Of a DNA stretch of 64,000 nucleotides, positions 1 through 64,000 are shown in pieces. The DNA is from Micromonospora cremea (GTDB taxonomy: Bacteria > Actinomycetota > Actinomycetes > Mycobacteriales > Micromonosporaceae), in the NCBI RefSeq assembly GCF_900143515.1, contig NZ_FSQT01000002.1:1613501-1677500 (forward strand). The letters are read 5' to 3'. The notes beneath the pieces are model-generated. The model was not told the DNA's origin, searched no databases, and saw nothing but the letters and a program-made list of their open reading frames with translations. A program made the position numbers and the translations under genes. How positions within the stretch are numbered: the stretch's first letter is position 1; the number at the start of each line of letters is the position of its first letter.

Positions 1-626
1 GCACCGACCAGGTCGGCACGGCGCTGATGGTGGTGCTGGAGCGGCTCGCGCCGGAGCAGCGGGTCGCTCTCCTGCTGCACGACGTGTTCGCGGTGCCGTT
101 CGCCCGGGTCGCCGACGTGCTCGGCACCACCGAGGTGGCCGCCCGGCAGCTCGCCTCCCGGGCCCGACGGGCGGTCACCGCACCGGACGTGCCCCGGCAC
201 ACCGCCGACCCGGCCGAGCAGCGGCGCGTGCTCGAAGCGTTCGTCGCCGCCACCGAGTCCGGCGAACTGGACCCGCTGCTCCGCTTGCTCGCACCGGACG
301 TGGTCTTCATCGGCGACTCGGGCGGGCACTTCCCGGCGGCCCGTCGGCCGGTGGTCGGCGCGGACGCGGTGGGTCGCTTCGCGCTCGGCCTGTTCGGCCG
401 GGCCGGCCGGTACACCCACCGGGTGCTGGCGCGGCCGGTGCTGGTCGACGGTGTGCTCGGCCTCCAGTTGGAGACGGTGCACCCCGACGGCCGACCGATC
501 CGCATGGTCACCGCGCTCGCCGTGCACGAGGGCCGGATCACCGGCGTGTTCAACCAGCTCAACCCGGAGAAGCTGACCGGCCTGCCGCCGTTGGGCGACG
601 ACGACCGGTGGCCGCCGCGCTGGTGA
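1..626 (+). CDS. ECF RNA polymerase sigma factor, SigJ/ECF41-like, 3' part
   Basis: The reading frame is open from the window edge, so the N-terminus is missing. The visible part starts in region sigma4: 'LERLAPEQRVALLLHDVFAV' followed by a helix-turn-helix ('VADVLGTTEVAARQLASRAR'). After it comes a SnoaL-like C-terminal extension of about 130 residues with 'DSGGHFPAARRPVVGADAV' and a final 'NPEKL'. In ECF41 factors this extension carries a DGGG-type motif and controls sigma activity in place of a classical anti-sigma factor (family knowledge). The partner gene, usually a carboxymuconolactone decarboxylase or oxidoreductase, would lie upstream of the window. The stop is TGA at 624-626. Confidence 0.85.
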   Translation, partial: TDQVGTALMVVLERLAPEQRVALLLHDVFAVPFARVADVLGTTEVAARQLASRARRAVTAPDVPRHTADPAEQRRVLEAFVAATESGELDPLLRLLAPDVVFIGDSGGHFPAARRPVVGADAVGRFALGLFGRAGRYTHRVLARPVLVDGVLGLQLETVHPDGRPIRMVTALAVHEGRITGVFNQLNPEKLTGLPPLGDDDRWPPRW

Positions 627-654
627 GCCGGCCCGGTCGGGCGCCCGTGCGGGC

Positions 655-1161
655 TCAGACCACCAGGGCCAGCCACTTGCGGTACGAGGTGGCGAACGGC
701 TCCGTGCCGTCGCCGAGCGCGCCGAACAGCCAGCGGGCCGCCGCCTCGGCCTCGACCACCACGTCCTCCGGGTAGCCGTACCGGGCCCGGTGCTCAGCGA
801 ACTCGTCCTCGTCGAGCAGCTCCACCAGGCCGGTGGCCCGGCGCCGGACGACGTCCAGGTCCAGGTCGATCAGGTGGACGATGTCGTCGGACTCCCAGTG
901 GGCCGGTGTGGCGATGTCGCAGTAGACCTCGCTGGTCCGCGGCGGCGGGTTGAACATGCACGTCCACCACGCGTGGTGCGGCACCAGGAGGACGAACGGG
1001 ATCTTCTCCACGGACGGGCGGCCGTGGTAGACCGACTCGGTGCCGGCCGGCACGCCGAGCCAGATGCCGAGGTCGTCCTCGGCGAGCCGGCGGGCCGGGT
1101 AGTCACGGTGGGCGCTGCCGTCGTACTTGCGGTAGATCACTCGGACCACGTCGCTCGGCAT
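655..1161 (-). CDS. DUF402 domain protein (168 aa)
   Basis: A short soluble protein. It contains the DUF402 core 'FVLLVPHHAWWTCMFNPPP', followed by 'HLIDLDLDVV' and the acidic 'LLDEDEFAEHRARYGYPED', a layout typical of DUF402 proteins that resemble FomD and nucleoside-diphosphate phosphatases. Acidic residues in this fold bind divalent metal in characterised members; the exact substrate here is unknown. The frame is open far upstream, but ATG 1161 is preferred because a TAGGGT -10 hexamer (1174-1169) ends seven bases before it, as at many other genes here. It is divergent from the DinG-like helicase gene, sharing a 144-bp promoter region. Confidence 0.8.
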   Translation of the reverse strand: MPSDVVRVIYRKYDGSAHRDYPARRLAEDDLGIWLGVPAGTESVYHGRPSVEKIPFVLLVPHHAWWTCMFNPPPRTSEVYCDIATPAHWESDDIVHLIDLDLDVVRRRATGLVELLDEDEFAEHRARYGYPEDVVVEAEAAARWLFGALGDGTEPFATSYRKWLALVV

Positions 1162-1305
1162 GATTCGCACCCTAACCGATACTGCCCACGCGTCGTAGCG
1201 CGGCCGTAACCGGACGCTGCCGCATGCACCGGCGGACCGACGGGCACCACGCCACGCGGACGGATGGGCGCAGCCCGTGTCGGCCGCGGCGGGTACCGTC
1301 GCACG

Positions 1306-3468
1306 GTGACTCCGCCCCGCACCGCCACCGGTTCCGCCACCCCGTCGGCCCGTGGCGGGAGCCGGCGACGGGGCGCCCGGCCCAGCGGAGCGGAACTGCT
1401 CGCTGCGGCGGTCGGCGCGGTGCCCGGCGGCGCGGCGCGCCCCGGCCAGCAGGAGATGACCACGGCGATCGAGGAGTGCGTGACCAGCGGCGAGCACCTG
1501 CTCGTCCAGGCGGGCACCGGCACCGGCAAATCGCTGGCCTACCTGGCGCCGGCGCTCACCGTGGACGGCCCGGTGGTGGTCTCCACCGCCACCCTGGCGT
1601 TGCAGTCCCAGCTGGTCGACCACGACCTGCCCCGGATGGCCGACGCGGTCGAGCCGCTTCTCGGCCGCCGGCCCACCTTCGCGGTGCTCAAGGGCCGCCA
1701 CCACTACCTCTGCCTGGCCCGGCTGGACAACTCGACCGCCGAAGAGCCGGAGGACACTCTCTTCGACGCCCCGGCCACCCGCCCGGGCGGCGGGACGAGG
1801 TGGCTCGGCGAGGCGGGCCGGATGGGCAAGCAGATCGAGCGGCTGCGCGACTGGGCCGAACGGACCGCCACCGGCGACCGGGACGAACTGGACCCGGGGG
1901 TCGACGATCAGGCCTGGCGGTTGGTGTCGATGCCGGCCCGGGAGTGCGTCGGGGCGACCCGCTGCCCGTTCGGGGCGGAGTGCTTCGCCGAGGCGTCCCG
2001 GGCCCGGGCCCGCGAGGCCGACATCGTGGTGACCAACCACAGCCTGCTCGCCGTCGACATGCTGGCCGACCGCCACATCGTGCCGCCGCACAAGCTGCTG
2101 ATCGTGGACGAGGCGCACGAACTGGCCGACCGGGTCTCCTCGGCGGCCCAGGCGGAGCTGGTGCCGGAGCTGATCGACCGGTCCACCCGGCGGGCCCGCC
2201 CGCTGCTGCGGCCGGAGACCGCCGACGCGCTCACCGCGGCCGGCGACGCTCTCGCGGTCGGGCTGGCCGAAGCGCCGGCCGGGCGCCTCACCGCCGGGCT
2301 GCCGACGCCGCTGCGGGAGGCGTGCACGCTGCTCGACGCGGCCACCCGGGCCGCGCTGGACGCGATCGGCGAGGTCAAGTCCGACGATCCCGACCCGGTC
2401 CGCAAGCAGCAGGCCAAGGCGGCGCTGGACGAGCTCTCCACGACCGCCCAGCGGCTGCTGGAGGAGGCCGACCACGACGTGGCCTGGGTGGAGAAGAACG
2501 ACAGCGGCAACCGGCGGGCGCTGGTGGTCGCGCCGCTGTCGGTGGCCGGCACCCTCGCCACCCACCTGTACGACGAGCGCACCGTGGTCGCCACGTCCGC
2601 CACCCTGGCGCTGGGTGGCCGGTTCGACACGGTGGCCCGCGCTCTCGGGCTGGACGCGCCGCCGCCCGCCCCGCCGTCCCCGGCCGCCGCCGCGCTGGCC
2701 GCCCGCACCGGCCCGGGCCGCCCGGCGGCCGAGATGCCGGGCCGCCGGTTGGCCGGCGACGCCGCACCCGCCGCCGTCGTGCCGGCGACCGAGGGTCCGG
2801 GCTGGCGGTCGCTGGATGTGGGGTCGCCGTTCGACTACGCCCGGCAGGGCATCCTGTACGTCGCGGCGCACCTGCCCCGGCCCAGCGTCTCCGGGCTTCC
2901 CGAGGCGGCCGGGGAGGAGCTGCTCGCGCTGGTCGAGGCGCTCGGTGGTCGTACTCTCGGGCTCTTCTCCTCCCGCCGAGCCGCGCAGCAGGCGGCGGAG
3001 CTGCTGCGCGCGCGGACCGACCTGCCGGTGCTGCTGCAGGGCGAGGAGGCGCTGCCACTGCTGGTCCGCCGGTTCCGCGAGGAGCGCTCCAGCTGCCTGT
3101 TCGGGGTGATGTCGCTCTGGCAGGGGGTGGACGTGCCGGGCGACGCCTGTCAGCTCGTGGTCATCGACCGGCTGCCCTTTCCGCGGCCGGACGAGCCGCT
3201 CGCGGCGGCACGGGCGGCAGCCGTGGACGCGGGCGGCGGATCCGGTTTCGCGGCGGTCAGCGTGCCGATCGCGGCGGTCCGGCTGGCGCAGGGCGTGGGC
3301 CGGTTGATCCGGGCCACCGGTGACCGGGGGGTGGTCGCGGTGCTCGACTCCCGGCTGGAGACCGCCCGCGGCTACGGGCCCTTCCTGCGTCGCTCGCTGC
3401 CGCCGTTCTGGTACACCACCCGTCCAGAGGTGGCCCGCGGCGCGCTGCAACGCCTCGCCGGCTCCTGA
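1306..3468 (+). CDS. dinG: DinG/YoaA-type superfamily 2 DNA helicase
   Basis: An XPD-like helicase of 720 aa. It has Walker A 'AGTGTGKS' near residue 72, a DEAH box ('IVDEAHELADR') near 268, 'VVTNHSLLAVD' before it, and C-terminal motifs 'GVMSLWQGVDVPG' and 'QGVGRLIRATGDRG' (motif VI). Four cysteines between motifs Ia and II (YLCLAR, ECVGATRCPFGAECF) fit the iron-sulfur cluster of this family. It probably unwinds DNA at R-loops or repair intermediates. A Pro/Ala-rich insert lies around residues 455-500. GTG 1306 is chosen because TACCGT (1294-1299) sits six bases upstream; an ATG at 1264 is the longer alternative. Confidence 0.9.
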   Translation: MTPPRTATGSATPSARGGSRRRGARPSGAELLAAAVGAVPGGAARPGQQEMTTAIEECVTSGEHLLVQAGTGTGKSLAYLAPALTVDGPVVVSTATLALQSQLVDHDLPRMADAVEPLLGRRPTFAVLKGRHHYLCLARLDNSTAEEPEDTLFDAPATRPGGGTRWLGEAGRMGKQIERLRDWAERTATGDRDELDPGVDDQAWRLVSMPARECVGATRCPFGAECFAEASRARAREADIVVTNHSLLAVDMLADRHIVPPHKLLIVDEAHELADRVSSAAQAELVPELIDRSTRRARPLLRPETADALTAAGDALAVGLAEAPAGRLTAGLPTPLREACTLLDAATRAALDAIGEVKSDDPDPVRKQQAKAALDELSTTAQRLLEEADHDVAWVEKNDSGNRRALVVAPLSVAGTLATHLYDERTVVATSATLALGGRFDTVARALGLDAPPPAPPSPAAAALAARTGPGRPAAEMPGRRLAGDAAPAAVVPATEGPGWRSLDVGSPFDYARQGILYVAAHLPRPSVSGLPEAAGEELLALVEALGGRTLGLFSSRRAAQQAAELLRARTDLPVLLQGEEALPLLVRRFREERSSCLFGVMSLWQGVDVPGDACQLVVIDRLPFPRPDEPLAAARAAAVDAGGGSGFAAVSVPIAAVRLAQGVGRLIRATGDRGVVAVLDSRLETARGYGPFLRRSLPPFWYTTRPEVARGALQRLAGS

Positions 3469-3511
3469 CCTCTTCAGGACACTGCGCGGATCCTGCCGTG
3501 GTGCGCCGGGG

Positions 3512-4810
3512 TCAGGGAGCCTGCGCGGCGACCACCACGGCGTCGGGCGGGGTGTCCGGGACCGTCCGGGCGGCCAGCCGGCGGACCGCGGTGTTCAGCA
3601 CCGCGATCAGCGGCACCGACACCAGCGCGCCGGTGATCCCGGCGAGCACCACCCCGGCGGCGATACCGATGATCACCGCGAGCGGGTGGATGGCCACCGC
3701 CCGGCCCATGATCAGCGGCTGGAGCACGTGCCCCTCCACCTGCTGCACCCCGATCACCGCGCCCAGGATGATCAACGCGGTGACCGGGCCGCTGTCGACG
3801 AGCGCCACCAGCACCGCCACGCCACCGGAGAGCGCCGCACCGACGATCGGGATGAACGCGCCGAGGAACACCAGCGCGGCCAGCGGGAAGGCGAACGGGA
3901 CGTCGAAGATGACCAGGAAGATGCCGATGCCCACCGCGTCGATGAAGGCCACCAGCACGGTCGCCCGGACGTAGGCGCCGAGCGTGTGCCAGGAGGCGCG
4001 GCCGGCGTCGTCGACCTTCCACCGGGCGGCCACCGGCAGCAGCCGGACCAGGAAGCGCCAGATCCGGTTGCCGTCCCGCAGGAAGAAGAACGTCGCGAAG
4101 AGCACCAGCAGCGTGCCGGTCAGCACCTCGGCCAGCGTCGCCGCGGTGCTCAGTGCGCCGCTGGTGAGATCCGAGGTGTTGGAGTTGATCCAACCCTGCG
4201 CCTCGTCGATGTACCGGTCGAGCTGGGTGTCGGAGAGGTGCAGCGGGCCCGTCTTCAGCCAGTTCTGGATCTGCCGGACGCCCTCCGAGGACTTCTGGCT
4301 CAGCTCCGGCGCTCCCCGGATGAACTCGTTGACCACCAGGGTCAGCGTGCCGATCACGCCGGCCAGGCCGCCGACCAGCACCACCGCCGTCGCCAGCGAC
4401 CGGGGCAGCCGGGCCCGCAGCAGCCAGCCCACCGCCGGCGCGAGCAGCGCCGAGAGCAGCAGGGCGATGGCCAACGGGATGATCACGATCTTGACGGTGC
4501 CGACGATCCGGAGCAGCGCCCAGGCCACCACGCCGATGACGATCAGCCGCCAGCACCAGGCGGCGGCGATCCGCAGCCCGTGCGGAACGTCGGCGTCGTC
4601 CCGGCTGGCGGTCGAGGTGTGCAGGTCCACCGGGGGTTCCGTGCCGACGACCGTGGCCGACGGCGGCGCGGTCGGACCCGGCGCCACGGGCGAGGCCACC
4701 CGGGCCGGCTCCGGGGTGTCGCTCGAAGCGTTCCGATCGGCGCGTACCGACTCCCGTGACGACTGGTAGGCGCGGCGGAGCCGCCCGCGTACCCGCTCGA
4801 AGCGGCTCAA
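3512..4810 (-). CDS. AI-2E family transporter (PerM-like permease)
   Basis: A membrane protein of 432 aa with the AI-2E/PerM layout. Paired helices near residues 85-150 are followed by a soluble section with amphipathic helices ('ELSQKSSEGVRQIQNWLKTG'). A second membrane half holds the family-typical 'GAFIPIVGAALSGGVAVL' and 'EGHVLQPLIMGRAVAIHP'. Family members export autoinducer-2, antiport sodium or act as stress permeases; the substrate here cannot be told. The N-terminal 75 residues are polar and proline-rich. Start TTG 4810 is inferred from a GGAGG Shine-Dalgarno five bases upstream; ATG 4843 would add 11 residues but has no such site. Confidence 0.85.
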   Translation of the reverse strand: MSRFERVRGRLRRAYQSSRESVRADRNASSDTPEPARVASPVAPGPTAPPSATVVGTEPPVDLHTSTASRDDADVPHGLRIAAAWCWRLIVIGVVAWALLRIVGTVKIVIIPLAIALLLSALLAPAVGWLLRARLPRSLATAVVLVGGLAGVIGTLTLVVNEFIRGAPELSQKSSEGVRQIQNWLKTGPLHLSDTQLDRYIDEAQGWINSNTSDLTSGALSTAATLAEVLTGTLLVLFATFFFLRDGNRIWRFLVRLLPVAARWKVDDAGRASWHTLGAYVRATVLVAFIDAVGIGIFLVIFDVPFAFPLAALVFLGAFIPIVGAALSGGVAVLVALVDSGPVTALIILGAVIGVQQVEGHVLQPLIMGRAVAIHPLAVIIGIAAGVVLAGITGALVSVPLIAVLNTAVRRLAARTVPDTPPDAVVVAAQAP

Positions 4811-4969
4811 GCGCACCTCCTGGCAGAGAACCGGTCCGCCCACAGCGACAGGTCGGACAGCCTACGTCCGTTCCCGACACCATAGGGCAGTTCCGCCACA
4901 CATTGCCCCGGCCGCCTCCGCCGCAACCACCGTCGGGCCGGCCGTCGCCGACACGGTAGCGTCTGCGGC

Positions 4970-5308
4970 GTGACCGCCGACCAGGATCTCGACGCCGGCC
5001 TGCCGATCCGCCTGCTGCACGACCGTGTGCTGGTGCGGATGGAGGGCAGCGAGGGCGAGCGCCGCTCCACCGCCGGCATCGTCATCCCGGCGACCGCCGC
5101 GGTCGGCAAGCGCCTCGCCTGGGCCACCGCCGTCGGAGTGGGGCCGAACGTCCGCGCCATCGTCTCCGGCGACCGGGTGCTCTTCGACCCGGACGAACGC
5201 TCCGAGGTCGAGCTGCACGGCCGCGGGTACGTGCTGCTGCGGGAGCGGGACGTCCACGCCGTGGCCGCCGAGCGGATCGAGAACGACTCCACCGGCCTCT
5301 ACCTCTGA
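4970..5308 (+). CDS. GroES-like co-chaperonin, orphan copy
   Basis: A 112-residue Cpn10-fold protein: 'PIRLLHDRVLVRMEGSEGER' at the N-terminus, 'STAGIVIPATA' as the mobile-loop region, 'VGPNVRAIVSGDRVLFDP' and 'VELHGRGYVLLRERDVHAV'. It is more divergent than a housekeeping GroES and is not next to groEL, which lies 13.4 kb away. It may be a specialised or regulatory chaperonin subunit. A TAGCGT hexamer (4957-4962) ends seven bases before GTG 4970, so the transcript is probably leaderless. No CIRCE element is present here, in contrast to groEL. Confidence 0.8.
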   Translation: MTADQDLDAGLPIRLLHDRVLVRMEGSEGERRSTAGIVIPATAAVGKRLAWATAVGVGPNVRAIVSGDRVLFDPDERSEVELHGRGYVLLRERDVHAVAAERIENDSTGLYL

Positions 5309-5401
5309 CGCGCCTCCCCCGGCCACCGGGCCCCGCCGCGCGCCGTTTGCCAGCCCGCACGAAGGGAAGCCATCCGGCGACCGTGGCCCTGGGGAGGGAC
5401 G

Positions 5402-5569
5402 ATGCCGGTATTCGTGAAGAAGCTGCTGGCCTGGGGCAGCGTCGCGTTCCTGATCTACTTCATGGCGTTCCGGCCGGACGGCGCCGCGGAGATGTTCAAG
5501 GCGATCGGGGCCGGGCTGATGGCGATGGCCCAGGGCCTCGGTGACTTCCTCACCACCCTGATGACCTGA
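5402..5569 (+). CDS. Small membrane-associated protein, 55 aa
   Basis: A short frame with a good Shine-Dalgarno (GGGAGGG, 5392-5398) four bases from ATG 5402. It encodes a basic start (MPVFVKK), a hydrophobic segment 'LLAWGSVAFLIYFMAF', then an amphipathic Met/Ala-rich stretch 'MFKAIGAGLMAMAQGLGDFL'. It looks like a single-pass or peripheral membrane peptide. Similar short proteins are common in actinobacteria, but no function can be assigned. It lies 93 bp after the GroES-like gene and convergent with the PrsW gene, only 13 bp away. Confidence 0.65.
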   Translation: MPVFVKKLLAWGSVAFLIYFMAFRPDGAAEMFKAIGAGLMAMAQGLGDFLTTLMT

Positions 5570-5582
5570 GCCGCCGCGGCCG

Positions 5583-7019
5583 TCACTGGTGACCGGACGG
5601 CCAGGGCGCCGCCGGCGGAGGGCCGTACCAGCCGGGCGGGGCATGTCCCACCGGGGGCGGCGGCGCGGCCAGCACCACCGGAATCGGCACCACCGGCTCC
5701 TCCGGCGCGGCCACCGGACGCTGCGAGCCGTCCGGAAAGCGCAGGTGGTAGCGACTGCCGTCCCAGACCCCGGCCGGAGCCTGCGGGTCCCGCCCGACGA
5801 AGAACGACCGGTACGCGGTGATCGCCTCCAGCAGCTCCCGCTCCTCGGTGGCCGTCCGTTCCAGGTCGGCGGGCTTGCGATCCAGGCCGCGCAGCGACCC
5901 GTCGCGCAGCAGGGCCAGCCGGGTGGCGGCGAACTGGTACCCGCGCATCGCCCGCACCCCGGCGTCCCCGGCCACCCGCCGCGCCCAGCTGCGGGCCGCG
6001 TGCCGGCGACCGAGGCTGCTCAGCGCGGCCACCTCGGGCGGGCTCAGCCAGCCGGCGTGCACGTAGTCCGGCAACGTCCGCTCGGTGAGCCGTCCCTCCC
6101 ACGCGCGCAGCCACACCGCCAGCCCCACCATGCCGAAGAAGATCGGCACCATCAGGCCCAGGAAGCCGTACAGCATGATCAGCGCCTCGCCGGTGGCCTG
6201 GGTGAGCGTCGGCAGCAGGTTCCAGGTGCCGTGCAGCATCATCGCCAGCAGCAGACCGGCGACCGGGGCGAGCACCCGCACGCGCCGGTCGGCGGTACGG
6301 GCCGCGACACCGAGCCCCACACCGGTCATCGAGGTGAACAGCGGATGGGCGAACCCGAACAGCAGGATCCGGACGATGAAGATGGCGATGACCTGCTGGG
6401 TCCCCGTCGCCGGGCCGTACCGGTCGGCGCCGGTCGCGTAGCCGTACCCGCCCAGGTAGAGGATGTTCTCCACCATGGCGAAGCCGACCGCGGAGAGGCC
6501 GCAGTAGACCAGGCCGTCGGTGATGCCGGACCACTCCCGGCGGCGGAACACCAGCAGCAGGATCGGGCCGAGGGCCTTGGTCAGCTCCTCGATGAACGGC
6601 GCCACCAGCACCCCGGTGAGCGCGGCCGGCAGCCCCCAGTCAGCGAACCGGGCGGCGGCGAACTCGTTCACGGTGAGCGAGGCGGCGGTGGAGACGAACG
6701 CGCCCCAGGCGAAACAGAAGATCAGATACTTCAGCGGCTCCGGCTCGTACCGGTCCAGCCAGAGGAAGCAGGCGACCAGCACCGGCACCGGCAGGATGGC
6801 GGCGACCACCCCGATCAGCAACGCCCGAACGCCGAGCGACTGGCCGAGCGTGAAGACCATGAACACCGCGCACCCGGCGATGAACAGCACCACCCCGGCC
6901 AGCACCAGGAAGCGCCGCCAGCCCAGGCGGCGCAGCGGCATCCGGGGCGCCTCGCCGGAGGACGGGGCTGCGGGCGCGGGCGGCGACGGCAGGGGTGCAC
7001 CGGGCGGGGTGTCGGCCAT
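5583..7019 (-). CDS. PrsW-family intramembrane metalloprotease
   Basis: A polytopic membrane protein of 478 aa. It carries the PrsW (peptidase M82 / CPBP-like) signatures: 'APFIEELTKALGP' (EExxK), 'AVGFAMVENILYL' (ExN) and 'MLHGTWN' (H), which together form the predicted metal site inside the membrane. In Bacillus, PrsW cleaves an anti-sigma factor; the target here is unknown. The N-terminus is a proline-rich cytoplasmic tail, and about 190 soluble C-terminal residues end in a Pro-rich tail. ATG 7019 is chosen over upstream frame extensions because TACGCT (7031-7026) ends six bases before it. Confidence 0.85.
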   Translation of the reverse strand: MADTPPGAPLPSPPAPAAPSSGEAPRMPLRRLGWRRFLVLAGVVLFIAGCAVFMVFTLGQSLGVRALLIGVVAAILPVPVLVACFLWLDRYEPEPLKYLIFCFAWGAFVSTAASLTVNEFAAARFADWGLPAALTGVLVAPFIEELTKALGPILLLVFRRREWSGITDGLVYCGLSAVGFAMVENILYLGGYGYATGADRYGPATGTQQVIAIFIVRILLFGFAHPLFTSMTGVGLGVAARTADRRVRVLAPVAGLLLAMMLHGTWNLLPTLTQATGEALIMLYGFLGLMVPIFFGMVGLAVWLRAWEGRLTERTLPDYVHAGWLSPPEVAALSSLGRRHAARSWARRVAGDAGVRAMRGYQFAATRLALLRDGSLRGLDRKPADLERTATEERELLEAITAYRSFFVGRDPQAPAGVWDGSRYHLRFPDGSQRPVAAPEEPVVPIPVVLAAPPPPVGHAPPGWYGPPPAAPWPSGHQ

Positions 7020-7084
7020 GCGGTCAGCGTAGCCATCCGTCGCCGGCTGGTCCGGGCCCATCGGCAGCCGGTATGCTGCCGACA

Positions 7085-7205
7085 GGTCACGAGCGCCAGC
7101 GTCAAGCCCCGGCTTGCTGGCCGGCAACCCTCGTCGAGTTCGCGGTGGGGTGCCCCGGGTGATGACCGGGCCCAGCCCGATCGGCGTGCTGGGCAAGCGC
7201 GGACC
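7085..7205 (+). promoter_or_regulatory. SAM-IV riboswitch aptamer
   Basis: The sequence follows the SAM-IV consensus I remember from mycobacteria. A 5' GGTCACGAGCGCCAGC is followed by AAGCCCCGGCTTGCTGGCCG and GCAACCCTCG. Then comes CGCGGTGGGGTGCCCCGGGT, a closing TGACC that pairs with the opening GGTCA, and a 3' pseudoknot hairpin ending GGGCAAGCGCGGACC. It lies 46 bp upstream of the class V aminotransferase start. The class binds S-adenosylmethionine and normally lowers expression of sulfur amino acid genes. Confidence 0.92.
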
Positions 7206-7244
7206 CCGTCCCGACATCGCACCCGGGGTCCCTGACCCCGGAGG
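7201..7244 (+). promoter_or_regulatory. Expression platform of the SAM-IV riboswitch (two exclusive hairpins)
   Basis: GGACCCC at 7201-7207, which includes the last aptamer bases, can pair with GGGGTCC at 7225-7231. The same GGGGTC (7225-7230) can instead pair with GACCCC at 7234-7239, directly next to the Shine-Dalgarno GGAGG (7240-7244). The two stems exclude each other. No U-run follows either, so control is more likely translational than by termination. Confidence 0.6.
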
Positions 7245-7251
7245 TTCCGGC

Positions 7252-8526
7252 GTGTCCGTCACTCTCGTACCCTCGCTGCCCACCCGGTCCGGCACCACGC
7301 CCGCGCCGGCCCCGTCGCGGCCGCTCGACGTCCTCGGCGTACCGGGTGAGATCAACCTGGACTACGCGGCCAGCGCGCCGTGCGCGCGGGCCGCCGCCGA
7401 CGCGGTGGCCGAACTGCTCCCCTGGTACGCGAGCGTGCACCGCGGTGCGGGAGCGCTGTCCCGGCGCTGCACGCTGGCCTACGAGCGGGCCCGGCAGACG
7501 GTGGGCGACTTTTTCGGCGCCCGCGCCGACGACCACGTGATCTTCACCCGCAACACCACGGACGCGCTCAACCTGCTGGCGCGGGCGGTGCCCGCAGGCA
7601 CGACGGTGGTCACCTTCGCCGGCGAGCACCACGCCAACCTGCTGCCCTGGCCGCGTGGCTCGGTGCGACTGCCGGTGCCCACCGATCCCGCCGGGGCGGT
7701 ACGCGCCCTCGCCGCCGCCCTCACCGAGCTGCGCCGGGACAGCAACGCGGCGCTGCCGGTGCTGGTCGCGGTGACCGGGGCGAGCAACGTGACCGGTGAG
7801 CGCTGGCCGGTCGCCGAACTGGCCCGGGTGGCCCACCGGCACGGGGCCCGGATCGTCCTCGACGCCGCGCAGCTCGCCCCGCACGCCCCGGTCGACCTGC
7901 TCGCGCTCGACGTGGACTACCTGGCCGTCTCCGGTCACAAGCTGTACGCGCCGTTCGGCGCGGGCGTGCTGGTCGGCCGGGCGGACTGGCTGGACGCCGC
8001 ACCGCCGTACCTGGCCGGGGGCGGAGCCACCAGCCACGTCGGGCCGGCCACGCACGACGTGACCTGGGCGACCGGCCCGGCACGGCACGAGGGCGGCACG
8101 CCGAACCTGCTCGGCGCGGTGGCGCTGGCCGCGGTGTGCGCGGCGCTGGCCGGGGCGGACCGGGCCGCGCTGGCCGCCGGTGAGCAGGCGTTGCTGGCTC
8201 GACTGCGGACCGGCATCGCCGCCCTGCCGCACGTGGTGGAGCTGCGCACCTTCGGCCCGGACACGCCCCGCGTCGGCATCGTCTCGTTCGTGGTCGCCGG
8301 GCGGGACTCGGCCGAGGTGGCCGCCCGGCTGGCCGCCGACCACCGGATCGGCGTACGGGACGGGCTGTTCTGCGCCCATCCGCTGGCTCGGCGGCTGCTC
8401 ACCGAGGCGGCGGGGCGCACCGGCCGGCGGGACCTGCCGCCCACCGCGCTGCGCGCCAGCGTCGGCCTGGGCAGCACCCCCGCCCAGGTGGACCGGCTGC
8501 TCGCCGCGCTCGCCACGCTGGGCTGA
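7252..8526 (+). CDS. Class V aminotransferase / cysteine desulfurase-like PLP enzyme
   Basis: A 424-residue fold-type I PLP enzyme. Visible motifs are 'LDYAASAPCARAA' at the start, 'FTRNTTDALNLLARAV', 'VTFAGEHHANLLPW', 'GASNVTGERWPV', 'ARIVLDAAQLAPHAPVD' and the PLP lysine in 'LAVSGHKLYAPFGAG' (near residue 229). A cysteine sits in 'GLFCAHPLARRLL'. The family includes SufS/NifS desulfurases and isopenicillin epimerase-like lyases. Control by a SAM-IV riboswitch points to sulfur metabolism, but the substrate is not proven. GTG 7252 follows GGAGG by seven bases; the frame runs further upstream through the riboswitch, which is not coding. Confidence 0.85.
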   Translation: MSVTLVPSLPTRSGTTPAPAPSRPLDVLGVPGEINLDYAASAPCARAAADAVAELLPWYASVHRGAGALSRRCTLAYERARQTVGDFFGARADDHVIFTRNTTDALNLLARAVPAGTTVVTFAGEHHANLLPWPRGSVRLPVPTDPAGAVRALAAALTELRRDSNAALPVLVAVTGASNVTGERWPVAELARVAHRHGARIVLDAAQLAPHAPVDLLALDVDYLAVSGHKLYAPFGAGVLVGRADWLDAAPPYLAGGGATSHVGPATHDVTWATGPARHEGGTPNLLGAVALAAVCAALAGADRAALAAGEQALLARLRTGIAALPHVVELRTFGPDTPRVGIVSFVVAGRDSAEVAARLAADHRIGVRDGLFCAHPLARRLLTEAAGRTGRRDLPPTALRASVGLGSTPAQVDRLLAALATLG

Positions 8527-8547
8527 GCCGGCGGCGCGGCGACCCGG

Positions 8548-9813
8548 TCAGCCGACCGGTGGGGCGGTGGGGGGTTTCGGCGTCGCGCCTGGCTCGGCGG
8601 TTTCACCGACCGGCCGCTCCTGCTCCCCGAAGGCGGTGCGGATGCACCGGTTCGCCTCCTCCTGCTCGATTCCGGAGGCCACCAGCAGGTCACTCGCCGT
8701 GGTGCGGATCTGGGCGACCACCACGCTGCCCGAGAAGCCGACCCCGGCGCCGTACGCCCGACCGGCCTCGCTGACCGCCCGCAGCGACCGCTCTCGGGCC
8801 TTCTCCGGCTCCTCGCCCACGGCGAACTCGTGCTTGAGCAACCGGACCGACTCGGCGAGGTGCTTGATCGCGTCGGGCATCGTGTCCGGCACCGGTTCCT
8901 CGTCCTCGATCAGCGTCACGGACCGGCGGACCAACGTGCCGCTGTTGCGCATCGCCCGGTCGATCGGGTCCGCCGCCTCCGCGTAGTGGGTCAGCTCGTC
9001 GCGCCGGTGCCAGCGGGCCGGGGAGAGGGTGGCGGTCTCCTTCGCACCCTCGATCGCCTCGCCCAACGTGGCCAGCTCCTCCTTGTTGTTCCGCAGCCGC
9101 TCCAGCGCCTGCTGGACGGTTGCGCGGTCCCGGTTGCGCAACCCCTCGGCGGTGGCGTCGAGCTGGCCGGCCAGCAGGTCCAGCGCCGGCCGGGCGGCGC
9201 GATTGATCACCCGGAGTGGGTTCAACGGCAGCAGGACCGCCGTCACCAGCAGCGCGACCCCACCGCCGAGGAACGCGTCGACGAACCGCGGAATCTCCAG
9301 GTTCTGGGTCGACGGGCTCAGCGTGACGATCAGCACCGCCGTGGCCGCCGCCTGGATGACGATGGCCACGCTGGCCCCGGCGAAGATGGTGAGCAGGATC
9401 GCCACCGTGACCACCAGGCCGAGCTGCCACGCCCCGGTGCCGAGCAGGTAGATCAGGAAGTCGCCGATGGCCACCCCGATCCCCACCCCGACGATCAGCT
9501 CCACGGTCCGGCGGAACCGCTGGCCGACCGACGCGGCCAGGGTGCCGACCGCGGAGATCGGCGCGAAGACCGGCTGCGGGTTGCCGAGCAACCGGTGCGA
9601 GATGAAGTACGCCAGCCCGGCGGCGAGCCCGGCCTGCAGGGCCAGTCCGCCGGCCATCCGCACCCGGTGCAGCCGGTCGTGCAGGTTGGCCCGGCTGCGA
9701 TGCCGCAACTCCTCGGTGGCCTCGGCGATCCGCGCGCCGTCGACATCCACCAACCCTTCACGCAGCGCGGTCCGCCGCACCAACGGAGGTCGCTTGTCCC
9801 GGGCCACGGCCAT
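8548..9813 (-). CDS. FUSC family membrane protein
   Basis: A protein of 421 aa. An N-terminal membrane half of five to six helices ('LQAGLAAGLAYFISHRLL', 'FAPISAVGTLAASVGQRFRR', 'VIQAAATAVLIVTLSP') carries the fusaric-acid-resistance-like signature. It is followed by a long soluble helical half from about residue 205 with 'QQALERLRNNKEELATLGEA' and 'EPEKARERSLRAVSEAGRAY'. Members are linked to efflux of aromatic acids, but many actinobacterial copies have no known substrate. ATG 9813 lies 77 bp from the divergent HD-domain gene, so the two share a promoter region. Confidence 0.8.
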   Translation of the reverse strand: MAVARDKRPPLVRRTALREGLVDVDGARIAEATEELRHRSRANLHDRLHRVRMAGGLALQAGLAAGLAYFISHRLLGNPQPVFAPISAVGTLAASVGQRFRRTVELIVGVGIGVAIGDFLIYLLGTGAWQLGLVVTVAILLTIFAGASVAIVIQAAATAVLIVTLSPSTQNLEIPRFVDAFLGGGVALLVTAVLLPLNPLRVINRAARPALDLLAGQLDATAEGLRNRDRATVQQALERLRNNKEELATLGEAIEGAKETATLSPARWHRRDELTHYAEAADPIDRAMRNSGTLVRRSVTLIEDEEPVPDTMPDAIKHLAESVRLLKHEFAVGEEPEKARERSLRAVSEAGRAYGAGVGFSGSVVVAQIRTTASDLLVASGIEQEEANRCIRTAFGEQERPVGETAEPGATPKPPTAPPVG

Positions 9814-9889
9814 GGGCGCGACTACCCGTGGCGGGCCCGCTGAATCCTCCCGCCCCGCAGGTGGCGGCCGGATGCGGCAGACTCGGGCG

Positions 9890-10546
9890 GTGGCCGATCT
9901 ACTGGACCGGTGGCGGGCGGCGGCCCGGGGCGCCGGGGCAGATCCTGGCGCGGGTTCGACGCGGGCCGGGGAGCAGTTGCTCGCCCGCTGGCGGGAACCG
10001 CACCGGCGCTACCACACGGTGGCCCACCTGACCGCCGTGCTCGACGTGGTGGACCGGCACGCCGGGCTGGCCGACCGGGCCGACCTGGTCCGGCTGGCGG
10101 CCTGGTGCCACGACGCGATCTACGACCCACGGGCCGCCGGCGACGCCAACGAACGGGACAGCGCCACGCTGGCCGGGAGCATCCTCGCCGGGCTCGGTGT
10201 GCCGGCGCCCGCGGTGGCCGAGGTGCGCCGGCTGGTGCTGCTCACCGCCGGGCACGTGGTGGAGCCGGGCGACCGGGACGGCGCCCTGCTCTGCGACGCG
10301 GACCTCGCCGTGCTGGCCGCGCCGCCGGCCGCGTACGACCGCTACGCGGCCGCCGTCCGGCAGGAGTACGCACACGTGCCGGAGCCGGCCTTCCGAGCCG
10401 GACGGGCCGGGGTGCTCACCGGGCTGCTGGCGCTGCCGACGCTGTTCCGGCTGCCGCCGCTGGCGAGCCGGTGGGAGCAGCCGGCCCGGGCCAACCTGCG
10501 CCGCGAGCTGGCCACGCTCACCGGGCGGCCGGTGGGCGCGGGCTGA
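9890..10546 (+). CDS. HD-domain metal-dependent phosphohydrolase-like protein
   Basis: About 218 aa. It has the pattern 'PHRRYHTVAHLTAVLD' (first His), 'RLAAWCHDAIYDPR' (the HD pair) and 'LLCDADLAVLAAPPAAYDRY' (distal Asp), the signature of a predicted HD-superfamily hydrolase group common in bacteria. The substrate, perhaps a nucleotide, is unknown. Two starts are possible. GTG 9890 is preferred because GCAGACT ends six bases before it, resembling the leaderless pattern in this window; ATG 9872 would add six residues. It is convergent with the DUF4031 gene, and the 3' ends overlap by 29 bp. Confidence 0.75.
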   Translation: MADLLDRWRAAARGAGADPGAGSTRAGEQLLARWREPHRRYHTVAHLTAVLDVVDRHAGLADRADLVRLAAWCHDAIYDPRAAGDANERDSATLAGSILAGLGVPAPAVAEVRRLVLLTAGHVVEPGDRDGALLCDADLAVLAAPPAAYDRYAAAVRQEYAHVPEPAFRAGRAGVLTGLLALPTLFRLPPLASRWEQPARANLRRELATLTGRPVGAG

Positions 10547-10802
10547 CCAGGTGCTTCGGGCGACGCAGGCCGGCGTCGCGGAGCAACCGGACCAGCTCCC
10601 GGCTCGGCACCACCCGGGCCCCGAGCCACACCGCCGCCGCGAACCGGTCGGCCGGGATGTCGTAGTGGTCGCGGTCGAAACCGCGCCGGGGCGCGCCCAG
10701 CGCCTCCGCGAAGGCGTGCAGTTCGGCGTACGAGACGTCGCTGATCAGGTGTGACCAGAGCCGACCGCGCCACGGCCAGGCAGGCCGGTCCAGGTAGAGC
10801 AT
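10518..10802 (-). CDS. DUF4031 domain protein (94 aa)
   Basis: A short protein with the complete DUF4031 pattern: 'YLDRPAWPWRGRLWSHLISD' at the start, 'ELHAFAEALGAPRRGFDRDH' and 'VPSRELVRLLRDAGLRRPK'. Function is unknown; the conserved W, H and D residues suggest a nucleic acid or small-ligand role, which is only a guess. ATG 10802 is chosen because TAGCTT (10815-10810) ends seven bases upstream. Its tail overlaps the tail of the HD-domain gene by 29 bp, and its promoter is back to back with that of the GlcD-like gene. Confidence 0.75.
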   Translation of the reverse strand: MLYLDRPAWPWRGRLWSHLISDVSYAELHAFAEALGAPRRGFDRDHYDIPADRFAAAVWLGARVVPSRELVRLLRDAGLRRPKHLVSPRPPAAR

Positions 10803-10836
10803 GGTGCCCAAGCTAGCCCGCGCAGTCGATCATGTG

Positions 10837-10865
10837 TTGATGATCGGCGGCCGGCGACCTAGCCT
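10837..10865 (+). promoter_or_regulatory. Sigma-A-type promoter of the GlcD-like gene
   Basis: TTGATG (-35) and TAGCCT (-10) are separated by 17 bp. The expected start point falls on or next to ATG 10873, so the mRNA would lack a leader. This is the clearest example of the leaderless pattern in the window. Confidence 0.65.
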
Positions 10866-10872
10866 CTGCTGC

Positions 10873-12273
10873 ATGGCCCCCACCCCACTCCTCGACGAGC
10901 TGCGCGCCGCGCTGGGCGAGAACGCCGTGCTCACCGACCCGGACCTGCTGCGCATGCACGAGCGGGACGAGGCCGACCTCTGCGCGGCCGGCACCCCCCT
11001 CGTGGTGACCCGTCCGCGCAGCACCGAGCAGGTGGTCGCGGTGGTCCGGGCGGCGGCGCGCCACGGCGTACCCGTGGTGCCGCAGGGCGCGCGGACCGGG
11101 CTGGCCGGCGCGGCGAACGCGGTGGACGGCGCGGTGGTGCTGAGCACCGTCGCGATGGACGAGATCCGGGAGATCGACCCGGTGAGCCGGATCGCGGTGG
11201 TCCAGCCCGGGGTGGTCAACGCAACGCTGGCCGCGGCGGTCGCCAGGCAGGGCCTCTGGTACCCGCCGGACCCCGGTTCCTGGGAGTCCTCCACCATCGG
11301 TGGCAACGTGGCCACCAACGCCGGCGGGATGTGCTGCGTCAAGTACGGCGTGACCACCGAGTACGTGCTCGGCCTGGAGGTGGTGCTCGCCTCCGGCGAG
11401 GTGCTGCGCACCGGCCGGCGTACCGCCAAGGGAGTGGCCGGCTACGACCTGACCCGGCTCTTTGTCGGCTCGGAGGGCACCCTCGGGGTGATCACCGAGG
11501 TGACCGTGGCGCTGCGGCCCGCACCGGCCGACTCGCTGACCCTGGTGGCGGTCTTCCCGTCCACCGCGGCGGCCGGCGCGGCGGTGGCCGCGATCGCCGC
11601 CCAGGGGCTCACTCCCAGCCTGCTGGAACTACTCGACCAGACCCACCTGCGGGCCATCGAGGCGTACCAGCCGATGGGGCTGCGGACGGACGCGCAGGCC
11701 CTGCTGCTGGCCGCCGCGGACACCGGCAGCCGGGCCGCCGACGACCTGGCCGGCCTGGCTGAGGTGTGCGAGGCGGCCGGCGCCGACGAGGTCTACGCGG
11801 CCACCGACGCGGTGGAGGCGGCGGCGCTGCTGCAGGCCCGGCGGCTCGCCCACCCGGCCATGGAGAAGTTCGCCGCCGACGCGTACCCGGAGGGCAACGG
11901 CGGCCTGGTGATCGACGACGTGGCGGTGCCGCGCGGTTCGCTCGCCGCGCTGCTGGACGGGGTGGCCCGGATCGCGGCGGAGTGCGAGGTGCCGATCGGC
12001 GTGGTGGGGCACGCCGGGGACGGCAACATGCACCCGAACATCGTGGTCGACCGCGCCGACCCGGCGAGCGTGGAGCGGGGTCGGCGGGCGTTCGACGAGA
12101 TCATGCGGCTCGGCCTGGATCTGGGCGGTACGTGCACCGGCGAGCACGGGGTGGGGCTGCTCAAGCGGGACTGGCTGGCCCGGGAGATCGGCCCGGTCGG
12201 GGTCCGGGTGCACCAGGCGATCAAGTCGGCGCTGGACCCGGCCGGCCTGCTCAACCCCGGCAAGGTGCTCTGA
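10873..12273 (+). CDS. FAD-linked oxidase, GlcD / D-lactate dehydrogenase type
   Basis: A 466-residue flavoprotein of the VAO/PCMH class. FAD-binding motifs are 'VVPQGARTGLAGAANAVDGA' and 'PDPGSWESSTIGGNVATNAG', followed by 'FVGSEGTLGVITEVTV'. The C-terminal cap has 'VVGHAGDGNMHPNIVVD' and 'GGTCTGEHGVGLLKR', where the histidines serve metal and substrate binding in D-2-hydroxyacid dehydrogenases. It likely oxidises glycolate, D-lactate or another D-2-hydroxyacid. No glcE or glcF partner is adjacent, so it may act alone. A promoter is visible: TTGATG at 10837-10842, 17 bp, TAGCCT at 10860-10865, then ATG seven bases later (leaderless). Confidence 0.85.
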   Translation: MAPTPLLDELRAALGENAVLTDPDLLRMHERDEADLCAAGTPLVVTRPRSTEQVVAVVRAAARHGVPVVPQGARTGLAGAANAVDGAVVLSTVAMDEIREIDPVSRIAVVQPGVVNATLAAAVARQGLWYPPDPGSWESSTIGGNVATNAGGMCCVKYGVTTEYVLGLEVVLASGEVLRTGRRTAKGVAGYDLTRLFVGSEGTLGVITEVTVALRPAPADSLTLVAVFPSTAAAGAAVAAIAAQGLTPSLLELLDQTHLRAIEAYQPMGLRTDAQALLLAAADTGSRAADDLAGLAEVCEAAGADEVYAATDAVEAAALLQARRLAHPAMEKFAADAYPEGNGGLVIDDVAVPRGSLAALLDGVARIAAECEVPIGVVGHAGDGNMHPNIVVDRADPASVERGRRAFDEIMRLGLDLGGTCTGEHGVGLLKRDWLAREIGPVGVRVHQAIKSALDPAGLLNPGKVL

Positions 12274-12310
12274 CCCGGTCGGGGTGCGACTCGGCGCCCC
12301 CGGCGCGCGA

Positions 12311-12847
12311 TCAGCCGACGACCTCGGCCGGGGTCGCCTGGGTGAGCAGCAGCAGGATCTCCCCTGCGACCGGCGGGCGCTCCTCGCCCGGGCAGTCCTG
12401 TGAGGTGATCAGCCCGGCGGAGGTGAGCAGGCTGGAGGTCAGCGCGTCGATGCAGGTGATCCGGTACTGCCGGACCTGATCGGTCTCCTTCGCCAGCTTC
12501 GGGTCGGCCAGCAGCACCTGGAGCCGTTCGGTCTGCTCCGGGCCGAGCGTGCCCCGGGAGGTGACGCCGTCACCGGCGCAGTCGAGGCACTGCCACGTAC
12601 CGTCCCGCTCGACGCTCAGCGTGCGTATCGGGCCGTCCGCACCGAGCCGCTGCAGGAGGCTGACCTGACCCGCGGCGACCGTCGTCGGGATCTCGGGCAC
12701 CGGTCCACCGGCTGCCGTACCGACCGGCGGTTGCGCGGTCGGAGTGTCCCGGGTGTCCCGGTCGAGCAGCGAACACCCGGTGAGGGCGCCGGCGAGCGCC
12801 GTGGCGAGAAGCGGAATGAGCAGGCGGGAGCGCGCGCGGGAAAGCAC
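12311..12847 (-). CDS. Putative lipoprotein, 178 aa
   Basis: The N-terminus is a lipoprotein signal: basic 'LSRARSRLL', a hydrophobic 'IPLLATALAGA', and lipobox 'LTGC' with Cys at about 25. The mature part has a Thr/Pro linker and then a compact domain with two CxxC-spaced cysteines ('WQCLDCAGDG') and later 'ITCIDA' and 'SQDCPGEE', so disulfides outside the cell are likely. The family is not recognised. The start is GTG 12847, preceded at six bases by TAGGTT (12859-12854). It lies downstream of glpD on the same strand but has its own promoter. Confidence 0.65.
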   Translation of the reverse strand: MLSRARSRLLIPLLATALAGALTGCSLLDRDTRDTPTAQPPVGTAAGGPVPEIPTTVAAGQVSLLQRLGADGPIRTLSVERDGTWQCLDCAGDGVTSRGTLGPEQTERLQVLLADPKLAKETDQVRQYRITCIDALTSSLLTSAGLITSQDCPGEERPPVAGEILLLLTQATPAEVVG

Positions 12848-12907
12848 CGCGGAAACCTACCCCACCGTAGATAGCAGCCGAAACCACCATCCGGGCCGGT
12901 ATCGATG

Positions 12908-12923
12908 GTTACCCTTCGGTAAC
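12908..12923. repeat. Short perfect palindrome between glpD and the lipoprotein gene
   Basis: GTTACC-CTTC-GGTAAC is a 6-bp perfect inverted repeat 11 bp beyond the glpD stop and about 50 bp upstream of the lipoprotein -10. It could be a small terminator stem or an operator. No U-run follows on the minus strand. Confidence 0.35.
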
Positions 12924-12934
12924 ATTTCTTTTCG

Positions 12935-14767
12935 TCACCGAGCGGACGTGCGCAACTCGGCCTGATCGTCGTCGCCACCCCGGTCGGCCGCGTAGCCCCG
13001 TACATCCGGGGCGCCCAGCCGGGCCGCGTCCGCCGCAGCGTCGTCCGGCATCAGCTGGGACTGCCGTTCCGCCTCCACCCGGGCGCGGTAGTGCTCGATT
13101 TCGCGGGCCCGGGTGGCCGCGTCCCACCCGAGCACCGCGCCCATCAGCTCGGCGGTGTGCTCCGCCGACTCGAGCCCCCGGTGGCTGGTCTCGAAGGAGA
13201 TCCGGGTCCGCCGGGTCAGCACGTCCTCCAGGTGCAACGCACCCTCGGCCCGCGCCGCGTAGGCGACCTCCGCGGCCAGATATTCCGGTGCGCCGGCCAG
13301 CGGGGAGGCGAGCAGTGGATCGGCGTCGATCAGCGCGAGCAGATCCAGGGTGAGGGTGCCGTACCGCTCCAGCAGGTGTTCCACCACGCCCACCGGTACG
13401 CCGTGCCGCCGGGCCAGGTCGGCCCGGTCCCGCCACATGGCCGGGTACCCGTCGGCGCCGAGCAGCGGCAGGTCGGCGGTGCGCGACGGACGGGCGCCGC
13501 CCAGCCGGCGGGCGGCCCGGTCCACCACGTCGGAGGCCATGACCCGGTACGTCGTGTACTTGCCACCGGCGACCAGCAGCAGCCCGAGCATCGGCTCGAA
13601 GACCGCGTGCTCGCGGGAGAGCTTCGAGGTGGAGTCGGCCTCACCGGCCAGCAGCGGCCGCAGCCCGGCGTAGACGCCCTCGATGTCGGCGGTGGTCAGC
13701 GGCCGGTCCAGCACGGCGTTGACCTGCTGCAACAGGTAGTCGATGTCGCGGGCCGACGCTGCCGGGTGGGACCGGTCCAGTCGCCAGTCGGTGTCCGTGG
13801 TGCCGATGATCCAGTGCCCGCCCCACGGAATGACGAAGAGCACCGAACTCGCCGTACGCAGGATGAGCCCGGTCTCGCCGGTGATCGCCGAGCGGGGCAC
13901 CACCAGGTGCACCCCCTTGGAGGCGCGCACCCGGACGCCGGGCCGCAGGCCCACGTCGTTGAGCATCCGGGACATGTCGTCGCTCCACACGCCGGTGGCG
14001 GCGATGACGGTGCGGGCCTGCACCTCGAACTCGGCGTCCGGAGAGCCGGCCGGCGCCTCCAGGTCGCGGACCCGGACGCCGGTAACCTCGCGCGCCTGCC
14101 GGATCAGCCCGACCGCGCGGGCGCTGCTCACCACCGTGGCGCCGAGGCTGGCCGCGGTGCGGGCCAGGGTGACCACCAGCCGGGCGTCGTCGACCTGCCC
14201 GTCGTAGTAGCGGATCGCTCCGGCCAGCACGTCGGCCCGCAGGCTCGGGAAGATCCGCCGGGCCCCCTCCCGGGTCAGGTGCCGGTGCAGCGGCATGCCG
14301 CGGCCACCGCCGAAGACTCCGGCGAAGGCGTCGTAGGTGGCCACGCCGGCGCCGTAGTACGAGCGGCGGAAGATGCGGGCGGGCAGGTCCCGCAGGCCTT
14401 GGCCGGCCGGCAGCGGCACCAGGAACGGCACCGGGCGGACCAGGTGCGGCGCGAGTCGGGTGGCCAGCAGGCCCCGCTCGGTGAGCGCCTCGTGGACCAG
14501 ATGGAACTCCAACTGCTCCAGGTAGCGAAGGCCGCCGTGGATGAGCTTGCTGGACCGGCTGGAGGTGCCCGCGGCGAGGTCGCGCGCCTCGACCAGGGCG
14601 ACCTTCAGGCCCCGGGACGCCGCGTCCAGGGCGGCGCCGGCACCGGTCACCCCGCCCCCGATGACCAGCACGTCGAAGCGCTCCGCGCGGAGTCGGCGCA
14701 GGTCGGCGGCCCGGCGCACCGGCGAGAGCTGCCCGGCCACGGAGCGGGAGATGTTGGGGTCGCGCAC
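12935..14767 (-). CDS. glpD: Aerobic glycerol-3-phosphate dehydrogenase
   Basis: A 610-residue FAD enzyme. The dinucleotide-binding motif is 'DVLVIGGGVTGAGAALDAAS', followed by 'AGTSSRSSKLIHGGLRYLEQ', the classic GlpD signature, then 'GQVDDARLVVTLARTAASLG', 'GLILRTASSVLFVIPWGGHW', 'IIGTTDTDW' and 'LLVAGGKYTTYRVMASDVVD'. It oxidises sn-glycerol 3-phosphate to dihydroxyacetone phosphate and passes electrons to the quinone pool at the membrane. No glpK or glpF is adjacent. GTG 14767 is supported by TACGGT (14779-14774) six bases upstream. It is divergent from the membrane subtilase gene at 14833. Confidence 0.93.
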   Translation of the reverse strand: MRDPNISRSVAGQLSPVRRAADLRRLRAERFDVLVIGGGVTGAGAALDAASRGLKVALVEARDLAAGTSSRSSKLIHGGLRYLEQLEFHLVHEALTERGLLATRLAPHLVRPVPFLVPLPAGQGLRDLPARIFRRSYYGAGVATYDAFAGVFGGGRGMPLHRHLTREGARRIFPSLRADVLAGAIRYYDGQVDDARLVVTLARTAASLGATVVSSARAVGLIRQAREVTGVRVRDLEAPAGSPDAEFEVQARTVIAATGVWSDDMSRMLNDVGLRPGVRVRASKGVHLVVPRSAITGETGLILRTASSVLFVIPWGGHWIIGTTDTDWRLDRSHPAASARDIDYLLQQVNAVLDRPLTTADIEGVYAGLRPLLAGEADSTSKLSREHAVFEPMLGLLLVAGGKYTTYRVMASDVVDRAARRLGGARPSRTADLPLLGADGYPAMWRDRADLARRHGVPVGVVEHLLERYGTLTLDLLALIDADPLLASPLAGAPEYLAAEVAYAARAEGALHLEDVLTRRTRISFETSHRGLESAEHTAELMGAVLGWDAATRAREIEHYRARVEAERQSQLMPDDAAADAARLGAPDVRGYAADRGGDDDQAELRTSAR

Positions 14768-14832
14768 CTGTCCACCGTAACCGCCGTGGCCAGCGTGTCG
14801 ACATGCCCCGCCCGCCCCGTACTGTGCGAGTC

Positions 14833-17313
14833 ATGCAGGTCGGCCCTCCGTCAGCCGCTGGTCAACCGCCGCCCTACCAGCCGTCACTCCCGGGCCGGCC
14901 CAATCCGTGGCCGGTGGTCGCGGCCGTGCTGGCCGGTGGCTGGACAGTGGCGGTGACCGTGGCCACCCAGGCGGGTGGCTGGCTCACCGACCAGGTGCTG
15001 CTGGGCTTCGGGCGGGACCGGGTGGGCTGGCTCTGGCCGGTGCTGGGCCTGACCAGCGTCGTACTGGTGGGCACGCCGGCGCTGCTGCTGGCCATGCTGC
15101 CCCGGTCGGCCGCGGTCCGGGCAACCGGGCGGGCCTGGCTGGCCGCGGCGCTCGTGCTCGGGCTGCTCACGCTGCTGCGGGTCGTGCCGCCGGTGCACCA
15201 CGAGGCGTACCTGGCCGCGCTGGCCGGTACGGCGGCACTCACCGCGCTCGTCCTGCGCTGGTCGGCACGCCGGTCGGCGTCCGCCGGGCCGGCCGGCCCA
15301 GGGGTCCGCGCGACGACCGGCCCGGTGCCGCTGCTCGCGGTCGCCGCCGGGCTGGCGCTGCTGCTGCCCTGGGTCTGGCTGGGCGCGCTCGGTGGGCTGC
15401 TGGAGACCGCGCTCGCCCTGCTGGCGGCGGCCGCGCTGGGGGTGCTCGCCGCGACGCTGCTGGACGCCTCCTTCTGGTCCCGCTTCGCGGTCGGCCAGCC
15501 GCCCCGGCCGGCCCGGTTGGTGCTGGTCGGCGGCCTGGTCGCCGGGGTGGCGCTGCTGCTGCTCGGTGCCGGCGCCGGCCAGTCCGGTGCGCAGCTACCC
15601 GCGCTGCTGACCCTGCCGCCGGTGAGTTTCGCGCTGGCCGCCCTGTGGGCCGCGATCTGGCGTCCGGCCGCCCACGGAGCGGCGAACGTGCCCGACCGCG
15701 CGGCGGACGCCGTGCACGCCGGCCGGGCCGCGACCGGCTGGCTGGTGGGTCTGGCCACGCTCGGCCCGCTGGCCTTCGCCGACCCGGAAGAGATCACCCT
15801 GCTGTTGATCGGCACCCGCGACGTGCCGTTCTGGGTGGCGGCCGCCGCCGGCGCCGGGCTGGCCGTCGCGGCCCTGGTCGCCATCGGGTACGCGGTGTTG
15901 CTGGCCCGGCCGGCGGCCCGCACGCCGAACCGGCGGGTGGCCGCGTTCACCGCGGTGGTGCTGCTGCTGACGGTGGGCGTGGTCGACCTCGGGCCCGGTC
16001 AGCCGGCCCTGCACGGCGAGCGGCTGCTCGTGGTGCTGCGCGAGCAGGCCGACCTGACCGGGCTGCCGACGGGCGTGCCGGGCCGGGCCGGACGGGACGC
16101 CCGCGCGGCGGAGGTGTACCGGCGGCTCGTGACCACCGCCGATCGGAGCCAGACCGACCTGCGCCGGGAGCTGACCCGGCTGCGGCTCGATCCGGTGTCG
16201 TACTACCTGGTGAACGCGGTCGAGGTGGACGGCGGTCCGGCGGTGCGGGCCTGGCTCGCGCGCCGTCCGGAGGTGGCCCGGGTGCTGGTCAGCCAGCGAC
16301 TGCGGCCACTGCCGGCACCGGCCGGGCAGAACCGGGGTACCGCGGCCGCCCCCACCGGCCCGGAGTGGAACATCCGCCAACTCGGTGCCGACCGCGTCTG
16401 GTCCCAGCTCGGCGTCACCGGCGCGGGCATGGTGGTGGGCAGCTCGGACTCGGGTGTGGACGGCAACCATCCGGCGCTGCGGGCCGCGTTCCGGGGCGGG
16501 GACGACTCCTGGTACGACCCGTGGGACGGCACCCGGACCCCGACCGACCAGGGCGGGCACGGCACCCACACGGTGGGCAGCGCGGTCGGCCGGGGCGGCA
16601 TCGGGGTGGCGCCGGACGCCCAGTGGGTGGGCTGCGTCAACCTGGACCGCAACTTGGGCAGCCCGGGCCACTACCTCGACTGCCTCCAGTTCATGCTGGC
16701 ACCCTTCCCGGCTGGTGGCGACCCGTTCCGCGACGGCCGGCCGGAGCGCGCCCCGCAGGTGCTGACCAACTCGTGGGGCTGCCCGCCCATCGAGGGCTGC
16801 GACCGGAACGTGCTGCGGCCGGCCACCGCCGCACTGGACGCCGCCGGGATCTTCGTGGTCGCCGCCGCCGGCAACACCGGCCCGTGGTGCGCGTCGATCG
16901 ACGACCCGCCGGCGCCGTATTCGGACGTGCTGACCGTGGGCGCGGTCGACGCACAGCGGCGGGTGGCCCAGTTCTCCTCGCGCGGGCCGGTGCCGGGCGG
17001 CCCGGGCAAGCCGGACGTGCTGGCACCGGGCGTGGGCGTGGTGTCGGCCATGCCGGGCGGCGGGTACGCCGCACTCGATGGCACCTCGATGGCGACCCCG
17101 CAGGTGGCCGGGGTGGTCGCCCTGATGTGGTCGGCCAACCCGGCGCTGGTCGGCGACCTGGCCCGGACCCGACAGATCCTGCGGGACACCGCGACGCCGG
17201 CCGAGCCGACCTACCGCTCCGGCAACCCGGCCGACGCCTGTGGCGGCCCGGCGAACGTCACGGGCGCCGGCCAGGTCGACGCGTACGCCGCCGTCCGCGC
17301 CGCCCAGCGGTAA
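14833..17313 (+). CDS. Membrane-embedded subtilisin-like (S8) serine protease
   Basis: An 826-residue protein made of two parts. Residues 20-400 hold about ten hydrophobic helices, with no classical signal peptide. Residues about 510-820 form an S8 catalytic domain: Asp539 in 'SSDSGVDGNHPALR', His576 in 'GGHGTHTVGS', Asn in 'VVAAAGNTGP' and Ser752 in 'DGTSMATPQVAG'. A linker (about 405-500, 'YYLVNAVEVDGG') resembles an I9-like pro-region. The protease domain should face outside. Cysteine pairs such as 'WGCPPIEGCD' suggest disulfides. ATG 14833 follows TACTGT (14820-14825) by seven bases. The stop TAA lies inside a dispersed repeat. Confidence 0.85.
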   Translation: MQVGPPSAAGQPPPYQPSLPGRPNPWPVVAAVLAGGWTVAVTVATQAGGWLTDQVLLGFGRDRVGWLWPVLGLTSVVLVGTPALLLAMLPRSAAVRATGRAWLAAALVLGLLTLLRVVPPVHHEAYLAALAGTAALTALVLRWSARRSASAGPAGPGVRATTGPVPLLAVAAGLALLLPWVWLGALGGLLETALALLAAAALGVLAATLLDASFWSRFAVGQPPRPARLVLVGGLVAGVALLLLGAGAGQSGAQLPALLTLPPVSFALAALWAAIWRPAAHGAANVPDRAADAVHAGRAATGWLVGLATLGPLAFADPEEITLLLIGTRDVPFWVAAAAGAGLAVAALVAIGYAVLLARPAARTPNRRVAAFTAVVLLLTVGVVDLGPGQPALHGERLLVVLREQADLTGLPTGVPGRAGRDARAAEVYRRLVTTADRSQTDLRRELTRLRLDPVSYYLVNAVEVDGGPAVRAWLARRPEVARVLVSQRLRPLPAPAGQNRGTAAAPTGPEWNIRQLGADRVWSQLGVTGAGMVVGSSDSGVDGNHPALRAAFRGGDDSWYDPWDGTRTPTDQGGHGTHTVGSAVGRGGIGVAPDAQWVGCVNLDRNLGSPGHYLDCLQFMLAPFPAGGDPFRDGRPERAPQVLTNSWGCPPIEGCDRNVLRPATAALDAAGIFVVAAAGNTGPWCASIDDPPAPYSDVLTVGAVDAQRRVAQFSSRGPVPGGPGKPDVLAPGVGVVSAMPGGGYAALDGTSMATPQVAGVVALMWSANPALVGDLARTRQILRDTATPAEPTYRSGNPADACGGPANVTGAGQVDAYAAVRAAQR

Positions 17314-17365
17314 GGAAGGGCACCTTGTTGACGCCTGCGGTGGTAGCGGGGCCCCTTGTTGACAC
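17311..17365. repeat. Dispersed intergenic repeat with two related halves
   Basis: TAAGGAAGGGCACCTTGTTG is followed about 20 bp later by GCGGGGCCCCTTGTTGACAC. The two halves share CCTTGTTGAC, flank a 'CCTGCGGTGGTAG' middle, and the second has a GGGGCCCC palindrome. From memory, Micromonospora genomes carry many intergenic copies of a similar GGAAGGGGCCC...CCTTGTTAAC element; this looks like a diverged one. The protease stop codon TAA is formed by its first bases. Confidence 0.5.
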
Positions 17366-17413
17366 GACGGGCGGGAGGATGAACCAACTCCCGGTGATCT
17401 AGGGTCGGCGACC

Positions 17414-18349
17414 ATGGACGCCGAGATCACCATTACCGAGCTGACCCCCGACCTGGCTGCCGCCGCGGTGCGGGTCTGTACGCAGGCGCTCGACCTGCCC
17501 GAGGACGCCGTCGAGGCGGCCGCCATCGTGGACGCGCTCTGGCCGCGGGCCGCCGCCGACCGGCTGGTGGTCGGGCTGGGCGCGTACCGGGGCGCGGACC
17601 TGGTCGGGGTGCTGCTCTGTTCGGTGTCGTCGGCCGACCCGGCTCTCGGGCACGTGGACCTGGTCGCGGTGCTCCCGGATCAGCGCCGTCGGGGCATCGG
17701 ACGGGCACTGCTGGAGCGCGCCGAACGGGTGCTCGCCGAGCACGGGGTGACCGAGGTGCTGCTGGCCGGGAACCCGCCGTACTACGCCTGGCCGGGCATC
17801 GACGTGCGCTACACGCCGGCCGTCTGCACCGCCCTGGCGCTCGGCTACGAGCAGGACCGGACCGCCTGGAACATGACCGCCGACCTGTCGTACGACGGCT
17901 CGCCGGCGTTGCGGTCCACCGAGGCGGCGGAGCAGCGGCTGGCCGGGCAGGGGATCACGGTACGTCGGGCGGAACCGACAGACCTGCCGGCGCTGGCGGC
18001 ATTCGCCCGGTCCACCTTCGGTGGCGCGTGGGACGGCGAGTTGGCCGGGTCGGTGGGTCGCGACGGCGCCGGTTGCCACCTGGCGGAGCGGGCGGGCGAG
18101 CTGCTCGGCTTCGCCGCCTACGGGTCGTCCCGGCCGAGTTGGTTCGGGCCGATGGGCACCGCGCCGGCCGCCGAAGGTTCGGGCATCGGCGGGGTGCTGC
18201 TGCGTCGCTGTCTGCGGGATCAGCAGGAAGCGGGGCTGGACCGGGCGCAGATCGGCTGGGTGGGGCCGGTGCCGTTCTACTCCGGCAGCGCCGGCGCCCG
18301 GATCGAGCGGGTCTTCTTCCTGTACCGGCGGACGCTGAACGCCAAATAA
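17414..18349 (+). CDS. Tandem GNAT acetyltransferase
   Basis: A 311-residue protein with two GNAT-like halves. The first has a clear acetyl-CoA site, 'LVAVLPDQRRRGIGRALLER' (the R/Q-x-x-G-x-G/A loop), around residues 83-105. The second, from about residue 180 ('TVRRAEPTDLPALAAFARST'), has a weaker version, 'AEGSGIGGVLLRRCLRDQQ'. Such double proteins often use one active and one degenerate domain. The substrate is unknown. ATG 17414 follows TAGGGT (17400-17405) by eight bases. Confidence 0.8.
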   Translation: MDAEITITELTPDLAAAAVRVCTQALDLPEDAVEAAAIVDALWPRAAADRLVVGLGAYRGADLVGVLLCSVSSADPALGHVDLVAVLPDQRRRGIGRALLERAERVLAEHGVTEVLLAGNPPYYAWPGIDVRYTPAVCTALALGYEQDRTAWNMTADLSYDGSPALRSTEAAEQRLAGQGITVRRAEPTDLPALAAFARSTFGGAWDGELAGSVGRDGAGCHLAERAGELLGFAAYGSSRPSWFGPMGTAPAAEGSGIGGVLLRRCLRDQQEAGLDRAQIGWVGPVPFYSGSAGARIERVFFLYRRTLNAK

Positions 18350-18388
18350 GGGCGAATAGGATATAGACTCAGATAGCGCCATTCGCCC
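18350..18388 (+). terminator. Weak stem-loop after the tandem GNAT gene
   Basis: GGGCGAAT (18350-18357) pairs with ATTCGCCC (18381-18388), giving an 8-bp perfect stem with a 23-base AT-rich loop. It begins one base after the stop codon. There is no U-run, so termination would be inefficient or Rho-assisted. Confidence 0.4.
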
Positions 18389-18435
18389 CGCGTCGGGCAT
18401 CGACGCCCCCTACCGTTTTGGTAAAGGAGGCAGCC

Positions 18436-18681
18436 ATGACGACGGACGACGACCAGACCGAGGACGGCCCGCCCGTCACCTGGAAACCGGTCGGCGAACT
18501 CCCCGGCCAACTGCCGTTCGACCGGCTCGACTACGGCGACGCCGAGCAGTTGGCGGAGATGACCACCAACGGGGAGCCGGTGGCCGAGGAGCCGCAGGAG
18601 ATGGTGGACGCACCGATCCAACTGCCGCCGCCGTACGACCGGGCGCAGAAGCGGCGCAATCAGCGCCCGCTACCCACCTGA
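18436..18681 (+). CDS. Small acidic hypothetical protein, 81 aa
   Basis: A polar protein, acidic in its first two thirds ('MTTDDDQTEDGPPVTWKPVG') and basic at the end ('YDRAQKRRNQRPLPT'), with no membrane segment. The very strong Shine-Dalgarno AAAGGAGG (18423-18430) five bases before ATG 18436 decides this start over an upstream in-frame one at 18418. The family is not recognised. It lies between the tandem GNAT gene and the convergent groEL gene. Confidence 0.65.
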   Translation: MTTDDDQTEDGPPVTWKPVGELPGQLPFDRLDYGDAEQLAEMTTNGEPVAEEPQEMVDAPIQLPPPYDRAQKRRNQRPLPT

Positions 18682-18685
18682 CGAC

Positions 18686-18721
18686 GAACGGGGCGGACCG
18701 CGTCAGCGGCCCGCCCCGTTC
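18686..18721. terminator. Bidirectional terminator between the 81-aa gene and groEL
   Basis: An 11-bp perfect stem (GAACGGGGCGG with CCGCCCCGTTC) is capped by an inner CCGC-GTCA-GCGG hairpin. It lies 5 bp after one stop and 17 bp after the convergent groEL stop, so it can serve both strands. There is no U-tract, as is usual in high-GC actinobacteria. Confidence 0.65.
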
Positions 18722-18737
18722 CGTGTCGGAACTGGAC

Positions 18738-20584
<1,847 letters not shown>

Positions 20585-20589
20585 TGACT

Positions 20590-20619
20590 TGTTTAGCACT
20601 CTCCCCTGCCGAGTGCAAG
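20590..20619 (-). promoter_or_regulatory. groEL promoter overlapped by CIRCE operator 2
   Basis: On the minus strand TTGCAC (-35, 20618-20613), 17 bp and TAAACA (-10, 20595-20590) form a sigma-A promoter. The second CIRCE, TTAGCACTC-N9-GAGTGCAAG (20593-20619), lies over both elements, so HrcA bound there would block polymerase directly. One of its nine base pairs is mismatched. Confidence 0.8.
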
Positions 20620-20633
20620 CACGACTGCCTCGG

Positions 20634-21821
20634 TCAGCCGAGTTCGGCAGCTAGTCCGGCGCCGTTCACCGGCCTCTCATGGGCCCGCTGCTCGGCGTAC
20701 GTCACCAGCAGCCCCACCAGTTGCACGAGATGGGCGGGGAGGGCCAGCACCGCGCTGACGGCGATCACCAGCACCACGCCGATCGTGGAACCCGGGGTGG
20801 CGAGCGGATCGACCCCGAACGGGGCGCTGCCGACCCCCTCCAGCACGCTGGCGACCAGAGTGCCGACGATCACTGCCGCCGCCACCAGCGCCACCCGCCC
20901 CAGCAGCAACCCCAGCCGCTCGTGGAACATCCGGAACGACCGGCCGATCGGGTTCTGCCGCTCGAAGAGATAGACCGGCCCGGCCATGCTGAGCGCGAAC
21001 GCGAGGTAGATGCCCGGGAGGACGCAGAAGCAGATGCCCAGGCCGACGATCACGCCGATCAGCAGCGTCCAGCCCCAGAGCCCGAGCGCGCGGCGCAGGC
21101 CGTAGCGCAGCGCCTCACCCAGGCTGACCGGCTCACCGACCGCCTGACGGGTGATCACCCAGGTGCCGGCCGCCCAGCCCACGGCCTGCACGAACCCGAT
21201 CAGCAGGCTGCCGCCGATGAGCACCAGGAACACGGTGGCCAGGTCGGTGAAGAAGGTGTCCGGCAACGAGGTCGACCCGTCGGCGGCGGTCGTCTCCCAC
21301 CTCGCGGTCGGGTCCAGCCCCAGCGAGAGCACCGACAGCACCGCCGCCGGCAGCACCTGCGTGAGCAGCAGGATCGGCAGCAGCAGCCTCCAGCCGCGCC
21401 GGACCGCGCCCACGCACCGGTCGAACCAACCGCTCAGGCCAGCCCCGGGTGGGGTGACGAGCCGGTCGGCCGGATCGAACCCGGGCGGATACCACCCGGC
21501 GGTCGGCGGTCCCGGGTACCAGGGCTGCCCACCGTACGGCCCGGCGCCGACCGGGTAGCCGCCGGTCGGCGGGAACACCCAGCCCTGCGGCGGCGCGCCC
21601 GGTGGCGGCCCCCAGGCGGGCGTCATGCTCGGATCCCAGCCGGGAGGGGTGCCCGGCGGCGGGCCCCAGGGGGACGGCGCGGTCGGGTCACCAGCGGGAG
21701 GCGGACCCGTCGGACCAGGATCGTCCGGGTGCGGGCCGGACGGGTTGACGCCACCGGAATGCGGACCGGACGGGTCGGGCTGGCCCGGGGGTGGGGCGGC
21801 CGGGGGCGGCTGGTCGGACAT
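20634..21821 (-). CDS. Proline/glycine-rich-tailed polytopic membrane protein
   Basis: A 395-residue protein. Residues 1-125 are a disordered Pro/Gly/Trp-rich cytoplasmic tail with repeats such as '[20 protein letters not shown]' and '[15 protein letters not shown]'. The rest has about six membrane helices with '[20 protein letters not shown]', '[20 protein letters not shown]' and '[20 protein letters not shown]'. That layout resembles the membrane domain of glycerophosphodiester phosphodiesterase-like or DUF975-type proteins. Function is unknown. Its 3' end lies next to the groEL promoter. Confidence 0.7.
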
Positions 21822-21917
21822 GAACCCTCCTCAGCGAGCTGGAATGGTTCACGATCTTCCAGGGTCCGGCCGCGTGACGCAGCCCCGGCCCCTCAGGCCT
21901 CGCTGGCGCTGCCCCGG

Positions 21918-22121
21918 TCAGGCGATGACGCGCACCCGCTCCGCCTGCGGGCCCTTCTGGCCCTGCGCGATCTCGAACTCCACCCGCTGACCGTCGTCCA
22001 GCGCCTTGTAGCCGTCCATCTCGATGGCGGAGAAGTGGACGAACACGTCCTGACCGCCGTCGACGGCGATGAAGCCGTAGCCCTTTTCGGAGTTGAACCA
22101 CTTAACGGTGCCCTGTGCCAC
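21918..22121 (-). CDS. Cold shock protein, CspA family
   Basis: 67 aa, with RNP1 'KGYGFIAV' and RNP2 'DVFVHFSAI' and the start '[20 protein letters not shown]' typical of actinobacterial Csp proteins. It binds single-stranded nucleic acid as an RNA chaperone. The start is GTG 22121, set by GAGGAAG (22134-22128) six bases upstream; the in-frame ATG at 22136 would add five residues foreign to the family. A TAGCGT hexamer at 22244-22239 would give a leader of about 110 nt, in keeping with the long leaders of csp genes. Confidence 0.93.
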
Positions 22122-22424
22122 GGTGCACTTCCTCACTCTGCGCGGCGTTGCCTGCCCCGGCGCGCGGCACGACCGGGCGCCTCCGGGCCACCGCTCCGGC
22201 GATCGATGACGGCCGCTGAAACGGGTGACCGAAATCGCACGCTACACGAGGAGTGACGGCCGCGCACGACCATAAATCGGCATATTCCGATCGCGCCGAC
22301 GCCATTCCGGGCGGCGGTGGTCGGCCCGGTTTCCGATCAACCCGATTCACGGCGATGATTGTGCCGGCCGACGGTGGCCGGCACGGCCGGAGTCGCCGTC
22401 CGCCGCTGTGGTAGGCATGCGGGC
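22122..22424. other. Divergent promoter region between csp and a GNAT gene
   Basis: No gene is seen. On the minus strand TAGCGT at 22244-22239 is a candidate -10 for csp. On the plus strand TAGGCA at 22412-22417 lies seven bases before the GNAT start. The middle part (22258-22345) is more AT-rich than its surroundings. Confidence 0.4.
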
Positions 22425-22955
22425 ATGACCACCGATCTACGCGGGGCCGCCCCACGACAGGCGGAGATTCGCCGGGTCCGGCCGGCGGACGCCGCACGGA
22501 TGCGCGCGCTGCGCCTGGAGATGCTCGCCGACGCGCCGCTGGCCTTCCTGGAGACCGTGGCCGACGCGGCGGCCCGACCGCACGCCGACTACGCCGCCCG
22601 GATCGCGTACACCTCGGTCGGATCCGACACCGCGCAGTTCATCGCCGACCCGGGCGGCCGGCTCGTCGGGCACGCCGGAGGCACGGTCAGCCCCACCGAG
22701 CCCGGCCTCACCGTCATCTACGCGGTCTACGTGACCCCCGGCTGGCGGGGCGGCGGGCTGCTCGGGGAGCTGATCGACGCCGTGGCGGCCTGGTCCCGGG
22801 AGTGCGGGCGGCCCGAGCTGATGCTGGAGGTGGTGGTCGGCAACGACCGGGCCTACCGGGCGTACCAGCGGATCGGCTTCGTCGACACCGGCGTGCGGGT
22901 GCCGCACCCCACCATCCCGGCGCTGACCGAACTCCAGATGCGCCGACCCGCCTAA
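22425..22955 (+). CDS. GNAT family N-acetyltransferase
   Basis: 176 aa with a canonical GNAT fold: 'EIRRVRPADAARMRALRLEM' (beta1-alpha1), 'LTVIYAVYVTPGWRGGGLLG' (beta4 and acetyl-CoA loop), and 'MLEVVVGNDRAYRAYQRIGF' (the conserved NxxAxxxYxxxGF end). The substrate is unknown; many such enzymes acetylate small amines or protein N-termini. The gene ends in TAA at 22953-22955, directly followed by a (CCCAAA)4 tract and a long hairpin shared with the convergent paaN gene. Confidence 0.85.
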   Translation: MTTDLRGAAPRQAEIRRVRPADAARMRALRLEMLADAPLAFLETVADAAARPHADYAARIAYTSVGSDTAQFIADPGGRLVGHAGGTVSPTEPGLTVIYAVYVTPGWRGGGLLGELIDAVAAWSRECGRPELMLEVVVGNDRAYRAYQRIGFVDTGVRVPHPTIPALTELQMRRPA

Positions 22956-22956
22956 C

Positions 22957-22980
22957 CCCAAACCCAAACCCAAACCCAAA
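22957..22980 (+). repeat. Telomere-like CCCAAA tandem repeat
   Basis: Four exact CCCAAA units begin two bases after the GNAT stop codon. The tract is strikingly asymmetric for this genome (no G on this strand). It could be slippage-prone or keep the 3' UTR unstructured before the hairpin at 23051. Confidence 0.7.
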
Positions 22981-23050
22981 GAACCATCCCAAAGGCAAGA
23001 CCCCGCTGATGCCCCGGAGCCGGGCAGCCTCCCGACCAGCGTGCCCGGAA

Positions 23051-23126
23051 GGGTTTCCGGGGCAGCCCGCCCCGCGCAGGGATCAAGCCTGACCGCCCGG
23101 AGCGGAGCGGGCTGCCCCGGAAACCC
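23051..23126. terminator. 20-bp perfect inverted repeat between convergent GNAT and paaN genes
   Basis: GGGTTTCCGGGGCAGCCCGC (23051-23070) is exactly repeated as its reverse complement at 23107-23126, around a 36-base loop. It lies 21 bp beyond the paaN stop and 95 bp beyond the GNAT stop. It is the likely bidirectional terminator, although the stem is unusually long and perfect. Confidence 0.65.
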
Positions 23127-23147
23127 CAACCGCAACCAAAAACAAGA

Positions 23148-24821
23148 TCAAACGTGCCGACGCGACTGCACGATCCGGAACCGGTTGGCCACGTACGCCC
23201 CGTCGGTCAGCGCCGAGTTGGCCGCCGGGTTGGCGCCGCTGCCGTGGAAGTCGGAGAAGGCCGCCGACTGGTTCACGAAGACCCCGCCGGTCAGGTTGCA
23301 GGACAGGTGCACCCCGACCCCGACCGCCACCGCCTCGGTCGCGTCCAGCACCGACTCGTCGGTGGAGTAGACACCCGCGGTGAGCGCGCCCTTCTCGCCG
23401 ACCGTCCGGCGCAGCAGTTCCAGACTGTGCGCCGTGGAATCGGTGGCGATGGCGAACGAGATCGGCCCGAACCACTCGCGGCCGTAGGTCTCCGCGTCGT
23501 CCGCGGCCAGCTTCACGATGGTCGGGGTACGCACCACCGCGTCGGCGTACGCCGGGTGCGCCACGGCCCGGGACTCCAGCACCGGCTCGCCGACCTTGGT
23601 CACCTCGGCCAGCCGCTCCAGCACCCCGTCGTTGACGATGGCGCCGGTCAGCTCCACGCCCCGGGCCGGGTCGGCGGTCAGCTTGCCGACCGCCGCGGCG
23701 ATCCCGCCGGCCACCTCGTCGAAGCTCTTGTGCCCCTGGTCGGTCTCGATGCCGGCGGCCGGGATGAGGATGTTCTGCGAGGTGGTGCACATCTGGCCGC
23801 TGTAGAGGGTCAGCGTGAAGCCGAGGTTGCGGCACATGCCGGCGAAGTCGTCGGTGGAGTCGATCACCACCGTGTTCAGTCCGGCCTTCTCGGTGTAGAC
23901 CGCCGCCTGCCGGGCGTGCGTCTCCAGCCAGTCGCCGTACTCGGTGGAACCGGTGAAGTCGACAATCTTGACGGACCGGTGCAGGGCCAGATCGCTGGCG
24001 AGCTTCTCGCCGGGCGCCTCGGCGGCCAGCATGATCAGGTTCGGGTCGAAGCCTGCCTCGGCGAGCACCTCCCGGGCGTACTTCACGGTGATGGCCAGCG
24101 GCAGCACCGCGCGCGGGTGCGGCTTGACGATCACCGGGTTGCCGGTGACCAGCGAGGCGAACAGCCCCGGGTACGAGTTCCAGGTCGGGAAGGTGTTGCA
24201 GCCGATCACCAGCGCCACCCCGCGCGGCACCACGTGGAACGTCTTGCTCATCCGCAGCGGGTCGCCCTTGCCGGCCGCCTTCTCCCAACCGGCCGTCCCC
24301 GGGTGCCGGGTCATCTCGGCGTACGCGTACGCCAGCGCCTCCAGCGCCCGGTCCAGCGCGTGAGCGCCGCCGGCCTGGAAGGCCATCACGAACGCCTGCC
24401 CGCTGGTGAACTGCACCGCGTTGGCCAGCTCGAAGATGTGCTTGTGCAGCCGGTCGAGGATCTCCAGGCAGACGCCCACCCGGGCCTGCGGGCCGGCGTC
24501 GCGCCAGGCTGGCAGCGCGGCGATGGCGGCGGTGACCAGCTCGTCGGTGCCGGCGTGCGGGTAGCGCACCGCCAGTTCCACCCCGAACGGGCTCGCCTCG
24601 GTGGCGACCCGGTCGCCGGTGCCCGGCTGGTCGAGCGGGAAGTCGCCACCCAGGTACGCCTCGAAGGCGGCCTTACCGTCGGCGGCGGCGGTCTCGCCGT
24701 ACACGCGAGGGCTGGGGGATTCGGGATAGGCGGACCAGTAGCCCCGCTCCGTGATCGCGGTCAGCGCACGGTTGAGGGTGTCGGCGTGCCTGTCGTACAG
24801 GGGATGCGGGGTCTCCGTCAT
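23148..24821 (-). CDS. paaN: PaaN-type aldehyde dehydrogenase (phenylacetate degradation)
   Basis: A 557-residue ALDH-fold protein. Its start 'MTETPHPLYDRHADTLNRAL' and 'RGYWSAYPESPSPRVYGETA' match what I know of actinobacterial PaaN. ALDH features are 'VIGCNTFPTWNSYPGLFASL' (cofactor Asn), 'DFTGSTEYGDWLE', 'EKAGLNTVVID' (catalytic Glu region) and 'LYSGQMCTTSQNILIP' (nucleophilic Cys). In ring-opening phenylacetate degradation it oxidises the semialdehyde. No other paa gene is in this window. ATG 24821 is used; ATG 24830 would add three residues. Confidence 0.8.
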   Translation of the reverse strand: MTETPHPLYDRHADTLNRALTAITERGYWSAYPESPSPRVYGETAAADGKAAFEAYLGGDFPLDQPGTGDRVATEASPFGVELAVRYPHAGTDELVTAAIAALPAWRDAGPQARVGVCLEILDRLHKHIFELANAVQFTSGQAFVMAFQAGGAHALDRALEALAYAYAEMTRHPGTAGWEKAAGKGDPLRMSKTFHVVPRGVALVIGCNTFPTWNSYPGLFASLVTGNPVIVKPHPRAVLPLAITVKYAREVLAEAGFDPNLIMLAAEAPGEKLASDLALHRSVKIVDFTGSTEYGDWLETHARQAAVYTEKAGLNTVVIDSTDDFAGMCRNLGFTLTLYSGQMCTTSQNILIPAAGIETDQGHKSFDEVAGGIAAAVGKLTADPARGVELTGAIVNDGVLERLAEVTKVGEPVLESRAVAHPAYADAVVRTPTIVKLAADDAETYGREWFGPISFAIATDSTAHSLELLRRTVGEKGALTAGVYSTDESVLDATEAVAVGVGVHLSCNLTGGVFVNQSAAFSDFHGSGANPAANSALTDGAYVANRFRIVQSRRHV

Positions 24822-24943
24822 GTCCGCCATCATGCCGCAGCCGTGTCCGGGAGCAGAAGCGCCAATGCCCGACAGCGCGGCAGCCGGCATCGCGGGCCAG
24901 CGCGGTGACGGTGCTTCAACTCCCAAATGACTGCCGGCGGCGG

Positions 24944-25294
24944 GTCGCGCTGCTCACGTACGCCTCCCCCTGGGGAATCGGTACTGCCGGGTCTTCCCGG
25001 CGTACGTCAACGGCGAGGTGTTGCGGAAGCTGGGCGACCGGCTGTCCTGGCGGTGGATCAACCTTTGGCGGCACACCGACCCGGTGGGCGGGCGGATGTT
25101 CGCTCCGACGCCCGCCACGCCCGACGACCCGGCGGCCCGGGTCGACCGCCGGGGTACGGGATCCCAAAGGGTTGCTCATCCCGCCGACCGACACCGTGCC
25201 GCCGCCGGTGCACGGGCACCGGTTCATCCCCGACGAGGACTTCCACGCCGCGATCCGCGACCTGACCGGACAGTTGGACGGGCCGGACGGGTGA
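24944..25294 (+). pseudogene. Frameshifted remnant of an actinobacterial membrane-protein family
   Basis: Three pieces of one protein lie in different frames. 'VALLTYASPWG' is in the first, 'RYCRVFPAYVNGEVLRKLGD' and 'WINLWRHTDPVGG' are in a second up to about 25150, and 'VRDPKGLLIPPTDTVPPP' and 'DEDFHAAIRDLTGQL' are back in the first. The order and motifs (WxNLWRxTDPxGG, RDPxG, PPVxGH, FxxAxxDL) match the C-terminus of a hypothetical family I recall from actinobacteria. Two compensating indels, near 24983 and 25155, are the simplest explanation. The N-terminal half is missing. Confidence 0.65.
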
Positions 25295-25303
25295 CCACCC
25301 GGA

Positions 25304-26323
25304 TCAGAGGGTGAGCTGCCAGTCGGTCCAGGAGTCCACCGGACGGAAACCGAGCCGCTCGTTGATCGCCACCATGTAGCTGTTGCTGGCCGCGTTGAAG
25401 GTGTCGATCACGCGCACCGCGGGCTCGTGAGTGAGCAGGTGGTGCAGGTTTTCGACCTTCGCGAGCAGGCCGAGGCGGTGCCCGCGGTGGTCCGGGTCGA
25501 CGATGGTGATCTGCTGGAACGCGTGCCAGTCCGCGGACGCGCCCACGTCCAGCAGGGTCCAGGCGACCAGCCGGCCGGACGCCTCGTGCCGCACCCCGAG
25601 GTGGTAGCGCCGCCGGCCCCGGGCGTCCAACGCCCGCTCGGTGCCCCGGACCCGCTCGGCGTCCACCCGCTCCGGCTCCCACTGCACGTCCCCCATGGGC
25701 GCGTCCATGAGCAGCCGGCCGTCCAGGTAGGCGACGTCCGCGACGTACTCCTGCGGGGTCGCGCCCTGCCAGCAGACCGACTGGTAGCCCCGGGCCAGGG
25801 TGTGGGCCTCGGCCAGCGCCGCCCTCAGCGCGGCCCGGTCGATGTTGTCGACCTCGAGCCGGCGGCGCACCTCGGCCAGCGCCGGCTCGGCGCCGGCCGC
25901 GGCGGCGAACGCGCCGCCGGCCGCCGACCGCGCCGGGCCGCCGGGCAGCGCGGAGACCGCCATGCCGAGCACCCGCTTGCGACCGCGCTGGCGCAGCAGG
26001 CGTACGCCGTGCGCCAGCAGCTCCCGGCCGACGCCCCGCCGCCGCAGTGCCGGGTCCACCACCACCTCGGCCGTGGCGTTGTCGGTGTTGTCGAGCTGCG
26101 GCAGCTCGAGCTGGAGGTAGCCGGCCGGCACGCCGTCCAGCCGGGCCAGCGCCCAGAGGGTGTCGGTGCCGGGCATCGGCGTGTGGAAGAGCGCGTCGAA
26201 ACGTCGCCGGCAGAAGGGCGGGAAGTCCGGCAGGTCGGCGTCGTTGGCCGCCGCGCCGATCCGGTACGCCTCGTCGACCGCGGCCCGGTCGGCGCCGTCG
26301 AACGACGCGATGGTGATGGTCAT
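25304..26323 (-). CDS. Two-domain GNAT acetyltransferase
   Basis: 339 aa. The N-terminal half has a full GNAT motif A, 'AEVVVDPALRRRGVGRELLA', near residues 90-110. The C-terminal half has 'QQITIVDPDHRGHRLGLLAK' and 'VIDTFNAASNSYMVAINERL' with the NAASNxxMVxxNxxLGF ending. Both halves therefore look capable of binding acetyl-CoA, unlike the protein at 17414. This resembles mycothiol synthase-type tandem GNATs in layout, but the characteristic acceptor-site residues cannot be verified by eye, so no symbol is given. The start is ATG 26323. Confidence 0.8.
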   Translation of the reverse strand: MTITIASFDGADRAAVDEAYRIGAAANDADLPDFPPFCRRRFDALFHTPMPGTDTLWALARLDGVPAGYLQLELPQLDNTDNATAEVVVDPALRRRGVGRELLAHGVRLLRQRGRKRVLGMAVSALPGGPARSAAGGAFAAAAGAEPALAEVRRRLEVDNIDRAALRAALAEAHTLARGYQSVCWQGATPQEYVADVAYLDGRLLMDAPMGDVQWEPERVDAERVRGTERALDARGRRRYHLGVRHEASGRLVAWTLLDVGASADWHAFQQITIVDPDHRGHRLGLLAKVENLHHLLTHEPAVRVIDTFNAASNSYMVAINERLGFRPVDSWTDWQLTL

Positions 26324-26349
26324 GCCGCTGAGCGTGCACCCCGGAAAAG

Positions 26350-26385
26350 CGATCGGGCCAGCGAATTTAATCGCTGGCCCGATCG
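26350..26385. repeat. 15-bp perfect inverted repeat upstream of the GNAT gene
   Basis: CGATCGGGCCAGCGA, loop ATTTAA, then its exact complement, ending 27 bp before the GNAT start on the minus strand. It could be an operator for that gene or a terminator for transcription coming from thrC. The AT loop is unusual for a terminator in this genome. Confidence 0.6.
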
Positions 26386-26631
26386 GACGTGGTCGGGAGG
26401 GACACTCGCACAACGCCTCCGGCGTTGGGTCGCAAGAACTTCAAAAGTCTCCGGCGAAATGCCCTCCCGCACGGAGCATCTTGCGCCGTCCGGTTCCTGC
26501 CGTCAAGTCCAGAGCGGCGGGTTTTCCACACTCACAGCTAAAAGCCAGTTACCCGGCGGATCGGCCCGATCCCCCGTCCGGGCGATCCCCCATCCCCCGC
26601 CCGCCCACCCGGCAAACCACCCGCCGCGGTC
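26386..26631. other. Intergenic stretch without a gene
   Basis: Nothing coding is supported. A small hairpin CAACGCC-TCC-GGCGTTG lies at 26411-26427. A C-rich, G-poor run (26568-26622) with repeated 'GATCCCCC' and 'CCCGCC' motifs precedes the thrC-side hairpin. Base composition is more uneven than in the neighbouring genes. Confidence 0.4.
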
Positions 26632-26686
26632 GATCATGAAGTTGGCGACGCCGACACCGGCGTGTCGCGCCGCCAACTTCATGATC
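26632..26686. terminator. Long stem-loop 23 bp after thrC, REP-like
   Basis: The outer arms GATCATGAAGTTGGCG (26632-26647) and their exact complement (26671-26686) give a 16-bp stem. Inside, CGACAC-CGGC-GTGTCG forms another 6-bp hairpin. It is placed just beyond the thrC stop and so may end that transcript. The GATCATGAAGTTGGCG arm is, from memory, frequent between genes in Micromonospora and may be a repeated extragenic palindrome. Confidence 0.65.
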
Positions 26687-26709
26687 AACGGGTGCGGCGG
26701 TGGGGTGGG

Positions 26710-27996
26710 TCAGCCGAGGAGGCCTGCGTCTCGGGCGGCGCGGAGGGACGGCTTGATGTGGTGGGTCGGACCGACCTGGTTGGCCACCGCGTCGATGGTC
26801 TTGAGGCCCTCGCCGGTGTTGAACACGACGGTCTCCGCCGTGGGGTCGAGCCGGCCGGACTCGACCAGCTTGCGCAGCACCGCCACGGTGACCCCGCCCG
26901 CGGTCTCGGCGAAGACCCCGGTGGTACGCGCCAACAGTCGGATGCCGGCGCGGATCTCGTCGTCGTCGGCGTACTCCATCCAGCCGTCGGTGCGACGGAC
27001 GGCCTCGATGGCGTAGAGGCCGGCGGCCGGGTCGCCGATGTTGAGCGACTTGGCGATGCCGGTGGGCTTGACCGGGGTGATCGTGTCGGTCTCGGCGTGC
27101 AGGGCGGTGGCGATCGGGTTGCAGCCGGCGGACTGGGCGCCGAAGACCTTCCAGCCCTCGGCCGGCGCCTCGACCAGACCGATCTCGACCAGTTCGGAGA
27201 ACGCCTTGTCAATCTTGGTGAGCAGCTCACCGCTGGCCATCGGGATGACCACCTGGGCCGGGATCCGCCAGCCGAGCTGCTCGGCCACCTCGTACCCGAG
27301 CGTCTTGGAGCCCTCCGCGTAGTACGGCCGGACGTTGACGTTGACGAACGCGGTGTCCTCAAAGTCGTCGGTCTCCACCAGCTCGCCGCAGAGCCGGTTC
27401 ACGTCGTCGTACGAGCCGTCGATCGCGACCAGCTCACCGCCGTAGACCGCGGTGGTGACGACCTTGCCCTGCTCCAGGTCGCTGGGAATGAAGACCACCG
27501 ACGGCACCCCGGCGCGGGCGGCGTGCGCGGCCACCGAGTTGGCCAGGTTGCCGGTGGATGCACAGGCGAACCGGGTGAAGCCGAGCGCCCGGGCGGCGGT
27601 GAGCGCCACCGAGACGACCCGGTCCTTGAACGAGTGGGTCGGGTTGGCGCTGTCGTCCTTGACCCAGAGCGGCGCGGTGATGCCCAGCTCGGCGGCGAGG
27701 TGCGGGGCCGCCACCAGCGGGGTGAGCCCCGGGTCGAGGGTGACCCGGGTGGCCGGGTCCTGACCGGCGGGCAGCAGCGCGGCGTACCGCCAGATGTTGT
27801 TGGGGCCGGCCTCGATCTGCTCACGGGTGACGGTGGCCAGGGCTGCGGCGTCGTAGTCGACCTCCAGCGGGCCGAAACACTCGTAGCAGGCGTGCTGGGC
27901 GGCGAGCGGGTAGCGGGCCGAACATGCGCGGCAGACCAGGGCGCGGGCGGGGCTGGCGGAGGTGTCGATGCCGGAGGCGGCGAGCGTCGACGTCAT
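26710..27996 (-). CDS. thrC: Threonine synthase
   Basis: A 428-residue PLP enzyme of the actinobacterial/plant-like type. The N-terminal zinc-ribbon-like pairs are 'CRACSARYPL' and 'CYECFGPLEVDY'. The PLP lysine is in 'DDSANPTHSFKDRVVSVALT', and the glycine/asparagine phosphate loop is 'CASTGNLANSVAAHAARAG'. 'GVFAETAGGVTVAVLRKLVE' is near the end. It converts O-phosphohomoserine to threonine. The start ATG 27996 has a GAGAGG Shine-Dalgarno nine bases upstream. That site is the 3' flank of a SAM-I riboswitch, so expression should respond to S-adenosylmethionine. Confidence 0.93.
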   Translation of the reverse strand: MTSTLAASGIDTSASPARALVCRACSARYPLAAQHACYECFGPLEVDYDAAALATVTREQIEAGPNNIWRYAALLPAGQDPATRVTLDPGLTPLVAAPHLAAELGITAPLWVKDDSANPTHSFKDRVVSVALTAARALGFTRFACASTGNLANSVAAHAARAGVPSVVFIPSDLEQGKVVTTAVYGGELVAIDGSYDDVNRLCGELVETDDFEDTAFVNVNVRPYYAEGSKTLGYEVAEQLGWRIPAQVVIPMASGELLTKIDKAFSELVEIGLVEAPAEGWKVFGAQSAGCNPIATALHAETDTITPVKPTGIAKSLNIGDPAAGLYAIEAVRRTDGWMEYADDDEIRAGIRLLARTTGVFAETAGGVTVAVLRKLVESGRLDPTAETVVFNTGEGLKTIDAVANQVGPTHHIKPSLRAARDAGLLG

Positions 27997-28008
27997 GTCG
28001 AGGGTCCT

Positions 28009-28140
28009 CTCATCTTTCCCCGCATCGCACGGTGCGGCGGGGACGGAATTGGCACCTGCCCCGCGGGTCGCTCAGCGGTGAGCGCGCGGGGTGGTTGCCG
28101 GGGCGTCGTCGGGCCGTATCCCTCAGCCCCTCTGGATGAG
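28009..28140 (-). promoter_or_regulatory. SAM-I (S-box) riboswitch of thrC
   Basis: Read on the minus strand, it has CTCATCCAGAGGGGCTGAGG, GATACGGCCCGACGACGCCC, CGGCAACC and GGTGCCAATTCCGTCC. A P4 hairpin (CCCCGC...GCGGGG) follows, then AAAGATGAG. P1 pairs CTCATC (28140-28135) with GATGAG (28014-28009). All universally conserved SAM-I blocks are present. The 3' strand of P1 runs straight into the thrC Shine-Dalgarno (28011-28006), so closing P1 should hide part of it: translational OFF at high SAM. Confidence 0.93.
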
Positions 28141-28159
28141 GTATGCAGTTGTGCCATCG

Positions 28160-28165
28160 AGTCTA
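28160..28165 (-). promoter_or_regulatory. -10 element of the thrC riboswitch transcript
   Basis: TAGACT on the minus strand places the start point near 28153, some 13 bases before the first riboswitch base. TGGAGG lies 17 bp upstream as a weak -35. Confidence 0.5.
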
Positions 28166-28232
28166 GGCAACGCCGGGCGTCGCCTCCACCGCAGATCCCA
28201 CGCTGTGAGCCGGCAGGACCGGACGGGTGGGG

Positions 28233-29195
28233 TCAGCGGGCGGCCACCGCCACCGGGTCGACCACCGCGACCGGGTCCGTCACCGCGGCCGGCCCGGGCT
28301 GGGACGCCACCCGGGCCCGGGTGGCAAGGTTCGCGGCGACCAGGGCGGCGATGGTGATCGCGGCCCCGACCAGCTCGACCGGCTCCGGCCGGTAGCCGCG
28401 GGCGATCTGCACCGCGAAGGTGGTCACCGGGACCACGTTCATGAACAGGGCGGCGTTGGCGGCGCCGAGCCGCTGCACGCCGGTGTTCCAGGCCAGCACC
28501 GCGACCACGGCGCCCAGGATCACGGCGTACGCCAACTGCGGGGCGACCGCCACGAGGTCGGCGGCGGCCGGCGCGTGCTGCCAGCCGATGCCGTCGGCGA
28601 GCACGCTCGCGGCGAGCATGGCGACTGTGCCGGCGAGCGCGGTGAGGGTGGTGTAACGCAGCGGCGACCAATCGCCGAACCGGCTGGCGCCGTGGGTGTA
28701 GATGGCCCAGCCGAGCACCGCGCCGATCATCATCAGACCGCCGAGGCCGAACTGACCGAGCCCGGCCAGGCTCCCGCGCGTGATCACCAGACCGACGCCG
28801 AGAAGCGCCACCAGGGAGAGGGCCAGCAGGAGCGGCTTCGGGCGTACGCCGTCCCGAGCCCAGCGGACCAGCTGGGTGATGACCGGGGTGGTCGCCACGA
28901 AGAGGGCGATCTGCTGCGGTGCGGCGTGCTCGAGCGCCAGGTTGGTGAGCACGTTGAAGCCGGCGAAGCCGACCACGCCGAGCACCACCACCTCGGCCGC
29001 TCGGCCCCCGAGCCGCAGCGCGCCGGCGCCCTCGCGGAGCAGCAGGATGCCGACCAGGATGACGGTGGCCAGCAGGTAGCGGGCGGTGGTCAGGTTGAGC
29101 GCGTCGACCCGGGTCAGCGCACTGGCCAGGATCGGGAACATCACTCCCCAGCTGAGCACGGCGAGTAACGGGTAGGCGGCGGCGCGGGATCGCAT
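28233..29195 (-). CDS. EamA/DMT superfamily exporter
   Basis: A 320-residue protein with about ten membrane helices in two EamA halves: 'YPLLAVLSWGVMFPILASAL' with 'NLTTARYLLATVILVGILLL', and 'GGLMMIGAVLGWAIYTHGAS' with 'GVQRLGAANAALFMNVVPVT'. The family exports amino acids or other metabolites; the substrate is unknown. The short tail 'VTDPVAVVDPVAVAAR' is repetitive. ATG 29195 is used because GGAG lies six bases upstream; ATG 29207 is the alternative. It is divergent from an ArsR regulator, with that regulator's likely operators in the shared 91-bp gap, so it is probably the regulated target. Confidence 0.85.
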   Translation of the reverse strand: MRSRAAAYPLLAVLSWGVMFPILASALTRVDALNLTTARYLLATVILVGILLLREGAGALRLGGRAAEVVVLGVVGFAGFNVLTNLALEHAAPQQIALFVATTPVITQLVRWARDGVRPKPLLLALSLVALLGVGLVITRGSLAGLGQFGLGGLMMIGAVLGWAIYTHGASRFGDWSPLRYTTLTALAGTVAMLAASVLADGIGWQHAPAAADLVAVAPQLAYAVILGAVVAVLAWNTGVQRLGAANAALFMNVVPVTTFAVQIARGYRPEPVELVGAAITIAALVAANLATRARVASQPGPAAVTDPVAVVDPVAVAAR

Positions 29196-29208
29196 CGGCA
29201 GCTCCAAT

Positions 29209-29226
29209 GTTCGAGTATCTTCGAAC
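29209..29226. promoter_or_regulatory. Probable second operator for the ArsR-type regulator
   Basis: GTTCGA-N6-TCGAAC, with the same half-site as the perfect palindrome at 29250-29269, lies 14 bp upstream of the EamA start on the side of that gene. Confidence 0.55.
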
Positions 29227-29249
29227 CAACGACACCGACCCTAGGGGGA

Positions 29250-29280
29250 TGTTCGACAATTGTCGAACAACGGTTACACT
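29250..29280 (+). promoter_or_regulatory. ArsR-type operator palindrome and promoter
   Basis: TGTTCGACAATTGTCGAACA (29250-29269) is a perfect 20-bp palindrome. It contains TTCGAC (29252-29257), which is 17 bp before TACACT (29275-29280). The -10 ends six bases before ATG 29287, so the regulator mRNA is likely leaderless and autoregulated by occlusion of the -35. Confidence 0.75.
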
Positions 29281-29286
29281 GGTCAC

Positions 29287-29592
29287 ATGGAGCCGCACGA
29301 ACCCGACCTGGCCGCCGTACCGGTCACCGCCGTGCTGGCCGCACTCGCCGACGACGTGCGGCTACAGATCGTGCGGGCACTCGCCGAGGGCGGCGAGCGC
29401 GCCTGCGGCACCTTCGAGTTCGGCGTCTCCAAGGCGACCCGCAGCCACCACCTGAAGGTGCTGCGCGAGGCCGGCCTGACCCGCACCCGCGCCGCCGGCA
29501 CCAGCCGCTACGTCCGCCTCCGCCGCGACGAACTGGACCGCCTCTACCCCGGCCTGTTGAACGCGGTCCTCGCTCAGCCCAGCCAAGGCTGA
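29287..29592 (+). CDS. ArsR/HxlR-like winged-helix repressor
   Basis: 101 aa, a single HTH domain. 'VTAVLAALADDVRLQIVRAL' is the ArsR entry helix, 'SKATRSHHLKVLREAGLTRT' is the recognition helix and 'AGTSRYVRLRRDELDRLYPG' is the wing and dimer helix. One cysteine ('GERACGTFEF') precedes the recognition helix; no CxC metal site is visible, so the signal is probably not a thiophilic metal. It should repress the divergent EamA exporter and itself through the GTTCGA palindromes. Confidence 0.85.
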   Translation: MEPHEPDLAAVPVTAVLAALADDVRLQIVRALAEGGERACGTFEFGVSKATRSHHLKVLREAGLTRTRAAGTSRYVRLRRDELDRLYPGLLNAVLAQPSQG

Positions 29593-29799
29593 CGTCGACC
29601 GGGGGCGCCGGCCGACCGGCGGGGGCAGTGACGCCCGGCCGGGGCCGTGACGCCCGGCCGGGGCAGTCACGCCGGTCCAGATTTGGGGCAGCTCGACAGG
29701 GACGAACGACAGTTGACGCCGGGTCGACACGAGGGCGGGAGCTGTCGAGATCGAGGGGCCGGGCGGCGGTGCGAGGCCCACGTGGGCAAGGATCGGTGA
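29593..29799. other. Repeat-rich intergenic region
   Basis: There is no gene. GTGACGCCCGGCCGGGGC occurs twice in tandem, plus a partial third copy (29628-29673). A copy of the dispersed palindromic element, CCAGATTTGGGGCAGCTCGA, lies at 29677-29700. CTCGACAG (29692-29699) and CTGTCGAG (29742-29749) form a wider inverted repeat. Confidence 0.6.
29677..29700 (+). repeat. Dispersed palindromic element, remote copy
   Basis: CCAGATTTGGGGCAGCTCGA followed by CAGG, 30 kb from the other three copies. The 3' half GGGGCAGCTCGACAGG is identical to the copy at 60092. Confidence 0.7.
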
Positions 29800-30474
29800 A
29801 TGATCTACCGCGACGCGGCAGCACCGCGACGGGCCAGCGTGGCGATCGCGATGGTGCTCGCGCTCGCCGCCTGCGCCCCCGCCGACCATCGCGGCCAGGC
29901 CGGGGACGGACCGAGCACAGCGCCCCAGCTCACGAGCATGCCCGGCCCGACGCCCTCGGCGTACGTCAGCCCGCCGTTCTGGTGCCCGGAGTCGGGCGTC
30001 CGGATCCGGTCGAGGGGGTCGGACGCCGCGATGGGGCTGCGCGCCCTCGGCCTGGAGCTGGTCAACTGCGGCGACCGTCCCTACCGGATCAAGGGATACC
30101 CGGCGCTGCGCGTGCTGGACGAGGACCGCAAGCCGATCATCCTGCGCGTGCTGCCCGGGGCGAAGGAGATCACGCCGGGCTTCGACCAGCCGCCCCTGCA
30201 GATCACGCTGCAAGCCGGTGAGCGGGCCGTCGCCACCGTGCTCTGGCGCAACCTCGTCACCGACGCGACCGTGCCCGCCACCAACGGGGAATACCTGCGG
30301 GTCGCACCCGCCGCCGGGCAGCCGGCCGAGGACGTCGACCCGGACGGCCCGGTTGACGTGGGCAACACCGGCCGGATCGGCGTCAGCGCCTGGAAGAAGG
30401 CAGAGCAGCCGTCCGCGCCGGTGCCGACGCGACCCGCCCCGCTGCCGGTGAGCCCACCGGACAGTCGGCTATGA
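29800..30474 (+). CDS. DUF4232-type lipoprotein
   Basis: 224 aa. A signal with lipobox 'LALAAC' (Cys about 26) is followed by a Pro/Thr linker and the DUF4232 beta-sandwich. 'FWCPESGVRIRSRGSDAAMG', 'LRALGLELVNCGDRPYRIKG' and 'YPALRVLDEDRKPI' carry its two conserved cysteines, then 'LQAGERAVATVLWRNLVTDA'. The C-terminus is Pro-rich. Such proteins are secreted and function-unknown in actinobacteria. The 3' end overlaps the convergent ABC permease gene by six bases. Confidence 0.75.
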   Translation: MIYRDAAAPRRASVAIAMVLALAACAPADHRGQAGDGPSTAPQLTSMPGPTPSAYVSPPFWCPESGVRIRSRGSDAAMGLRALGLELVNCGDRPYRIKGYPALRVLDEDRKPIILRVLPGAKEITPGFDQPPLQITLQAGERAVATVLWRNLVTDATVPATNGEYLRVAPAAGQPAEDVDPDGPVDVGNTGRIGVSAWKKAEQPSAPVPTRPAPLPVSPPDSRL

Positions 30475-31365
30475 CGTGATGTCCTTGCGGGTGAAGCGCC
30501 AGAAGGCCAGCCCCCAGAACAGCGTCGCGTAGCTGATCGCCGAGATGCAGCCGCGCACCACGTCGTCGGTCTGCACCGGGGTCGAGAGCAGCCCCAGCCA
30601 GGCGGTGCTGAAGTGGGTGGGCAGGAAGTCGCGCAGCGCGCCGAGGGCGGTGATCTGGTCCAGGATGCTGGACAGGATCCAGAGCAGCACCGCGCCACCC
30701 ACCGCGCCCAGCGCGGCGTCCGTGGTCACCGACAGCAGGAACGCCAGCCCGGCCACCACCAGCAGGACGACCGCCAGGTAGCCGAGCACGGCCAGCAGCC
30801 GGAGCAGCCCCTCGCCCGGCTCAAGCTCGGCGGCGACCGTGCTGCGCAGCGGCGACCAGCCGTAGCGCAGGGTGCCCGCGGCGAGTGCGGTGCCGGCCAG
30901 CAGCAGCAGAGCCAGCCCGGAGTACGCGAGCGCGACCACCAGCTTCACGGTGAGCAGCCGGGCCCGGGGCACCGGAATCGCCAGCAGGTAGCGCAGGCTG
31001 CCCCAGCTCGCCTCGCTGGCCACCGTGTCGCCACAGAACAGCGCGACGACGACCACCAGCAGGAACGACGCCGACACGAAGATCGAGAACAGGGTGAAGT
31101 TGAGCCCGCCGGACGTGGCCAGGTCGACCAGGCTGGCGAACTCGTTGTTGCCGTTGTCGTCGTCGCCCCCGGAGTTGAACTGGAAGGCGACCAGGATGAT
31201 CAGCGGCAGCAGCACCATGAACCCGAGCGCCAGCTGGGTCCGCCGCCGGGACGCCTGCCGGCGGAACTCCGCGCCGAACGGCATCGTCGCCGACGGCCGG
31301 TAGCCCCGGGCCGCACCGGCCGGGTCGGTGACGCCCATCGGCGTCTCGACGGAAGAGCCAGCCAT
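30469..31365 (-). CDS. ABC-2 type transporter permease
   Basis: 298 aa with six predicted membrane helices. The cytoplasmic start 'FGAEFRRQASRRRTQLALGF' enters the first helix. A long extracytoplasmic loop has the acidic 'NSGGDDDNGNNEFASL'. 'TVASEASWGSLRYLLAIPVP' followed by 'RARLLTVKLVVALAYSGL' is the typical ABC-2 coupling segment. The start codon ATG 31365 shares one base with the stop of the upstream hydrolase-ABC fusion (TGATG), so the two proteins are coupled and form the transporter. The substrate is unknown. Confidence 0.85.
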   Translation of the reverse strand: MAGSSVETPMGVTDPAGAARGYRPSATMPFGAEFRRQASRRRTQLALGFMVLLPLIILVAFQFNSGGDDDNGNNEFASLVDLATSGGLNFTLFSIFVSASFLLVVVVALFCGDTVASEASWGSLRYLLAIPVPRARLLTVKLVVALAYSGLALLLLAGTALAAGTLRYGWSPLRSTVAAELEPGEGLLRLLAVLGYLAVVLLVVAGLAFLLSVTTDAALGAVGGAVLLWILSSILDQITALGALRDFLPTHFSTAWLGLLSTPVQTDDVVRGCISAISYATLFWGLAFWRFTRKDITS

Positions 31366-34229
31366 CACCGGTCACCGCTTCCCCGAGAGTTCTCGCCCAC
31401 CAGGGCGAGGAACGCGTCCTCCAGGCGACGCCGGGGCACCACCCGGTCCACCCCGATGCCGGCGCGCACCAACTCGGCCACCACGTCGCTGCGAGCCGTG
31501 CCGTTGGTGTCGACCACCAGCTGACCGTCGCTCTCCGGCAGCACCCGGACCCCGTGCAGCCGGTCCAGCACCGCCCGCGCCGCCACTGGGTCGGTGACGT
31601 CGAAGAGGACGCTCGGCGACTCGCCCACTATCTCCTCCACCGGCCCGGACGCCACGATCCGGCCCTTGTTCACCACCACCGCGTGCGTGCAGGTCTGCTC
31701 CACCTCGGCCAGCAGGTGGCTGGAGACCAGCACCGCCCGGCCGTCCGTGGCGTACCGCTGGAGCACCCGGCGCATCTCGGCGATCTGCGGCGGGTCGAGC
31801 CCGTCGGTCGGCTCGTCCAACACCAGCAGCTCCGGCAGGCCGAGCATGGCCTGGGCGATGGCCAGCCGCTGGCGCATCCCGTGGCTGTAGTTCTTGATTT
31901 TCCGGTGCACCGAGTCGCCCAGTCCGGCGATCTCCAGCGCCGTGTCGAAGTGGGCGTCCGCCGCCGGCCGCCCGGTCGCCCGCCAGTACGCCCTGAGGTT
32001 CTCCAGGCCGGACAGGTGCGGCAGGAACCCGGGCCCCTCCACCAGCGCGCCGATCCGGGAGAGCACCGGCGAGCCGGGCACCAGCCGGCGGCCGAAGACG
32101 TAGATCTCGCCAGCGGTCGGCTGGGTCAGCCCCATCAGCACCCGCAGCGTGGTGGTCTTGCCGGCGCCGTTCGGCCCGAGCAGGCCCACCACCTGACCCG
32201 GATGCACCTCGAAGTCCACGTTCGACACCGCGACGAAGCCGTCCGCGTACTCCTTGCGCAGCCGGCGCACGGCCAGCGGCGTGCCCGCGTACTCCGGGTG
32301 CACCGAGCGGTCCTGCCGGCGGTGCCGGCGGCGGACCACGGCCACGACCACGACGAGGCCGATCGCGATGGCGGCGAGCAGGCCGGCGAGCACCCAGCGC
32401 CAGATCGTCGCCGTGGTGGGGATCGGCTCCCCGCCGACCGTGGGCAGGCTGACCGCGCCGTCCGCCGCCACCGTGTAGACGGTGGGCTGGGCCGGCGTCG
32501 TGTACGCCTGATCGGAGCTGGCCACCACCAGCCGCAGCCGGTGCCCGGCCTCGACCCGGCGGACGATCCCGGGCAGCGTCACGGTGACCGGGCGGGCGTC
32601 CTGCACCCGCTGCGGCAGGCCGGTGAGCCGGACCGGGGCGACCAGCCCGTTCGGCAGCGTGGCCGCGCCCTCCGGATCGACGTCGTAGAGCTTGACGAAG
32701 AGCACCGCCTCGCCGGTCGGTGAGGCAGCCCGCAGGGTGACGGTTGGCGCGCCCGCCACGTCGACCGCATCGGTCAGCGGCGCCGACTCGAACCGGGCGT
32801 GCTGGCCGGGCACGTCGCCGGCCACCCCGTCCAGCAGCGAGGCGAGCCCGCCTGCGAACGGCACCGAGGAGATGGCGGCCGGGCTGCCGTTCGGCGGGTT
32901 CGCGATCGGCTGGGCCGGGCCGGCGACGGCGACCTCCCGTCGGGCGTCGCCGGCCAGGCCCGGGTAGTCGGTCGCGCGGAAGCCGGTGGCGACCAGGCCC
33001 CGGTCGAGGGCGTCGAAGCCGGCGATCCGCGACCAGGTGAAGTCGTCGCCGGGCGCCTCACCCTCGCCCTTGACGTAGTGGTCGAGCCACTGGACCGTCA
33101 GGAACTTCACCCGGTCCGAGTCCGAACGGGGGCCCGCACCGCCGTCGTGCCCGCCGGTGAACCAGGCGACCCGCACCGGGGTGCCGGCGGCGGCGATGCC
33201 CCGCGCGTTGGCGTCCGCCTCGCCGAGGGGGAAGAGGGTGTCCGCCTCGCCCTGCACCAGCAGGGTGGGCGCCGAGATCCGGTCCAGTACGCCCGCCGGG
33301 CTGGACCGGCGCAGCAGGTCCACAGCGGCCTGATCGGCTCGACCGGTGGTGGCGATCCGGAGGTACGCGGCGCACACGTCGGCGGCGAACCGGCCGCACG
33401 ACGGGTCGGCGGCACCCGCCGGAGCGCCACCGGGACCGGTACCCGGGCCGGCGCCCGGCCCCGGGCTGGGTGGGCCGGCGGAGGCCGGTGCGCCCTGCGG
33501 CTGGGCGGCGGTCCCGCCGGAGAGCCCGGCCGGGCCGCTGCCCACGTTGCCGCCCCCACCGAAGAAGAGACCGGCCCAGCCCTTCTTGAACACGCCCTCG
33601 GTCGGCGCCCCGCCGGTGCTCTCCGGCAGGAACGCCCGGGACAGGTCGTTCCAGGTGATCATGGGGACGATGGCGTCCACACGGCGGTCCTGGGCGGCCA
33701 GCAGCAGCGCCAACCCACCACCGTACGAGCCGCCGACCACGCCGACCTTCGGGTCGCCGGCACCGTCGGTGCGCACCTCCGGCCGGGCGGCGAGCCAGTC
33801 CAGCAGCCGTTGCGCGTCGCGTACCTCGTAGTCCGGGCCGTCCAGGTGGATCTCGCCGCCGCTGCGGCCGAAGCCCCGCGCGGTCCAGGTGAGCACCGCG
33901 TAGCCGCGCCCGACGAACTCCTCCGCGTCGGAGCGCACCGACTCCTTGGTGCCGCCGAACCCGTGCGCCAGCAGCACCGCCGGCACCTTCCGACCGGACG
34001 AGGCGTCGGTCGGCAGGTAGAAGGTCGTGTCCAGGTCCACCGGCTGGTCACCGGCCGGTCCGGAACGGACCGTGAGCATCGCGCTCTCGGTGCGTACGCC
34101 CGATCCCTGCGGCCACACCGCCCAGGTCACGGCGGCCGCCAGGAGCACGACGACCACCGCTGCGGCGATCGCTCGGCGGCGGGTGGGCAGGGCACGCCGG
34201 AACCACGCGGCCGGCGACGGCGATCTCAT
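31365..34229 (-). CDS. Fusion of an exported alpha/beta hydrolase (CocE/S15-like) and an ABC ATPase
   Basis: A 954-residue chain with two unrelated enzymes. A first membrane segment (about residues 18-40) leads to an extracytoplasmic hydrolase: 'AVLLAHGFGGTKESVRSDAE', nucleophile Ser168 in 'VVGGSYGGGLALL', and the later 'LLVQGEADTLFPLGEADANA' and 'FTGGHDGG' with the catalytic Asp and His. An X-Pro-peptidase-like beta domain follows ('LPGIVRRVEAGHRLRLVVAS'). A second segment 'LAGLLAAIAIGLVVVVAVV' (about 610-632) returns to the cytoplasm. The ABC domain has 'GLLGPNGAGKTTTLRVLMGL', 'YSHGMRQRLAIAQAMLG' and 'LLVLDEPTDGLDPP'. ATG 34229 has TACCGT seven bases upstream. Confidence 0.88.
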   Translation of the reverse strand: MRSPSPAAWFRRALPTRRRAIAAAVVVVLLAAAVTWAVWPQGSGVRTESAMLTVRSGPAGDQPVDLDTTFYLPTDASSGRKVPAVLLAHGFGGTKESVRSDAEEFVGRGYAVLTWTARGFGRSGGEIHLDGPDYEVRDAQRLLDWLAARPEVRTDGAGDPKVGVVGGSYGGGLALLLAAQDRRVDAIVPMITWNDLSRAFLPESTGGAPTEGVFKKGWAGLFFGGGGNVGSGPAGLSGGTAAQPQGAPASAGPPSPGPGAGPGTGPGGAPAGAADPSCGRFAADVCAAYLRIATTGRADQAAVDLLRRSSPAGVLDRISAPTLLVQGEADTLFPLGEADANARGIAAAGTPVRVAWFTGGHDGGAGPRSDSDRVKFLTVQWLDHYVKGEGEAPGDDFTWSRIAGFDALDRGLVATGFRATDYPGLAGDARREVAVAGPAQPIANPPNGSPAAISSVPFAGGLASLLDGVAGDVPGQHARFESAPLTDAVDVAGAPTVTLRAASPTGEAVLFVKLYDVDPEGAATLPNGLVAPVRLTGLPQRVQDARPVTVTLPGIVRRVEAGHRLRLVVASSDQAYTTPAQPTVYTVAADGAVSLPTVGGEPIPTTATIWRWVLAGLLAAIAIGLVVVVAVVRRRHRRQDRSVHPEYAGTPLAVRRLRKEYADGFVAVSNVDFEVHPGQVVGLLGPNGAGKTTTLRVLMGLTQPTAGEIYVFGRRLVPGSPVLSRIGALVEGPGFLPHLSGLENLRAYWRATGRPAADAHFDTALEIAGLGDSVHRKIKNYSHGMRQRLAIAQAMLGLPELLVLDEPTDGLDPPQIAEMRRVLQRYATDGRAVLVSSHLLAEVEQTCTHAVVVNKGRIVASGPVEEIVGESPSVLFDVTDPVAARAVLDRLHGVRVLPESDGQLVVDTNGTARSDVVAELVRAGIGVDRVVPRRRLEDAFLALVGENSRGSGDR

Positions 34230-34603
34230 GCGGCACACGGTACGGGCCGCAGGCTGAGCGTTGCCTGAGATCCGCCGTGCGTCCGTCCGGTTGCCCCGAT
34301 CGGCGGTCCGGGGAGGTGCGACCGCGCACCGTCGAAGGCGGCACAGTGAGTTGAGTTCGGATCACGTGAATTCCGATCTTCGGCGAATATCCACCTCGAT
34401 CCCTTCATGTCACACCCGCCGATGGGACACAGCGTGCCGGCAACACGGACGAACGGTGACATCGCTCGAACTGACGCAAACCTGACTCACCGGCAACCGG
34501 TTCGCCCACGGACGATTCGGCTAGTTTTCCGGTCCGGTGCATGGGACTCGTCGGCGAACCCGACACCGCGCCGAGCCCCAGCCCGACGCCGGAGGAGACA
34601 CAG
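34230..34603. other. Promoter region of the conservon operon
   Basis: No gene is supported in 374 bp. Composition is more AT-rich around 34340-34400. TAGTTT at 34522-34527 is a candidate -10 for the plus-strand operon, with TTCGCC (34501-34506) as a poor -35 at 15 bp. The -10 of the minus-strand fusion gene (TACCGT, 34242-34237) lies at the other end. Confidence 0.4.
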
Positions 34604-35797
34604 ATGACAGTCCCTGCGCCACGGGCCCGCCGACGGCCGTCCATGTGGGGCCGACTGCTGCCGCTGCTGCTCGTCGCGGCGCTGCTGGCGCCGGTGGGTC
34701 TACTCCTGACGCAGACCTGGCGGCAGACCGGTGACAACCGCGACCTGGCCGCCCGGGAACGACTCGGCGTGCAGTACCTCCGCGCCCTCGCCCCGGTCAC
34801 CGACGCCCTGGTCGAGGCCCAGTCCGCCGCGGTCAACGGCCGCCCCGCCCCCGGCGACGCGCTGATCCGCGCGGTCGAGGACGCCGCCGCGGTGGACGCC
34901 CGGACCGGCACCGAGCTGCGCAGCCAGGAACGCTGGGCCGGGCTGCGGGCCAAACTGGAGGCGCTGCGTGACCGCAGCCCCACCGACGCCGAGTCCGCCT
35001 ACACCGCGTACGGCGAGGTCACCGATCTGCTGCTGGCCCTGCACCGCAAGGTCCGGGAAAGCTCCGGGCTGGTACGCGACCCGGGGGCCGACTCCTTCTT
35101 CCTGCAGAACAGCGCCGGCCAGGAGCTGCCCGAGGCGGTGGTGGCCGCCGGCCGGCTCGCCGACCTGGGCACGCTCGCCCCTCGCCGGCCGGCCGCCGAG
35201 CAGACCCGCAGCCTGATGGAGCTGACCGGCCTGCGGGTGGCCGCCCTGACGCCCGCCACCGACCTGGTCGACAACCTGCGTTCCGCGGTGGACAGCTCGG
35301 AGAGCACCGACCTGGGCGCGAACGTGCTGACCCCGCTGGACACCTACCAGCGCTCGGTGGAGGCGCTGGCCGCGTACTCCGCCCCGGCCCCCGGCACGGG
35401 CGCGGTGGACCCGGTCCGGCTGGCGGCCGCCCGGCTCGACACGCACACGGCCGCCCTCCAGCTCCAGCCGGTCATCCTCAGCGAGCTGGACGCCCTGCTG
35501 GTCGAGCGGATCGACGGGCTGGACCGGGACCGCTGGCTGGCCGCCGGCGCCGGGGCCGCCGCCGTGCTGCTGCTGGTTTGGCTCGCCGCGTTGCTGATCG
35601 CCGCTGGCCGTCGGGCCCGTCGCCGGGCCGCGATGCCCGCACCGCGCGCGGACAGCCCCGACATCCCGCCATCGGGCGACCCCTGGCACCCGGCGGTCCA
35701 CACCGGCCGACCAGGTGACCCGCGGCCGCTGCAAACGGTCGGCGCGACCCGCGACCCGGAATCCGCCCAGTGGGGGCCGTCCGATGCTGCTCGGTAG
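34604..35797 (+). CDS. Membrane sensor protein without output domain
   Basis: 397 aa. Helix 1 ('GRLLPLLLVAALLAPVGLLL') and helix 2 ('WLAAGAGAAAVLLLVWLAAL', about residues 311-330) bracket an all-helical extracytoplasmic domain. 'VRDPGADSFFLQNSAGQELP' there resembles the DPDxDSYYLM motif of four-helix-bundle receptors. After helix 2 only about 60 polar residues follow: no HAMP, kinase or methyl-accepting domain. The start is ATG 34604 with GGAGGAG seven bases upstream. The end overlaps the sensor kinase gene by 14 bases, so it probably delivers signals to, or co-assembles with, that kinase. Confidence 0.75.
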   Translation: MTVPAPRARRRPSMWGRLLPLLLVAALLAPVGLLLTQTWRQTGDNRDLAARERLGVQYLRALAPVTDALVEAQSAAVNGRPAPGDALIRAVEDAAAVDARTGTELRSQERWAGLRAKLEALRDRSPTDAESAYTAYGEVTDLLLALHRKVRESSGLVRDPGADSFFLQNSAGQELPEAVVAAGRLADLGTLAPRRPAAEQTRSLMELTGLRVAALTPATDLVDNLRSAVDSSESTDLGANVLTPLDTYQRSVEALAAYSAPAPGTGAVDPVRLAAARLDTHTAALQLQPVILSELDALLVERIDGLDRDRWLAAGAGAAAVLLLVWLAALLIAAGRRARRRAAMPAPRADSPDIPPSGDPWHPAVHTGRPGDPRPLQTVGATRDPESAQWGPSDAAR

Positions 35798-38552
35798 GCT
35801 CCGGATCCGCGGCAAACTCGCCCTGCTCGTGGTGATCCCCCTGCTCAGCATGGTCGGCCTCGCCGTGCCCGTGGTGCTGGACCGGGTGGCCGCGGCGCAA
35901 CGCGCCAGCGACATCGCCGAGCGGGTGCGGCTCGCCAGCCGGGTCGGCAGCCTCGTGCAGGACCTCCAGCAGGAACGCATCCTCTCGGTCGGTTTCCTGC
36001 TCGGCCGGGTGGAACGCGCCGAACTGGTCCGCAAGACCGCGGACGTGGACGACCGGGTCGCCGACCTGCGGGCCGGGGGGAGCGACGCGCTGACCGACCA
36101 GGTCGACCACGCCCTGTACGGGGTGTCCAGCCTCATCGACATGCGGACCGCCGTCCTCGCCCGGGCCGCGAGCCCGACGCAGGTGATGGACGCGTTCGGC
36201 CCGGTCAACCGAGGAATGATCGAGTCGCTGCGGCTGTCGTTCAGCGTGGACACCGACACCCGGCCGGGCCGCCAGGTGCTCGCCCTGGACGGGCTGCTGC
36301 GCGCCGACGAGGGGCTGGGCGCCTGCGCCACCCTGATCGTGCTGGTCAAGGCGACCGGCAGCGCGCAGGCCAGCGCCGGGTACGTGGCGTGCATGGCCGC
36401 CCTCCAGGTGGACAACCAGCGCTTCCGCAGTCTGATCACGCCCGAGCAGTTCGCGGTCGCCCGGCTCAACGACGTGGCCGTGGCCGCCCGTACCAGCGCG
36501 GACTTCCAGGTCACCAGCGCCCAGGACCCGGCCGGTGCGATCCGCCACGTTCCACTTGACGTGCTCTTCCCGTCCGTCCGCTCGATGATCCGGCTCGGCC
36601 AGTTCGTGGAGAAGAAGCTGGTCGCCGACGTACTCGCCGAGGTGACCGCCGAGCAGCGGCGGGCGCTGACCGCCGCGTACCTCGTCGGAGGCGCCGCGGC
36701 GCTGATCCTGGCGGTGGTGGTGCTGCTCAGCACGGCCGTCGCCCGTACGGTGGCCCGGCCGCTGACCCGGCTCACCCGCTCCGCCGACCGGGTCGCCCGG
36801 GTCGCCGAGGCGGAGCTGGTCCGGGTCACCGACGACGAGGCGGAGAGCGCCCAGCCGGTCCGGCTGGATCCGGTGGACATCCGGGCCAACGACGAGATCG
36901 GCGACCTGGCCCGGGCCTTCGACCGGGTACAGAGCACCGCGGCCCGGCTGGTCGAGCGGCAGGTCGCCGGTCGGCGCAACGTGGCGCAGATGTTCGGTCA
37001 CGTCGGGCGGCGCACCCAGAACCTGGTGGGCCGGCAGCTCGCGCTGATCGACCGGCTGGAGCAGCAGGAGGTCGACCCGAGCCGGCTGGAGCACCTGTAC
37101 CGGCTCGACCACATCTCCAGCCGGCTGCGGCGCAACGCCGGCAGCCTGGTGGTGCTCTCCGGGTCGGCCGGGTCGGACGCGCACACCGCGCCGGTGCCGC
37201 TGGCCGACGTGGTCCGGCTGGCCCTCGGCGAGATCGAGGATTACACCCGGGTTGAGGTGCGGGTGCCGGCAGGCATCTCGGCCGCGCCGGCCGTGGTCGG
37301 CGACCTCGTCCTGGCGCTGGCCGAGCTGATGGAGAACGCCACCATCTTCTCCCCGCCGCACACCCGGGTGCTGGTGGCCGGTGAGGCGTCCGGGCTCGGT
37401 GCCCGGATCACGGTGGTGGACCGCGGCATCGGGATGGCCGAGCAACGGCTGGCCGAGGAGAACGCACGGCTCACCCGCCGGGAGCGGCTCGACCTGGCAC
37501 CGACCGAGGTGCTCGGGCTCTTCGTGGTGGGCCGGTTGGCCCGCCGCCACGGCTGGGGGGTGAGCCTGGCCGCCACCGACGGCGGCGGGGTGACCGCCCA
37601 GTTGGAGATCCCACCGGCAGCGCTGGTGCTACGCCGGGCCGACCGGGCCGGGGCCACCGTCGCCCGGGCCACCGTGCCGGACCGTGATCGGCGCTCGCCG
37701 GCCGCGCTCGATCACAGCCGGGGCGCACGATCGCTCACGGCCACCGCGGCGCCCGCCGGCTTCGCCTCGGACCTGCTCAGCCGGGCCACCCGCAGCCTGG
37801 AGTCCGGTGCGTCCTGGGACGCGTTCGGCACCGGGGACCCGGCCGGCACCGGTGCCACCACGACGGCGCCCGCACCGGTCGACCTCCCGGTCACCGACGC
37901 GGGCCTGCCCCGACGACCGGGGCGCGGGGCGAACGGTGGCGGCCCGGGCATCGCCGGCGCCGGCGTCGGCCACCCGGACCGCACCGTGCCGGGGCCTGCC
38001 CCGGGAAGCCCGGGACCATCGGGTACGCCGACCGGCCCCCGGGTCCGGCAGAGGGTGCCCGGCGCCAGCCTGCCCGCCGCTTCCGCGCCGGTCGGGCCGG
38101 TGGACGCCACCGGCGCCGACCCGGCCGCCGCCCGCGCGCTCGTCGAGGCGTTCCAGTCCGGCGTACGACGGGCCGAGCTGAGTGCCGCCCCGGGTACCGG
38201 TCACGCCGTCGGGCACTGGTCGGTGCGGACCGTCGCCGACCCGACAGCCGGTGCCGGGCCTGCGGCGGCGGACCCGAGCGTGACGGTCGACCTGCCCGCC
38301 ACTCCGGGTGGTCTCGGCCCCACGGTGGCCGACACCGCCGGCCCGGCCGGGGCGACGCCGGGCCGGCCCCGGCTGAGCCGGCGGGTCCCCGGGACGAACA
38401 TCACCGCCGCCCCGCCCCCTCAGCCGCCCAGCCCACATCTCGGCGACCCGGCCGAGGTCCGCGATCTCATCACCGAATTCGAGGCGGGCGTCGCCCGCGC
38501 CCTCCGCGAAGTCAGCCCAGACCGCCGGAACGAAGAAGGATCATCACGGTGA
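35784..38552 (+). CDS. Conservon sensor histidine kinase-like protein (CvnA type)
   Basis: 922 aa. Membrane helix 1 (about 10-30) leads to a nitrate/nitrite-sensing-like helical ectodomain ('LVQDLQQERILSVGFLLGRV'). Helix 2 (about 298-320) is followed by HAMP ('ARPLTRLTRSADRVARVAEA'). A DHp-like region has 'MFGHVGRRTQNLVGRQLALI' and 'RLDHISSRLRRNAGSLVVLS'. The ATPase has N-box 'ELMENATIFSPPHTRV', 'VDRGIGMAE' and 'GLFVVGRLARRHGWGVSL'. The last 300 residues are a disordered Pro/Gly/Ala tail ending in two similar short helices ('ALVEAFQSGVRRAELS', 'DLITEFEAGVARALRE'). GTGA couples it to the roadblock gene. Confidence 0.88.
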   Translation: MLLGRLRIRGKLALLVVIPLLSMVGLAVPVVLDRVAAAQRASDIAERVRLASRVGSLVQDLQQERILSVGFLLGRVERAELVRKTADVDDRVADLRAGGSDALTDQVDHALYGVSSLIDMRTAVLARAASPTQVMDAFGPVNRGMIESLRLSFSVDTDTRPGRQVLALDGLLRADEGLGACATLIVLVKATGSAQASAGYVACMAALQVDNQRFRSLITPEQFAVARLNDVAVAARTSADFQVTSAQDPAGAIRHVPLDVLFPSVRSMIRLGQFVEKKLVADVLAEVTAEQRRALTAAYLVGGAAALILAVVVLLSTAVARTVARPLTRLTRSADRVARVAEAELVRVTDDEAESAQPVRLDPVDIRANDEIGDLARAFDRVQSTAARLVERQVAGRRNVAQMFGHVGRRTQNLVGRQLALIDRLEQQEVDPSRLEHLYRLDHISSRLRRNAGSLVVLSGSAGSDAHTAPVPLADVVRLALGEIEDYTRVEVRVPAGISAAPAVVGDLVLALAELMENATIFSPPHTRVLVAGEASGLGARITVVDRGIGMAEQRLAEENARLTRRERLDLAPTEVLGLFVVGRLARRHGWGVSLAATDGGGVTAQLEIPPAALVLRRADRAGATVARATVPDRDRRSPAALDHSRGARSLTATAAPAGFASDLLSRATRSLESGASWDAFGTGDPAGTGATTTAPAPVDLPVTDAGLPRRPGRGANGGGPGIAGAGVGHPDRTVPGPAPGSPGPSGTPTGPRVRQRVPGASLPAASAPVGPVDATGADPAAARALVEAFQSGVRRAELSAAPGTGHAVGHWSVRTVADPTAGAGPAAADPSVTVDLPATPGGLGPTVADTAGPAGATPGRPRLSRRVPGTNITAAPPPQPPSPHLGDPAEVRDLITEFEAGVARALREVSPDRRNEEGSSR

Positions 38553-39025
38553 CCAGCCCCTTTCTGCACGACAACGTCGACCACCAGAGCCAGTCCGGCG
38601 CCGCCGGGGACCTCAGCCCGGAGGCCCGCACGTTCAACTGGCTGCTGGACTCCTTCACCTCCAGCACGGCCGGGGTGCTGGAGGCGATAGCGGTCTCCTC
38701 GGACGGCCTGCTGATGGCCATGTCGGCGATCAAGGACCGGTCCAACGCGGAGCGGCTGGCCGCCGTGGTCTCCGGCATGACCAGCCTCGCCGGCGGGGCG
38801 GCCAGTTGGTACGCCCTCGGCGGCCTCAACCGGGTCATCGTCGACATGGCCGACGGTTACCTGCTGATCAGCGCGATCAGCAGCGGATCCGTGCTCGGCG
38901 TGGTCGCGGACCGGTCGGCGAACCTGGGCACCGTCGCGTACGAGATGACGCTCTTCGCCGGGCGGGCCGGTGGCGCCCTCACGCCGCGGCTGATCGTCGA
39001 GCTGAAGAACGCCGTCCAGCAATGA
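38549..39025 (+). CDS. Roadblock/LC7 domain protein (CvnB type)
   Basis: 158 aa. A roadblock fold with 'TFNWLLDSFTSSTAGVLEAI', 'VSSDGLLMAMSAIKDRSNAE', 'VIVDMADGYLLISAISSGSV' and 'LGTVAYEMTLFAGRAGG'. In conservons this MglB-like protein works with the small GTPase and is thought to modulate its nucleotide cycle. The GTG start lies inside GTGA with the kinase stop, and its own stop overlaps the next start (ATGA), so all three are translationally coupled. Confidence 0.92.
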   Translation: MTSPFLHDNVDHQSQSGAAGDLSPEARTFNWLLDSFTSSTAGVLEAIAVSSDGLLMAMSAIKDRSNAERLAAVVSGMTSLAGGAASWYALGGLNRVIVDMADGYLLISAISSGSVLGVVADRSANLGTVAYEMTLFAGRAGGALTPRLIVELKNAVQQ

Positions 39026-39501
39026 CCCGCGACGTCGCCGGCGGGGATCCGGATCCGAGGCCCGGGGCCCGGATCCGTCCCTACCTGCGTACGGCGCCCT
39101 CGACCGAGGTCGGGGGGTCGGCGGTACCGGCGCCGGACGCGGGTGATGGCTGGCCCGCCGGTCCCCGGCCGTTCGTGCTCACCTCCGGAAGGGTGGCGGG
39201 CGCGGACCCGGCGATCGGGCTGGAGACGCAGGTGACCGTCCGTCCGGACAACGGCCCGTGGACCGCTCCGCCGGCCGTTCCGCTGGCACCGGAGCTCCAG
39301 GCGATCATCGCGCTCTGCGCCGAGCCGATCTCGGTGGCCGAGCTCTCGGCCCGTTCCCGGCTGCACTTCGGCGTGACCCGGGTCCTGGTCGGCGACCTGC
39401 GTGCCGCCGGGCACCTGGATGTGCACGTCACCGACGCCGACCACGCCTTCGACCCCGACCTCATCCTCCGAGTGATTGATGGACTCCGTGCGATCTCCTG
39501 A
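39022..39501 (+). CDS. DUF742 protein (CvnC type)
   Basis: 159 aa. The arginine-rich opening 'ARIRPYLRTAPS' is followed by a winged-helix-like DUF742 core, 'LAPELQAIIALCAEPISVAE' and 'LSARSRLHFGVTRVLVGDLR', then 'AAGHLDVHV'. It is the third member of the conservon. The residues between (40-85) are variable. It overlaps the GTPase gene by 23 bases. Confidence 0.92.
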   Translation: MTRDVAGGDPDPRPGARIRPYLRTAPSTEVGGSAVPAPDAGDGWPAGPRPFVLTSGRVAGADPAIGLETQVTVRPDNGPWTAPPAVPLAPELQAIIALCAEPISVAELSARSRLHFGVTRVLVGDLRAAGHLDVHVTDADHAFDPDLILRVIDGLRAIS

Positions 39502-40246
39502 ATGGCCGGTCGCCCCGCTCGGGGGACTCGCCGGCAACAGCGCCACCGCCCGCTACGGCACCTCGCCGGGCATCGGCGGCCCCGCGCTCGGGCGCACCGG
39601 CCCGCCACCGACCGCGCCACCTCCGCCGTACGGGCTGCCGACCGGCACCGGGTCGACGCCACCACCGGCCCACCGGCCGCCGGCCGCGCCACCCGTCCCG
39701 GTCAAGATCCTGATTGCCGGCGGGTTCGGGGTGGGCAAGACCACCACGGTCGGGGCGATCTCCGAGATCGCGCCATTGACCACCGAGGCCGAGATGACCA
39801 GCGCCGGAATCGGCGTGGACGACCCGGGCGCCCGGTCGACCAAGACCACCACCACGGTGGCAATGGACTTCGGTTGCGTGACCATCGAACGAAGCCTGAA
39901 GCTGTACCTGTTCGGCACTCCGGGGCAGGCCCGGTTCGGCTTCATGTGGGAGGACCTCGCGCGGGGCGCGCTCGGCGCGCTGGTCGTGGTCGACAGCGCC
40001 CGGCTGGACGACTGCTTCCCGGCGATCGACTTCTTCGAGCGGGCCGGTCTGCCGTTCGTGGTCGGGGTCAACGCCTTCGACGGGCGGCTGGCCCTGGAGC
40101 TGGGTGAGATCCGGTGGGCGCTGGCCATCGGGGACCATGTACCCCTGGTGCAGTTCGACGCCCGGGACCGGCTCTCGGTGCGGGACGCCCTGCTGGTCGT
40201 CCTGGATCGTGCGCTGGACCGGGCCACCCGGGACAGGAGGGCCTGA
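39479..40246 (+). CDS. Conservon small GTPase (CvnD type)
   Basis: 255 aa. A Pro-rich N-terminal extension of about 70 residues precedes a Ras-like domain: P-loop 'IAGGFGVGKTTTVGAISEIA' (about 81-90), 'TVAMDFGCVTIERSLKLYLF' and 'GTPGQARFGFMWEDLARGAL' in place of DxxG, and 'VGVNAFDGRLALELGEIRWA' in place of NKxD. This is the usual ATP/GTP-binding protein of conservons and MglA-like systems. ATG 39479 is taken; GTG 39488 is possible. Confidence 0.9.
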   Translation: MDSVRSPEWPVAPLGGLAGNSATARYGTSPGIGGPALGRTGPPPTAPPPPYGLPTGTGSTPPPAHRPPAAPPVPVKILIAGGFGVGKTTTVGAISEIAPLTTEAEMTSAGIGVDDPGARSTKTTTTVAMDFGCVTIERSLKLYLFGTPGQARFGFMWEDLARGALGALVVVDSARLDDCFPAIDFFERAGLPFVVGVNAFDGRLALELGEIRWALAIGDHVPLVQFDARDRLSVRDALLVVLDRALDRATRDRRA

Positions 40247-40284
40247 GCCGACCGGCTCCGGCCGTGGCGGGAAGGGGTGATCTG

Positions 40285-40788
40285 GTGAGGGGCGACCTGG
40301 ACGAGACGCTGGCCCGGCTGGCACGGCGCGAGGAAGCGCTGCGCCGGCGGGCCAACGACCGTGACGAGACCGCGACACCGCCGGGTCCGGCCGGTGGACC
40401 GGCCGACCCCGCAGGCGGCCGCACCGACGCCCGCAACGCCGGGCCGGACACCTACGGCGAGGTGGGCGGCTGGGGCCCGGTCGAGGAGGTGGCCGAGGCG
40501 GTACGCCAGGTCGTCGGTGCCCACCCGGGGCTGGCGGTGACCGTCCGCGTCGAGCACGCCGGACGGACGTACCCGCTGCTGATCTCCTGGGACGGCCCGC
40601 ACGTCACGGTCGGTCCGGAGCCCTTGGCGGCCCCGGTGGAACCCCCACCGGCGTGGCCGCTGTCCGGCCGGACGGTGCCGGCCTGGGCACCCGGCCCGAA
40701 CGGGTTGACCCCGGACCCGGCCGCCCGGCTGGCCGAGCTGATCCGGCGGGACCCGTCGCTGCTGGACGAGCTGGATCCCCGGCGCTGA
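40285..40788 (+). CDS. Hypothetical protein linked to the conservon, 167 aa
   Basis: Not recognised. The first 30 residues are a charged helix ('DETLARLARREEALRRRAND'), then a Gly/Pro linker. A small domain has 'VEEVAEAVRQVVGAHPGLAV' and 'TVRVEHAGRTYPLLISWDGP', which looks like an alpha-beta unit, and a helical end has 'RLAELIRRDPSLLDELDPRR'. It starts at GTG 40285, 38 bp after the GTPase gene on the same strand with GAAGGGG upstream, so it is probably the last gene of the operon. Confidence 0.6.
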   Translation: MRGDLDETLARLARREEALRRRANDRDETATPPGPAGGPADPAGGRTDARNAGPDTYGEVGGWGPVEEVAEAVRQVVGAHPGLAVTVRVEHAGRTYPLLISWDGPHVTVGPEPLAAPVEPPPAWPLSGRTVPAWAPGPNGLTPDPAARLAELIRRDPSLLDELDPRR

Positions 40789-40824
40789 CCCGCGGGACCG
40801 GCTGACGGCGGCTACGGTCGGGCG

Positions 40825-43080
40825 ATGGCGCAACCCGACCTGACCCTCACGGCCAGCCTGCGGCCGGCGGCGCTGGACGCCCGGCGGGGCGTCGTCCGGC
40901 TGCACCCGGAGGTGCTGACCGCGCTGGGGCTGCGGCCCGGCGACCCGGTCCGGCTGGCCGGCCGACGGGAGACGGCCGGAATCGTGGCGGCGGCCAAGCC
41001 GGGCGCGAGCCCCGCCCTGCTGTACGCCGACGACCTGACGCTGGGCAACCTCGGCCTGCACGACGGCGGTCAGGTGCGGGTGACTCCGGTGCCGCTGACC
41101 CCGGCGAGCCGGGTCACTCTCGCCGGGCCGGTGGAGGTGGTGGCGGCGGTCAGCCCGGAGATGCTCCGGCTCGCCCTGCTGGGCAAGGTGGTCACCGCCG
41201 ACGACGACGTCTCGCTGTTGCCGCAGGACGTGTTGCCGGACGCCTCGGTGCGCAGCCTGATCGAGGCGGCCCGACGCAGCCTCGCCAACACGGTCGGGTT
41301 CGCCTGGACCAGCACCCTGCTCACCGTGGTCGCGGTCGAGCCGGCCGCTGGCGCGCTGGTCACCATGGACACGCTGGTCGGCTGGGAGCACGGCCGGGCG
41401 ACCCACGGCGCCGTCCCCGGTCGGCTCGCCCCGGCGGAGGGGTCCTTCGGGGGGCCCGGCGGTCGCCGGCCGGCTGAGGCTCCGGGCGGTGCCGCGGTGG
41501 GTCCGCTGGAGGAGGACGACGCGCCCGACGTCGACGAGCTGCCGGGGCTGCGGGCCCAGGCCGAGGAGCTGACCGAGCTGCTCGACCTCGGCTTCCACCA
41601 CCGGGAGGTGCTGGGCCGGCTGGGCACCACCATCTCGCTGGGAGTGCTGCTCGGCGGGCCGGCCGGCTCCGGAAAGTCGGCGCTGGTCCGGGCGGTCGCG
41701 GCCCGGGTCGGTGCCCGCGTCCACCCGCTCTGGGCACCCGAGGTGGCCGCGCTGGCCAACCAGGCCGCCGCCGACCGGCTGCGTGCCGTGGCGGCGGCGG
41801 TCCGCGCCGACGGGCCGGCGGTGCTGCTGGTCACCGATGTGGAGGCGATCGCCCCGGCGGATGAGCCCGGCCCGGTGGCGACGGTGTTCCGCCAGGTGCT
41901 CGCGGAGACCGTCCGGTCGGGTGCCGCCGTGGTGTGCACCACCGGCCGGCCGGAGGCGGTCGACCCGGCGCTGCGCGCGCCGGACCTGCTGTCGCTGCGG
42001 ATCAGCATCCCGCTACCCGACCCGGCGCTGCGCCGCGAGCAGCTCACCGTGCTGACCCGGCAGGTGCCGCTGGCCGACGACGTCCGGCTCGACGAGGTGG
42101 CCGGGCGTACCCCCGGGTTCGTCGCGGCGGACCTGGCGGCGCTGGTCCGGGAGGCTGGGGTACGCGCCGCGCTGCGCCAGAAGTCGGCCGAGACGCCGAC
42201 CGTGTCGATGGCCGACTTCACCGCCGCCCTGGAGGTGGTCCGGCCGACCACGATGGCCGCCTCCACGCTGGAGCTGGCCTCGGTGACGCTGGACGACGTG
42301 GGTGACCTGGTCGAGGTCAAGCAGACGCTGAGCGAGTCGGTGCTCTGGCCGCTGACCTACCCGGACACCTTCGCCCGGCTCGGCGTGCAGCCGCCGCGCG
42401 GTGTGCTGCTCTACGGGCCGCCGGGCTGCGGCAAGACGTATCTGGTCACCGCGCTGGCCGGCTCGGGTCGGGCGAACGTGCTCTCGGTGAAGGGCGCGGA
42501 GCTGCTCTCCAAGTGGGTGGGTGAGAGCGAACGCGCGGTCCGTGAGCTGTTCCGCCGGGCCCGGGAGGCAGCCCCGACGTTGATCTTCCTGGACGAGGTG
42601 GACGCGCTGGCGCCGGTCCGTGGCCAGACCAGCGACGGCGGGACCACGGACCGGGTGGTCGCCGCGCTGCTCACCGAGCTGGACGGGGTGGAGACGCTGC
42701 GCAACGTGGTGGTGGTCGGCGCGACGAACCGACCGGACCTGGTCGACCCGGCGCTGCTGCGGCCGGGACGGCTGGAGCGGCTGGTCTACGTGCCGCCGCC
42801 GGACGGAGCGGCCCGCGCGGACATCCTGCGGGCCGCGTCCCGGCACGTGCCGCTCGCGCCGGACGTCGACCTGGCCGCACTCGGCGAGGAGTTGGACCGG
42901 TTCTCCGCGGCCGACTGCGCGGCGCTGCTCCGGGAGGCGGCGCTGGCCGCGATGCGTGAGTCGTTGGCCGCGGCCACGGTCACCGCCGCGCACATCGCCA
43001 CAGCGCGGCGCCGGGTCCGTCCGTCGTTGGACCCGGCTCAGGTCGCCTGGCTGGCCCGGTACGCCGCCGATCGAGGGTGA
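40825..43080 (+). CDS. Cdc48/VAT-like double AAA ATPase with a degenerate first ring
   Basis: 751 aa. A Cdc48-type N domain ('GVVRLHPEVLTALGLRPGDP', 'VTADDDVSLLP') precedes two AAA modules. D1 has Walker A 'LGGPAGSGKSALV' (about 280), but its Walker B reads 'VLLVTDVEAI' with Val in place of the catalytic Glu, and its SRH-like 'RPEAVDPALRAPDLLSLRIS' lacks the arginine finger. D2 is canonical: 'GPPGCGKTYLVTALAGSG' (about 531), pore-type 'LLSKWVGESERAVRELFRRA', 'LIFLDEVDALAP' and '[20 protein letters not shown]'. Family members unfold or remodel proteins. TACGGT (40813-40818) is six bases before ATG 40825. Confidence 0.9.
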   Translation: MAQPDLTLTASLRPAALDARRGVVRLHPEVLTALGLRPGDPVRLAGRRETAGIVAAAKPGASPALLYADDLTLGNLGLHDGGQVRVTPVPLTPASRVTLAGPVEVVAAVSPEMLRLALLGKVVTADDDVSLLPQDVLPDASVRSLIEAARRSLANTVGFAWTSTLLTVVAVEPAAGALVTMDTLVGWEHGRATHGAVPGRLAPAEGSFGGPGGRRPAEAPGGAAVGPLEEDDAPDVDELPGLRAQAEELTELLDLGFHHREVLGRLGTTISLGVLLGGPAGSGKSALVRAVAARVGARVHPLWAPEVAALANQAAADRLRAVAAAVRADGPAVLLVTDVEAIAPADEPGPVATVFRQVLAETVRSGAAVVCTTGRPEAVDPALRAPDLLSLRISIPLPDPALRREQLTVLTRQVPLADDVRLDEVAGRTPGFVAADLAALVREAGVRAALRQKSAETPTVSMADFTAALEVVRPTTMAASTLELASVTLDDVGDLVEVKQTLSESVLWPLTYPDTFARLGVQPPRGVLLYGPPGCGKTYLVTALAGSGRANVLSVKGAELLSKWVGESERAVRELFRRAREAAPTLIFLDEVDALAPVRGQTSDGGTTDRVVAALLTELDGVETLRNVVVVGATNRPDLVDPALLRPGRLERLVYVPPPDGAARADILRAASRHVPLAPDVDLAALGEELDRFSAADCAALLREAALAAMRESLAAATVTAAHIATARRRVRPSLDPAQVAWLARYAADRG

Positions 43081-43183
43081 TCAGATCAAACTGACCCGGG
43101 AGTCAACCTTTCGTCGTACCCAGGGTGTTCCTAGGACGTCACATCCTCAGTGGAGACATCCACGACGAGTCAGGCGGTGTTCC

Positions 43184-44116
43184 TTGCGCAAGCTGCTCTC
43201 GCTTCTCTTCGTTCCCCTGGTGGCGGCGGCCACCCTCACCACGGTCGGTGCACCGGCAACCGCCCATCCGGCAAAGCCGTTTCCGGCCCGGATCGCCCTG
43301 CCCAACGGGTTCACCCCCGAGGGTTTGACGATCGGCCGGGGCACCACCGTGTACGTGACCTCCATTTTGGACGGAGCGGTGTGGCGCGGTGACTTACGTA
43401 CCGGGCGTGGTTCGGTGCTGATCCCGGCCGTGCCGGGCAAGGACAAGGCCGGCCTGAAGCTCGACCCGCAGGGCCGGCTGTGGACCGCCGACTTCTCCGG
43501 TGGCGGCGCCAGCGTCTACGACGCCGAGACCGGCGCCCAACTGGCCCACTACCAGTTCACCGACGAGCCGGGCAGCTACGTCAACGACCTCGTGATCACC
43601 AAGCGCGCGGTCTACTTCACCGACTCGGGCCGGCAGGTGCTGTACGTGGTGCCGCTGGGCCACGGTGGCCGGCTGCCAGCCGCCACGGCCTTCCGGGTGC
43701 TGCCGCTCAGCGGACCGGCTGCGACGCTGGACGCCTACCACAACGGGATCGTGGCACTGCCCGACGGCGACCTGCTGGTCGCACAGATGCTGCCCGGCCG
43801 GCTGGTACGCATCGACCCGCGCACCGGCGGCAGCCGCCTCGTCGACCTCGGTGGCTACTCCGTGGAGCGGGCCGACGGTCTGGTGCTGCGCGGCCACACC
43901 CTCTACGTGATCCGCAACCTCACCAATGTCATCGCGGTGGTCCGGATGAACAGCGGCTACACCGCCGGGGTGGTGCAGCGGGAGATCACCGGCCCGCAGC
44001 TGCGGTCGCCGGCCACCGGTGACCTGCTCGGCTCGGCGTTGTACGTGGTGAACGGTCGCTTCGACGTGGAGTCCACGCCGGACACCGACTACGACATCGT
44101 CCGCGTGCCGGCCTGA
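43184..44116 (+). CDS. Secreted beta-propeller protein (SMP-30/NHL-like)
   Basis: 310 aa with a signal peptide ('LRKLLSLLFVPLVAAATLTT', cut near ATA-HPA). The mature part shows repeated propeller blades: 'GFTPEGLTIGRGTTVYVTSI', 'KDKAGLKLDPQGRLWTADFS', 'SYVNDLVITKRAVYFTDSGR' and 'YHNGIVALPDGDLLVAQMLP'. That fits SMP-30/gluconolactonase-like folds; Asn-Asp in 'YVNDLV' may bind a metal. The substrate is unknown. Start TTG 43184 is inferred from AGGCGG six bases upstream and the signal peptide. It is convergent with the gas vesicle operon. Confidence 0.75.
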   Translation: MRKLLSLLFVPLVAAATLTTVGAPATAHPAKPFPARIALPNGFTPEGLTIGRGTTVYVTSILDGAVWRGDLRTGRGSVLIPAVPGKDKAGLKLDPQGRLWTADFSGGGASVYDAETGAQLAHYQFTDEPGSYVNDLVITKRAVYFTDSGRQVLYVVPLGHGGRLPAATAFRVLPLSGPAATLDAYHNGIVALPDGDLLVAQMLPGRLVRIDPRTGGSRLVDLGGYSVERADGLVLRGHTLYVIRNLTNVIAVVRMNSGYTAGVVQREITGPQLRSPATGDLLGSALYVVNGRFDVESTPDTDYDIVRVPA

Positions 44117-44161
44117 TCCCAGCGGCCGGCGGCAGCCCCCTTCCGGGGTTGCCGCCGGCCG

Positions 44162-44515
44162 TCAGTCGGTGGGGAGCAGCGGACCGAGTGGGCCGAGGTC
44201 CAGATTGAGGTCCTCGGGTGCCAGGCCGAAGTGCTCGCGCAGCCCGACCATCTGCTCCTCCAGCGCCATCAGCGTCACCCCGATCCGCTCGATCTGCTCC
44301 TCGGTCAGGTCACCGAGGTCGACCCGGCGCAGCGCCTGCCGCTCCATCAACTGCCGCAGCAACTCCACGATCGTGAGCACCAGGCTGGCCAGCCCTCGCT
44401 CGACCGAGTCGCGGTCCACCGCGATCCGGCGGTCCAGCGGGGTGACCCGGGGCGGCCGCCACGACTCCGCGCCCAGCGCAGCGGCCAGCTCCGTCGCCTC
44501 GTCCCGCCCGGTCAT
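44162..44515 (-). CDS. gvpK: Gas vesicle protein GvpK
   Basis: 117 aa. The family core is clear: 'RIAVDRDSVERGLASLVLTI', 'VELLRQLMERQALRRVDLGD' and 'LTEEQIERIGVTLMALEEQM'. GvpK is an essential minor or assembly protein of gas vesicles. It is the last gene of the cluster; its start overlaps the gvpS stop as ATGA. Confidence 0.95.
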   Translation of the reverse strand: MTGRDEATELAAALGAESWRPPRVTPLDRRIAVDRDSVERGLASLVLTIVELLRQLMERQALRRVDLGDLTEEQIERIGVTLMALEEQMVGLREHFGLAPEDLNLDLGPLGPLLPTD

Positions 44516-44724
44516 CCGGCGTCCTCCGGCGGGGCCAGCGCGCCGACCGAGGCGACCAGCGCGCGCAGCGAGATCCGGACGAGGTCCACGTCGGCGATGG
44601 CCAGGGTGAGGTCGCCGCTGATCACGACCCCGGTGGCGAGCACCCTGTCGAGCAGGTCCACCAGGGCCACCGGCCGGTAGGCCAGCGGATCGTCCGCGCT
44701 GCTCGGCGCGAGCGCGGTGGTCAC
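44512..44724 (-). CDS. gvpS: GvpA-family minor gas vesicle protein GvpS
   Basis: 70 aa with only the GvpA/J core: 'ALVDLLDRVLATGVVISGDL', 'TLAIADVDLVRISLRALVAS'. The short length and its place just before gvpK fit GvpS of actinobacterial clusters. The GTG start overlaps the gvpL stop (GTGA) and its stop overlaps gvpK (ATGA). Confidence 0.85.
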   Translation of the reverse strand: MTTALAPSSADDPLAYRPVALVDLLDRVLATGVVISGDLTLAIADVDLVRISLRALVASVGALAPPEDAG

Positions 44725-45548
44725 CAGGGCTCCCGTACGGTGTGCGCCGGCTCCGGCCGTTCCGTGACGAAGGAGTACGCCGGCCACGGCCCGGTCAGCT
44801 CCAGCCGGATCTCCGGATGCCGGCTGCCCAACGCGGCGACCAGGTCGGTGAAGCCGGGCAGCGCCGCGAGGTCCACCAGGTACGCCCCGTTGAGCACCAT
44901 CGGGGTGGACGCCCCGGAGAGCCGCCGGTCCTGCGGCGCGTGCCGCCGGCCGGCCACGGCCAGCTCGCACAACGCGGCGTGCACCGTGTCCGCCGCCGCG
45001 CTCGCCGCCTGCTGGCCCTCCTCCCGGGCGGTCAACTGTGCCCGGCGCCGCCGCAGGTACGCCGTCCCCACGCCGCCCGCCCCGACCGGCTCGGCGCTCG
45101 TACGGGCCGCGCCCGGCACCAGGAAGCCCTTCACGCCCCACTCGCCGCGTCCGGTGAGGCGGTCCAGGGTGGCGACCAGCTCGCCCCGGCACGCGGCGAG
45201 GGACCCGGCCACCCGCTCGTCGTCGGTGTGCACGGTGGCGAGCCGGGCCGGCACCACCGGTCCCCGACGGGCCAGCGCCTCGACCACGCCGTGGTGCGCC
45301 CGGGCCGCCCGCTCCAACCACGCCAGGTCCTCCAGGTTGCGGCGCAGCGGCTGCTCGCCGTACTCGTCCAGCGGCGCGGTGCTGACCACGGCGACCAGGC
45401 CGGAGGCGGACACCGCCCGGACCGGGGCGCCGTCCATCCCGGCGATCGCCGCCAGCGCCGCCGGATCGGCGTCCCGGACCACGCCGTGCAGCCAGGCCCC
45501 GGCCGTCGGGGCGGGCCGGTCAGCGGCTACCTCAGCCGTCGAACTCAT
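44721..45548 (-). CDS. gvpL: Gas vesicle protein GvpL (GvpF/L family)
   Basis: 275 aa. N-terminal GvpF/L fold ('GAWLHGVVRDADPAALAAIA') and 'LRRNLEDLAWLERAARAHHG', then 'VVPARLATVHTDDERVAGSL', and a C-terminal 'LELTGPWPAYSFV', the near-universal end of the family. It probably binds GvpA and works in assembly. ATG 45548 is preceded by GGAGGAG. It overlaps gvpJ by 17 bases. Confidence 0.9.
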   Translation of the reverse strand: MSSTAEVAADRPAPTAGAWLHGVVRDADPAALAAIAGMDGAPVRAVSASGLVAVVSTAPLDEYGEQPLRRNLEDLAWLERAARAHHGVVEALARRGPVVPARLATVHTDDERVAGSLAACRGELVATLDRLTGRGEWGVKGFLVPGAARTSAEPVGAGGVGTAYLRRRRAQLTAREEGQQAASAAADTVHAALCELAVAGRRHAPQDRRLSGASTPMVLNGAYLVDLAALPGFTDLVAALGSRHPEIRLELTGPWPAYSFVTERPEPAHTVREPW

Positions 45549-45915
45549 TCCACTCCTCCAGTTCGGCGTCCCGGCGACGCGCCCGGGCCGCCACCCGGGG
45601 CCGGCGCTCCGCCTCGACCTGCTCCGGGTCACGCGGTCCCGGCTCCACCGGGGGCCGGGCCCGCGAGCTGAGCCACGGGTCGTGCTCCCACCAGTCGATG
45701 CCGATCTGCCGCGCGGTGTCGACCGACGCGATGACCAGCCGCAGTTTCAGCGTCAGCAGCTCGATGTCGAGCAGGCTGACCCGGATGTCACCGGCGATCA
45801 CGATGCCCCGGTCGAGGACCCGCTCCAGGATGTCGCCCAGGTTGGCCGGCTCGTGGCCGGCGGGCAGAACCTGGCCGGAGTTCTGCACGACCGACGGAGC
45901 CTGCGGTCTGGTCAT
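45532..45915 (-). CDS. gvpJ: Gas vesicle protein GvpJ (GvpA family)
   Basis: 127 aa. The GvpA-like core 'NLGDILERVLDRGIVIAGDI', 'RVSLLDIELLTLKLRLVIAS' and the GvpJ-specific 'IGIDWWEHDPWL' are followed by a charged tail of about 40 residues ('RRPRVAARARRRDAELEEW'). GvpJ is thought to act at the conical tips or in nucleation. It starts one base after the gvpO stop. Confidence 0.92.
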   Translation of the reverse strand: MTRPQAPSVVQNSGQVLPAGHEPANLGDILERVLDRGIVIAGDIRVSLLDIELLTLKLRLVIASVDTARQIGIDWWEHDPWLSSRARPPVEPGPRDPEQVEAERRPRVAARARRRDAELEEWNEFDG

Positions 45916-45916
45916 C

Positions 45917-46270
45917 TCAGCCCACCTCGCCCTTTCCGCGCTGGTAGCGACGCACCCGCCGGTAGCCCAGCAGTCCCCCCTCGATGTCGAGTTCGACCTC
46001 GTAGAGGCCGAGCAGATCGGTCGAGGCGGGAATCCGGTGGTCCTCGACCACCTCGACCCCGATCAGCCAGCCGTCGTCGGTGGCCTGAAGCGAGGTGGTC
46101 CCGACCGGGTCCCGACCGGTCAGCTCGACGACCTGGCGCAGTCCTTCCCGGGCCGCCTCCGCGGCCGACACCGGCTCGACGTACTCCTCCTCGTCGTACT
46201 GGTCTGCGTCGCCGCTCTCCGGCTCCCGCCGGCGGGCGCGTTCGTCGCCTTGGATTGCCACCCCGCTCAC
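45917..46270 (-). CDS. gvpO: Gas vesicle protein GvpO
   Basis: 117 aa. An acidic disordered start ('ESGDADQYDEEEYVEPVSAA') precedes the GvpO domain: 'EAAREGLRQVVELTGRDPVG', 'DGWLIGVEVVEDHRIPASTD' and 'LLGLYEVELDIEGGLLGYRR'. In actinobacterial clusters GvpO is conserved, with an accessory or regulatory role. Here it sits inside the operon between gvpG and gvpJ, not first as in Streptomyces. The GTG start overlaps the gvpG stop. Confidence 0.92.
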   Translation of the reverse strand: MSGVAIQGDERARRREPESGDADQYDEEEYVEPVSAAEAAREGLRQVVELTGRDPVGTTSLQATDDGWLIGVEVVEDHRIPASTDLLGLYEVELDIEGGLLGYRRVRRYQRGKGEVG

Positions 46271-46629
46271 CTTCCCCGCCGCCGGTCCGGGTCACCCGGC
46301 CGGTCCGCACGCCGTCGCTGGCCGGTCTCCCGCAGCCTCCGGGCGCGGGCCGGGCGGTTCCCCGCCCGGCCCGCGTCCGGGGCAGCACTACGAGCGGCGC
46401 CGCCACCCGTGCCGGTCAACCGGTCCAGGACCTGCTGCTGTCTCAGGTCACGCTCCTGCGAGGTGATGTCGCCAGCGGCCGCCGCCGCGTCCAACTCCTC
46501 CAGCTCACGCCGAATGTTGGCCGGGTCGTACCGCTGTGCCTCCGCCTCCCGCGCGATCACCTTCACCACCGCGGTCAGCCCTCGCATCGGGGCGTACGGC
46601 AGCGTCAGCAGCCCCCAGAGGATGTCCAT
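46267..46629 (-). CDS. gvpG: Gas vesicle protein GvpG
   Basis: 120 aa. The start 'MDILWGLLTLPYAPMRGLTA' and 'EELDAAAAAGDITSQERDLR' (helical core with the EEL...G.IT..E pattern) identify GvpG. The last 50 residues are an arginine-rich, likely disordered extension not seen in short homologues. It lies three bases after gvpF. Confidence 0.93.
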   Translation of the reverse strand: MDILWGLLTLPYAPMRGLTAVVKVIAREAEAQRYDPANIRRELEELDAAAAAGDITSQERDLRQQQVLDRLTGTGGGAARSAAPDAGRAGNRPARARRLRETGQRRRADRPGDPDRRRGR

Positions 46630-46632
46630 GCG

Positions 46633-47388
46633 TCACTCCACCAGCTGATGCGCGCTGACGAAGTCGTACGGGGCGAGCGGCCCGAGCAACCGCATTCGGA
46701 TCACGTCCCGCCGCTGCTCGGCGAACTCCTCCACCGCCTCGACGAACTCCTCCTCGCGGTCGACGTCGACCAGGAAGGCGGCGTTCACCGCGTCCAGTTC
46801 GTTGCTCGGCGGGCGCGGTGCGTTCGAAACCGACAGCGGAACGAGCGTGTCGATCAGCTGCCGGCTCTCCGCCTCCCGGCGCAGCTCAACCGCCTGGCTG
46901 ATCATCTCGCCAAGTCGGATCCGCTGCTCCCGGGTGGCCGCCTCGGACAGTCCCCGCACCTGGTCGGCGAGGTCCGCGGCGGCCGGGCTCCCGGCGAGAA
47001 TCTCGGCGATCAACTCCTGCTCGTCGTAGCGGCCGTGCACCGTGTACTGGATCCGATCCTCCAACTCGTCGAGCGCCGCCGCGAACCGGTCATGGTGCGC
47101 GTCGAGCAGGTCGGCCACCGCGTCCGGCCCGGTGACGACCGTGCCGAACCGCACCGGGAGCACCGGCGCCACTGCCGCCGTCCCGTCCAGCAGTTGCTGG
47201 TACGCGGTCAGGTCCGCCGGCCGGCCCAACGCTTCCTCCAGCCCAACCTCGCTGACCAGCGCGGCGAGCCGGCCCTGCCGGACCACGTCCACCTCGCCCG
47301 GCGGGTCGCCGACACCGACGGCATCCGGGGTCGGCTCCACGTCGGAGGGGACGATGCCGTAGACGAAGAGCCCGATCTCGTCGGCCAT
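46633..47388 (-). CDS. gvpF: Gas vesicle protein GvpF
   Basis: 251 aa. 'GLFVYGIVPSD' at the N-terminus, 'VAPVLPVRFGTVV', 'LDELEDRIQYTVHGRYDEQE' (the ExxVK/H-like junction of the family) and the C-terminal 'MRLLGPLAPYDFV'. GvpF binds GvpA during growth of the vesicle wall (family knowledge). It begins one base after the gvpA stop. Confidence 0.93.
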   Translation of the reverse strand: MADEIGLFVYGIVPSDVEPTPDAVGVGDPPGEVDVVRQGRLAALVSEVGLEEALGRPADLTAYQQLLDGTAAVAPVLPVRFGTVVTGPDAVADLLDAHHDRFAAALDELEDRIQYTVHGRYDEQELIAEILAGSPAAADLADQVRGLSEAATREQRIRLGEMISQAVELRREAESRQLIDTLVPLSVSNAPRPPSNELDAVNAAFLVDVDREEEFVEAVEEFAEQRRDVIRMRLLGPLAPYDFVSAHQLVE

Positions 47389-47389
47389 C

Positions 47390-47818
47390 TCAGCGCTCCT
47401 CGTCCCGCCGTCGGCGCGGTCGAGGCCGGTCCCGGTCCCGGTCCGAGCCGAGCTCGCCGACCGCGTCCTTCACCGCACCACCGATCGCCCCGACGGTCTT
47501 GCCGAGACCGGCGGCGGCCTTGCCGGCGCCAACGGCTCCCGAGGCGCCGCCGACCAGGTCCGGGAGCCCCTTCTGCTTCTTGGGCGTGATGTCGAGCCGA
47601 TCCACCGCCTCAGCGAACCGCAGGTACGTTTCGACGCTGGCGACGACGATCCGGGCGTTGATCTCCAGAAGTTGGATGCCGACCACGGCGACCGAAACCT
47701 GGGCGTCGATCACCACGCCCTTGTCCAGCACGGTCTCCACGACGTCGGCCAGCCCGGAGGACGAGCCACCTCGCTCCAAGGCGCTGCCGGCCTGGGCACC
47801 GCTCGTCGCGACGCTCAT
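47390..47818 (-). CDS. gvpA: Major gas vesicle protein GvpA, C-terminally extended
   Basis: 142 aa. The GvpA core spans about residues 21-75: '[20 protein letters not shown]', '[20 protein letters not shown]', '[17 protein letters not shown]'. It would form the amphiphilic ribs of the vesicle wall. After it come a Gly/Ala-rich segment ('[20 protein letters not shown]') and an Arg/Asp tail, doubling the size of a minimal GvpA. An unusual feature for a wall protein is that the gene is third in the operon and overlaps the SRPBCC gene (ATGA), without a promoter of its own in view. Confidence 0.9.
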
Positions 47819-49020
47819 TCGCCCCGCTCCTCTCGCCGACGGCGGACCACCGGGCGCCGAGGCGCCTCCGGGGCACGCCGGGCGGCCGGGCTTGGACGCT
47901 GCGGCTCATCGCGCGGCTGCGAACGACGGGCGCGCTCGGGTGCCCGACGACGCGGCGGCGGCTGTTCCTCCTCCGGCTCCTCGTCCTCGTACTCCTCGTC
48001 GTACTCGTCCTCGTACTCGTCGTACTCCTGCTCCGGAGGGCGACGCCGTTCCGGCGGCCGGCGGCGGCCCCGCTCGGGCTGGCGGGCGCGCCGCTCCTGC
48101 TCGGGCTCCTCCTGCTCCTCCGGCGCCGGCCCTTCCCGCCCCCGCTGTTCCTGCTGCTCGCGCTGTTCCTGCTCCTCGCGCAGGGCGGTCTCGTGGTCCT
48201 TGACCACCTGGGAGTCGCGGATCTCGCCGCGCCAGCCTTCGACCGAGTCGGGGTCGAGCGCGGTCTGGGTCATCACGTGCCGGACGAAGTGCTTCAACTC
48301 CAGCCGCGCCCGGCGGCCCTGGGCCCGCCAGAGGTTGCCGGTGTGCTCGAAGAGCCCCTGCGGGTGGTACTCCAGCACCACCAGGATGCGGGTCAGGTCG
48401 GGGGTGATCTCGTGGAAGCTGACGGTGCCGTCGACCGAGCCCTTCTCACCCTTGGACCGCCAGTGGATGAGCCCGTCCGGCACCTGCCGGACGATGGTGG
48501 ACTCCCAGGTGCGATGCGACCAGAAGACCCGCGCCTTCCAGGTCATCTTCTCGTCGGAGTCGTTCTCGGCCTGCTCGACCTTCTTCATGAAGCTCGGGAA
48601 GTCGCCGAACTGCGTCCACTGGTTGTACGCGGCCCGCACCGGCACGCCGACCTCGATCGTCTCGACGATGTTGGTGACCTTCAGCTTCTTGCCGCCCTTG
48701 CCGCCGCCCTTTCCGCTAACGCGGCCCAGAGCCGACATCACCTTCTCCTTACCGCCGGCCATCCCGGCATGAACCATCGCCTTCACCGGTGAGTGACCCT
48801 CGGCGAGCTTCTGCGCGCCGGTCGCGGCGGCGATCAGACCGGGTCCGCCGCCCTGGCGCGCGTACTCACTGAGCCGGCCGGTCGCGCCGGTGATCCGCTC
48901 GTTCACCACCGTCATCGCCCGCTCGCCGATCGCCTCGGCCAGGTTGCGAACCTCGTCGGCCAACTGGCCGCGGAGCTTGTCACCAAGTCCGCCCGGGTTG
49001 GTGTTTCCCGCCATGGTCAC
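47815..49020 (-). CDS. SRPBCC (polyketide cyclase-like) protein with mixed-charge tail
   Basis: 401 aa. The N-terminal 110 residues are helical, with '[20 protein letters not shown]'. A START/SRPBCC domain (about 112-270) has '[20 protein letters not shown]', '[20 protein letters not shown]' and '[20 protein letters not shown]'. The last 120 residues alternate strongly acidic ('[20 protein letters not shown]') and arginine-rich blocks. Such SRPBCC proteins accompany actinobacterial gvp genes; a lipid-like ligand or scaffold role is possible but unproven. GTG 49020 (GTGA overlap with the gene before) is used; ATG 49014 is possible. Confidence 0.8.
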
Positions 49021-49451
49021 CGCCCCCGCCGCTGACCGGCCGCCGCGTCGTCCCGGCCGGTCTGGTTCGCCGTGTCGCGGTCGTCGTCGCGACCCGCGTC
49101 GTCCTCGCGGCCCGTGTCGTCGCCGGCACCGCTCTGGTCTCCGGAACGGCGGCGCAGCGCGTCGGCCGAGCCGCGCAGCCGACCGGTGAGCGCGTCGACG
49201 CTGCTGCCGGCCGCCGCGCTGGCGGCGGCCCGGCCCGCGTTCACCAGTGGCCCGCCGAGCTGGCTCAGGTTGCTCAGATGGGGGGACGAGTGCAGCACGT
49301 CGCTGCCGCGCTTCAGCAGCCCGCCGGGGGCCCGACTGGCCCGACCGGCGGCGACCGCGGCGGCCAGGGTGAGTGCGGTACGCAGCTTGCGGCGGCGGCC
49401 CAGCAGGTAGCCGAAGCCCACCGCCAGCCCGATTCGTGTTCCGGTCTTCAT
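49017..49451 (-). CDS. First gene of the gas vesicle operon, small membrane/charged protein
   Basis: 144 aa, family not named. 'GTRIGLAVGFGYLLGRRRKL' and 'RTALTLAAAVAAGRAS' form a short hydrophobic region; the middle is Ser/Ala/Leu-rich. The tail is a repetitive polyampholyte ('GREDDAGRDDDRDTANQTGR'). AAGGAGA lies five bases before ATG 49451. It heads the gvp operon and overlaps the SRPBCC gene (GTGA), so a gas-vesicle-related role is likely. Confidence 0.65.
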   Translation of the reverse strand: MKTGTRIGLAVGFGYLLGRRRKLRTALTLAAAVAAGRASRAPGGLLKRGSDVLHSSPHLSNLSQLGGPLVNAGRAAASAAAGSSVDALTGRLRGSADALRRRSGDQSGAGDDTGREDDAGRDDDRDTANQTGRDDAAAGQRRGR

Positions 49452-49723
49452 CAGTTCTCCTTCGTTCCCCGGAGGTCCGGACGCCTGGCGATGGGGCCAG
49501 AAGGGGCTACCGGGGAATAGCGCGAAGCATGCCTTCGGTCAGACGTCCCGTATCTGCGGACCCGGCGGGCAGTACCCGGCGGCATTCCGCCGAAACCATT
49601 CCGGCAATTTCCGGATGCGTCCGCGCACGCCAACAGGAAATGCGGGAATGGACGCCCCAATACGGACGTTCAGGCGGCAAACACCAGGCAGAACGACAGA
49701 GAAGGCGAAACTTCAGAATCGTT
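49452..49723. other. Promoter region of the gas vesicle operon
   Basis: No gene is seen in 272 bp. It is the least GC-biased stretch nearby and contains the SigB-like promoter at 49573-49596. That leaves a leader of about 110 nt before the first gene. Confidence 0.6.
49573..49596 (-). promoter_or_regulatory. SigB-like stress promoter of the gvp operon
   Basis: On the minus strand GTTT (49596-49593), 15 bp and GGGTA (49577-49573) match the actinobacterial SigB-type consensus GTTT-N14-16-GGGTA. It is correctly oriented, about 120 bp before the first gene. Confidence 0.65.
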
Positions 49724-50233
49724 TCAGAGTGCTGGTGGCGTCGAATCGAGGCAGATTTCGGCACGCACCTTGCCGGCGTCCTCGCGCAGTTTCGCACCGC
49801 ACTTCTTCAGTACGCCGACCGCGGCGACGTTGTCCGCGGTCGTGTCCGCCACCACGGCCCGCATGCCCGCCCGGGCGGCGGCGTTCAGCAACTCGCGCAG
49901 GGCGGTCACGCCGATCCCCTGCCCGCGTGCCGACCGGCCGAGCCACATGCCGGCCTCGACTGTGCCGGGCTCGTCACAGCGTGTCATCCGGACCATGCCC
50001 ACCACCTCGCCGCCGACGAGGATCGCGTACATCTGGGAACGGGTCGGGCCGTCCAGGCCGCCGAAGCTCGCCCGGTGAAAGTCCCGGAACGCCTCCCGGC
50101 GGGCGAGCGACCAGCCGGCGGGAGCCTCGACCGGAGGCATCACATCACCCGGCTCGGCCTCGGCAGCCGCTACGGAGAGCAATGGCTCCAAGTTCTGCTC
50201 GTCCACCGGCTCCAACCGGACCGCACCCGCCAC
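49724..50233 (-). CDS. GNAT family N-acetyltransferase
   Basis: 169 aa from GTG 50233. 'VRLEPVDEQNLEPLLSVAAA', the active-site strand 'GTVEAGMWLGRSARGQGIGV' (acetyl-CoA loop RxxGxG) and 'DTTADNVAAVGVLKKCGAKL' mark a RimJ/RimL-like GNAT. The substrate is unknown. GTG 50233 is preferred because CAGACT ends seven bases upstream, as in the HD-domain gene; ATG 50275 is a longer alternative. The 3' end faces the gvp promoter region. Confidence 0.75.
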   Translation of the reverse strand: MAGAVRLEPVDEQNLEPLLSVAAAEAEPGDVMPPVEAPAGWSLARREAFRDFHRASFGGLDGPTRSQMYAILVGGEVVGMVRMTRCDEPGTVEAGMWLGRSARGQGIGVTALRELLNAAARAGMRAVVADTTADNVAAVGVLKKCGAKLREDAGKVRAEICLDSTPPAL

Positions 50234-50375
50234 GTGCCGCAGTCTGCCGCCCTCATCGGTCGAAGTCCACCCCATTGGGCATCCACTGGCGGTCCGGCTA
50301 CCGGTACCGACCGGTCGGACCGCCCCCAGCGTTCCACCTCACGCTCTGTTGCCACCCGGCCGAATCGCGGGGGCC

Positions 50376-51206
50376 TCAGGTCGCCGGTTCGAACTCGCAG
50401 AACACCACCGAGGCGTCGTCGGTGGGCTTGTGCCGGCGCAGCCGGTCGGGATGGTCGCGCTCGGCCTCCCGGACCCGGTCGAGCAACGCGCCCGGCCCGT
50501 CGGCGCCCAGCATGTCCAGCAGGCCCGCCCAGTCGGTCAGCCCGAACTGGTCGACAGCACTGGATGCGCCGTCGCTGAGCAGCGCCGCCCGGCGCAGCGC
50601 CCCCGGCCCCCGCCGGGGCAACGTCCCGGTCACCGCGTGGAAGGCCGCGTCCGGATCAGCCGCCGCCACCCAGTAGCCGTGCGTGCGGTTCATCCGTTCC
50701 CGCTGGACGCCCACGGCGTGCCGGAAGCGGGTCACCGGGTCCCCGCCGGCCGGCACCGTGGCGACCGTCCGGCGCAGCTCGGCCACCGCCGCCTCCAGCC
50801 GGTCGTCGGTCACCACGCTGACCTGGCCGGTGTCCAACACCAGCGGGCTGTCGCAGAGCACCAGATAGTCCACCTTGTCGCCGCACTCACGCAGCAGGCA
50901 GACGGTGCTGGACGGCGTACCGGGATGATCAAGGTCGCACTGCTCGCCATGGTCGGCGCGGACGGCGAGAATGGCCGCGGCCAGGTTGCTGGTCAGCCTG
51001 GCGGACGGACGTGCCGCCTCGGCCACGCCGATCCGGGCGGCCAGGTGCCGGACGTACCACTCCGGCCCGTGCACACAGCCGGTGTCGAAGCCCTCCGGCA
51101 CGGTGGCGCCGTCCAGAACGCCGACCAGCGGGCCGAACCGGAAGACCATGTCCTCGTTGACCAGCCGGCCCGGGGCTGGCGCGGACGCGGAGCGTACCCG
51201 CATCAT
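50376..51206 (-). CDS. PP2C-like protein phosphatase
   Basis: 276 aa. The metal-site pattern of the family is visible: 'GRLVNEDMVF' (NED), 'VGVLDGATV' (DGx), 'AALLSDGASSAVDQFG' (SDG) and 'RRHKPTDDASVVFCEFE' (DDAS). The overall order is that of a short PP2C. In actinobacteria similar proteins dephosphorylate Ser/Thr kinase targets or anti-sigma antagonists. A partner is not adjacent. Two in-frame ATGs (51206, 51203) open the gene. Confidence 0.8.
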   Translation of the reverse strand: MMRVRSASAPAPGRLVNEDMVFRFGPLVGVLDGATVPEGFDTGCVHGPEWYVRHLAARIGVAEAARPSARLTSNLAAAILAVRADHGEQCDLDHPGTPSSTVCLLRECGDKVDYLVLCDSPLVLDTGQVSVVTDDRLEAAVAELRRTVATVPAGGDPVTRFRHAVGVQRERMNRTHGYWVAAADPDAAFHAVTGTLPRRGPGALRRAALLSDGASSAVDQFGLTDWAGLLDMLGADGPGALLDRVREAERDHPDRLRRHKPTDDASVVFCEFEPAT

Positions 51207-51230
51207 CGGCGCCTGCCCCGCCCGGCCGGC

Positions 51231-51884
51231 TCAGCGCTGCCGGAGATCGTCAGCGGCCGCATGCGCCTGCCCCTGCATCTGCCCGGCGGCCGAACGGCCC
51301 TGGTCGCGTACCGCGGACACCCCCTGCCCGGCGGTGGACCGCACCGACTGCGCCGCCTGCTGCGCGGGCTCCCGCAGGTTGTCCTGCATCTGGTGGCCGA
51401 TCTGGCTCGCCTGCCCGCGCAGCTGGTCGGAGTGCTCGCTCACCATGCCCCGAGCGCGGCCGGCGAGTTGCCTCTCCCGCCCGCTCGGCGGGAGCAGCGA
51501 GGCGGCCAGCAACCCGACACCGAAAGCGACCAGACCGGCGGCCAGCGGGTTGCCCTGCGCCTGCTCCCGGGACTGCCGCCCCAGTGAGCGAGCCTCGTCC
51601 CGCACGGAGCCCACGGCCCCCCGGGACTGCTGTCCGAACGACCGGCTCTCGTCGCGCACCGAGCCGGCGACGTGCGACATCCGCTGGCTGGCCTCCTGCC
51701 CCATGTGGCTCGTGCTGCCCATCACCTTCTCCTTCGCTCGGGCGAACGCGCCGCGGGCCTGCCCGACGCGCTCACCCGCGATCCGACGCGGGTTGACCTT
51801 GTCGGTCAGTGCGTCGACGTCACTGCTCAACTCGTTGCGGGTGGTCTCGATCTCCCGCCGGATCCGATCCGGATCACTGGACAT
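51231..51884 (-). CDS. DUF3618 family protein
   Basis: 217 aa. The N-terminal DUF3618 motif is 'DPDRIRREIETTRNELSSDV' with 'DALTDKVNPRRIAGER'. A single membrane segment follows, 'GNPLAAGLVAFGVGLLAASL', with the polar, Gln/Ser/Arg-rich helices on both sides predicted amphipathic ('SRSFGQQSRGAVGSVRDEAR'). Together with the next two genes it forms a stress-type cell-envelope cluster common in actinobacteria; function is unknown. ATG 51884 lies 22 bp after the holin-like gene. Confidence 0.85.
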   Translation of the reverse strand: MSSDPDRIRREIETTRNELSSDVDALTDKVNPRRIAGERVGQARGAFARAKEKVMGSTSHMGQEASQRMSHVAGSVRDESRSFGQQSRGAVGSVRDEARSLGRQSREQAQGNPLAAGLVAFGVGLLAASLLPPSGRERQLAGRARGMVSEHSDQLRGQASQIGHQMQDNLREPAQQAAQSVRSTAGQGVSAVRDQGRSAAGQMQGQAHAAADDLRQR

Positions 51885-51906
51885 GATCTCTTCCCTCCCG
51901 ACTCGT

Positions 51907-52302
51907 TCACCGACCGCGCAGCGCGTTTGGCACTTCCCGGGCGGTCTGCTTCGACCGGGGCAGCACCGCACGCGCCCGCTGCAGCTGGTTCCGGGCGTTG
52001 ATGAAGAGGCCACCGGCCACGACCGCCCAGATCACCGCGACGATCAGCGCCGCCCAGCCCTGGTCCATCGTGTTGGACAGCCCCCACCACACCGCGTACG
52101 ACACGAACAGGACGGCCAGGAACCCGGCCAGACCCGCCCCGCCGAACATGCCGCCGGCCTTGCCGGCCTGGCTCGCCTCCTCGCGGAGCTCGGCCTTGGC
52201 CAGCTCGACCTCCTTGCGCATCAGCGTGGAGAGGTCCCGGGTGACGTCACCCAGCAGGTCGCCGACCGAGGCCTGGGCCCGCTCCTTCTCCGGGGCGCTC
52301 AC
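51907..52302 (-). CDS. Phage-holin-like (holin superfamily III) membrane protein
   Basis: 131 aa. 'ASVGDLLGDVTRDLSTLMRK', 'EVELAKAELREEASQAGK' and two membrane helices ('AGLAGFLAVLFVSYAVWWGL', 'ALIVAVIWAVVAGGLFINAR') are typical of the actinobacterial holin-like/YqjE family. It is a chromosomal envelope protein, not evidence of a prophage. The GTG start overlaps the previous stop (GTGA). Confidence 0.85.
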   Translation of the reverse strand: MSAPEKERAQASVGDLLGDVTRDLSTLMRKEVELAKAELREEASQAGKAGGMFGGAGLAGFLAVLFVSYAVWWGLSNTMDQGWAALIVAVIWAVVAGGLFINARNQLQRARAVLPRSKQTAREVPNALRGR

Positions 52303-52985
52303 GGTGCCACCCCGCCTGGCAGGTCCGGCTCCGGCCGACCGGCCGGCGAGATGTTCTGCGCCCGAGCCGCACCGGTGTACGGCTGTTCGGGCTGGTAGGG
52401 CGCGTTGAACCCCCGGTCGTAGGGCTCCGGTCCGCCCCCGTCCGGATGCCCGTATTCGGCCGCCTGGCCGCCTGGCATCCCTGCGCCGCCAGCGCTGGTC
52501 AGACCACGGGTGAGTCGCCCGACCAGCAGTCCGGCCAACGCCGCGCCGGCCAGGAACATCCCGGGGTTGCGTCGGGCGTACGTGCGTACCTCGTCCAGTA
52601 CGTCCCCCGGCTCCCGTCCGTCCAGCCAGCCGGCGGCCCGTTGCGCGGCGTCCCCCGCTCGGCGGACCGCCTGGCCGGCCAGCCCGGAGTCACCGTCCCG
52701 CTCGGCCATCGAGTTGAGCCCCTGGCCTAGGTCGCGCAGCCCGTCGACAGCCCGCTGCTGTTGCGACCGTGCCTGCTCACGCAGCTGGCCGGTGGCCTCC
52801 CCGGTCAGGTTCCGGGCCTGCTGGCGCGCTTCCGCGGCCACCTGGCCGCCCTGCTCGGCGGCGGCGTGGGCCACCTGTCCACCGGCCTGCGTGGCCTGCT
52901 GTCCGACCCGGGACGCCTCCTGCCGAGCCTGCTGTGCGGTGCCGGTCGCACCCTGTGGTGGCCGGCTCGGGTTGTTACCCGTCAT
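52299..52985 (-). CDS. Gln/Ala-rich amphipathic-helix protein with one membrane segment
   Basis: 228 aa. Residues 15-130 are a long run of Ala/Gln/Arg helices ('QQARQEASRVGQQATQAGGQ', 'VAHAAAEQGGQVAAEARQQA'), resembling apolipoprotein- or LEA-like proteins. 'RRNPGMFLAGAALAGLLVGR' is the membrane segment, followed by a Pro/Gly tail. It is the first gene of the three-gene envelope cluster, with GGAGGG upstream of ATG 52985. A desiccation or membrane-protection role is a guess. Confidence 0.7.
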   Translation of the reverse strand: MTGNNPSRPPQGATGTAQQARQEASRVGQQATQAGGQVAHAAAEQGGQVAAEARQQARNLTGEATGQLREQARSQQQRAVDGLRDLGQGLNSMAERDGDSGLAGQAVRRAGDAAQRAAGWLDGREPGDVLDEVRTYARRNPGMFLAGAALAGLLVGRLTRGLTSAGGAGMPGGQAAEYGHPDGGGPEPYDRGFNAPYQPEQPYTGAARAQNISPAGRPEPDLPGGVAP

Positions 52986-53179
52986 AGCCCGCTCCCTCCG
53001 TCGGCCCGGAGCCGCATGGCAGCGACCCGGGACGCACCCCGCCTACCCGCCGAATCTGGCGCCATGCTTCTGCCGGCCTGGACGGACCGGGCACCGGGGA
53101 CGCCGCTCCCGGCGGTTGGCGGCCCGGCGGCCGACAACCCGACAATCAGGAGTCGGGGCAGGGTGGGCGGGCGATGGCG

Positions 53180-53584
53180 TCAGCGGCGGCGATTGCGGGC
53201 GCGCGACGAGCGGAGCCGGCGGAGCCGACCGATCAGCACGGGGTCGGCGGCGAGCGCCGCCGGGTTGTCGAGCAGCGCGTTGAGCAGTTGGTAGTACCGG
53301 GTCGAGGAGACCCCGAAGGTGTCCCGAACGGCCTGCTCCTTGGCACCCGCGTGCCGCCACCACTGCTGCTCGAAGGCGAGGATGGCCCGTTCCCGTTCGG
53401 TCAGCCCCGCCGCCGGCGCGGTGGCTTCGGCATCGGCCCCGGCGGCCGGCGCGGGGTCAGCGGTGCTCTCCACGGGCGGCACCGGTCGGGGTGTCGGGAC
53501 CGTCGGCCCGCCACCGACCGCCACGTCGCCCGGACGAGCGTCGGTGGACGGCTCGGGGGAGGCCGGGGTGGCGTCGGCGGGCAT
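53180..53584 (-). CDS. DUF3263 protein
   Basis: 134 aa. A Pro/Ala-rich first half is followed by the DUF3263 domain: 'LTERERAILAFEQQWWRHAG', 'AKEQAVRDTFGVSSTRYYQL', 'LNALLDNPAALAADPVLIGR' and an arginine-rich end. The domain looks like a small helix-turn-helix, so DNA binding is possible. ATG 53584 follows TAGGCT (53597-53592) by seven bases, which fixes the start and argues for a leaderless mRNA. Confidence 0.85.
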   Translation of the reverse strand: MPADATPASPEPSTDARPGDVAVGGGPTVPTPRPVPPVESTADPAPAAGADAEATAPAAGLTERERAILAFEQQWWRHAGAKEQAVRDTFGVSSTRYYQLLNALLDNPAALAADPVLIGRLRRLRSSRARNRRR

Positions 53585-53690
53585 GGCGCTCAGCCTAGCC
53601 AGGGTCGGCCCGGGTCGCAGCAGCCGGCGCAGCCGGCCCCGCACCGCCGGGAAACCCGACGGCCGGACCGGCCGCACCGCGCCGCGTCGG

Positions 53691-54710
53691 TCAGGAGATG
53701 TCCCGCCGTCGCATCGCCCAGAGTGCCGCGCCGAGGATCACCACCAGCCCGACGGAGAGCAGCACAGAGGACTGCTGCCAGGTGATGTCCAGCGTGTCCG
53801 GCTTGCACTCGCCGTAGTAGGTGGCGTTGTTGCAGGAGTTCCAGTCCTGCAGGGTGATCTTCTTCTGCATCCAGGCCGCCACGTACGTGGGCAGCAGCCA
53901 TGCCTCGGCGAACCGCACGCTCGCCATCGACAGCAGGATGCCGAGGCCGAACTGCCCGACCACCATCACCGCCACCACGCCGCCGAGGGCCATCGCGGTG
54001 TGCCGACCCAGCGAGGCCAGCGCGAAACCGATGGCTGTGACCACCAGTACCAGCGCCACGCCGCGCAGCCCGGTGAGGGCGAACGACTGCCATGCGCCGG
54101 ACGTCATCTTCTCGGTGCTGCCCCGGAAGGTGGCGATCGCCCAGAACCCGGCGAACCAGAGCACCGCCGCGGGCAGCGTCACCGCCAGAATGCCGGTGAG
54201 CAGCGCGGCCAGTTTGGTGAGCAGGACGGTGAGCCGCTTCGGCCGCCAGAGCAGCAGGTTCATCATGCCGCCGGTGCTCCACTCGGCGCCGACGAAGGAC
54301 GCGCCGACCACGAACCCGACCAGGGCGAGGATCGCCGCGAACGGGATCAGCGTCTCGTCGAACGTCTGCCGGAAGTTGAACGTCGAGGGCAGGAACCACT
54401 CCGCCTGGATCGACTCCCGGGGCGGCGCCGTGATCATTGAGCAGTCGTCGGGGTAGCGGCCGTCGTTCGGCGTACCGGCGGCCTTGGCCTGCTCGCAGTT
54501 GACGCGTTCCTGCTCGCTCCAGCGCACCTGCTCCTGGTACTGCTGGTCGGCCTGGCGCTCGGCCCGGGCCAGCTGGCTCGCGTCGATCTTCTGGTTGGTG
54601 AAGAACACCCCGACCACCACCGCGGCCAGCACCAGCAGGCCGAGCAGTGACATGTAGCGGGTGAAGCGCCGCTTGGCCAGCCGGCGCAGCTCCGTACGAT
54701 AGAGGCTCAC
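53691..54710 (-). CDS. ABC-2 type transporter permease
   Basis: 339 aa. An N-terminal helix 'YMSLLGLLVLAAVVVGVFFT' is followed by a large extracytoplasmic loop (about 42-105) with two cysteines ('RVNCEQAKAAG', 'YPDDCSM'). Five further helices follow, with 'GAEWSTGGMMNLLLWRPKRL' as the coupling region. Another loop near residue 290 has 'DWNSCNNATYYGECKPD'. The GTG start overlaps the ATPase stop (GTGA). The frame extends to 54719, but the overlap favours 54710. Confidence 0.85.
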   Translation of the reverse strand: MSLYRTELRRLAKRRFTRYMSLLGLLVLAAVVVGVFFTNQKIDASQLARAERQADQQYQEQVRWSEQERVNCEQAKAAGTPNDGRYPDDCSMITAPPRESIQAEWFLPSTFNFRQTFDETLIPFAAILALVGFVVGASFVGAEWSTGGMMNLLLWRPKRLTVLLTKLAALLTGILAVTLPAAVLWFAGFWAIATFRGSTEKMTSGAWQSFALTGLRGVALVLVVTAIGFALASLGRHTAMALGGVVAVMVVGQFGLGILLSMASVRFAEAWLLPTYVAAWMQKKITLQDWNSCNNATYYGECKPDTLDITWQQSSVLLSVGLVVILGAALWAMRRRDIS

Positions 54711-55717
54711 GCGCCCCACCCTCCCCCGGTGGCGCCGGGCTGCCCCGTCCCACCGACCTTCGTGGACTCGTCGACCTGCCGGTGCTGGCCGGGGACCGGC
54801 GCGGTGGCGGTCAGTTCGAGGAAGACGCTCTCCAGGTCGACGGCGACCGGGGCCAGCTCGCTGACGTAGAGGTCGTTCTCGGCGAGCAGCCGGGTCACCG
54901 TGGCCGGCTTGTCGACACCGGCCAGCATCAGGTGGTCCGGGTGGCCGGTGACCCGGATCCCGGCCCGGGTGAGCGCGTCGGTGGCCGCGGGCAGGTCGCT
55001 GACCGCCTCCAGCCGGACCCGGACCGCGCCGGACGAGTGCTGGGCGAGCACCTCGTCGACCGGGCCGAAGGCGACCCGCCGGCCCAGCGAGATGATCGTG
55101 ACCGAGTCGCAGATCAGCTGGATCTCGCCGAGGATGTGGCTGGACAGCACCACGGTCATCCCCGATTCGGCGAGCGTCCGCATCAGCGTGCGCATCTCCC
55201 GGATGCCGCCCGGGTCGAGGCCGTTGGCCGGCTCGTCGAGGATGAGCAGCTTCGGGTTCTTCAGCAGGGCGGAGGCGACGGCCAGCCGCTGCTTCATGCC
55301 CAGCGAGTACGTCTTCACCCGCTCGCCGGCCCGGTCGCGTAGACCGACCAGCTCCAGCACCTCGTCGACCCGACCGGCCGGCACCTCGCCCGCCCCGGCC
55401 AGCAGGGACAGCGTGTCCCGGGCGGAGAAGTGCGGGAAGAACTGCGGGCTCTCCACGATCGCGCCGACCTGACCGGCGACGGTGGGCAGCGCGCCGGGCA
55501 CCTCGTGCCCGAGCAGCGCCATCCGGCCGCCATCGGGCCGGATCAGGCCGAGCAGCGTGCGCAGCGTGGTGGTCTTGCCGGACCCGTTGGGGCCCAGGAA
55601 GCCGTGCACCTGCCCGGCGTCGACCCGCATGTCGAAGCCGTCGAGCGCGTTGCGGGTGCCGCGTCGACGACTCTTGTACGTCTTACGTAGACCTTCGATC
55701 TCCAGGACAGCTGGCAA
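54707..55717 (-). CDS. ABC transporter ATP-binding protein
   Basis: 336 aa. Walker A 'GFLGPNGSGKTTTLRTLLGL', signature 'TYSLGMKQRLAVASALLKNP', Walker B 'KLLILDEPANGLDPGGIREM', and a DrrA-like C-terminal domain. It pairs with the permease coupled to it. The start is TTG 55717, given by GGGAGG about seven bases upstream. The promoter carries a twice-repeated operator, so the operon is likely repressed and ligand-inducible; no regulator gene is next to it. Confidence 0.88.
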   Translation of the reverse strand: MPAVLEIEGLRKTYKSRRRGTRNALDGFDMRVDAGQVHGFLGPNGSGKTTTLRTLLGLIRPDGGRMALLGHEVPGALPTVAGQVGAIVESPQFFPHFSARDTLSLLAGAGEVPAGRVDEVLELVGLRDRAGERVKTYSLGMKQRLAVASALLKNPKLLILDEPANGLDPGGIREMRTLMRTLAESGMTVVLSSHILGEIQLICDSVTIISLGRRVAFGPVDEVLAQHSSGAVRVRLEAVSDLPAATDALTRAGIRVTGHPDHLMLAGVDKPATVTRLLAENDLYVSELAPVAVDLESVFLELTATAPVPGQHRQVDESTKVGGTGQPGATGGGWGA

Positions 55718-55753
55718 GCTGCACCTCCCCCGATGGTGGGCGTGACAGCCGAC

Positions 55754-55794
55754 ACCATACGCGGTATGCAGGCACGCGCAATACGCGGTATGCA
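55754..55794 (-). promoter_or_regulatory. Promoter with repeated ATACGCGGTATGCA operator
   Basis: ATACGCGGTATGCA occurs at 55757-55770 and 55781-55794. Each copy holds the dyad ATAC-GCG-GTAT; the centres are 24 bp apart, so both are on similar faces of the helix. On the minus strand TTGCGC (55781-55776), 16 bp and TATGGT (55759-55754) form a promoter. One copy touches the -10 and the other the -35. Confidence 0.7.
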
Positions 55795-55837
55795 TCGACG
55801 CGCCGGGCGATGCGTTTCATCGACCGAGAGTGACGGG

Positions 55838-56623
55838 TCAGGCGCAGACGACCTGCACACCGGCGGCGCGGAAGGCCTCCACGACCTCGGGGGCGGCGCC
55901 GGAGTCCGTCACCAGCGTCTCGACCCGGTCGACGGGGCAGATCCGGGCGAACGCGTGACCGCCCAACTTGGACGAGTCCGCGATGATCACCACCCGCTTG
56001 GCGCGAGCCACCATCAGGTTGTTCATCGCCGCCTCTCCCTCGTGGTGGGCGGCGGCACCGAGCTGCGGGTCGATCGCGTCCACGCCGAGCAGCGCGACGT
56101 CCAGGGTCACCTCACGCAGCAGCGCCCCGCCCAGGGGACCGACCAGCTCGAACGACTTCGGGCGCACCACGCCGCCGGCCACCACGACCTTCATCCGTGA
56201 TCGGACCAGCAGCTCGTTCGCGATGTTCAGCGCGTTGGTCACCACGGTGAGCTGGGCACCCTCGGCACTGGTGTTCAGGTCCGGCCGGACGGCCAGGGCG
56301 CGGGCCACCTCGGTGCTGGTGGTGCCGCCGTTCAGGCCCACCACCGTGCCGGGCGTGACGAGCGCCGCGGCGGCGGCGCCGATCCGCTGCTTCTCCGCCG
56401 AGTGCTTGGCCGTCTTGTAGCGCAGCGGCAGGTCGTAGGAGACCCCGTTGGCGACCGCGCCACCCCGGGTCCTGGTGATCATCTGCTGCTGGGCGAGCTG
56501 GTCGAAGTCGCGTCGGATGGTGGCCTGGGAGACGTCCAGCCGCTCAGCGGCCGCCTCGACGCTGACCCGGCCGTTGTCGGTCAGCATCTCGAGCAGGGCG
56601 TTCCATCTGGCGTACCGGTCCAC
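55838..56623 (-). CDS. DeoR-family sugar-operon repressor
   Basis: 261 aa. The DeoR HTH is 'RWNALLEMLTDNGRVSVEAA', 'AERLDVSQATIRRDFDQLAQ'. The effector domain follows with 'VVGLNGGTTSTEVARAL' (sugar-phosphate loop), 'VVTNALNIANELLVRSRMKV', 'LLGVDAIDPQLGAAAHHEGE' and 'IIADSSKLGGHAFARICPVD'. It likely senses a phosphorylated amino sugar and represses the divergent SIS/ROK/nagA operon and itself. GTG 56623 with GGAGGGG upstream is used; an in-frame GTG at 56650 is possible. Confidence 0.88.
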   Translation of the reverse strand: MDRYARWNALLEMLTDNGRVSVEAAAERLDVSQATIRRDFDQLAQQQMITRTRGGAVANGVSYDLPLRYKTAKHSAEKQRIGAAAAALVTPGTVVGLNGGTTSTEVARALAVRPDLNTSAEGAQLTVVTNALNIANELLVRSRMKVVVAGGVVRPKSFELVGPLGGALLREVTLDVALLGVDAIDPQLGAAAHHEGEAAMNNLMVARAKRVVIIADSSKLGGHAFARICPVDRVETLVTDSGAAPEVVEAFRAAGVQVVCA

Positions 56624-56663
56624 CGCGGGGGCCCCTCCCAGTGACTGCACGGACGGTGATTGA

Positions 56664-56797
56664 TTGCGTGCACACTAGTGCGCGAAACTAGGGTGGCGCA
56701 AAAGACCGGCCTGCGCGATCGGCCGGTCGGTTGCCACGACCACCCGGGTTCACGCAGAATGACGCGCGAAATACGGGTGTAACGAGCCGTATTGCGC
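56664..56797. promoter_or_regulatory. Divergent control region with GCGCRAAA repeats
   Basis: GCGCGAAA at 56680-56687, GCGCAAAA at 56696-56703 (16 bp apart), GCGCGAAA at 56764-56771, and the reverse TTGCGC at 56792-56797, with TTGCGTGC at 56664. These are the best candidates for DeoR operators serving both promoters. Confidence 0.55.
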
Positions 56798-56823
56798 ACC
56801 GGCCGGCCCTGCGAGGAGTTCCC

Positions 56824-57753
56824 ATGGCGTACGTGGACGCGGAGATCGCGAGTCAACCCGACTGCTGGCGGGAGGCAGCCGAGCTGGCCGGCGCCGTGCG
56901 CGGTGACCTGCCGCGCCCCGGTGAGCGGGTCGCCGTCGTCGGTTGCGGCACGTCGTGGTTCATGGCGATGGCGTACGCCGCCCGCCGCGAGCAGGCCGGC
57001 CAGGGCGAAACCGACGCGTTCCAGGCGTCCGAGTTCCCCACCGGCCGCCACTACGACCGGCTGATCGCCATCACCCGCTCCGGCACGACCACCGAGGTGC
57101 TGGAGCTGCTCATCGCGCTACGCGGGCGGGTGCCCAGCACCGTCATCGTCGGCGACCCGGCGTCCCCGGCGGTCGACCTCGCCACCGCCGCGGTGACCAT
57201 GCCCTTCGCCGACGAGCGCTCGGTGGTGCAGACCCGCTTCGCGACCACCGCTCTGGCCCTGCTCCGGGCCCACCTCGGCGACCCGGTGACCGCGCTCGCC
57301 GCCGACGCCGAGGTGGCGGTGCGCGCCCCGCTGCCGATCGACCCCGCAACCATCGGGCAGGTCACCTTCCTCGGTCGGGGGTGGACGGTCGGGCTGGCCC
57401 AGGAGGCCGCGCTGAAGTGCCGCGAGGCGGCCACCTTCTGGGCCGAGGCGTACCCGGCGATGGACTACCGGCACGGGCCCATCTCGATCGCCGCGCCCGG
57501 CCGGCTGGTCTGGGCGTTCGGCGAGCTGCCCGACGGGCTGCCCGAGGACGTGGCCGCCACCGGTGCGGCCTTCGTACACAGCCGCACCCACGGCTGCCGC
57601 ACGGTGCTGGGCAGTTGGGCCGCCGGTCGTACCCCGGTCGACCCGATGGCCGACCTGATCCTGGCCCAGCGCTTCGCGGTCGCGCTGGCCACCAGCCGGG
57701 GCCTCGACCCGGACGCACCCCGACACCTGACCCGGTCGGTGGTGCTGGCGTGA
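56824..57753 (+). CDS. SIS-domain sugar isomerase/deaminase-like protein
   Basis: 309 aa with two SIS domains like the C-terminus of GlmS. SIS1 is 'RVAVVGCGTSWFMAMAYAAR' and 'RLIAITRSGTTTEVLELLIA', with the phosphosugar-binding Ser/Thr. SIS2 is 'VTFLGRGWTVGLAQEAALKC' and 'EAYPAMDYRHGPISIAAPGR', where Glu and His match the isomerase site. Since nagA follows and no nagB is present, it probably converts glucosamine 6-phosphate to fructose 6-phosphate or a related step. GAGGAG precedes ATG 56824. It is coupled to the kinase gene by GTGA. Confidence 0.85.
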   Translation: MAYVDAEIASQPDCWREAAELAGAVRGDLPRPGERVAVVGCGTSWFMAMAYAARREQAGQGETDAFQASEFPTGRHYDRLIAITRSGTTTEVLELLIALRGRVPSTVIVGDPASPAVDLATAAVTMPFADERSVVQTRFATTALALLRAHLGDPVTALAADAEVAVRAPLPIDPATIGQVTFLGRGWTVGLAQEAALKCREAATFWAEAYPAMDYRHGPISIAAPGRLVWAFGELPDGLPEDVAATGAAFVHSRTHGCRTVLGSWAAGRTPVDPMADLILAQRFAVALATSRGLDPDAPRHLTRSVVLA

Positions 57754-58715
57754 GCGACGCCGTGCCCGTCGACCAGGTGGTCGTCGCGCTGGACGTCGGC
57801 GGCACCGGCATGAAGTGCGCCCTGGTCCGGCCGGACGGCGTCGCGGTACGCACCGAGCGGCACCCCACCAACGCCGCGCGCGGCCCGGCCGCCGTGGTCG
57901 GCACCATCCTGGACGTCGCCGAAGGGCTGGCCGACAAGGCCCGCGCCGACGGGCTCACCCCCGTCGCGCTCGGCATCGCCGTGCCCGGAGTGGTGGACGA
58001 GGCGCGCGGGGTCGCGGTCTGGTCGGCGAACGTGGGCTTCCGGGACGTACCGCTGCGGGACCTGGCGGTGGCGCGGCTCGGCCTGCCCACGGCGCTCGGC
58101 CACGACGTGCGGGTCGGCGGTCTCGCCGAGGCCCGACTCGGTGCCGGGCGCGGCACCGGGCACGTCCTCTTCGTGGCGATCGGCACCGGCATCGCCGCCG
58201 CGCACGTTGTCGACGGCACGGCCGCCGTCGGCGCACACGGCGCCGCCGGGGAGATCGGCCACATCCTGGTCCGTCCCGGCGGGCCACGCTGCGGCTGCGG
58301 CCGGCCCGGCTGCCTGGAGGCGGTCGCCTCGGCCGCCGCAATCGGCCGCCGCTATGCCGAGCTGGCCGACGAGTCACCCGACGGGCCGGTGACGGCGGCC
58401 GAGGTGGCCGAGCGGGCCGCAGCCGGCGAGCCGCTCGCCGGCCGCGTCTGGCAGGAGGCGGTCGAGGCACTCGCCGACGGCCTGGCCTCCGGGCAGGCGC
58501 TGTTCGACGTGGCGACGATCGTGCTCGGCGGCGGACTGGCCCAGGCCGGGGACCGGCTGCTCGTCCCCCTGCGGGCAGCGCTGCACGAGCGGATGACCTT
58601 CCACCGGGAGCCGCGGCTGGTCGCGGCGGCCCTCGGCGACGAGGCCGGTTGCCTCGGCGCCGCCCTGCTCGCCCTGGACGCCGCGCGCGTCCCTGACCAT
58701 CAGGAGAAGCAATGA
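57750..58715 (+). CDS. ROK-family sugar kinase
   Basis: 321 aa. The ATP phosphate loop is 'VVALDVGGTGMKCALVRPDG', the catalytic Asp lies in 'LPTALGHDVRVGGLAEARLG', 'HVLFVAIGTGIAAAHVVDG' follows, and the ROK zinc site is 'GEIGHILVRPGG' with 'CGCGRPGCLEAVAS'. It probably phosphorylates N-acetylglucosamine or a related sugar for the next enzyme. Both ends overlap neighbours (GTGA, ATGA), so the three proteins are made together. Confidence 0.88.
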   Translation: MSDAVPVDQVVVALDVGGTGMKCALVRPDGVAVRTERHPTNAARGPAAVVGTILDVAEGLADKARADGLTPVALGIAVPGVVDEARGVAVWSANVGFRDVPLRDLAVARLGLPTALGHDVRVGGLAEARLGAGRGTGHVLFVAIGTGIAAAHVVDGTAAVGAHGAAGEIGHILVRPGGPRCGCGRPGCLEAVASAAAIGRRYAELADESPDGPVTAAEVAERAAAGEPLAGRVWQEAVEALADGLASGQALFDVATIVLGGGLAQAGDRLLVPLRAALHERMTFHREPRLVAAALGDEAGCLGAALLALDAARVPDHQEKQ

Positions 58716-59821
58716 CCGTACGGGTGAACGGCCGAGTGGTGACCCCGAACGGTGTCATCCGGCAGGGCTGCGTCGAGTGGGACGGCGACCGGATCACCGC
58801 GGTGGCGGAGTATCCGTCGGTCCGCGACGGGCACTGGATCCTGCCCGGCTTCGTCGACATGCACACGCACGGCGGTGGCGGGCACACCTTCACCACCGGA
58901 GACGCCGACCAGGCCCGGGCTGCCGCCGGCTTCCACCTGGCGCACGGCACCACGACCCTGCTGGCCAGCCTGGTCAGCGCGCCCTTCGCGCTGATGCGCG
59001 CCGCCACCGAGGCGTTCGCCCCGCTGGTCGATGAGGGCGTGCTGGCGGGCATCCACTTCGAGGGTCCCTATCTCTCCGCCGTCCGCTGTGGGGCGCAGAA
59101 CCCGGAGTACCTGCGCGACCCGTCCACCGACGAACTGGCCGAGCTGATCGAGCTGGGTGGGGGCGCGATCCGGATGGTCACCCTCGCCCCGGAGCGCGAC
59201 GGCGCGCTGGAAGCGATCAAGCTGCTCACCGCCCAGCGGGTGGTGGCCGCGGTCGGCCACACCGACGCCACGTACGACCAGACCCGCGCCGCGGTCGCCG
59301 CGGGTGCGAGCGTCGGCACGCACCTGTTCAACGGCATGCGCCCGGTGCACCACCGTGAGCCCGGCCCGGTGATCGCCCTGCTCGACGCGCCCACCGTGGT
59401 CTGTGAGCTGGTCGCCGACGGGGTGCACCTGCACGACGGCATGCTCACCTTCGCCACCGCGACCGCCGGCCCGGACCGCGCCGCCCTGATCACCGACGCG
59501 ATGGCTGCCGCCGGAATGGCCGACGGCGAGTACGAGTTGGGCGGCCAGGCCGTCACGGTGGCCGACGGGGTGGCCCGGCTGGCCCGTGACGGCTCGATCG
59601 CCGGTAGCACCCTGACCATGGACGCCGCACTGCGGCACGCCGTGGACGCCGGCATCCCCATGGCGGACGCGGCCCGGATGGTAGCCACCACCCCGGCCCG
59701 CGCCATCGGGCTGGGCGATCGGGTCGGCGCCCTCCAGGTCGGCCTCCGCGCCGACCTGGTGGTGCTGGACGAGGACCTGAACGTGGTCCGGGTGCTCCGC
59801 GGCGGCTCCTGGATCGAGTAA
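58712..59821 (+). CDS. nagA: N-acetylglucosamine-6-phosphate deacetylase
   Basis: 369 aa amidohydrolase. 'ILPGFVDMHTHGGGGHTFTT' (HxH-like site), 'GIHFEGPYLS' (metal Glu), 'VVAAVGHTDATYDQTRAAV' (His), 'THLFNGMRPVHHREPG' (His, substrate loop) and 'RAALITDAMAAAGMADGEYE' (catalytic Asp) are all present. It removes acetate from GlcNAc-6-P, feeding the SIS enzyme upstream in the same operon. It is the last gene; a repeat-rich gap follows. Confidence 0.93.
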   Translation: MTVRVNGRVVTPNGVIRQGCVEWDGDRITAVAEYPSVRDGHWILPGFVDMHTHGGGGHTFTTGDADQARAAAGFHLAHGTTTLLASLVSAPFALMRAATEAFAPLVDEGVLAGIHFEGPYLSAVRCGAQNPEYLRDPSTDELAELIELGGGAIRMVTLAPERDGALEAIKLLTAQRVVAAVGHTDATYDQTRAAVAAGASVGTHLFNGMRPVHHREPGPVIALLDAPTVVCELVADGVHLHDGMLTFATATAGPDRAALITDAMAAAGMADGEYELGGQAVTVADGVARLARDGSIAGSTLTMDAALRHAVDAGIPMADAARMVATTPARAIGLGDRVGALQVGLRADLVVLDEDLNVVRVLRGGSWIE

Positions 59822-59931
59822 CGGCGGCCGCTCGGGCGGCCGCCAACCCGGCTGTGCTGTTGCGGGCTGTCGTGTTCGGCTGTCGGCTGCGGCGGCGGGT
59901 CGTCCGGCACCGGCGGGGTCTGTTCCGCGCC

Positions 59932-59954
59932 CTGTAGAGCTGCCCCAGATGTGG
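59932..59954 (-). repeat. Dispersed palindromic element, inverted copy
   Basis: The reverse strand reads CCCACATCTGGGGCAGCTCT then ACAG, the same element as the two direct copies downstream. Confidence 0.7.
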
Positions 59955-60016
59955 GCAGGCTCGGCCGAGGCGGGGCAGGCGGGCCGAGGCGGTGGGGCAG
60001 GCGGGGCCGACAGACG

Positions 60017-60041
60017 CCCCATATCTGGGGCAGCTCTACAG
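60017..60041 (+). repeat. Dispersed palindromic element, direct copy
   Basis: CCCCATATCTGGGGCAGCTC followed by TACAG. Core palindrome CCCCATATCTGGGG. Confidence 0.75.
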
Positions 60042-60091
60042 CCTCGGCAACCACTGACAGGCGAACCCTCGCATCACCGCGAGTCCGATCG

Positions 60092-60116
60092 CCCCATATT
60101 CGGGGCAGCTCGACAG
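60092..60116 (+). repeat. Dispersed palindromic element, direct copy
   Basis: CCCCATATTCGGGGCAGCTC followed by GACAG. It lies just before the 3' end of the DUF4032 gene. Confidence 0.75.
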
Positions 60117-60166
60117 GTTGCGAACACCAGCGCGGCAACGGACAGGGGCACGCCGACGAGCGCGGG

Positions 60167-61390
60167 TCAGCCGGCGGTGGGAACCTCGACGCCGAGCACG
60201 GCCTGCTCGTCGGGGCGGTGCACCAGCACGTCGACCAGGTACGACTGAACCGCGTGGCGCATCCCCACGTCCCGGCCGGCCCGCTCGGAGAGGAGCCACT
60301 TGTGCTCGATGATCTGCGCGAACAGCTCCTGCGGCTCCAGCTTGCGGCGCAGGTGCGCGGGCACGGCCCGGACCACCGGCTCGAATACCTCGGTGACCCA
60401 GCGGTGCGCGGCCTGCTGCTCGTCGGTCAGGTCGCTCTCCGCCCGGTAGGCGTCCAGGTCGTTGAGCAGCTTGCGGGCCTGGTTCTCCTCGGCGTCCAGA
60501 CCGGTCAGCCGCAGCAGCCGCCGGGTGTGGTAGCCGGCGTCGACCACCTTCGGCCGGACCAGGTAACGCCCGTCGTCGATGGTCGACATGGCCACCTCGG
60601 CCACGTCGAAGCCCAGCTCGTTGAGGCGGCGGATCCGGCCCTCGATGTCGTGTCGGGCCTCCCGCTCGACCGCCTGCTCGTAGGTGATCTCGTGCCAGAG
60701 CCGCTCGTACCGCTGCACGACTTCCTCGCAGACCACCTCCGGGTCGATGGACTCGTGCAGCAGGCCGGCGGCCTGGAGGTCCAGCGCCTCGCCGAAGATG
60801 TTCACCCGGGCGATCTCCAGGTCCTCGCCGCGCTGGCCGTTGGAGAGCGAGGTGTGCAGTGCGCCCGTCTCCGCGTCCACCAGGTACGCGGCGAACGCGC
60901 CCGCGTCCCGCCGGAACAGGGTGTTGGAGAGCGAGCAGTCGCCCCAGAAGAAGCCGGTCAGGTGCATTCGCACGATCAGCGCGGCGAGCGCGTCGAGCAG
61001 CCGGCTCATCGTCTCGGGCCGCAGCGTGTGCGAGAAGAGCGCCCGGTAGGGCAGCGAGAACTGCAGGTGCCGGGTGATCAGCACCGACTCGAGGGGCTCC
61101 CCGTCCTCGGTCTGCCGGTCGGCGACGACCGCCACCGCCTCGACCGACGGGAAGTCGATCCGCTCGAGTGCCCGGAGCAGGTCGTACTCCCGCTCAGCGA
61201 TCCGCTCGCGAGTCTCCTTGAACGCGTAGACGTAGTCGCCGAGCCGGACGAACCGGACGATGTGCCGGGAAATGCCCTGCGGCAGAGCCACCAGGTGCTG
61301 GGCAGGCCACTCCTCCAGCGGAGTCGACCAGGGAAGGTCGAGCAGCGCCGGGTCCACGAGGGCAGAGGTGATCCGCACGGGCACAAGCAT
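60167..61390 (-). CDS. DUF4032 protein (kinase-like fold)
   Basis: 407 aa. An N-terminal kinase-like part has 'RFVRLGDYVYAFKETRERIA' (Lys), 'FPSVEAVAVVADR', 'LDALAALIVRMHLTGFFWGD' with 'CSLSNTLFRRDAGAF' (HLTGFFWGDCSLSN resembles the catalytic loop HxDxxxxN) and 'AYLVDAETGALHTSLSNGQR' (DxE/DFG-like). The DUF4032 C-terminus has 'RYLVRPKVVDAGYHTRRLLR'. It may phosphorylate a small molecule; the target is unknown. ATG 61390 is used. It is divergent from the PAP2 gene. Confidence 0.85.
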   Translation of the reverse strand: MLVPVRITSALVDPALLDLPWSTPLEEWPAQHLVALPQGISRHIVRFVRLGDYVYAFKETRERIAEREYDLLRALERIDFPSVEAVAVVADRQTEDGEPLESVLITRHLQFSLPYRALFSHTLRPETMSRLLDALAALIVRMHLTGFFWGDCSLSNTLFRRDAGAFAAYLVDAETGALHTSLSNGQRGEDLEIARVNIFGEALDLQAAGLLHESIDPEVVCEEVVQRYERLWHEITYEQAVEREARHDIEGRIRRLNELGFDVAEVAMSTIDDGRYLVRPKVVDAGYHTRRLLRLTGLDAEENQARKLLNDLDAYRAESDLTDEQQAAHRWVTEVFEPVVRAVPAHLRRKLEPQELFAQIIEHKWLLSERAGRDVGMRHAVQSYLVDVLVHRPDEQAVLGVEVPTAG

Positions 61391-61480
61391 GACGCGTCGC
61401 CCCCCGCATTCGCCTCCCAGCGTGGCTGGGCCCACAGCGCGGGATGCCGCGGCCTCGCCCGGGGCCGGTAGCGTGGTCCC

Positions 61481-62227
61481 GTGCTCAAACCCACGGCGGT
61501 ACGACGTGACCTGCGGCTACGGCCCGTCAGCCCGGCCGGCTGGTGGTTCGACGTGCTGCTGCTGGTCGGGTTCGGCGCGTTGACCCTGGCCCTTGCCAGG
61601 GGGGCGCTGCTCGGGTTGGACCTCGACGTCCGGGAATGGGCCTACGCCCATCACCCCGCGCCGATCTACTGGACGGCGCGGGTGCTCAACTACCTCGGGC
61701 AGGGTGGCTGGCTGCTGATGCCGCTCTCCGGGGCGCTCGCCGTGGCAGTGGCCTGGCGGGCCCGCACGGTTCGACCGCTGCTGCTGGTAGCGGGGGCTTT
61801 CGTGCTGCTGTACCTGACAGTGGGGCCGCTCAAGCTCCTGACCGACCGGGCCGCGCCCAGCTCGGATCTGCCGCCGACCCAGTCCGTCCGGATCTTCAAC
61901 GACCTGCCGCCCACCGAGTACGACCTCTCCTACCCGTCCGGGCACGTCGCCAACGCGATCGTCTGGTACGGGGTGATCGCCGCACTGCTGACCGCGCTGA
62001 CGGCCGGGCGGCTGCACCCGAGGGTGCACCGGCTGGTCCGATTCGCCCCGCCGGCGATCCTGCTGGTCACCACCACATACCTGAACTTCCACTGGCTCAC
62101 CGACGGGGTGGCGGCGCTGCTGCTCGGGCTGTTCCTGGACCGGCTGCTGCACCGGGTGCCCTGGGACGACGTGCCGCTACCCGGCCGGCTACGCGAATGG
62201 GACCGTCCGTTCACCTCGTACCCGTAG
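61481..62227 (+). CDS. PAP2-family membrane phosphatase
   Basis: 248 aa with about six membrane helices. The three-part PAP2 active site is complete: 'KLLTDRAAPSS' (KxxxDRxxP), 'DLSYPSGHVANAI' (PSGH) and 'TTTYLNFHWLTDGVAALLLG' (SRxxxxxHxxxD-like, with Thr-Tyr in place of Ser-Arg). It probably dephosphorylates undecaprenyl pyrophosphate or phosphatidic acid type lipids outside the membrane. GTG 61481 follows TAGCGT (61469-61474) by six bases. Its TAG stop is also the first half of the next gene's -10. Confidence 0.88.
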   Translation: MLKPTAVRRDLRLRPVSPAGWWFDVLLLVGFGALTLALARGALLGLDLDVREWAYAHHPAPIYWTARVLNYLGQGGWLLMPLSGALAVAVAWRARTVRPLLLVAGAFVLLYLTVGPLKLLTDRAAPSSDLPPTQSVRIFNDLPPTEYDLSYPSGHVANAIVWYGVIAALLTALTAGRLHPRVHRLVRFAPPAILLVTTTYLNFHWLTDGVAALLLGLFLDRLLHRVPWDDVPLPGRLREWDRPFTSYP

Positions 62228-62230
62228 GTT
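62225..62230 (+). promoter_or_regulatory. -10 element overlapping a stop codon
   Basis: TAGGTT ends seven bases before GTG 62238. Its first three bases are the stop codon of the PAP2 gene, so the permease probably has its own leaderless promoter despite the 10-bp gap. Confidence 0.5.
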
Positions 62231-62237
62231 TCGGTCC

Positions 62238-63476
62238 GTGGACCAACTGGCGCGCAGGCTGGGCGTACCCGATGCGGTGGTCATCGGGCTGGGGTCGATG
62301 CTCGGCGCGGGCGTCTTCGTGGTGTTCGCCCCGGCCACGGCGGCGGCCGGGGGCGCCGGGCTGCTGCCCGCGCTGGTGCTCGCCGGGGTGATCGCCTTTT
62401 GCAACGCCACCAGCTCGGCGCGGCTGGCGGCGCGCTACCCGGAGTCCGGCGGCACCTACGTGTACGGCCGGGAACGCCTCGGCCCGCTGGCCGGCTTCGT
62501 GGCCGGCTGGGGTTTCGTGGTGGGCAAGACGGCGAGCTGCGCGGCGATGGCGCTGACCATCGGCGCGTACCTGTGGCCGGGGCAGGCCCGGCTGGTCGCG
62601 GCCGGCGCGGTCGTCGCGGTGACCGCGGTGAACGTGCGCGGCATCGGCAAGACGGCCGCCGCCACGAAGGCGCTGGTCGCCGTGGTGCTCGCCGTGCTGG
62701 CCCTGGTCGCGGTCGTCGGCGTCACCGGCGGCGGCCTGGCGCTGGACCGGCTCGGCGAGACCGGCGGGTCGAGCCGTGGCGTGCTCACCGCCGCCGGGCT
62801 GCTCTTCTTCGCGTTCGCCGGGTACGCGCGCATCGCCACCCTCGGCGAGGAGGTCCGTGACCCGGAGCGGACCATCCCCCGCGCGGTGCCGCTGGCGCTC
62901 GGCGCGGTGCTCGCGATCTACCTGGTGCTGGCCGTGATCACGCTCGGCGTGCTCGGCGCCGACCGGCTGGCCGGATCCGCAGCGCCCCTGGTCGACGTGG
63001 TGACCGCCGCCGGGCTACCCGGCCTCGCCTGGGTGGTCCGCGCCGGTGCCACGATCGCGGTCACCGGGGTGCTGCTGTCGCTCGTCGCCGGGGTCGGCCG
63101 CACCACGCTGGCCATGGCCCGTCGCCGAGACCTGCCCGGCGCGCTGGCCGCGGTGCACCCGGTACGTCAGGTGCCGCACCGCGCCGAACTGGCGGTGGCC
63201 GTCGTGGTGATCCTGGTGGTCGCGATCGGCGACGTACGGGATGCGATCGGCTTCTCCAGTTGCACGGTGCTGGTGTACTACGCGATCACGAACGCGGCGG
63301 CGCTCACCCTGGGCCGGGACCCGGACCGGCGGCTACCGGTTCAGGTGCTCGCCGGGCTGGGGTTGGTCGGCTGCCTGTTGCTGGCGGTCAACCTGCCACT
63401 GGGCAGCGTGCTGGCCGGCTTCGGAGTGCTCGCCGTCGGCGCCGCCTGGCACCTCGTGCGGCAGCGGAGTCGCTGA
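62238..63476 (+). CDS. APC-superfamily amino acid permease
   Basis: 412 aa with about 12 membrane helices. 'VVIGLGSMLGAGVFVVFAPA' (the GSxxGxGIF-like motif of helix 1), 'ARYPESGGTYVYGRERLGPL', 'FFAFAGYARIATLGEEVRDP', 'ERTIPRAVPLALGAVL' and 'VGRTTLAMARRRDLPGALAA' define an APC transporter. The amino acid or amine carried is unknown. GTG 62238. It is convergent with the TrkA-C gene, with an antisense overlap of 144 bp. Confidence 0.88.
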   Translation: MDQLARRLGVPDAVVIGLGSMLGAGVFVVFAPATAAAGGAGLLPALVLAGVIAFCNATSSARLAARYPESGGTYVYGRERLGPLAGFVAGWGFVVGKTASCAAMALTIGAYLWPGQARLVAAGAVVAVTAVNVRGIGKTAAATKALVAVVLAVLALVAVVGVTGGGLALDRLGETGGSSRGVLTAAGLLFFAFAGYARIATLGEEVRDPERTIPRAVPLALGAVLAIYLVLAVITLGVLGADRLAGSAAPLVDVVTAAGLPGLAWVVRAGATIAVTGVLLSLVAGVGRTTLAMARRRDLPGALAAVHPVRQVPHRAELAVAVVVILVVAIGDVRDAIGFSSCTVLVYYAITNAAALTLGRDPDRRLPVQVLAGLGLVGCLLLAVNLPLGSVLAGFGVLAVGAAWHLVRQRSR

Positions 63477-64000
63477 CCGGTCAGGCACCGGATGGGCCGC
63501 GCCGGGGGCCGAGGCAGCGACCTGCCAGTCGGCCGGCGCGGGCGCCGAGCGGGGGGCGGCCGGCGAGGTCGGCTCTCTGCCGAGGACGGGCCCGGCCGGC
63601 CGGGGAACCGGGCCGGTGCGGGTCGGCGGGGCGCACTGCCTGGTCAGCCAGTCCAGCCCACGTCGACGGGCGACCACGGTGAGCCGGTCGCCCGCGAAGA
63701 TCACCTGCCGGGGGTCGAGGTCCTTCCACCAGATGGTCCTGGCGCCTCCGGCCGGGGTCCGGGCGATCAGCCGGACCTGCCCGTCCCGGTTGACCATGTC
63801 CAGTGGACGGCCGTCCAGCTCGGAGCCGGGGGCGACCGGCACCTCGGCGACCGGCAGCGCGTGCCGCTCGACCGGGATGGTGGTGATTACCGCTCGTTCG
63901 GTGAGGGCCCCGATGAAGGCCGGCGCCGCCAGGTACGAGACCGAACGGGACACCCCGAGGGCGAAGGTCTCCTCCACCCGTTCGGCGAAGTCACCGTCGA
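63333..64000 (-). CDS. TrkA-C / RCK-type NAD-binding protein, 3' part
   Basis: The frame runs off the window end, so the N-terminus is missing. The visible part has 'DFAERVEETFALGVSRSVSY', 'LAAPAFIGALTERAVITTIP', 'ALPVAEVPVAPGSELDGRPL' and 'WKDLDPRQVIFAGDRLTVVA'. These fit a TrkA-C domain at the end of a potassium channel or transporter gating protein. After 'RRRGLDWLTRQC' the frame continues for about 100 Pro/Ala/Gln-rich residues over the end of the permease gene. That tail may be real but is of uncertain value; a frameshift near 63600 is an alternative. Confidence 0.65.
   Translation of the reverse strand, partial: DGDFAERVEETFALGVSRSVSYLAAPAFIGALTERAVITTIPVERHALPVAEVPVAPGSELDGRPLDMVNRDGQVRLIARTPAGGARTIWWKDLDPRQVIFAGDRLTVVARRRGLDWLTRQCAPPTRTGPVPRPAGPVLGREPTSPAAPRSAPAPADWQVAASAPGAAHPVPDRSATPLPHEVPGGADGEHSEAGQHAAQWQVDRQQQAADQPQPGEHLNR

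Follow-up and report, generated by a model that had tools for sequence, protein, structure and literature searches.

Within the window, the 64,000-nucleotide stretch of Micromonospora cremea DNA that was analysed, one gene encodes a CocE/NonD (S15-type) hydrolase and a complete ABC NBD in the same chain. This fusion is real and more than a product of chance, as the same order was found fused in 153 of the 155 fetched loci (108 of 110 distinct) that held hydrolase, NBD and permease, loci missing a part within the fetched stretch being excluded. The chain runs from TM1 through the hydrolase, with its PepX_C jelly roll, and TM2 to the NBD. It was originally predicted that helix, hydrolase, helix and ABC ATPase follow one another in one polypeptide, and this was borne out by Pfam, by hydropathy and by a single frame of 954 aa, counted from the ATG, that has no internal stops (an alternative GTG start is possible 9 bases upstream). 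Close coupling to a permease gene is likewise supported, as the stop TGA of the fused gene (31367..31365) and the permease ATG (31365..31363) overlap by 1 base, and in the other loci examined the permease also lies directly downstream. On the plus strand, two ORFs (389 and 489 aa) that overlap the fused gene were judged to be GC-rich shadow frames.

Table 1. Features of the fused gene and its permease, in positions of the window
Feature	Position	Strand	Basis
CDS of fused protein, 954 aa (hydrolase-TM-ABC ATPase)	31365..34229	-	ORF and Pfam
ABC-2 permease, 298 aa	30469..31365	-	PF12679; overlaps fused-gene stop (TGATG)
TM1 / signal-anchor, residues 20-38, after RR/RRR	34116..34172	-	hydropathy; helix 17-38 in weak full-length model; charge bias
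Peptidase_S15 match, residues 64-198 (N-terminal part of alpha/beta hydrolase core)	33636..34040	-	Pfam
Nucleophile Ser168 codon, in GGSYGG	33726..33728	-	motif and alignment
Cys278-x7-Cys286, predicted ectodomain disulfide	33372..33398	-	conserved in fused and unfused proteins
Asp330 codon, predicted triad acid	33240..33242	-	invariant in 36-row alignment
His361 codon, predicted triad base (GGHDGG)	33147..33149	-	alignment
PepX_C jelly-roll domain, residues 475-583	32481..32807	-	Pfam
TM2, residues 613-631, then RRRHRRQDR	32337..32393	-	hydropathy; full-length model (weak); charge bias
ABC_tran NBD, Pfam match residues 669-808 (whole NBD region about 651-944)	31806..32225	-	Pfam
Walker A GPNGAGKT (685-692)	32154..32177	-	motif
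ABC signature YSHGM (781-785)	31875..31889	-	motif
Walker B LLVLDE (801-806)	31812..31829	-	motif; stretch LLVLDEP

The hydrolase part scored 76.9 bits against Peptidase_S15 (PF02129, cut-off 23; best stretch at profile positions 3-134 of 262) and 53.2 bits against PepX_C (PF08530, cut-off 22.5), and with 92.1 bits it reached the curated cut-off (66.3) of NCBIfam TIGR00976 (CocE_NonD). Both the alpha/beta core and the jelly-roll fold are present, in a whole-domain fold match to CocE/NonD-type hydrolases. GGSYGG, Walker A, the signature and Walker B, all earlier taken to be intact, are present, and to them can be added Asp330, His361 and the H-loop SSH of the NBD. When 33 fused proteins were aligned, the serine was found in all of them and the Asp and the His in 32 each, the triad roles of Asp330 and His361 having been assigned from alignment and position and not from a solved structure. 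One fused protein, L220, is without the catalytic Asp and His and its ABC signature is altered too; it is the only one of 37 fused proteins scanned from which the signature pattern is absent. The Cys-x7-Cys pair was found in 33/33 fused proteins and in 11/11 unfused relatives, and Cys278 and Cys286 are predicted to form a disulfide. Where the fused protein has HGFGG, the paralogue L005 of the same genome reads RTPYG; the scan gave a usable frame for L005 and not for L002, L003, L004 and L008. The oxyanion hole of CocE involves Tyr44, which lies within an R-x-P-Y stretch.

That the hydrolase lies outside and the ATPase inside, as originally predicted, is well supported at the level of sequence, because the two hydrophobic segments that bracket the hydrolase (20-38 and 613-631) have the fitting charge bias, the Cys-x7-Cys pair is conserved, and the closest unfused relatives look secreted, with signal-peptide-like starts and in some cases sortase-like tails. 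In some distant members TM2 is followed by only weak positive charge (L097, L098, L100 and L108, net -1 to 0), and when TM2 was looked for in the fused protein of L153 no clear one was found. The spacing between TM2 and Walker A is near-constant among fused proteins. The full-length AlphaFold model is poor (pLDDT 60.8, pTM 0.34) and contacts between domains are unreadable in it.

The NBD scored 105.9 bits against ABC_tran (cut-off 25) and resembles ABCA, DrrA and NosF-type NBDs, and the permease scored 43.8 bits against PF12679 (ABC-2; cut-off 27.2). The permease gave no match to solved structures at E 0.1, and the neighbour genes that were scanned showed no binding protein. Uptake and export had both been envisaged in the original prediction. 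Because the NBD and the permease both belong with ABC-2 exporters and the scanned neighbours include no binding protein, export or extraction from the membrane fits better and uptake is less favoured; the direction, which is suggested by family resemblance, would thus be outward. Weak PADLOC matches of the fused protein (mad3, mad8, AriA, HEC-01A and NsnB) were all confined to the NBD and were set aside as generic ATPase matches.

Our leading explanation, which we put forward at a little below even confidence, is that the two genes form an ABC-2 (type V) exporter with an extracellular enzyme built into its ATPase subunit, and that this enzyme cleaves the cargo on emergence. The fused chain would cross the membrane twice, with TM1 and TM2 holding a disulfide-braced hydrolase at the outer face and the NBD on the inner face, its Walker A about 54 residues past TM2, and one transporter would probably consist of two fused chains and two permeases. 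The cargo of such an exporter would be a hydrophobic or amphipathic molecule taken from the membrane or the cytosol, and on its emergence the tethered hydrolase would cut it at an ester or amide bond, in an export-coupled maturation or inactivation. Hydrolase and pump would then act on the same molecule, and hydrolysis may be coupled to transport of a peptide, an ester or an antibiotic, as was first suggested. A context search of 23 loci for ORFs of at least 110 aa recurring in at least four other loci gave, among the best 160 matches listed, no class-wide recurrent neighbour from which a substrate or pathway could be named; besides ABC ATPases and antisense shadows, the recurring neighbours among those listed were confined to Micromonosporaceae. 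A broader and rather unlikely extension is that there are phylum-wide 'ecto-enzyme exporters', in which a single ATP-driven machine would both export a molecule and finish or disarm it outside, hydrolase and pump being linked mechanically via TM2.

Of 98 genomes sampled across the class, 17 have a fused copy, so that its presence is patchy, as do 5 genomes from other classes of the phylum, and the predicted domain order thus does recur across actinobacteria. A match was present in all 61 genomes sampled within the genus, and the fused protein also occurs in two small single-contig genomes of 1.3-1.4 Mb (G085 and G122). The sole annotated record seen, from Tsukamurella, is named for the hydrolase half only ('alpha/beta fold hydrolase'), viral contigs gave 115 pattern matches, none of them a relative, and no paper on this protein was recognised by title or beginning of abstract, an absence that is weak as coverage of the literature was incomplete. 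In separate trees of the hydrolase, the NBD and the permease the fused group was set apart each time, and a single ancient fusion event would fit this. Cousins from the same class (L184-L201 and L203) have a homologous NBD and ABC-2 permease and differ in showing no hydrolase match within the fetched stretches, the contig of L195 starting at the NBD with its upstream side unseen; in the trees of the NBD and of the permease, L184 branches as the sister of the fused clade.

Mechanotransmission has been proposed for NosDFY- or MacB-like machines, and here it would mean that the ABC cycle works on the tethered ectodomain, opening it, positioning it or releasing hydrolase or substrate from the membrane, while no substrate crosses. 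The near-constant spacing after TM2, the similarity of the NBD to NosF (140 bits) and the fact that one direct tether links the enzyme to the motor speak for it. However, the permease has the look of an ordinary ABC-2 protein, with a conserved stretch (GDxxAxEA...LRYLLxxPxxRxRLL) common to two permeases of non-fused systems, so transport has likely been kept, and we consider this reading improbable. No better placed is a self-protection pump of the BcrA/LanFEG immunity type with an added esterase or peptidase, which would clear membrane-active peptides or drugs and cleave them at the surface. It would account for the best NCBIfam models of the NBD being lantibiotic-protection (165.1 of 309.75) and DrrA (162.2 of 312.45) and for the weak MutG-like match of the permease (E 0.0074), all of which are under cut-off, but the uniform presence in the genus and the lack, among the neighbours listed, of biosynthesis genes recurring class-wide look like those of an inherited core gene and not of cluster-linked immunity. 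Less probable still is that the fusion merely anchors a scavenging surface hydrolase while the ABC half pumps something unrelated. The secreted look and sortase-like tails of the unfused relatives do indicate that anchoring is a recurring need, but a plain TM tail could serve for that, and the fusion has been maintained beyond a single class of the phylum and holds together in all three trees. Finally, the joining of two genes through a sequencing or annotation error, which was rejected on the count of 153/155, has a negligible probability. For it speak the two loci with broken frames, L204 (within the TM2-NBD linker) and L210 (many times over, in a genome that is 74% complete). Against it, the two halves share one frame in 77 of the 80 best loci from named genomes, the other 3 starting past the serine, and in L204 the NBD frame could start no earlier than at a TTG right on the border of the NBD core. 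Up to L143, the loci excluded from the count of 155 included 27 that matched the hydrolase, both fused-but-cut ones such as L007, L063, L110, L112 and L114 and unfused ones.

A predicted extracellular enzyme and an ATPase are thus one molecule in many actinobacterial lineages, which is an unusual design, and if the two halves cooperate, as in the exporter that we favour, Gram-positive bacteria would have here a new means of linking transport with chemistry at the surface, for the testing of which the fused gene and its permease are a defined two-gene target. With the CocE/NonD hydrolases of TIGR00976 (CocE, alpha-amino acid ester hydrolase, PepX and PaL lipase) the fused protein has in common the alpha/beta core, GxSYGG, the Asp and His and the C-terminal jelly roll, and it differs from them in its two TM helices, the attached NBD, HGFGG in place of the RTPYG of the paralogue, and the conserved Cys pair. 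In ABC-2 exporters the ATPase is normally a soluble subunit in the cytosol. Those in which NBD and permease are separate, of the DrrAB, BcrAB, LanFEG and NosFY kinds, are alike in having a complete NBD with a C-terminal part and a single downstream permease, whereas here the NBD is the C-terminal end of a membrane-spanning ecto-enzyme and stays under the DrrA and lantibiotic cut-offs. In C39/PCAT peptidase-containing ABC transporters a cytosolic cysteine peptidase is carried on the TMD-NBD chain, and the likeness lies in the covalent attachment of an ABC ATPase to a protease-like domain, which suggests processing coupled to export. The fused chain gave no Pfam match to the C39 peptidase at E 0.01 and, unlike in those transporters, its enzyme is a serine hydrolase with a predicted extracellular position, and a separate protein provides the TMD.

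The single open frame with Pfam matches above the curated cut-offs bears out the original prediction that a serine hydrolase and an ABC ATPase follow one another in one polypeptide, and the hydrolase part was assigned to the CocE/NonD family by NCBIfam at 92.1 bits against a cut-off of 66.3. The ATPase domain (NBD) has Walker A, signature, Walker B and H-loop. Hydropathy gave two strong hydrophobic segments, 20-38 (TM1) and 613-631 (TM2), and the full-length model, of low overall confidence (pLDDT 60.8), placed helices at 17-38 and 606-635. The predicted coupling of the permease gene is supported by its start codon, which falls within the stop of the fused gene (TGATG). Elsewhere, one open-frame fused protein (L220) has neither the hydrolase Asp and His nor the usual ABC signature, and at locus L087 the pair is also adjoined by a DUF4232 protein, of 69.8% identity. 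The divergent cluster next to the fused gene resembles an actinobacterial conservon.

Features of the fused gene and its surroundings
Feature	Location	Strand	Description
Fused-protein gene	34229..31365	minus	single open frame, 954 aa
Peptidase_S15	residues 64-198		Pfam, above curated cut-off
Gly/Pro-rich insert	residues 224-275 (window about 33405-33560)		low complexity, in hydrolase; length varies
PepX_C	residues 475-583		Pfam, above curated cut-off
ABC_tran	residues 669-808		Pfam, above curated cut-off
Permease gene	30469..31365	minus	ABC-2 permease, PF12679
DUF4232 protein gene	29800-30474	plus	PF14016; convergent with permease, 6-base overlap of the 3' ends
Divergent neighbours	34541-40246	plus	NIT-HAMP-HATPase sensor kinase, Roadblock/LC7 protein, ATP/GTP-binding protein (PF03029)

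The fusion is conserved. In the genus sample all 61 genomes had a match, with a matched frame of at least 975 aa in 54, whereas the remaining 7 gave a partial match or a match in separate pieces, the gap lying near the Gly/Pro-rich stretch at residue ~250; the match was split at this insert in several draft assemblies. The collection of named genomes yielded 452 stretches coding for a relative, and in 77 of the best 80 that were kept both halves lie in one frame, while the remaining 3 start beyond the serine because the contig ends there; the genera included Micromonospora, Salinispora, Plantactinospora, Phytohabitans, Catenuloplanes, Asanoa and Actinoplanes. A match was found in 85 of 101 genomes of the order sample, and 20 regions chosen non-randomly from it comprised 13 fused, 3 unfused, 2 running off the contig (L206 and L209, which the tree groups with unfused sequences) and 2 frame-broken (L204 and L210). 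When the same domain order was sought across actinobacteria, as had been proposed, fused copies were found in 17 of 98 class-sample genomes (34 with a hydrolase match) and in 8 of 119 phylum-sample genomes (28 with a match), 5 of the 8 being from other classes. The fused protein of Tsukamurella tyrosinosolvens is annotated 'alpha/beta fold hydrolase' and the next gene, with an annotated overlap of 4 bases, 'ABC transporter permease'; that of Nonomuraea gerenzanensis is absent from the genome's gene table. One genome (G076) has two diverged fused copies (L126, L127), each with its own permease. The fused sequences are themselves already public, and no published paper on the protein was found by title or abstract beginning, in a search whose coverage excludes most subscription journals.

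Hydrolase, NBD and permease occurred together at 155 of all fetched loci, and hydrolase and NBD were fused at 153 of these (108 of 110 distinct loci), which rules out that the homologues are all separate proteins. The two exceptions are both frame-broken: L204 (G240) within the TM2-NBD linker, and L210 at many places, in a genome (G185) that is 74% complete. At 117 loci the nearest permease start, a measure biased toward small distances because the nearest possible start codon is used, began 1 base upstream of the stop's end at 87 loci and 4 bases upstream at 27; at the remaining three it began 2, 3 and 13 bases downstream, respectively. Counted by hydrolase segment, where a protein aligned in two pieces may count twice, the permease accompanied 127 of 128 fused segments, the last being cut 66 bases past the stop, and lay within 250 bases of 0 of 25 unfused segments, 18 of which, including 4 from L204 and L210, had over 700 bases of downstream sequence.

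The fused set lay on one side of a branch in the trees of NBD (54 rows; 99/96), hydrolase (45; 100/100) and permease (53; 99/93). L204 nests inside it in the NBD tree and was counted with it in the other two; the 11 unfused hydrolases include the off-contig L206 and L209. L136 and L143 branch separately from the other fused members in all three trees. By both NBD and permease, the fused clade has as its sister L184, a locus with a standalone NBD (55% identical) and permease (41%) and without a hydrolase. In the class sample 18 of 19 permease matches of at least 42% identity sit at fused loci, and 18 fetched matches of lower identity each adjoin an NBD, with no hydrolase match in the stretches fetched (the contig of L195 begins at the NBD). 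The trees, being unrooted, fit a single fusion event but do not prove one.

The predicted placement of the hydrolase outside and the ATPase inside is well supported by sequence. Over 99 frames, many of them near-copies, mean net charge was +5.2 before and -0.2 after TM1, and -0.2 before and +3.1 after TM2, the last ranging from -1 to +6 and weak in some distant members. Cys278 and Cys286 are conserved in 33/33 fused proteins and 11/11 unfused relatives, and as the sole ectodomain cysteines in 32 of the 33 they fit a predicted disulfide outside the cell. The nearest unfused relatives have signal-peptide-like N-terminal stretches, and L107, L117 and L137 carry LPNTG, LAQTG and LATTG, respectively (read by eye), presumably sortase-type motifs, followed by a hydrophobic tail; the hydrolase family therefore appears to be extracellular, and TM2 may have descended from such a tail.

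What the fused protein does can be read in several ways. The fusion might merely anchor the hydrolase, the pair might be a self-protection pump, or the ABC machinery might mechanically activate the enzyme. No gene neighbours recurring outside Micromonosporaceae were seen among the matches listed. The data establish the fusion, its motifs and the gene pairing, whereas we infer the direction of export, a substrate shared by hydrolase and pump, and the stoichiometry. Most simply, the pair would be an ABC-2 exporter with an ATPase subunit that carries its own serine hydrolase on the outer face, where the enzyme would act on the molecule being exported.
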